From a virus, in the IMG/VR virus record IMGVR_UViG_3300043409_000028, positions 1 to 21,856 of that record: a stretch of DNA of 21,856 bases; one strand, 5' to 3'. Of the stretch, positions 1 through 21,856 are shown one piece after another (the stretch's first letter is position 1; the number at the start of each line of letters is the position of its first letter). The notes beneath the pieces are model-generated. The model had not been told where the DNA came from. It ran no database searches and saw only the letters and a program-made list of their open reading frames with translations. The position numbers and the translations under genes were made by a program.

Positions 1-1
1 C

Positions 2-2239
2 AGGGGCAACAAGCGTCAATGCCACGCCGTTGGTTGTAGCGCCAGTAATGCCGCCAAAAGCGCCCGCATTGTTGTATTGCACTTGCGTTGTAGATCCGCC
101 GGGAGTGCCACCTCCTGCCGGTGTAGCCCACGTTGCATCACCACGCCAAAAGGTACTGGCAGAGGCAGAGGTGCCGCTGTTAAGGTTGGTAACAGGCAAA
201 TTCCCCGTCACGCCTGTGCTTAAAGGCAAACCTGTTAAGTTGGTAGCAGTGCCGCTGGATGGCGTACCCAAAGCGCCACCGCTGACTAAATTACCACTTG
301 CTGTACCCGTCAATGCGGCAGTAATTGTTCCAGCAGTAAAGTTGCCAGAAGCGTCCCGCGCAACGATAGCGCTTGCGGTGTTTGCGGATGCTGCTGTAGT
401 AGCTGAGTTGCTGACTTTTAACGGCGTAGAAATTGTTGCCAACTTTGTATCTACGATTGCGGCAGCAGCGTTTATATCCGCGTTGACAATAGCACCAGCA
501 GTTATTGATGTTGCATTTCCGACTGAGGTTATTGGCCCAGTCAAGTTGGCGTTTATCGTTGCTGTGCCTGTAGCGTTTCCGGTGCCGCCATTAGCAACTG
601 GCAACGCAGTGCCTGAATACGTCATTGCCAATGTGCCAGAGGTGGTAATTGGCGAGCCTGAAATACTAAAGATGCTTGGAACAGTTGCTGCAACACTTGT
701 TACTGATCCGTTACCCTTGTTATTAAACGTGGTCCAGTCTGTGCTGGTCAGATACCCGCTTACCGATGTTGTAGCAGCAGCCATCGAGATTGCTGGCGTA
801 GCGCCACCAGACGACACAACAGGAGCCGTTCCTGTAACGCTTGTTACTGTGCCTTGCGGATTAGCAGCGGTTGTAATGCCGGTCACTCGCCCGTAGGTGT
901 CAATGGTTATCACGGGGATAAGCGACACAGACCCAGTAGTTCCCGGTGTAGCAATGCCAGAGTCAAGATCAATGACAGGTGTTGCGCCGCCAGTGCTGGT
1001 AGTCCGTCCGGCAGTGCCGCTGACCGAGGTGACGGTGCCGCTGCCTTTGTTATTAAAAGTTGTCCAATCCGCACTGGTCAAATAACCGTTAACAGATGTC
1101 GTAGCGGCTGGCATTGAGATTGTTGGAGTAGTGCCGCCTGAACTGGTAACCGGTGCGGTGCCGGTCACACTTGTTACCGTTCCTAATCCTTTATTATTAA
1201 ACGTATTCCAATCGGTGCTGGTCAGGTAACCATCAACGCTAGTTGTTGCGGCTGGCATTGAAATAACGGGCGCAGTGCCGCCTGACGATGCAACTGGTGC
1301 GGTGCCGGTTACGCTTGTTACTGTACCAGTGGTCGGAGTACTCCAAGTCGGCGCTCCAGCACCAGCACTTGTTAATACTTGTCCTAGAGTACCTGCCGCC
1401 GTGTACGCATGCGCTGTTCCCGTCCCATATCCCGCACCACCCGCAGTTGCTGTTGCTGTGCTATTTGTCCCACCGTTTGCTATTGGCAAAGTGCCAGTTA
1501 CTCCGGTAGTCAAAGGTAAACCAGTTGCATTTGTCAAAACGCCAGCAGAAGGCGTACCAATATCTGGAGTGGTCAGCGCCGGGCTGGTTTGCATAACAAA
1601 CGTAGAACCAGTCCCCGTTTGTGCTGCCACAGAAGTAGCGTTGCCAACAGAGGCTATTGGGCCGGTCAGGTTTGCATTGGTAACAACTGTAGCCACTTGA
1701 CTGCCATTTCCTGGCCCCGCAGTAACCCCGCCCGTTAGTTGAGTGATGCCGGTGCCAACATCAGGAGGTGTCGCCCAGGTTGCGTCACCACGCCAGAATG
1801 TAGATGCAGACGCACTTGTTCCGCTATTAAGATTTGTAACTGGTAGGTTACCTGTAACTCCCGTAGTCAGCGGCAACCCGGTTGCGCTGGTAAGCACAAT
1901 TGCAGTAGGAGTTCCAAGATCAGGAGTTACTAAGGTGGGGCTAGTCTCCAACACCACCGCGCCGGAACCTGTTGTTGCGTCCAGCGATATTTCATCTCCG
2001 ATTACCTGTATGGGAGAAACGCCAGTATAAACAATATTTGTTAATGGCCCTACTTGTGAAGTTGTGCCGTTTGTAAAAAGAATTTCTAAATAATCTTCAC
2101 CATCAACGACCACTAAAGTTATTGATTCAATGCCTACACCAGCAACGCCACGATCAATCGTTATTGTTTGCGTCGGGGTCGGCGTAAGCTCTAAAGTAAT
2201 ATTGTTGCCGTCTTGTACTTCGACTGTGATATTAGCCAT
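2..2239 (-). CDS. Large repeat-rich tail fibre protein, open at left edge
   Basis: Starts at the ATG giving [18 protein letters not shown], one base after the previous stop. I read all 746 codons down to position 2 and found no stop, so the C-terminus lies outside the window. The composition is extreme: Thr, Gly, Ala, Ser, Val and Asn dominate, Lys/Arg are rare, and I saw no cysteine. It is built of modules known from phage fibres. These are a GTP.....TN.TGLPL.TGVTG.LP unit (three forms), a [10 protein letters not shown] ending (two copies), a [14 protein letters not shown] unit, and [12 protein letters not shown]...GYLTS.DW.TFNNKG units of 48 residues. Such proteins form long trimeric stalks ending in a receptor-binding tip, which is not visible here. 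Confidence 0.85.
119..271 (-). repeat. 51-residue fibre module, C-terminal copy
   Basis: The second copy of the module at 1766-1918, beginning [20 protein letters not shown] and ending [11 protein letters not shown]. It is followed by a new segment ([20 protein letters not shown]) running to the window edge. The protein match to the first copy is nearly perfect over the last 39 residues while the DNA is strongly diverged at silent positions. Confidence 0.85.
710..1327 (-). repeat. Tandem 48-residue fibre repeats
   Basis: Three 144-bp units with the same plan lie at 1184-1327, 1040-1183 and 710-853. Each runs from [12 protein letters not shown] through PxISMxAATTSV to GYLTSxDWxTFNNKG. Between the second and third lies a 186-bp variant (854-1039) that begins [11 protein letters not shown] but then diverges and contains [11 protein letters not shown] degenerate fifth start ([12 protein letters not shown]) follows to the left. 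The exact multiple of three and constant unit length point to a structural stalk repeat in the protein. Confidence 0.85.
1766..1918 (-). repeat. 51-residue fibre module, N-terminal copy
   Basis: Codes for [20 protein letters not shown], then [20 protein letters not shown] and [12 protein letters not shown] second copy lies exactly 1647 bp (549 codons) to the left. In the last 39 residues the two copies differ at one residue (Thr here, Ser there), although 28 of the 39 codons differ. Confidence 0.85.
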
Positions 2240-2240
2240 G

Positions 2241-2723
2241 TTAGACCACCACCACGCCATCACTGCGAACTAAAAACATTAAAAATATAATGTTGTCTTC
2301 AGCGGGGGTTGGTTCAACAGCAGGAAAACTAATTTTAATTCGCCCTGTAAAACATACGCAATTTTCAATTGCAATATTAAGTTCAGGATCGTCTGAAATT
2401 AAATCCCAAGATTCATCGTTAATAACAAGAGTAAAAGTACCAGCAGCATCATCTCTATTTGCAATAGTTAATTCTATTGGAGTAGGCGGCGGTTCATAGT
2501 TTGTAACTGTAAAAGTTAATCCATAGCGTGTATCTGTTAAGTCTGAAACTGTGCGTCGAACAATTTGCGCGTCAATTGTCACGCCCTCTAAATTAACAGG
2601 AACGCCTGCAGACGAAAGCGCCAAGTTCCAATACGTTTGCTGCTCCCATACTAACTCGCCAGCAATAATTGGATTATCAAACCCGCTTACCTGTGTAAGC
2701 GTATTTTTTGCAAAAACCGCCAT
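2241..2723 (-). CDS. Baseplate-like / fibre attachment protein
   Basis: 160 aa, acidic and beta-rich. The N-terminal segment [20 protein letters not shown] followed by [18 protein letters not shown] resembles the start of upper-baseplate (BppU-type) and similar fibre-attachment domains, where a 'G..f.w...L....G.P.dLtG' pattern is usual. The rest contains [16 protein letters not shown] and a strand-rich end ([16 protein letters not shown]). It has a strong Shine-Dalgarno (AGGAG) and is separated by one base from the large fibre gene, so the two are likely partners. The call is a resemblance plus position, not a firm family assignment. Confidence 0.6.
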
Positions 2724-2789
2724 GATTACTCCTAACTAGGTTAATGGCTACACACACATGCGGAGCCACGAATCATGTTTTATATTTTA
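2724..2789. other. Intergenic spacer with ribosome binding site
   Basis: This 66-base spacer separates the adhesin from the next gene. On the minus strand AGGAG lies five bases before the ATG at 2723, a strong site. A 5-bp TGGCT/AGCCA hairpin with a 14-base loop sits in the middle but has no T-run, so it is not called as a terminator. Confidence 0.55.
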
Positions 2790-3614
2790 CTATCCTACAT
2801 ACACAATATAAACAACGCCGCCCGTTCCGCCTACTGGATCGTTAGCGCCACCGCCAGTATCCCCACCATCTCCCGATGAACCCGGTAAGCGGCCTGAAGC
2901 CGCAGTCCATGTTTCACCAGCCGTAGACGAAGCCGCGCGAGGACGGGAATAAATTCCTACAAAATCACCGCCTCCCCCATATTGGATATTTGTATTAGCG
3001 GTAGTTCCGTTTGAGCCGACTCCAGAACTACCGCTCGCGCCACCCTGGATGCCGCCATTACCTCCGGTTGCCGACAAAAAAGAACCAAACGAGCTAGAAC
3101 CACCTGCGCTGCCGTTTCCTGAAGTGGAACCCACCCCGCCAGCACCAACAACTACTGAATACCCTGTTCCAGGGGTGACTGTGTATATACCAATAGCTAT
3201 ACCACCAAAGCCACCATTGCCGCCAGTTTCATCAGCATAAAATCTACCGCCACCACCACCGCCACCTATGCAAATAACTTTAACTTTAGTTACTCCTGTT
3301 GGAGCGGTCCAAGTCGTTGTTCCAGAAGTATATAAATTATATGATAATTGTCCCGCGCTACTAGATTGAAACGTCGGCAACGCACCAGCGCCGTTGCTAG
3401 TTAATACTTGCCCTGATGTACCGACAGTCGCTATAGATTGATGCGCGCTTGTAGAAGTAGTCCCGCCACATTGAACCGCATAAGCTGTTGCCGTAGCAGC
3501 ACCAGTTCCACCGTTAGCTACCGGGGTTGCATTTACCAATCCATTCGCTGCATCTAGCTTTCCAGACGAATTTACATAATTGGCAAGTTGAGAAAGGTTA
3601 AAGGCTACTGTCAT
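2790..3614 (-). CDS. Glycine-rich tail fibre / adhesin
   Basis: 274 aa. Residues 1-30 (MTVAFNLSQLANYVNSSGKL) form a short attachment region. Residues 31-85 are a repeat module (PVANGGTG, then GTSGQVLTSNGAGALPTFQ) also found in the large fibre gene to the left. The C-terminal domain from about 95 starts with the signature TTWTAPTGVTKVKVICIGGG and a run of seven glycines (117-123), then GG-rich segments to IVYVG. This signature is common in phage glycine-rich receptor-binding domains, which in T4-type gp38 adhesins fold as polyglycine II sandwiches. It is coupled to the J-like gene by ATGA. The likely role is host-surface recognition at the tail tip. Confidence 0.82.
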   Translation of the reverse strand: MTVAFNLSQLANYVNSSGKLDAANGLVNATPVANGGTGAATATAYAVQCGGTTSTSAHQSIATVGTSGQVLTSNGAGALPTFQSSSAGQLSYNLYTSGTTTWTAPTGVTKVKVICIGGGGGGGRFYADETGGNGGFGGIAIGIYTVTPGTGYSVVVGAGGVGSTSGNGSAGGSSSFGSFLSATGGNGGIQGGASGSSGVGSNGTTANTNIQYGGGGDFVGIYSRPRAASSTAGETWTAASGRLPGSSGDGGDTGGGANDPVGGTGGVVYIVYVG

Positions 3615-6600
3615 GCGGCACCTGTTCTGGCAAATGTCTGCTGTTGAAGAATATTAGTTATTGTTGTTGGCGCATTAGTTAAAGAATACGTTCCTGTTGC
3701 TGTAGTGTAATCCGTACCTTGCCTTAACAATACGCCGTTTTGATACAGGTTGAAAGCGTCTACATCATAACTAAATGGGTAAAGAGTTTGCCCAATAACT
3801 GTATTAGCTATGATGTTTGCAGGATTACCATTAGGCACTGTTAAATTATTAGTAGACCATTGAATCATTGTTAATAATCCAGTCACAATATTTGGAAAAT
3901 TAGTAATTTCTGAATTTACAATATCATAATCTTGTTCATTAACCACAGTTCCATTGATAAATAACAATTCAAATCCGCTAGTCGGTGCTGGAGAATAAGT
4001 AGTTGCAGTTGTTAGATTTGCTGTAGTTCTAGAAAAAGATGGATAGTATCCAGAAACATGCCCCGGCGTTGTTTGAACGCCAGTTGTTGAATTTGAATAA
4101 CTTACTGTAGATGTTGTTGCGCCAGTAACTGTAAATGTTCCGTTATATCCAGCAGGAACAACATCAGCAACTGTTATAGATTGCCCAACCGTGAATGGTG
4201 CAGCAACTCTTTCTAAAAAGGTAATGGTTGCAACGCTTCCAGTGCCAGAAGTTGCTGTTGTTAAAATACTTGTAGAACTGCGGAACGAAATTACGCTAAT
4301 AGTATTATTTAATGTGGCTCCAACAGCAAGGGTTACGGTTGCTGATGCGTCTGTATATTCAGATTCATCAAGCAGACAACCGTTTTCAAATACAAAGCAC
4401 TGGTCGGTTATGTAGCCGGTGCCGCGAGTGACGTTAAACACGGTCTGACTAGCGGTAGCGGTAAATGATTGGATGGTGATGTAGAAATTATCAGGGGCTT
4501 CAAATCCAACCACACGACCATAAATATCTACAGTTATTTGCGCGGCACTATATGTTTTTTGGCTAGGGCCACCAAAGTTAAGAAATTGTTTTAAAGAAGC
4601 GACAACTTGACCATTAGGATTATTTTTAACCTCAATTTCTCCGGTTGTTGTTGATGTTGTTCCGGTAGAAAGTAGCTGGCCCGTAGCATGATCCAAATCT
4701 ATAAAGTTAGTTCCATCTGGTAATGCGGCCCATATTGTTGAATCAAATATAGTGGCTTGAGTCGGTACAAAAGCACCAGTGCCAGCCGCGTATGCTGCAA
4801 AGCCTGTTGCAAAACTAAACCTGCGAGTTGTGCGGTTTGAATAACATAAATAGATGGTAGTCCCAAAAGTCGGGTCAGCTAGATACCAAGTATAGTCAGC
4901 GGCGGTCTGGCTAGGCGTTTCGCTGGCTTGATTGTATAGCCCGTAGTAGTCGTGGTTTCGCGGGTCTAGATCGAACCCTGTTCCCGTAAGACTATCAGCG
5001 TAGGCCACTGACAGATACCGTTCTGTATATTGAAAAGTTCGTGGTCGCCAATTAAAGACTGCGCTGGCAGAAGAATAATGCGAAGCGCCAAGACTGTTTA
5101 CCATGCGGGAAAAGAAATACCAATTCCCCGAAGGAATGTCGCTTAACAATACCGATGGAAGCGGCGCATTTGGTGTATACGGATTTCCGTTTGATTGAAT
5201 CGCAGTGGTTCCTGCAAACAGTAATTGACCTGTAGTAGGGTTTGCAAATGCTGAATACCAGACTTCGGCGTATTGAATAATTCCTACATAACTTGCAGTC
5301 AATGCCAGCATGAAACTAGGAATTTCAGCGGTAGGATATTGAGCCGCTAAAACAGGCGCAGGAACCGATCCAAACACTACGGGAGAGGCTATGCCGGTGT
5401 TAGGTGCTGGCGTGAACTGCGTAACGCTCACATCGTCGTAGACCGCGGGGTTGAACTCTGAAACGGTTAATTTAGCCGTGACAGAACCATCTTCGGTAAA
5501 TTCATCTATGACTTTGTTAACTCTAAATTCTTTAGCTTCCCATCCGTAGTTTATGCTGGTAATCGTAACAATATCGCCAGCTTCTAATTGAATTCCAGAA
5601 AACTTTGTATTTACTTGAACTTGTAAATCTTCGCGTCCAGCTTTTAGCATCCGGTTAGCAAGATATTGCGCTCGGACGGAATTATTAACTAGCGGCAAAC
5701 TAATTGATTGTTTGTTTACCGGCTCATTAGGGAAAAGCAAAGTAGGATCAATTTGAGCAAGATCAAAAGTAGAAGAATTAAACGCGTCTTGGTTTGAATT
5801 ATCTGGAAACTTGCACTCAATGACGTTGTAGCTTGATGCAAGATCAAGTGGAGAAATACTAATAGCAGAAACCATGTTGCTATCATCAAGAGCCATCGCT
5901 ATCGTGTATGTGGGCTTTTGGGTAATAACTCCCCACGTTCCCATAATCTCGTTGTATTTAATTAAGCAATCGCAACAGGAAGCCATGTCCTGCATATTCG
6001 ACATAATGCTGCGCGTCGGGTCTAAAAGACCATCAAATCGAAAGCGGGTTTGCGTAGCGGACGGGCCTGTATAAGTAACGTAGGTAAAGGTTTCGTCGCA
6101 ATAGGCATCCAACACATCCAGACTGTCTGTATCAATCTGCGTAGCGGGGATGGCTCCACCGTATACGGTGTTTGTCAGATAGTCGTAGAAACACTCACCT
6201 GGCTTGTGGCGGCTATTGGTCAACTGAAAGCGCGTTTGCTCAAGGCCAGTAATGCTTTGGTCTTGGTTGTAAGTTAAAACAATAATGGCGAAAGCGCAGT
6301 TCGTCATTAACTTATTGCCATCCCACGTATAAACAAGACCGGCGCCACTCATTACAGCAATTGCGGAACTGCTTGAATTAACCTGACTGTTACTACCGTT
6401 GCTATATTTATAAATCTTAATGTTCCCGTTGATGATCTGGCTCTCGCCGGTGGATTCATCAAGCAAGGAATCTACGCTGTATTGGTTGGTCGCGTTAAAA
6501 ACTACTTTCTTGCCGCCGTAATAAATATCTCCAAAAGTAATAGTGTCAGAGCCATACGACGTAACTTCGGAAAGAGCCATTACGTAGTAAAGAGTTTGAT

Positions 6601-6937
6601 TGTCTTGCGTAATACTTAAATCAGTAATGATTCCACCGACCCATGCTTCTCCGTAAACAATTGGAAGTTTGTTGTCTGTAGCTGGCGCTATTTGAGTTCT
6701 GTTACCGGGGTTTGGCGAGCTTCCTGAAAGTTCATTTGCGGATTGTTGTGAGCTTGCAAATGCTTTTGATATTATGGCAGACGCAACCATATTTATTGCA
6801 TAAGCAGTTACTAAAGCCCATCCAGTTAATGCCGCTCCAGCAGCAACTTCAAATATCGCAGCAGCAATAATTGACCCAACTGCAAAAGCAGGTGTTGCAA
6901 TCATCATCCCAAAAAGAATGGCACAAAGTTTAAACAT
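3611..6937 (-). CDS. Tail tip / central hub protein, J-like
   Basis: 1108 aa, the size of lambda J-like host-specificity proteins. The N-terminus is very hydrophobic: MFKLCAILFGMMIATPAFA looks like a signal peptide with an AFA site, followed by Ala/Ile-rich segments to residue 60. The region from LPIVYGEAWVGGII (91) through SRHKPGECFYDYLTNTVYGG and FRFDGLLDPTRSIMSNM to VITQKPTYTI is typical of the phage tail hub fold (PF13550 type). After residue 818 come beta-rich beads: FNVTRGTGYITDQCFVFENG (bead 1), an inserted GYNGTFTVTGATTSTVSY domain, FELLFINGTVVNEQDYD (bead 2) and FNLYQNGVLLRQGTDYT (bead 3). These probably project as a receptor-binding stalk. It overlaps the upstream GNAT gene (TAATG) and the downstream fibre gene (ATGA). 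Confidence 0.88.
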   Translation of the reverse strand: MFKLCAILFGMMIATPAFAVGSIIAAAIFEVAAGAALTGWALVTAYAINMVASAIISKAFASSQQSANELSGSSPNPGNRTQIAPATDNKLPIVYGEAWVGGIITDLSITQDNQTLYYVMALSEVTSYGSDTITFGDIYYGGKKVVFNATNQYSVDSLLDESTGESQIINGNIKIYKYSNGSNSQVNSSSSAIAVMSGAGLVYTWDGNKLMTNCAFAIIVLTYNQDQSITGLEQTRFQLTNSRHKPGECFYDYLTNTVYGGAIPATQIDTDSLDVLDAYCDETFTYVTYTGPSATQTRFRFDGLLDPTRSIMSNMQDMASCCDCLIKYNEIMGTWGVITQKPTYTIAMALDDSNMVSAISISPLDLASSYNVIECKFPDNSNQDAFNSSTFDLAQIDPTLLFPNEPVNKQSISLPLVNNSVRAQYLANRMLKAGREDLQVQVNTKFSGIQLEAGDIVTITSINYGWEAKEFRVNKVIDEFTEDGSVTAKLTVSEFNPAVYDDVSVTQFTPAPNTGIASPVVFGSVPAPVLAAQYPTAEIPSFMLALTASYVGIIQYAEVWYSAFANPTTGQLLFAGTTAIQSNGNPYTPNAPLPSVLLSDIPSGNWYFFSRMVNSLGASHYSSASAVFNWRPRTFQYTERYLSVAYADSLTGTGFDLDPRNHDYYGLYNQASETPSQTAADYTWYLADPTFGTTIYLCYSNRTTRRFSFATGFAAYAAGTGAFVPTQATIFDSTIWAALPDGTNFIDLDHATGQLLSTGTTSTTTGEIEVKNNPNGQVVASLKQFLNFGGPSQKTYSAAQITVDIYGRVVGFEAPDNFYITIQSFTATASQTVFNVTRGTGYITDQCFVFENGCLLDESEYTDASATVTLAVGATLNNTISVISFRSSTSILTTATSGTGSVATITFLERVAAPFTVGQSITVADVVPAGYNGTFTVTGATTSTVSYSNSTTGVQTTPGHVSGYYPSFSRTTANLTTATTYSPAPTSGFELLFINGTVVNEQDYDIVNSEITNFPNIVTGLLTMIQWSTNNLTVPNGNPANIIANTVIGQTLYPFSYDVDAFNLYQNGVLLRQGTDYTTATGTYSLTNAPTTITNILQQQTFARTGAA

Positions 6938-7368
6938 TACTGTATCCAGTTCTCATCCATCTTGGAAAAGCCAAATCTTGCGTAGTCAATCTGAGTGTTG
7001 GGCAGCTTTGATAAAGTAAAAAAAGCTATCCTGCCTGATTCTTTTAACTGCTTTCCATAATCAATGTAAGCATTTAGCAATCTATGCCCTGCTGTAGTGT
7101 TTCTAAACTCTGGTTTTACATACCAAGCAAGTTCGTGTAATGCGTAAATCTTGTCGCTCCAAATCGTCGGAAAAACTATCCCAGCTATCAACCCGATATT
7201 GTCTTTTATAAATATAATTCCTTGACCAGATAAAATGTTATCTATTAAACGGTGCCAATATTCTGATTCTTCTATGTCTTGGTATTGCTTAATCTGGCTT
7301 TCCGTCTTGAACATCAACATCAATTCTTTTATCTGATCTTTATCGTATTTTGTGGCTTGTCTTATCAC
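6937..7368 (-). CDS. GNAT-family N-acetyltransferase
   Basis: 143 aa, the length of a single GNAT domain. The order of elements fits: an N-terminal IRQATKYDKDQIKELM strand-helix opening, IFIKDNIGLIAGIVFP strands, LHELAWYVKPEFRN (strand 4), the acetyl-CoA-binding turn RNTTAG at 89-94 leading into helix HRLLNAYIDYGKQL, and a final FTLSK...YARFGFSKMDENW segment of the usual 'Y.k.GF' type. The turn is a slightly degenerate form of the R/Q-x-x-G-x-G/A motif (Thr in place of the first Gly). It overlaps genes on both sides (ATGA, TAATG) inside the tail tip cluster, so it is made together with structural proteins. The substrate is unknown; it may modify a tail or host protein. Confidence 0.82.
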   Translation of the reverse strand: MIRQATKYDKDQIKELMLMFKTESQIKQYQDIEESEYWHRLIDNILSGQGIIFIKDNIGLIAGIVFPTIWSDKIYALHELAWYVKPEFRNTTAGHRLLNAYIDYGKQLKESGRIAFFTLSKLPNTQIDYARFGFSKMDENWIQ

Positions 7369-7958
7369 CCGGTTTTTCCAAAGTAATAGTTAATAGTTGA
7401 AATGAACGGTACTCTGTTCATGCTGGTATCGCCGTTATTAAAGAATTGCCATGAATTGTCGTTGGTATAACGTCCGGCAGTTCTGTTTTGCAATATCAAT
7501 TGAATTGAGGAAGCGCTAACCGTGATTATTCCAACGAATTGCCTTATGTCCTCCATCCATTCTTCGTTGATGGCGAATGAGTTAATGTAACCGTTAAAGA
7601 ATTGGTAAAGACCGCCAGTGCCGCCAGTCGTAATTAAATCTCCATCTGTATCAAAAAATCCATGCCATGCCTCGATCTGAGCGCCCTTTACATTCTGCCC
7701 AAGAACCCACCCTAGCATTGCCGTGTCTATACCCACTAGGGTAAACGTAGTTTCGTTTGCGGTGCTTTTAATGTCGCGTTGAGCATTGCCTACTTTAACC
7801 AATGGCCCAACCGCATCAAACGGTAAAGGGTCTACATCCTCCACAGTCAAAGATGTAGGTGTTGTGGCAAACCTGTACGTAGTTTCGCCGGTAGTTACCC
7901 GAACGAAATCGGCATAACGAATATTATTAGTGTCATCAACCGGAGTTATGACGTTCAT
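7365..7958 (-). CDS. Minor tail protein upstream of the tip complex
   Basis: 197 aa, coupled to the previous gene by ATGA and to the acetyltransferase by a four-base overlap. The N-terminal half consists of strands such as RVTTGETTYRFATTPTSLTV. The C-terminal motif NRTAGRYTNDNSWQFFNNGDTSMNRVP resembles the pattern R.T...Q..FPGD..F..V found near the end of minor tail proteins in lambda-like tip clusters (gene L/DUF2163 neighbourhood). I rate the resemblance as suggestive. No cysteine cluster of the lambda L iron-sulphur type is present. Likely a distal tail or hub component. Confidence 0.6.
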   Translation of the reverse strand: MNVITPVDDTNNIRYADFVRVTTGETTYRFATTPTSLTVEDVDPLPFDAVGPLVKVGNAQRDIKSTANETTFTLVGIDTAMLGWVLGQNVKGAQIEAWHGFFDTDGDLITTGGTGGLYQFFNGYINSFAINEEWMEDIRQFVGIITVSASSIQLILQNRTAGRYTNDNSWQFFNNGDTSMNRVPFISTINYYFGKTG

Positions 7959-8635
7959 AACACCGACTCAAAAGCTACGAAATCCCCACTCCATTGGATG
8001 AACGAATCGTCCTGTATAGGGATTAAAGCATAGGTCGGATAACTCCGAAGGATAACGCAAAACGTAGTGCCGATATAAAATGAGCCGCCCAAAGAAACCG
8101 TGGTGCCAAACTCTCCAATAACAGCACTGACGGGGCTTAACAATGGGGTAAGCAAACTACGGTGAACCGGAATATTAACCGTCGAACCGCTTTCTCTTTG
8201 CACGTTTTCTGTAGCTATATAAGCGTAACGCCCGACCTGGCAGAAGTCCCCTGTCTTAACGATATACGCTGAACTGGAAATCGAAGGCAAAGAACCTAGC
8301 ACCAGATTGTTATTTGCGGAAGTCGTTTGCCACGCGCAAGCATCAATCTGTTCTGAAGTCATATCGCCCTGATACTCGATATAGTTACTCCAGCCCGTAG
8401 TGCTAAAGTTGAGATATTGCTCTAAGGCTTTATCCGGCACCCGCAAGCTACTAAGTAAAGACCGGCTTTCAGAATACCGAAGGTAGTTCATAGGCTTCAT
8501 GGTGAAAGCAAAAGGAACTACCGTCAGTTGTTCTGAGGTATTGATTCTTTGATTTCGGCTAATAACCTGCCCAATAAATCTCTGGTCGTTTATACCGACA
8601 GATTCCGCTATAGCTAGTATTTGATTAAGGCTCAT
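7955..8635 (-). CDS. Minor tail protein, distal-tail position
   Basis: 226 aa, beta-rich, without a signal peptide. I recognise no firm family. It directly follows the tape measure (one-base TAATG overlap) and precedes another minor tail gene, which is where distal tail or lambda M/L-type proteins lie. Visible features are an N-terminal helix (SLNQILAIAESVGI), QVISRNQRINTSEQLTVVPF, and a C-terminal half of short strands ending in FIQWSGDFVAFESVL. It probably forms part of the ring joining the tube to the tip, but this is drawn from position alone. Confidence 0.6.
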   Translation of the reverse strand: MSLNQILAIAESVGINDQRFIGQVISRNQRINTSEQLTVVPFAFTMKPMNYLRYSESRSLLSSLRVPDKALEQYLNFSTTGWSNYIEYQGDMTSEQIDACAWQTTSANNNLVLGSLPSISSSAYIVKTGDFCQVGRYAYIATENVQRESGSTVNIPVHRSLLTPLLSPVSAVIGEFGTTVSLGGSFYIGTTFCVILRSYPTYALIPIQDDSFIQWSGDFVAFESVL

Positions 8636-11304
8636 TATCTACTCGTGGGCAAAGACCGCGCAGCGGATTGATTAGCAGCGTAAACAGATAGCTTATTTCG
8701 CGCTAGGAACTGCGTAGCCGACTGCGTATCAATGGCTTGCATGTTCGCTATGTAAGGGCCGTTGTAAGTGATCTGAGGCCCTCCCATTGCTCCTGCAAGC
8801 TGATTATTTGGAATAACTGTTCCTGCTCCTTTAGGAATAATCAATTCAGGCCCGCGCTCGCCTACTATGTAGGGAATATTCGCGGCTACAGGCCCCCCGT
8901 CTGCCATGTAACCGCCAGCGATTACTTTTGCAAAATTTGCGCCGCCACCAGCAGAGCCAATATCAGCCGCGAGAGAAGAATTTCCGCCGCCAGTAAATAA
9001 ACCACCCAATCCTTTAAACATTTGAAGCAGTTGAGCCTTCAAATAAATCGCCAGAATATCCTGAATTATTGACCGCGCCAGGTCTTTAAATGACAGTTTA
9101 CCTGTCTTAACAAAGTTTACAATCGCGCTTTCCATGTTGTTGAAAACGGATTGGTTTACATCGCCCAATAATTTTAATCTTTCAGCAAGGCCGATGACTT
9201 CCTCTTTCCTTTGCTGAATTACATTTTGATTAACAATCAATTCTTCGCCGCGCCGAGCAAACTCTGGATTGTCAATAATTTTTTGCCGGATAGTCGCAAT
9301 TTTTTGTTCTGTTTCTAATCTGCTTAATGCAATATCACGATCTGCTGCGGAAATTAAAATACTTTTACTAAAAAGCTCAAGTTTTGTTTTTTCCAATTCA
9401 ATAGAATCAGATTGAGTCTTTTGTTCATCGCGCAAAGTTTTTTCTGTCTCAATGGCTTTTTGTGCGAGCTTAACCCTGCCATCTAAGATTTCTTTTTGAG
9501 CATACGCTTGGGTTAATAACGCCGTGCTAATTAGTTTTTGTCTTTCTGATATTTCCTTACTAGCCATTATCTTATAAATTTCATCAGCTAACTTTGCGCG
9601 GACTTTTATCTGCTCTATATCATCTTGAGTAACTACCTTTTGTTTATCAAATAAATTTAATAATTCTTTTTGTGCTGAAACTTCTATCAATACAGAGCTA
9701 ATCTTTTCGTCAATCGCTTTCTTAGCGGCAGACTCCATTGCGTTTAGTTTTTGAATACGCTCCGCTTCAATTCCAGCAAGTTCTGCGTTTAATTGCTTTT
9801 TATTTATTAAAATATTTTGTGATTTCTCTTTCTCATTTTTTTGGTCGTATTCTCTATTTGCATCTGCTACTTTTTTATTGGCTTCTACAGAAATTCTGGC
9901 TAAACCTTCAGCATTAGCTAAACGATGTTGATATAAATTATCATCTAGTGTTTTTCTTAATTGAAAATCTTTTTCTATAAGCGCTCCTAACGGAGTCGCT
10001 ATATCAATTTTTTTGCGTTCTTCTTCCGCTTTTTGTTCATCGTCTTTTCTTTTTTTATCTGCCTCACGCATTTTTCCCGATAATGCTTCAAATTTCTCAA
10101 TTTCTTTTTTTAGTTTGCCTGCCCAAACCTCAGAGTCGGGGAATAGCGTAACCCTCCCTGCAAAATAATCTATTTGCTTTGCTAAAGCATTTAAAATTTC
10201 TAAATCCGTATTTGGCGCACCGATGCTTTTAATTCTCTCAAAGGTATCGGCAATAGAATTCCACAGTTTTGCTATTATTCCTAATTGCGGAGCTTGCTTT
10301 TCTAGTTTTTCGTTTAGCGCTTGAGACAGAGTGTTAATGGCACCTTGTCTGTCACCAACACGTTCTAACGCTTCAATTTGACGATATTGGGCAAGCGTCA
10401 AAAAGTTATATTTTTCATTCAGGTTTTTGGCAGAAGATGCTGTCCCGTTAAATGCGGATACAAGTTCCTTCCCGACAACATCAACAGATTGACCGCTAAG
10501 TCTTGATACAAGCGCAATAGACTGCGCTACAGACTCAATAGATTTAGATGTAAATTGACCTGACGCGGCTAATGATGCAAATATATCCTTTGCATCTTTT
10601 AGGCCAACCATGCCACCGCCAGCAAGAGTTTGAGATAACCCTTTAAACTTATCGTAGGTGAGTCCTGCTGTATTACCTGCAAGAATCAAAGAGTTATTAA
10701 ACGCCTTAAATTCCTCGTCACCTTTAAACGCTGCGTAAGCAAGACCACCAAATGCTACAGTCAATCCACCAACCACAACTTTTGTAACGGTTAATACCGA
10801 CGCAAAAGCCCTAAATACTCCGGCTACGCTACCGAACTGATCTCTTAACTGACCGCCCTGCTGAATAAGCACAAGCAATGGGTTTTGGCCGCCAGCGAGA
10901 CTGGTTACAATGTCCGTTGTTTGATAGCTAAGAGCCTGAAGTTGATAAGTATTAAGTCCTGCTGCTTTAATCGTTTGTTGCTGAAAGTTTTTACTAGATG
11001 CCGCAAGTTTGTCCATTGCAGCAGCTTGCGACAACAACGCATCTTTTCTTGATTGGGTAGCTTGCTCAAATTTGCCGCCCGAAGCAAATTCACGCTGTAT
11101 TTTCTCAACAAGGCTTACTTCACGCCCATAATCTTTTACAGCATAAGTTAGCTTGAGAATTTCCTTCTCAATATCATTGTTCTGTCTTGTAATCTCGCGT
11201 TTTAATTTTTTTTCTGCGGCAATGGCTTTATTTACCTCATCCTCCCATTCCGCAACATTGAGAGTCATTACTACGCCAAGACGGGCGAGAATTTGATTAG
11301 CCAT
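8635..11304 (-). CDS. Tape measure protein
   Basis: 889 aa; sets tail length and is probably ejected with the DNA. The N-terminal part is charged and helical. It is followed by a block typical of the TMP_2 family (PF06791) from about residue 117: LNTYQLQALSYQTTDIVTSL, then GGQNPLLVLIQQGGQLRDQF. A hydrophobic stretch follows at about 161-192 (TVTKVVVGGLTVAFGGLAYA), which may cross a membrane during ejection. The middle is long heptad-rich coiled coil. The C-terminus resembles Tape_meas_lam_C, with GGYMADGGPVAA and GERGPELIIPKGAGTVI (from 815). At 1.5 Å per helical residue this length would give a tail of roughly 130 nm. The Shine-Dalgarno is weak (TAAG), and a second Met at residue 13 is an alternative start. 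Confidence 0.94.
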   Translation of the reverse strand: MANQILARLGVVMTLNVAEWEDEVNKAIAAEKKLKREITRQNNDIEKEILKLTYAVKDYGREVSLVEKIQREFASGGKFEQATQSRKDALLSQAAAMDKLAASSKNFQQQTIKAAGLNTYQLQALSYQTTDIVTSLAGGQNPLLVLIQQGGQLRDQFGSVAGVFRAFASVLTVTKVVVGGLTVAFGGLAYAAFKGDEEFKAFNNSLILAGNTAGLTYDKFKGLSQTLAGGGMVGLKDAKDIFASLAASGQFTSKSIESVAQSIALVSRLSGQSVDVVGKELVSAFNGTASSAKNLNEKYNFLTLAQYRQIEALERVGDRQGAINTLSQALNEKLEKQAPQLGIIAKLWNSIADTFERIKSIGAPNTDLEILNALAKQIDYFAGRVTLFPDSEVWAGKLKKEIEKFEALSGKMREADKKRKDDEQKAEEERKKIDIATPLGALIEKDFQLRKTLDDNLYQHRLANAEGLARISVEANKKVADANREYDQKNEKEKSQNILINKKQLNAELAGIEAERIQKLNAMESAAKKAIDEKISSVLIEVSAQKELLNLFDKQKVVTQDDIEQIKVRAKLADEIYKIMASKEISERQKLISTALLTQAYAQKEILDGRVKLAQKAIETEKTLRDEQKTQSDSIELEKTKLELFSKSILISAADRDIALSRLETEQKIATIRQKIIDNPEFARRGEELIVNQNVIQQRKEEVIGLAERLKLLGDVNQSVFNNMESAIVNFVKTGKLSFKDLARSIIQDILAIYLKAQLLQMFKGLGGLFTGGGNSSLAADIGSAGGGANFAKVIAGGYMADGGPVAANIPYIVGERGPELIIPKGAGTVIPNNQLAGAMGGPQITYNGPYIANMQAIDTQSATQFLARNKLSVYAANQSAARSLPTSR

Positions 11305-11311
11305 AATTAAC

Positions 11312-11782
11312 TTATACCATTGGTGTTACATTTTTCATAAACGATTTTAATTGATGAGCCAATTGTTCTTTTAATATCTTGAACGCTTCTTCGGCTCCCG
11401 ATTCCATCGAAATTCTGAGATAAGGATGTGGACGAGTCCTTGCATTTCCAAATTCCTGCGACAAAGAAACGGCAGATTTTTTTACAGATACCATCCCCCA
11501 AATAACATCTCCCGGATAGTAAAACTGAGATTGTTTATCTGTTTCATTTGGCAGTCTTACAGTTATTTTTGCGGTTTCTCGCAAATGAATACCAGATGTG
11601 TTTGTGGTGGCGTCGTAAGGCGCATTAGCGATAACCCTCCCCAAGATTGGGCGCAATGCTTTGCGAACAGAATTAACCGTTCCTTTTTTTAGGACTTCTT
11701 CAGGGTTGTAAAAGGAAAACAAAACATCCATTTGTTCCGCGAGCCGGTCAAATCCTTTTACCTCAAAAGTTTTGTTCGCCAT
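11312..11782 (-). CDS. HK97 gp10-like neck/tail protein
   Basis: 156 aa. It has the layout of the HK97-gp10-like family (PF04883): FEVKGFDRLAEQM at the start, then the helix VNSVRKALRPILGRVIANAPYD, a THLRE-type element seen here as SGIHLRETAKITVR, then SLSQEFGNARTRPHPYLRIS and a C-terminal helix (EAFKILKEQLAHQLKSF). The HPYLR block matches the family's 'PFLRPA' region. Family members usually lie with the neck genes, before the tail tube. Here it lies between the GT chaperone and the tape measure, overlapping GT as TAATG. Its role is probably in the head-tail or tail structure, but the odd position leaves this open. Confidence 0.75.
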   Translation of the reverse strand: MANKTFEVKGFDRLAEQMDVLFSFYNPEEVLKKGTVNSVRKALRPILGRVIANAPYDATTNTSGIHLRETAKITVRLPNETDKQSQFYYPGDVIWGMVSVKKSAVSLSQEFGNARTRPHPYLRISMESGAEEAFKILKEQLAHQLKSFMKNVTPMV

Positions 11783-12575
11783 TAAAATACCTTTGGCGCA
11801 TTAGGGGACATTCTGGCAAACGCAAGCAATTTATTATTTGCCTCTGCCGCTTTTTCTTGTTCGGTTAATGGCGGGACAATGTATTCAAAGGTAGATGGAA
11901 GCACATCTTCCATCCTGTATGACTTTGCGTCTTTTCTTAATTTAGAATTGAGATTTCCGGTAGTTAAAGAACTAAGCGCAATCAAATTTGCTTTGTTTCC
12001 TAACATACCATCGTTAAGCATAATCTCAATATTCCTCATGTCATCCGTTGGTATTTTATCGGGATACCCACCATGAGCATAAATATATGCTCTAGTTTGT
12101 GCGCGAATATCCCCTATCAGTTTTTTCGTGCATCCTTATACCCAGGCTGGATGGATTCAGTAATCCTCTCCAACATTTCAAATTGAATAGCCATTGGGAA
12201 TTCAGCTTCGATGTCATCGTAAGTAATATCGCTAAAATCCCCAGACTCAGGAACTAGCAATTTAAAATACTCAAGAATTCTTTGTTCCATCTGGATTACT
12301 GATACGCACGTATTCCGTAGATTTATTGGTTTTCCGTCAATAACAACATCATCGTCAACAAACTCAACTCCAATTACCGCATCTTTTTTTACGGAATTAA
12401 CCATCTTGTTAAACTTTGCATCAACTTTTTCTTTAGAAACATCTTTAATCCGCTCTGAAATAGCTTCCATTTCCAAAGATAATGGTATCTTTACTTTAAA
12501 TTTATTGCCAATTACTTCAAAGGTTTTAATACGAATAGAATCGTTAATTTTTAACGCGGCGGAGAGTTTGCTCAT
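11782..12575 (-). CDS. Tail assembly chaperone GT fusion by -1 frameshift
   Basis: Predicted 264-aa product. The first 152 codons are those of G, ending in AAC at 12122-12120. The ribosome then slips back one base and reads CTG at 12120-12118 onward for 112 more codons to a TAA at 11784-11782. The T part begins LIGDIRAQTRAYIYAHGG and runs without a stop through YPDKIPTDDM and MEDVLPSTFEYIVPP to MSPNAPKVF. An ATG at 12039 lies inside this frame, but the 27 codons upstream of it also read as sensible protein and join exactly to the slip site, so a fusion explains the region better than a free gene. The T segment would contact the tail tube. The next gene begins one base inside the stop (TAATG). 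Confidence 0.85.
12061..12126 (-). promoter_or_regulatory. -1 frameshift site: slippery heptamer and nested RNA structure
   Basis: On the minus strand A AAA AAC (12126-12120) is in the correct X XXY YYZ phase for the G frame and is followed at once by TGA. After a six-base spacer (TGATAG), GGGATAT (12113-12107) can pair with GTATCCC (12067-12061), including one G-T wobble. Enclosed within it is a perfect hairpin, GAGCATA-TATT-TATGCTC (12092-12075). Heptamer, spacer length and downstream structure are the three known parts of a programmed -1 site. The heptamer and phase are directly visible; that the two-tier structure forms and stimulates slipping is inference. Confidence 0.85.
12117..12575 (-). 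CDS. Tail assembly chaperone G (unshifted product)
   Basis: 152 aa, the product made without frameshifting. In lambda-like phages the G protein and its GT fusion coat the tape measure and recruit tube subunits; neither stays in the virion. The sequence begins MSKLSAALKINDSIRIKTFEV, with a beta-type N-terminus including KFKVKIPLSLEMEAISERI, a long charged helix, and an acidic segment (SGDFSDITYDDIEAEFP). It ends at a TGA directly after a canonical slippery heptamer, so this stop is the switch point for the longer form. Position between tube and tape measure, plus the slippery site, make the call firm although no sequence family was searched. Confidence 0.82.
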   Translation of the reverse strand: MSKLSAALKINDSIRIKTFEVIGNKFKVKIPLSLEMEAISERIKDVSKEKVDAKFNKMVNSVKKDAVIGVEFVDDDVVIDGKPINLRNTCVSVIQMEQRILEYFKLLVPESGDFSDITYDDIEAEFPMAIQFEMLERITESIQPGYKDARKN

Positions 12576-12799
12576 TTTATGTCTACCTTTATTATTTTGT
12601 CGTATATAGCATCGTTTAGCCGTTTAGAGTAATCTGCCACTTCTTCAGGACTCATTTTATCCGCATGATATTTTGCAATCTCATACGCAATATTGATTCC
12701 AGCAATTTTTTGCTGAGGAAACCCAAACCAATTCTTTGTTCCAGAACTGGCTTGGGCTACCAAATAACCAAACAGGTCGTTATTATTTTGTATTGTCAT
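12572..12799 (-). CDS. Small protein of unknown function before the G chaperone
   Basis: A 75-aa protein I do not recognise. It is predicted largely helical, with KIAGINIAYEIAKYHADKMSPEEVADYSKRLNDAIYDKII as its core, and has no membrane segment or signal peptide. It starts 10 bases after the tail tube stop with no visible Shine-Dalgarno, and its TGA overlaps the G start as ATGA. It therefore sits inside the tube-chaperone-tape measure chain and is probably translated together with G. It could be an accessory tail assembly factor; nothing in the sequence shows this directly. Confidence 0.6.
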   Translation of the reverse strand: MTIQNNNDLFGYLVAQASSGTKNWFGFPQQKIAGINIAYEIAKYHADKMSPEEVADYSKRLNDAIYDKIIKVDIK

Positions 12800-12809
12800 T
12801 TTTTATATT

Positions 12810-13334
12810 TTAAGTGTTGTTAGACCAGCCGTAACTATTCCCGCCTGTCGGATGAATTGTAAAAATAAACTTACCTTCAGCGGAAGGTGACATATCCCAT
12901 TGCAGCCCACCCACGCGGGCATTGAAGGCGTAAGCCACGGTGTTTGTGCCATCATAAACCGCGATTACATAAGTGCGGATAATGGTGCCACTATAGCCAT
13001 CGTCACGGATTAGCAATTGCGCCGTGTCAGCGGGGTTCCACGCCGACGTAATAGTGAGCGAAGTTACTTGGTTTTGAGTGGTTATCTTCGATCCAGTTCT
13101 AGCTCCTGCAACCGAATAAGACGCTGAAGCATCGTCTGCGCCGAAAGATGGAATTGCCTCTACTGGAACTTGAATGCCAGCAGTACCAGAACCACCAGCC
13201 GAAGTGCCGATAATAGTTGCTACTTGGGCAGTCCAAGTCCCAAGCTGCGTGTCAGTTAGCGGAGTCGGCGTTTCATCATCTTGCATCCACAGCGTAGCGA
13301 CATAACCGGGTAAAACTTTATCAATAAGAGCCAT
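12810..13334 (-). CDS. Major tail (tube) protein
   Basis: Predicted tail tube subunit (174 aa) that stacks in rings around the tape measure. The sequence is beta-rich with few charged stretches. Notable segments are PVEAIPSFGADDASASYSV, KITTQNQVTSLTITSAWNP and the C-terminal strands GLQWDMSPSAEGKFIFTIHP. Evidence for the role is mainly its size, composition, strong Shine-Dalgarno (GAGGT) and place between the tail terminator and the G/GT chaperone, the standard position of the tube gene. It ends with an Asn/Gly/Ser tail (GGNSYGWSNNT). Confidence 0.72.
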   Translation of the reverse strand: MALIDKVLPGYVATLWMQDDETPTPLTDTQLGTWTAQVATIIGTSAGGSGTAGIQVPVEAIPSFGADDASASYSVAGARTGSKITTQNQVTSLTITSAWNPADTAQLLIRDDGYSGTIIRTYVIAVYDGTNTVAYAFNARVGGLQWDMSPSAEGKFIFTIHPTGGNSYGWSNNT

Positions 13335-13371
13335 TTTGATTACCTCACAAAAAAGTTAATAAAATTTTATC
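13335..13371. other. Intergenic spacer with tail tube ribosome binding site
   Basis: This 37-base AT-rich spacer follows the tail terminator gene. Its only clear element is GAGGT seven bases before the tail tube ATG on the minus strand, a strong site in keeping with high demand for tube subunits. I see no hairpin here. Confidence 0.6.
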
Positions 13372-13779
13372 TTATGCTGGAACGTAGAGAGTGCAATCCA
13401 GAATAATCTGGTTTAATCCCAATTCGTTATCGTAAGTATTATAGAGCCAAAAAACATCTGCTTTTGCTACGAAAAATTGATCGCCAAATTCACCAGAGTA
13501 ACCATGCAACGATTGTAGTATGTCATTACTTAAATTAAAAGCATCACTCATTGATTGACCAAACACACTAATTTGGAACGTCGGTGTATCTATACCTTTA
13601 TTGTTTTGCGTTTGCCCCGTATAAACAGGCTGGTGAATATTCCTTAATTGCCAAGTCAAAAACTGGCTTTCCGTAGCGTAATTCCGGTTAAAGTTTGCAT
13701 ACACAGGAACATTAACAATACTAGCCAACTGTGCCTGTATAGCTTCTGCATACACATAAGGGTTAAGCTGCGTGGTCAT
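13372..13779 (-). CDS. Tail terminator / tail completion protein (DUF3168-like)
   Basis: 135 aa. It has the shape of DUF3168 / gp17-type tail completion proteins: an N-terminal helix (YVYAEAIQAQLASIV), a VPVYANF strand, the TPTFQISVFGQS strand, then a helix (DAFNLSNDILQSLHGYSG) and C-terminal strands ending in ILDCTLYVP. Such proteins form the ring that stops tail tube growth and docks the tail to the head. It is coupled to the head-closure gene (ATGA) and is followed by a 37-base gap before the tail tube gene. The family is diverse in sequence, so gene order carries much of the argument. Confidence 0.65.
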   Translation of the reverse strand: MTTQLNPYVYAEAIQAQLASIVNVPVYANFNRNYATESQFLTWQLRNIHQPVYTGQTQNNKGIDTPTFQISVFGQSMSDAFNLSNDILQSLHGYSGEFGDQFFVAKADVFWLYNTYDNELGLNQIILDCTLYVPA

Positions 13780-14120
13780 ACTGGGGTCGTAGGATCATTG
13801 CGATAACAAAGCAATGTAACCTTCATCCTGTCGTTAGACTCTCTTACATCAGATATACGCCAATCAAATCCGCGCCACGTAATGCTATACAAATTCTGGT
13901 TATCTACAATGCTTTTAATGTTCGGCGTGTAGTTAAATGTTAAATTTACCAAATCCTGATATACACGATAACGCTCAGATATTCTTAAACTATTTGATAC
14001 ATCAGCTACCAATGCTCTTGATGTAAACCACTCGGTTATAGTCGTAGTGTATTCACCAACCGAATTTACTCCGTTGGTTACATTGTTAATATCTACATTT
14101 TCAAATCTGGTGATAGCCAT
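13776..14120 (-). CDS. Head closure / head-tail joining protein
   Basis: Small protein (114 aa) expected to cap the connector and retain DNA after packaging. The C-terminal block YSITWRGFDWRISDVRESNDRMKVTLLCYRND matches the pattern of SPP1 gp16-type head-closure proteins (a strand with W.G..W.I..V.E...R...L.C). The protein is mostly beta, as expected. It starts within the stop of the connector (TAATG) and ends within the start of the next gene (ATGA), so the three neck genes are translationally coupled. The call rests on the motif, size and position. Confidence 0.7.
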   Translation of the reverse strand: MAITRFENVDINNVTNGVNSVGEYTTTITEWFTSRALVADVSNSLRISERYRVYQDLVNLTFNYTPNIKSIVDNQNLYSITWRGFDWRISDVRESNDRMKVTLLCYRNDPTTPV

Positions 14121-14761
14121 TACATAATAAGCGGTTTATACGGTCTCAACAAAGCATCAACACCAAAAGGGATATTTTTTAGCGTCACTTCAGTTGAATT
14201 AGAGCGGTTATTATATAAATGGGTAAGTAGCAGCAAGCCAGCTTGTTTAATTGCCGGGTATTGCATAATTGAATTAGCCGGAACCGTGTACAACACCTCA
14301 AGCGGGTTAGCATTGTATTGGTTTACTGTATTCGGCAGGCTTTGCAAAATTACCCTATTGCCTGTCGCGTCATACCAATAAGTATTGGTTGCCAAAGCGG
14401 TCAACACCGGAGGCAGCCCAGACCAAAGGCTCACGGAGTTAATTGTAGCCCCGCTACGGCCTTGAGAGACTTCAGGAAGGTCAAGGTATACCGCTGTGCT
14501 TGTCAGGCCGGGATTGCCGTAATAGATGCGATATTGGGTAGGGAATACAGCCATTCCCAAGTAATCCTCGATGGCAAACCGAGTCGCAACTTCCAAACTG
14601 GTTAAATAGGAATCTTGCGATTCATCTTCAAACAAGTTTAGTTGCTGCGTGATTTCGTCAAGCGTCAACCATTGAGTTACATAGTCTCTCGCCATCTGTT
14701 CAATTTTTACATAATTGAACGGGTTCCGATTTGACGAATAAGATTGGTTTTCGACCGGCAT
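14120..14761 (-). CDS. Head-tail connector (gp6-like adaptor)
   Basis: Predicted adaptor ring under the portal (213 aa). The N-terminal half has the helical layout of gp6-like / phiE125 gp8-like connectors: LTLDEITQQLNLFEDESQDSYL followed by the SLEVATRFAIEDYLGMAV helix. A beta-rich middle follows, containing the YYGNPGL and YLDLPEVS segments, and then a C-terminal helix (YPAIKQAGLLLLTHLYNNR), which is the common family ending. The gene follows the second capsid protein by six bases, without a clear Shine-Dalgarno, and overlaps the next gene as TAATG. Position between capsid and head closure is the standard HK97 order, which supports the call. Confidence 0.8.
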   Translation of the reverse strand: MPVENQSYSSNRNPFNYVKIEQMARDYVTQWLTLDEITQQLNLFEDESQDSYLTSLEVATRFAIEDYLGMAVFPTQYRIYYGNPGLTSTAVYLDLPEVSQGRSGATINSVSLWSGLPPVLTALATNTYWYDATGNRVILQSLPNTVNQYNANPLEVLYTVPANSIMQYPAIKQAGLLLLTHLYNNRSNSTEVTLKNIPFGVDALLRPYKPLIM

Positions 14762-14767
14762 GATTTT

Positions 14768-16012
14768 TTATGCGTGGTAACAACGGACACCAGCAAAAAC
14801 ATCTCGGATTGTCGAACAAACTCGCTTCTCTGCGAACAGAGTTACATACCCCGGTTGCGTTTGATCGAACATTTGAATATCCATTGTTTCGTTGTCAGCA
14901 ATCGTCACAAACTGATCCCACGCAGCAAAATAAATCGCAAATTTACCGGCAGCAAGGTTGTCCATATAGGGATTTATTCGTACTGGTTTTCCCATCAAAT
15001 AGACTGTAGAACTTGTCCCATCTTCGCCAGCTTGGTCAAGAAATATTCCGGCATTAGCCGCTAGTTTTCTAATTACTGAAAGCGTTGCAGGAGTCATCAT
15101 CCAAGCGCATGTCGGGTCTAACAAATATTGCGGCGGGAGCGCTTCATAAATATCGGCCAAATCATTAACAACAACTGCGCTTGCACTTGCCAAAGTAAAA
15201 GTTAAAACGGTATGAATGCCGTTTGTCATTGCAATCCCGCTTGAACCAAATGCCGCCGCCGAAGTTGAAGTCGTATAGCTGTTCAATCCACGCAAACCCA
15301 ACGTGCCGCCGTAATAGCCGGTAGTCGATGCTGCTTGGTCATTGTTAAACATCATCGACAGAGCTTCTTGTTGAGCAAATTCTAGGGCAATGTCTCGCAC
15401 GATAGATTCTTCGAGATTATTAACGTCCGATAGCATTGCAGTCCGAATTGGCACAGACGCTTGAATTGATCTCAAAGGCAATTGCCAAATTGAAGTTGAA
15501 TAGCCCGTAGAACCGGCAGCATTATTGCTATTGATTGGATAGTAGCCCCACGGATTGCCTACAGCGGTAATTGTAGTTGATGTTGCAGTCGTATCGCCAA
15601 GCACGTTGTAAGTACCAGTTCCGCCAGTGCCGGTGCCTAGCGAACTAATGTAAGTGCCCGCGGCGACGCCAGTGCCGGAAAGGATTTGACCAACGCGCAA
15701 CGTGCCGCTAGTCACAGCCGAAACCGTCAACACCGAGGCAGCAATTGCACCAGTAACAACCGCCCCATTTTGGATATTGGTTGCATTACCAGTTTTAACT
15801 ACAAAGGTCTGGTCTGAACCGATTGTATTTACTACTCGCGCACCTGCGCCGCGGATAGGATTAAACATACGCAATGACGCGAAAGCATCATCGTAAATAT
15901 TTCTGCCGCCTATGCCAGAACCCGATCCGGTCAGCAAAGCAGCTTCTTTCAAGTTTACAGATGCTTTTCCATTTTTAAGCGCGGCTTTAATGGATTCCAG
16001 AATTAGGCTCAT
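14768..16012 (-). CDS. Second capsid protein, HK97-fold paralogue with inserted domain
   Basis: 414 aa, paralogous to capsid protein 1. Blocks align in order: NPIRG (51-55), [36 protein letters not shown], and [23 protein letters not shown] near the end. It differs in two ways. It has no delta-length N-terminus (only 50 residues before NPIRG, against 131). It also carries an extra segment at about residues 80-152, rich in Gly/Thr/Ser/Val ([15 protein letters not shown], then [12 protein letters not shown]), at the place where protein 1 has its short probable E-loop. The preferred start is the ATG giving MSLILESI, with GGA seven bases upstream; a TTG four codons earlier is less likely. It could be a minor or vertex subunit, a decorated major subunit, or a conditional alternative. 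Confidence 0.88.
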
Positions 16013-16030
16013 ATTAAATTCCAATAAATG

Positions 16031-16066
16031 TTAAAAAGAGGGGGGATTTCTCCCCCCGTCCTTTTT
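16031..16066 (-). terminator. Hairpin terminator between the two capsid genes
   Basis: Read on the minus strand, GGGGGGA-GAAA-TCCCCCC is a perfect 7-bp stem capped by a GNRA-type GAAA tetraloop and followed at once by TCTTTTT. An outer AAAAAG/CTTTTT pairing lengthens the stem and puts an A-tract before it, so it could also act on the other strand. It starts just after the capsid 1 stop and ends about 20 bases before the capsid 2 ATG. By sequence it is the strongest intrinsic terminator in the window. Placed inside a co-directional operon, it probably lets only part of the transcripts continue. Confidence 0.85.
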
Positions 16067-17390
16067 AGTCGTTTGCGTCTGCGGTGGAACGATACGCAAC
16101 AATTGCATTAGCATCGTGGATGCTTGATGCCACACGTTTTTCCCCGTAAAACGTAATGAAACCCGGCGCTGTTTGATCGTAGCGTCGCATAACCATGTTC
16201 AGCCGGTCAATGATAACGTGGCCTCGCGCCCAATCACCGAAGAAAATCGGATACAGGTTCGGTTTGTCTACACCAGCATAATTCGGCGTATCCACGTATT
16301 TATTAACGACCACATCGAAGCCAAGCAACTGGCCTACGATGCCATCAGCCCGCGCCAGACCATCCACATAGATCGGACGTCCATTGTCATCGACCAACCC
16401 CCGGATTGCTTGCAGCTCAATCGGGTTAATCAAAAACGCTGCGGAGTCAGTCCAGTATTGATTAGGCAGACTGTAGATCAAGTTGATAACATCGGCATAC
16501 GTTACATTGTTAGCAGTAGCGGAAGTGCCGTTTGTCGTAAGCTGATCGTAAGTAGCAATCTGCGACAAGCCGTTAGTAGTCGCAACGCCGCTGCTGCCGA
16601 GTATAACCGGATGCACAGTGCCGCCAGTGTAAGTACTGGTGTAAGCGTATTGATTCAAACCACGCAGACCATTCGTTCCACCGTAAGTGTCAGGCGAATC
16701 GGTTTGATCGTCGTTAAGAATCATTGATTGCGCTTCGACTTGGCTAAACTCAGCCAGCATGTCAGACACAATGTTGGACTCAAGACCATCAATGTCGTCC
16801 AGCGTTGCAGTACGCACCGGGAATTGACAGTTAAGATCACGCAGGATCATTTGCCAAATCAGCGTGTCTTGAGTAGTCGGGCCTCCGTTGTTTTGGATTG
16901 CATAGCCCCACTGAGCGCCAGCATTGCCGATCTTTTGACGCAGTTGGTAAGCAGAACCATCAGTTGATACGGTGCGCGAAACGCCACGCAACGGATTCGT
17001 CTGACGCAGCGCCACAAAAACCGGATCATAACCAGTGCGACCGCCGACGTTGTAACCCGAACCGTATCCGGCAGGATTACCCAGTTGCGAACCCGTTTCT
17101 TGCAGGTACGCATCATACTGGTCGGTAGATTCAAACATCTTGATTTCTTTTTCCGAGCGAGCATTGGATTTATAGAAATCGCGGAGTTGTTCTTTGACCG
17201 AGCGGTTAATTTCTTGGCTCAGAGTCTTAGCCGGTGGTTTGATAATCGCCGGAGCTTGCACTTCAGCAATTTTGGCTTCCAGAGCATTCAGCTTTTCAGT
17301 GAATTCATTTTTAACAGCTTCAACAGATTCCGTAATCTTGGCTGCATTTCCCGCTTCGATTGCGTCCAGCTTTTCGAGGATTTTTTCCAT
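16065..17390 (-). CDS. Major capsid protein 1, HK97 fold with delta-like N-terminus
   Basis: Predicted main shell subunit (441 aa). Residues 1-100 form a charged helical, coiled-coil-like segment (MEKILEKLDAIEAGN onward) of the kind that serves as the built-in scaffold (delta domain) of HK97 gp5 and is removed by the protease. The folded part starts near NPLRG (132-136). It continues through the probable E-loop (YQLRQKIGNAGAQWGY, 148-163), PVRTATLDDIDGLE, the YGGTNGLRGLNQY block and a C-terminal axial-domain stretch with RYDQTAPGFITFYGEKRV. The ATG has a strong Shine-Dalgarno (AAGGA, six-base spacer), one of the best in the window. A hairpin terminator follows its stop. It is a clear paralogue of the next gene. 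Confidence 0.92.
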   Translation of the reverse strand: MEKILEKLDAIEAGNAAKITESVEAVKNEFTEKLNALEAKIAEVQAPAIIKPPAKTLSQEINRSVKEQLRDFYKSNARSEKEIKMFESTDQYDAYLQETGSQLGNPAGYGSGYNVGGRTGYDPVFVALRQTNPLRGVSRTVSTDGSAYQLRQKIGNAGAQWGYAIQNNGGPTTQDTLIWQMILRDLNCQFPVRTATLDDIDGLESNIVSDMLAEFSQVEAQSMILNDDQTDSPDTYGGTNGLRGLNQYAYTSTYTGGTVHPVILGSSGVATTNGLSQIATYDQLTTNGTSATANNVTYADVINLIYSLPNQYWTDSAAFLINPIELQAIRGLVDDNGRPIYVDGLARADGIVGQLLGFDVVVNKYVDTPNYAGVDKPNLYPIFFGDWARGHVIIDRLNMVMRRYDQTAPGFITFYGEKRVASSIHDANAIVAYRSTADAND

Positions 17391-17399
17391 GATATTTCC

Positions 17400-18179
17400 T
17401 TATATGCGTTTATTTAGAATTGACAGAAATTCTCGCTGCTCAAGAGCCGCTAAAATATCTGCTTCGATTACCACCGCGTCAGAGTCACTCTGAAGTGGGG
17501 CTTGCTCAATCGGTTTCAGTTGGGCATCACGCTCAAGCAGCAACTTTTTGAACAGACTAGACGCGGTGGCCGCATCTTTTTTTGAACACCCTGCATCACG
17601 CAGAGATTTTTCAATTGTTCGCGGATTCGGCTGGCCTTTATCATCAAAGTATTCCAGCTTTTGAATTTCCGCTTGTAGGTTGTTGGGATACATCACCACG
17701 GATACTTCCCGCAAACCACCTTTAGTGATTTGGAAATATCCTTTTTCGTAATCCGCATTTTGATCTAGCGGTACGCCATCTTCGTCGGTATAGATTGCTT
17801 CGTCAGCATAAGCACCGACAGAAACGCCACCGAACATCTTTGGCGATTCTTTTAGGATTGTATGCAGGTCGGAGCCGTTCATCGTATTCATAAAAATACG
17901 GCCTTTGGCGGTCATGCCTTCTTCGTCAAAGTTGAACTCGTCCCACTGACCTACGGGCATTCCTTCGTCGTTGTGATTGAGGAACATCGGCAACGGCTTA
18001 TCAGATTTAGAAAATTCATCTGCCCATTGCGCGAAACCTTCGGGTTTGTAATTGAATCTACGCCCGTCGGCACCTTCACGGATGCCCCACGTGGTCGCTC
18101 TGGCTTCTATAGCGCCAATTGTTGCCTCATCTGCCGCCAGCTTTACTTGAGCTTCGCAAATCAAAATGAGATTCTTCAT
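17400..18179 (-). CDS. Prohead maturation protease, HK97 family
   Basis: Serine protease (259 aa) packaged inside the prohead, which would trim the capsid delta region before expansion. It belongs with the HK97 gp4 / S78 (formerly U35) prohead proteases. The expected catalytic residues are visible: H69 in MFLNHNDEGMPVG, S120 in PKMFGGVSVGAY and E148 in GGLREVSVVMYPNN. These are in the spacing and local motifs (NH......G, G.S.G, L.EVS.V..P.N) known for the family. The start is fixed by two in-frame stops (TAG TGA) directly before the ATG. The C-terminal 70 residues are helical and charged and may act as a scaffold or targeting tail. It lies directly upstream of the delta-bearing capsid gene, its probable substrate. 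Confidence 0.92.
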   Translation of the reverse strand: MKNLILICEAQVKLAADEATIGAIEARATTWGIREGADGRRFNYKPEGFAQWADEFSKSDKPLPMFLNHNDEGMPVGQWDEFNFDEEGMTAKGRIFMNTMNGSDLHTILKESPKMFGGVSVGAYADEAIYTDEDGVPLDQNADYEKGYFQITKGGLREVSVVMYPNNLQAEIQKLEYFDDKGQPNPRTIEKSLRDAGCSKKDAATASSLFKKLLLERDAQLKPIEQAPLQSDSDAVVIEADILAALEQREFLSILNKRI

Positions 18180-18309
18180 TCACTACCCCGTTTTTAATAG
18201 ATTGGTTATTATCTTTTATTTTATGGGGTCTGCCAGCTTTCTTCGGCAGTTTAACACTTGTTTTCTTTATTTGGGAAGCAAGCGTTTCCATCATGTCTTG
18301 TATTGTCAT
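18127..18309 (-). CDS. Small basic protein between portal and protease, unknown
   Basis: A 60-aa ORF I do not recognise. Its ATG overlaps the portal stop as ATGA, and its 3' end overlaps the protease by 53 bases, so it fills what would otherwise be a 126-base gap between two head genes. The sequence is Lys/Arg/Ser-rich, with KKTSVKLPKKAGRPHKIKDN; the GRP core flanked by basic residues looks like an AT-hook-type DNA contact, but this is only a resemblance. No Shine-Dalgarno is evident, so expression would depend on coupling to portal translation. It could be a real accessory head protein or a chance ORF; position and overlap favour it being real. Confidence 0.5.
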   Translation of the reverse strand: MTIQDMMETLASQIKKTSVKLPKKAGRPHKIKDNNQSIKNGVVNEESHFDLRSSSKAGGR

Positions 18310-19703
18310 GTAGTGCCGATATTCATTTTCTTAACTTGATTGCCGCCGCCACCACCAGTATCTTGCGGCGAAGTGCCGGGAATTAGATCAGTTGCTTTAG
18401 TATCTTGTTTCAAATCGTCCGCGCCATCTTTCTTTTCAATGTTTAAGTATTCTCGCGCCTCATTCGGAGACATAATACCCGCGTTTACGCCGGACACAAC
18501 AAAATTCATCTGGTCAAGCGCTGCGCCCTTTAGGAAATCTTTCGTATCAAACCTAATACACAGGTTCGGGTAGCCCTTTAACAAATGCTGTTTTAGCTTT
18601 TGTTCGATGTTGATTACCATCGGATACATCGTGGTTTTATAGAACTCGTCGAGCATGGTTTGCGAATTGTTAAACTTTCCCTCGCCAAACGAAAGCATTT
18701 GCGGAGGCACACCAAACAAACCGCAAATCCGCTTCATGGTTTGGTCTTTAAGTTTGGCACAATCAGCGTCTTGCAACGTCAGCATGTCGATCGGCATGTA
18801 TTTCATGCCCTGATCCAAAAGCATACCCTGACCGGCTTTGCTTTGGTCAACGTCACGACTGCCGATCATCGCATTCCAGGCTTCCTTTAACCGCGCCGCG
18901 ACCTCTTTATATTTCGCGTCAGGAATAACCATATCGGTTGTAAATATACCCGACGGTTTGGCACCATTTTGCATTATAAAATTAGCGTACAAGTCTATGT
19001 CCTGATCGAGCGCGACTAATTCTGTAGCCAGAATGCCTTTGTTAAATCCGCTGGAACCTTGCCACGCGGCTTCTTTAACGTGCATCACTTGGTGCGAAGC
19101 TAACGGCTGGTCTTTAGAAAATCCGTAGCTCGGTGTAGAAAGTCGGTAAGACGGGTAACGGGTCGGAGTCAGAATAACCGTTATCAAAGTTGAGTCAAGG
19201 TTATACATTTCCAACGGAGTCGTGCTGGCGTCTTTTTGGTCTTTTCTCCACCACAGCGTAAACGACTCGCCAGCAATGTCTTGCCACATGCACCACTGAT
19301 ACCAAAACTCGTACATGCTCTGGAAATTGTTAGGCTCGCTTAATAGATTGGCGACCTGCTTGGCTTTGGCTTTGTCTCTGTTACTTACGTCGGGTGATTT
19401 AAGCGCATCGACAAATGTACCGTCATCCGTTTTGTACATTACGCTTACGGAAAGTTGAGCTAATGCTCTAGCTTTAACGCCCACGCAACCCATTATTGTC
19501 GAATTGCGGGTAAGAAGTGATATATCTACAGTCCGTCCCGCGACAGTAGAACTGCCTGTGGTGACATACAGCAGTTGTGAGGATACCGGACCTTTCTGCG
19601 ACGTAGCGAACAGCACTTGGTTGCCCAATTGCATCTGGCCTAGAACGGCATTTGCTTCGTTCTGAGTCGTTTTTTTCCGCTTGAATATGTCCAGAATAGC
19701 CAT
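18306..19703 (-). CDS. Portal protein, HK97 family
   Basis: Dodecameric ring at the unique capsid vertex; DNA passes through it and the connector proteins dock below. The preferred start is the ATG giving MAILDIFKRKK (465 aa), because this is a typical opening for HK97-family portals and a GAGAG purine stretch lies just upstream. The frame is open 13 codons further to a TTG at 19742, which would overlap terL. Family features are the central NLDSTLITVIL region, the crown and clip region with ICGLFGVPPQMLSFGEG, and NNSQTMLDEFYKTT, which resembles the conserved N..E....F...T region. The C-terminus is a Gly-rich tail (TGGGGGNQVKKMN), probably disordered. Its stop overlaps the next small ORF as ATGA. 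Confidence 0.93.
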   Translation of the reverse strand: MAILDIFKRKKTTQNEANAVLGQMQLGNQVLFATSQKGPVSSQLLYVTTGSSTVAGRTVDISLLTRNSTIMGCVGVKARALAQLSVSVMYKTDDGTFVDALKSPDVSNRDKAKAKQVANLLSEPNNFQSMYEFWYQWCMWQDIAGESFTLWWRKDQKDASTTPLEMYNLDSTLITVILTPTRYPSYRLSTPSYGFSKDQPLASHQVMHVKEAAWQGSSGFNKGILATELVALDQDIDLYANFIMQNGAKPSGIFTTDMVIPDAKYKEVAARLKEAWNAMIGSRDVDQSKAGQGMLLDQGMKYMPIDMLTLQDADCAKLKDQTMKRICGLFGVPPQMLSFGEGKFNNSQTMLDEFYKTTMYPMVINIEQKLKQHLLKGYPNLCIRFDTKDFLKGAALDQMNFVVSGVNAGIMSPNEAREYLNIEKKDGADDLKQDTKATDLIPGTSPQDTGGGGGNQVKKMNIGTT

Positions 19704-19722
19704 ATTTTCTCTCGTTTTTTTA

Positions 19723-21387
19723 CTAAAAACTTCTGAAACCAAAGCTACTATTTAACATAGGGTTATCTAAAGCGCAATGGAAAGCCATAATCATAGCAAT
19801 AATACCGTCAACTTTTGCGGAAGTGTCAGATGAGTTTTTCCTAACTTTCTTGTTCCCATTAACGTCCTCATAAACTTCACAGTTACCAAGCTGCCACAAA
19901 ACAAACGGGTCATGGTCATGTGAAATTGATTTGCTTAATATTAACTTTTCTACATGCTTAGACGGATTGTTAAGAACTGACATACCCTGCCCAATCTTTT
20001 TTACCGGCAGGCTATTTTCATACAATTTGCTTACCAAGGCAGCCGCGTTCCATGCGTCGAACCCGATTTCCTTAGCGTTATACTTTTCTGCTTGCTGCCT
20101 AATAAATATCTCAATTTCCGCGTAATCAGCAACATTACCTTCGGTCAATTTCAAAGTCCCGCGCTGCGCCGCTTGAAGGAAAACGGGCCGGTAATGGCTT
20201 GGGATAAAACTTAAACTTTCTTCCGGCAAAAAGAACATGAATTCTGCGTGATACTTTTCCTCACCGTACCGATGCAATGTGCAAACAGCGTTTAAATCCC
20301 TGGTTGCCGCTAGGTCAAAAGCAATAAATGTAGATTCCAAAACAGCTTGCTCTGGTTGCCCTTTCGGTGCGTCCTCCCAATGCGTAGTATTGATCCATGC
20401 AGAATTGGCAGAAACATAAACATTAAACGTCTTGCAAAGCAGTTCATTAACAGATGATGGCTTTGATTGAGCCTCTTTAACTCTTTGCTCAATAGATTCA
20501 GTGTTAATAGATATTCCATGCATCGGATTAACTTTTGCCCAATTCTTCGGGTCTTTCCAATCGTCGCCTTCATCCAGCCCATAAAGCAAACCAAACCAAC
20601 GCGGGTTATCTTCGCATTGCCCCGTAAGCATTGCTTTTAGATATTGTAGATTCTCAAAGAATAGGGTTTCTTTAGTAAAAGACGCGGTGGTAATGTAAAT
20701 CCGCAATGGATTTTGCCTTGCCACCATCCCCGAATGGATAACTTCAATAGAGTTCCTTTCGGTAATCTGCGCAGCTTCATCAATAATTGAAACAGACGGA
20801 TTCTTCCCGTCGCCTGTCTTTTTACTGTCTCGGCTAAGTGCGGAAAACTTGGATTGGCTGTCGTCCGCCTTTTTTATTTCATTACGATAGACCGTAAACT
20901 TTGATGCAATTTGCGCCGGTAGCGTTTCAATAATGCCTTTAGCAGTATCAAATACAATGCTTGCTTGAGTCCTATCAACTGCTGTGCAATATACTTCGGA
21001 GCCAGCCTCACCAAACAGTAATTCGTAGAGCGAAATAATAGAGATAAGAGTCGATTTACTAGACTTACGAGGAATAAACAAAATAACATCTTGAACCATC
21101 CTTATATTTTGATTTTTCTTGTCCCGGAAACCATAAATTGCACAAAGCAAAAGAATCTGGAACGGTATCAGTTCCATAGGTTTCCCGGCAATTGGGCCTT
21201 TAACGTGCCTAACGTGAGAAACAAACCTTAATACATGCTCAACATACTCAGACTTAAATTCCCACCGCCATTCTTTATTTTCTAAGTGATTAAGAAACCG
21301 CTGGCAAGCAAGCTGGACATCTTTGCATACGTCAACATTTCCAAGCGACACCTCCCTAGCATACTGAACCCCATCTTCCCATTTCAT
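19723..21387 (-). CDS. terL: Terminase large subunit (ATPase and nuclease)
   Basis: Packaging motor and headful or cos nuclease (554 aa, normal for HK97-type Terminase_1). The N-terminal ATPase has a Walker A-like loop PRKSSKST at residues 106-113, of the PRK..KST form seen in this family, and Walker B VSIIDEAAQ with D203 and E204. The C-terminal RNase H-like nuclease shows its three expected acidic positions: D358 in FIAFDLAATRD, D444 in IGFDAWN and D527 in KVDGIIAMIMA. All key residues are present, so the enzyme looks intact. It starts four bases inside terS (ATGA) and ends 19 bases before the preferred portal ATG. It acts in the cytoplasm, docked on the portal of the prohead. Confidence 0.95.
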   Translation of the reverse strand: MKWEDGVQYAREVSLGNVDVCKDVQLACQRFLNHLENKEWRWEFKSEYVEHVLRFVSHVRHVKGPIAGKPMELIPFQILLLCAIYGFRDKKNQNIRMVQDVILFIPRKSSKSTLISIISLYELLFGEAGSEVYCTAVDRTQASIVFDTAKGIIETLPAQIASKFTVYRNEIKKADDSQSKFSALSRDSKKTGDGKNPSVSIIDEAAQITERNSIEVIHSGMVARQNPLRIYITTASFTKETLFFENLQYLKAMLTGQCEDNPRWFGLLYGLDEGDDWKDPKNWAKVNPMHGISINTESIEQRVKEAQSKPSSVNELLCKTFNVYVSANSAWINTTHWEDAPKGQPEQAVLESTFIAFDLAATRDLNAVCTLHRYGEEKYHAEFMFFLPEESLSFIPSHYRPVFLQAAQRGTLKLTEGNVADYAEIEIFIRQQAEKYNAKEIGFDAWNAAALVSKLYENSLPVKKIGQGMSVLNNPSKHVEKLILSKSISHDHDPFVLWQLGNCEVYEDVNGNKKVRKNSSDTSAKVDGIIAMIMAFHCALDNPMLNSSFGFRSF

Positions 21388-21800
21388 ACGCTTTTTGGCC
21401 CTTCAAGAAGTTCGTCAATTTCATTTGGAAAAGCGGATTTTTTCGGCCTTCCGCTAGGCACAAGACCCAACATCGTAAGCAGTTGCATTATCCTGGACAA
21501 CGAGCTATCCCTTACTTTTTGATTTGGGTTAGCCATCCTCGCTCCGTTGTTTGCATGCTCAATCAATTCCTCGGCAAGCAAAGCTTTTGCAGCTTTGACA
21601 TAAGTATCCATTTGGTCGGCAAGCATCGTAATTAAATGCTCGTCAAACTTAACGTCTTGCCCGTAAGCGTTAATCATTGCTTGCGCGACCTCTCCCGCAA
21701 AAACTTCTTTATCCCATGACTCAGGGTCAGTCAGCCACTTTGCAAGATTGGCCTCGCGCAGTCTTATTTGCACCACATTTTCGTTCAATTTGTGTTTCAT
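21384..21800 (-). CDS. terS: Terminase small subunit, P27-like
   Basis: Predicted DNA-recognition subunit of the packaging motor (138 aa). It would bind viral DNA and hand it to the large subunit at the portal. The C-terminal third has the layout of the P27 (Terminase_4) family: an NPNQKVRDSSLSRIMQLL helix followed by LGLVPSGRPKK, which matches the family's pattern of NP..K.R......L...LGL.P..R. The N-terminal half is predicted helical and charged. The ATG is preceded by a good Shine-Dalgarno sequence (AGGTGAGGC). Its stop overlaps the next ATG as ATGA, so it is translationally coupled to the large terminase, the usual terS-terL arrangement. The family call rests on motif memory and gene position; the direct neighbour makes it fairly secure. 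Confidence 0.85.
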   Translation of the reverse strand: MKHKLNENVVQIRLREANLAKWLTDPESWDKEVFAGEVAQAMINAYGQDVKFDEHLITMLADQMDTYVKAAKALLAEELIEHANNGARMANPNQKVRDSSLSRIMQLLTMLGLVPSGRPKKSAFPNEIDELLEGPKSV

Positions 21801-21856
21801 GCCTCACCTAACAGTTAATAACGGATGGGTTTACTTACTATACCTCGAAGAATAGC
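21801..21856. other. Short leader upstream of the small terminase
   Basis: These 56 bases lie between the right edge and the first gene. I see no coding region in them. The only supported element is the ribosome binding site at their left end: the minus strand reads AGGTGAGGC directly before the small-terminase ATG. A promoter could lie here or beyond the edge, but I cannot support a -35/-10 pair. Confidence 0.5.

Follow-up and report, generated by a model that had tools for sequence, protein, structure and literature searches.

A predicted -1 ribosomal frameshift with a conserved 3' hairpin in tail chaperone-like genes of a mostly environmental phage group

A -1 programmed ribosomal frameshift would yield both G and G-T tail assembly chaperones from one gene in a lake-type phage, a reading of its sequence and that of its relatives to which we give a probability of about 94%. 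The window analysed here is a 21,856-nt stretch, positions 1 to 21,856 of IMG/VR record IMGVR_UViG_3300043409_000028, whose source is described as a lake-type phage. About 190 distinct relatives share its arrangement of slip site and hairpin, and slipping very probably occurs in them too. The G/GT frameshift as such is known from other phages, while the hairpin and the exchange of slip sites within the group seem to be new; a search of the literature outside most subscription journals returned no paper describing a frameshift in these phages.

Slip site and reading frames at the G/T junction

The frames and slip site at the junction are:

12117..12575, minus strand: G-like frame (0 frame), tail assembly chaperone-like, 152 aa; open reading frame with homologues in 325 loci
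12120..12126, minus strand: slippery heptamer A_AAA_AAC, in phase with the G-like frame; window sequence and homologues
12117..12119, minus strand: 0-frame stop TGA, immediately 3' of the heptamer; window sequence
11782..12126, minus strand: T-like -1 frame, 112 codons past the slip codons, then a stop; would supply the C-terminal portion of the G-T fusion

The G-like frame ends on the minus strand as GCA CGA AAA AAC TGA. The first-pass annotation had placed an in-phase A_AAA_AAC right before the G stop, with an open frame of 112 codons reached by a one-base slip back, and both are confirmed: the heptamer occupies 12126-12120, and the -1 frame, whose new codons begin LIGDIRAQTRAYIYAHGG, stays open from the slip to a TAA at 11784-11782, predicting a G-T fusion of 264 aa. 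The 77-base gap after G and the apparent small gene with an ATG at 12039 are also as described there. We infer slipping at a rate that leaves the majority of ribosomes to terminate at TGA and release the 152-aa G-like protein. In the minority, a hairpin 6 nt downstream would hold the ribosome at the slip site, tRNA-Lys and tRNA-Asn on AAA_AAC would shift one base back onto AAA_AAA, and translation would continue in the -1 frame to give the 264-aa fusion. Analogy with lambda suggests that the G part would coat the tape measure protein, the T part would recruit the tube protein, and the ratio of G to G-T would matter for tail assembly.

Scans of IMG/VR with G, T and their profiles recovered a G homologue at 325 loci, of which 191 are distinct around the junction and form the set used for the slip-site counts; among contigs assigned to bacterial or archaeal genome bins, only two match T. 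Every one of the 191 has a T homologue in the -1 frame relative to G and a 0-frame stop immediately 3' of the slip site or one codon later. A canonical X_XXY_YYZ heptamer is present in 151 (A_AAA_AAC in 103, G_GGA_AAC in 45, T_TTA_AAG in 2 and A_AAA_AAT in 1), and the remaining 40, all from one clade, carry (NTC)A_AAG or A_AAA adjoining the stop. The earlier expectation that homologues would conserve both frames and the heptamer holds for the frames; for the heptamer it needs refining, as these 40 loci lack a canonical one.

Slip-site type follows clade. The window's clade (102 distinct loci) has A_AAA_AAC in 100, with G_GGA_AAC and A_AAA_AAT once each; a second clade (47 distinct loci) has G_GGA_AAC in 44 and A_AAA_AAC in 3; and the clade of Methylophilaceae phage P19250A (42) has T_TTA_AAG in 2 and NTC followed by A_AAG (A_AAA in one case) adjoining the stop in 40. 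The swap from A_AAA_AAC to G_GGA_AAC involves an AAA to GGA codon change and replaces residue K by G while retaining the slippery pattern, which argues that the motif is conserved for slipping and not for the peptide. The slip-site arrangement is not due to chance, and codon choice is far from background: with representatives counted as independent, 34 of 36 have an A-ending R codon ahead of the site, where codon usage predicts about 28%, and 39 of 40 use AAC as the N codon of the site, for which 44-49% is expected.

The downstream hairpin

A conserved 3' hairpin, absent from the first-pass annotation, is part of the predicted frameshift signal. Its arms, and a candidate upstream element, are:

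12103..12113, minus strand: outer stem 5' arm, GGGATATTCGC; pairing and covariation in 81 sequences, and folding
12061..12071, minus strand: outer stem 3' arm, GTGGGTATCCC; pairing and covariation, and folding
12086..12092, minus strand: inner stem 5' arm, GAGCATA; 90.7% of cells paired
12075..12081, minus strand: inner stem 3' arm, TATGCTC; pairing with the GAGCATA arm
12133..12137, minus strand: AAGGA, resembling a Shine-Dalgarno sequence and lying 6 nt before the slip site; a weak, putative element

The hairpin begins 6 nt past the heptamer in the window, the spacer being 5-6 nt across clades, and the inner stem is shifted in some relatives. Among 40 representatives, the 60 nt right after the heptamer have a mean folding z of -5.71 (s.e. 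0.26), and the remaining windows from -180 to +240 range from +0.4 to -1.9. The window's own hairpin reaches -23.9 kcal/mol (z -4.47), a value equalled by 0 of 200 shuffles. With synonymous shuffles, which preserved the T protein together with its codons, z averaged -3.35 and the native sequence was better than all 100 shuffles in 27 of the 40.

Pairing is maintained by linked substitutions. Over the whole hairpin in 81 sequences, 94.9% of cells are paired and 8 pairs show double changes, with 103 double-change cells against a shuffled mean of 28 and at most 55 when slid. The outer stem alone has 62 double-change cells, with 97.5% of its cells paired and compensatory changes at 6 of its 11 pairs. 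In the two distant clades a 12-bp stem occupies this position; 98% of its cells are paired, and its linked changes include G-C to A-U. No other stretch of the region is as stable as the hairpin in any of the three clades, and its mean z values in the distant two are -3.95 and -3.72. An Rfam search returned no match for the region. Upstream, 27 of 40 representatives have AAG as the K codon, compared with about 41% in the gene (P about 6e-4, relatedness uncorrected). A_AAA_AAC is a weaker slip site than A_AAA_AAG in E. coli (PMC5009743), which counts against the frameshift model, though the strong hairpin may compensate for this.

P19250A is a cultured relative, the one found in the phage collection, and its genes 13 and 14 are homologous to G, at 38% identity, and to T. 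It retains the 3' stem (z -2.88), but the slip site reads TCA_AAG_TAG where the window has the canonical A_AAA_AAC, and the lack of a canonical heptamer in this phage (clade C) counts against the frameshift model. It is conceivable, at somewhat less than even odds, that the tandem heptamer was lost in this clade and that a single lysyl-tRNA slips from AAG to AAA beside the stop, driven by the retained hairpin; A_AAG is a minimal -1 site, used by IS1222 (PMC5009743). If so, slipping in one gene would span a natural series, from a two-tRNA form to a termination-coupled form with one tRNA.

Start of the T frame and alternative readings

The T frame aligns from codon 1 or 2 in all 87 loci aligned, and over codons 3-29 the differences per position (0.204, 0.169 and 0.53) are of coding type, highest at the third. 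The first ATG of the window's T frame is codon 30, and the conserved protein extends upstream of any ATG. No start codon is common to the T frames of the homologues: most members of the window's clade have the codon-30 ATG, which one locus (L040) lacks, and a codon-14 ATG of the other two clades is missing from several members. It is thus very improbable that T is a separate gene with its own start (the ATG at 12039 or a similar one), perhaps reached by reinitiation after the G stop, with the overlap incidental. Such a start would fit the codon-30 ATG of the window's clade and the annotation of P19250A, in which G and T are two separate hypothetical proteins and the T-like gene runs from an internal ATG. 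However, codons 1-29 are conserved as protein before any ATG, the putative start is missing from the members named above, and a separate start leaves the conservation of slip site and hairpin unexplained. A minor internal T start may exist besides the fusion. The first-pass annotation had named homologues with a conserved T start and a lost heptamer as evidence against frameshifting; the search for them did not refute the claim, the slip motif being kept or replaced by a slippery one.

Fusion could also arise if RNA polymerase slipped on the A run to give mRNAs with an inserted or deleted A, a reading for which the six-A run at the window's slip site speaks. Yet the run is short, the homologous G_GGA_AAC and TCA_AAG sites have no comparable A run, and a 3' hairpin spaced 6 nt from the site is arranged like a ribosomal stimulator, making this route still more improbable. 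A sequencing error or decayed gene has a negligible probability: one metagenomic contig by itself could contain an indel, but 191 distinct loci, drawn from many samples, and the genome of a cultured phage all have the identical frame relation, which refutes this reading.

Tail-module context and comparison with known systems

The genes run from tube through a small ORF, G and T to tape measure. The tape measure gene, downstream, matches Pfam PF06791 and PF09718, and homologues of the upstream 174-aa protein, the putative tube, match a PHROG major tail protein family, which bears out the earlier placement of both genes between tail tube and tape measure. G and T had nothing significant against Pfam, PHROGs, NCBIfam or PDB sequences, and 38 members searched against Pfam gave 0 matches, with one PHROG chaperone match (E 0.028) below significance. 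The AlphaFold model of G (pLDDT 84.6) matches the HK97 tail assembly chaperone 2OB9 moderately, with Z 5.7 over 100 residues (Foldseek E 0.6); the tool warns that a Z under 8 may come from a widespread arrangement, so this likeness is support for chaperone identity and not proof. Only 5IR0 (Vibrio ORF19) scored above 2OB9, at Z 6.1, and was left uninterpreted; the next unrelated entry had Z 3.5. The T model is all-helical and of low confidence (pLDDT 69). The earlier label of lambda-like G and T is supported by position and predicted fold, but neither gene showed sequence homology to lambda G or T. A weak G match in Faecalimonas and Blautia phages was rejected, as it lies outside a tail module in the Faecalimonas record.

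Several neighbouring genes were recorded alongside. In the window's clade an HK97-gp10/Neck1-like gene (11312-11782, minus strand; PHROG 5, E 2e-5) separates T from tape measure, but in many loci of the two other clades it is found upstream of G, so that gene order around the G-T unit is swapped between clades. A conserved 75-codon gene of unassigned function (12572-12799, minus strand) overlaps the start of G and is present in 300 of the 325 loci. A GNAT acetyltransferase gene (6937-7368, minus strand) sits among the tail genes. Two tandem HK97-fold capsid genes (14768-16024 and 16065-17390, minus strand), both PF05065, are 39% identical over about 280 residues, the first with an insert-like stretch matching tail-fibre and unknown PHROGs. 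A long repetitive protein with repeated units, probably a tail fibre, is cut by the contig end (2-2263, minus strand).

In the G/GT systems of tailed phages the second frame is -1, rarely +1, and lies between the tube and tape measure genes. The locus described here likewise has its second frame in -1 between the putative tube and tape measure genes, with a conserved in-phase slippery site in the overlap (canonical in 151 of 191). Lambda shares the overlapping frames at this position with T in -1, the slip heptamer towards the end of G, and a small G with a longer G-T, and its chaperone roles and need for a balanced ratio are established (PMC5009743). It differs in its G_GGA_AAG slip site (A_AAA_AAC here), in lacking a 0-frame stop right after the slip, in a G with no detectable sequence similarity, and in having no 3' hairpin (z 0.94) where a strong covarying one is found here. 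HK97 gp13/gp14, for which a -1 frameshift is annotated, resembles this locus in the predicted fold of G, with 13% identity in the structural alignment with 2OB9, but has no marked 3' structure (z -0.89) and no extra HK97-gp10-type gene between T and tape measure. In reporters, frameshifting at HK97-like chaperone sites amounted to 6-7% (PMC3711429). The same fold calculation gave z values of -0.25 and -1.48 for the P2 and N15 G-T sites, so that across these four phages a strong 3' hairpin is not general at classical G-T sites.

The dnaX site is A_AAA_AAG, and the shift there meets an early stop and gives a shorter product, whereas the shift here would lengthen the protein. In the E. coli dnaX signal an A-run heptamer is followed by a stem-loop of about 11 bp and preceded by a Shine-Dalgarno-like element (PMC5009743, PMC3711429). 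The A-run heptamer and a downstream stem-loop are also present here, the latter covariation-supported and within the 5-9 nt past the slip site typical of dnaX-like signals, while the Shine-Dalgarno-like element is weak and stands at 6 nt compared with about 10 nt in that class.

The frameshift would add a large, mostly environmental phage group to the users of G/GT frameshifting, with chaperones invisible to family models, and suggests that a frameshift signal alone can annotate tail chaperones where sequence similarity fails. Three slip-site types combined with one conserved hairpin form a natural comparative set, in which one can ask how slip site and stimulator strength balance to hold the protein ratio. 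Compared with the known systems, the locus is distinctive in its dnaX-reminiscent covarying stem-loop, its clade-wise turnover of slip sites, with a possible one-tRNA type among them, and a putative chaperone outside current family models.

Follow-up and report, generated by a model that had tools for sequence, protein, structure and literature searches.

HK97 has one capsid gene. A 2025 account singles out T4 as the sole known virus in which two distinct HK97-fold proteins take separate structural roles (PMC12407261). In this phage, gp24 forms 11 pentamers and probably arose by duplication of gp23; the latter sheds a 65-residue N-terminal region, and gp24 sheds just 10 residues (PMC9958956). 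Two co-encoded HK97-fold shell proteins are also found in the two-component Family 2B encapsulins (PMC12407261), which are cellular compartments with enzyme cargo and randomly mixed subunits, and have no scaffold, protease, or portal. Our survey of the mostly open-access literature on phages with two HK97-fold capsid genes yielded, besides T4, only T7 10A/10B and a mention of phage Lu221. T7 10A/10B was rejected as a precedent because it is a frameshift product rather than a pair of paralogues, and Lu221 is mentioned as having two putative major capsid proteins (PMC10782986).

The window analysed here, the whole 21,856-base stretch of a virus record, contains, on its minus strand, the head and tail genes of a phage, ordered as small and large terminase, portal, S78 prohead protease, capsid1, capsid2, connectors, tail terminator, and tail genes. 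The small terminase (TerS; 21384..21800, minus strand; PF05119) and the terminase large subunit (TerL; 19723..21387, minus; PF20441 and PF03354) are followed by the portal protein (18306..19742, minus; PF04860, E 5.7e-60), the prohead serine protease (S78; 17400..18179, minus; PF04586, E 3.6e-8), capsid1 (16065..17390, minus), capsid2 (14768..16012, minus), and an Ad1-like head-tail connector immediately 3′ of capsid2 (14120..14761, minus; PF05135, PHROG 40). By profile matches, the portal and the protease both lie upstream of the capsid pair, as expected for the HK97 type, and the S78 protease is expected to remove the scaffold domain. Flanked as it is by terminase, portal, protease, connector, and tail genes, the pair is not an encapsulin locus. 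Elsewhere in the window, a GNAT acetyltransferase-like gene (6937-7368; PF00583, E 3.1e-6) is located within the tail cluster, and the ORF at 2-2263 is repetitive and tail-fibre-like, has no PHROG match, and shows a G+C content near 53%, against ~43% in the rest of the window. Between the window and locus L004, the portal, protease, and capsid1 are 97–98% identical, whereas TerL and TerS (19723-21800) are 63 and 37% identical, respectively; from these sequences, a recombination point between the terminase and the portal is likely.

The two capsid ORFs are neighbours on the minus strand and are both intact from start to stop; capsid2 likely starts at ATG 16012 rather than TTG 16024. Capsid1 (441 aa) is an HK97-type major capsid protein (PF05065, E 2.3e-31; TIGR01554 over its whole length, E 6.5e-32), and capsid2 (414 aa) is an HK97-type paralogue (PF05065, E 5.7e-19). 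The two proteins score 69 and 109.7 bits against PF05065 (curated cut-off 24.2) and 68.7 and 111.1 bits against TIGR01554 (curated cut-off 27.5), and both match PHROG 10. Their identity is 39% by BLASTP (279 aa, E 9e-47, with an extra N-arm block 49% identical) and also 39% by profile–profile alignment (317 columns, E 2.6e-84). The AF2 models of the two, which are of low confidence (mean pLDDT 59.5 and 47.1), both gave a Foldseek probability of 1.00 to the RcGTA and HK97 capsids, with best E values of 1.3e-11 and 7.8e-11, the former being that of capsid2 against the RcGTA capsid fold. The RcGTA capsid (Rhodobacter capsulatus, Rcc01687, 6TB9) is the nearest solved structure to both, but it is a single capsid protein and a distant one, the best stretch by profile being about 130 aa. 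In the family alignment, the shell-domain core of capsid2 is conserved end to end and retains both the invariant lysine of the E-loop and the C-terminal EKR motif, and many invariant residues are common to both proteins. These results bear out the original prediction of two tandem paralogous HK97-fold capsid genes, and the ordered motif blocks that it quoted as shared are real; it made no mention of the E-loop insert of capsid2 or of the hairpin separating the two genes, both described below.

IMG/VR was searched by single sequence and by profile; the query patterns were taken from one copy per scan, so that co-occurrence of capsid1 and capsid2 was not built into the result. The tandem arrangement was found in at least 269 loci with at least 199 distinct junction sequences. 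Among the matches listed, no contig with room for capsid2 is without it, and the family contigs with capsid1 only all end within 266 nt past the capsid1 stop; a truncated capsid2 start is visible at the contig end in L096 and L227. The same gene order, with both capsids (4600-5988 and 6066-7124), occurs in the isolate Methylophilaceae phage P19250A (complete genome, KX815270), where the second gene is annotated merely as a hypothetical protein. A scan of a genome collection returned five MAG contigs with the pair, four in proteobacterial MAGs and one (L300) binned in an archaeal Candidatus Nitrosotalea MAG, the last probably through mis-binning. Seven more distant phages, whose capsids are about 22–26% identical, have a single capsid gene each. 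The pair is a trait of a widespread freshwater phage group and is not transient.

A phylogeny of both proteins had been proposed as a check, and a maximum-likelihood tree was built from 44 capsid pairs and the 7 single-capsid outgroups. One branch (support 91) separated all capsid1 sequences from the rest, another (99) did so for all capsid2 sequences, and a third (100) set the outgroups apart. On this tree, the pair is the product of a single old duplication that preceded the diversification of the sampled family, the rooting being less certain than the split because the outgroup branches are long. Median dN/dS values among close pairs were 0.083 and 0.086 for the two copies, indicating strong purifying selection on both, and capsid2 changes faster (mean pairwise protein identity 0.61 vs 0.72 in capsid1). 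The two genes are hence diverged duplicates and not a broken gene, as had been proposed, and both persist in relatives. Explanation by a transient or decaying duplication, or by an assembly artefact, found no supporting point and is vanishingly improbable given the at least 199 distinct junctions, the absence of any observed loss, the dN/dS of ~0.08, and the matching gene order of a complete isolate genome; the first three of these exclude the transient or decaying copy, and the P19250A genome rules out the artefact. A horizontal origin of capsid2 in some distant phage was also considered and is unsupported, since capsid2 and capsid1 are sisters when set against the seven outgroups, though the branches of these outgroups are long. 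Regarding four loci (L095, L097, L099, and L112), capsid1 is near that of the window while capsid2 lies on another branch, and the neighbouring head genes are mostly 55–84% identical to those of the window. This conflict suggests that capsid2 alone may have been exchanged between lineages.

The two proteins differ most plainly at their N-termini, and the scaffold region that had been assigned to the first gene only is indeed confined to it: the median number of residues ahead of the conserved GGR motif in the family drops from 116 (capsid1) to 36 (capsid2). The N-terminus of capsid1 is a coiled-coil (delta-like) scaffold domain of ~80 residues (residues 1 to ~75), which is taken in by the TIGR01554 match beginning at residue 6 and in which AF2 places, with low confidence, a helix at 2-43. 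Capsid2 is without the coiled coil and has ~80 fewer N-terminal residues. Its N-terminal ~25 aa, predicted by AF2 with locally moderate confidence as a helix (3-14) and a strand (16-20), are conserved in the family alignment as LILEAxKxALxEGxATVNLKEASALTGSG. In HK97 Prohead I, scaffold residues 76–103 form a helix (76–88), a turn, and a strand (92–97) on the inner face of the shell; the 103/104 cleavage site comes after this docked stretch, and the remaining scaffold forms towers beneath, two-lobed under each hexon (PMC10275583). The predicted stub of capsid2 matches this helix-turn-strand, from which we infer that the docking stem may have been kept and the tower lost. The delta domain of HK97 is reportedly essential for assembly; if this is valid here, capsid2 should need capsid1 for entry into the shell.

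The expression signals around the two genes also differ. An intrinsic-terminator-like hairpin, GGGGGGAGAAATCCCCCC followed by TCTTTTT, lies between the capsid1 stop and the capsid2 start (16031..16057, hairpin 16040-16057, minus strand; -14.5 kcal/mol). By explicit stem search of the matches listed, a hairpin was present 3′ of capsid1 in 157 of 158 distinct junctions, with a median of -16.3 kcal/mol, 129 different stem-loops, and a T-run in 87%. At the same -7 threshold, the frequency was 31% after capsid2, and it was 9% in shuffled sequences. The sole junction without a hairpin was that of L031, whose close relative L030 has the hairpin sequence. No comparable hairpin was found at the other gene junctions examined in P19250A and the window. 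A hairpin occurs at the same position after the single capsid gene in 6 of the 7 outgroup phages. From its placement in these sequences, the hairpin appears to be a mark of the major capsid gene, and capsid2 is located on its far side; being common in the outgroups too, it may be mainly an mRNA 3′ end. In this feature, as in the portal-protease-capsid order and the fused scaffold, capsid1 is like HK97 gp5 and the single-capsid siphophages of PF05065, from which the present locus differs in that each of the seven outgroup phages has one capsid gene.

The capsid1 ribosome-binding site reads TAAGGA (17397..17402, minus strand), and that of capsid2, in the TTGGAA region (16019..16026, minus), is weaker; across the family, the Shine-Dalgarno match averages 5.2 nt for capsid1 against 3.35 nt for capsid2. 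Given the hairpin ahead of capsid2 and its weaker ribosome site, capsid1 is probably the abundant protein, and capsid2 is predicted to be made in a smaller amount. Lack of a scaffold domain and a probably low expression would also suit an assembly factor, that is, a competitor, chaperone, or size regulator acting outside the mature shell. However, the shell core of capsid2 is conserved over its whole length, E-loop lysine and EKR motif included, and we consider such a role quite improbable.

Our preferred reading is that capsid1 builds the hexons and that capsid2 would be a low-copy vertex (penton) subunit of the virion, gp24-like in function and of separate origin, an assignment that we judge about evenly balanced between right and wrong. 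Capsid1, a regular major capsid protein of the HK97 type that brings its own scaffold domain, would form the hexamers. Capsid2 would be a specialised duplicate in which the coiled-coil tower is gone and the shell-docking stem retained; it would probably be unable to drive assembly alone, would enter shells nucleated by capsid1, and would most likely supply the pentamers for the 11 vertices other than the portal, in the way that gp24 complements gp23 in T4. The terminator-like hairpin and the weaker ribosome site would hold its ratio low. The heads are probably of ordinary T=7 size, judging from the genome size, and a T=7 head would need 55 copies of capsid2 and 360 of capsid1. Capsid2 is favoured as the penton protein because its scaffold is mostly lost, its amount is probably lower, it is never lost, and it resembles gp24. 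Two points count against this role. HK97 and other small phages, with genomes of some 39 kb, do without a vertex protein. Furthermore, tower loss does not by itself imply pentons, since HK97 pentons have scaffold density beneath them (PMC10275583). Among the three functional readings originally put forward, the vertex subunit is thus favoured by the tower loss, the hairpin, the weaker ribosome site, and the gp24 parallel, with its location inferred, and switching from one shell type to another is less favoured, since the genes stand in tandem with one orientation and, among the matches listed, no genome has one alone.

The main rival is a mixed lattice, in which both proteins would occupy hexamers and pentamers, at random or at fixed quasi-equivalent positions, and capsid2 would adjust how stable the shell is or what surface it presents. 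The 39% identity and the many shared invariant residues are compatible with co-assembly in the same capsomer, irregular mixing has a precedent in a two-component HK97-fold shell (PMC12407261), and the apparent exchange of capsid2 between lineages suits a tolerant partner. Nevertheless, the hairpin and the weaker Shine-Dalgarno match predict few capsid2 copies, and tower-less subunits scattered in hexamers would be expected to disturb HK97-like two-lobed towers; overall, we regard this lattice as unlikely. The 16 conserved positions that distinguish capsid1 from capsid2 are scattered over the protein and single out no capsomer interface, and the pentamer and hexamer interfaces could not be located from the AF2 capsid models (mean pLDDT 59.5 and 47.1).

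The greater variability of capsid2, its extra domains included, also counts in favour of the vertex reading. The capsid2 of the window carries an insert at the tip of the E-loop (15557..15775, minus strand), ~67 aa longer than in relatives, as delimited by alignment and by matches to PHROG 21413 and 38233. By these PHROG matches it resembles phage tail-fibre modules; a BLAST comparison with the tail proteins of the window gave nothing significant. The insert is present, at identical length throughout, in 24 of 161 capsid2 sequences, is restricted to relatives of the window's capsid2 (that of P19250A differs in being without it), and occurs in none of the 170 capsid1 sequences, whose E-loop length is constant (170/170). 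Seven capsid2 sequences have instead an N-terminal extension of the PHROG 2859 type, a family of unknown function; it is ~100 aa long, includes GLEWRKEFxRGGTEVGVARAR, and replaces the short helix (carriers include L099:5953-7284, L122:9416-10690, L133, L282, L283, and the 3′ end of L096). Since it is present in at least two capsid2 branches, the extension has, as far as the sequences indicate, been acquired or transferred on more than one occasion. Inserts and N-terminal extensions were seen solely in capsid2, never in capsid1.

This restriction of accessory domains to capsid2 would fit another special site, either the hexons that ring the portal vertex or a surface platform, present in few copies, for accessory parts such as the E-loop insert and PHROG 2859 extension; in addition, capsid2 fills the slot of a small gene found between the capsid and the head-tail adaptor in some related single-capsid phages. 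We know of no HK97-fold protein that serves as decoration only. Scaffold domains from 30 subunits touch the portal in HK97 (PMC10275583), which makes scaffold-less subunits poor candidates for the portal vertex. Either placement appears improbable.

The vertex reading rests on the likeness to T4 gp23/gp24, where, as here, two HK97-fold paralogues are kept, probably from one duplication, and the minor copy has a much shorter N-terminal propeptide. T4 differs in that gp23 and gp24 are ~20% identical, the scaffold core is separate, and the head is large and prolate, whereas the present pair is 39% identical and of the PF05065 type, with the scaffold fused to capsid1 and a genome of about 39 kb in P19250A. 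Furthermore, the vertex role is demonstrated for gp24 and is proposed for capsid2. T4 gp23/gp24 chains were absent from the PDB sequence-search matches of both capsids. As this was so and each copy has the other as its closest relative, the pair is, by sequence, one that would work like gp23/gp24 and is not a member of that system by descent. We therefore propose, somewhat tentatively and with the outcome leaning slightly against us, that this family evolved an HK97-fold penton protein independently of T4, by capsid duplication and stripping of the fused scaffold from one copy, probably in T=7 heads, the vertex protein then becoming a platform for domain swaps.

If this is true, the family would represent a second, independent shell of two HK97-fold proteins, in small phages with a fused scaffold. 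The existence of the isolate P19250A makes the vertex hypothesis directly testable. Hundreds of environmental genomes have such a second shell-type gene, which in the isolate annotation is merely hypothetical. The pair, if the proposal holds, would open a test of why viruses give pentons their own protein and of whether a tower is needed beneath pentons.
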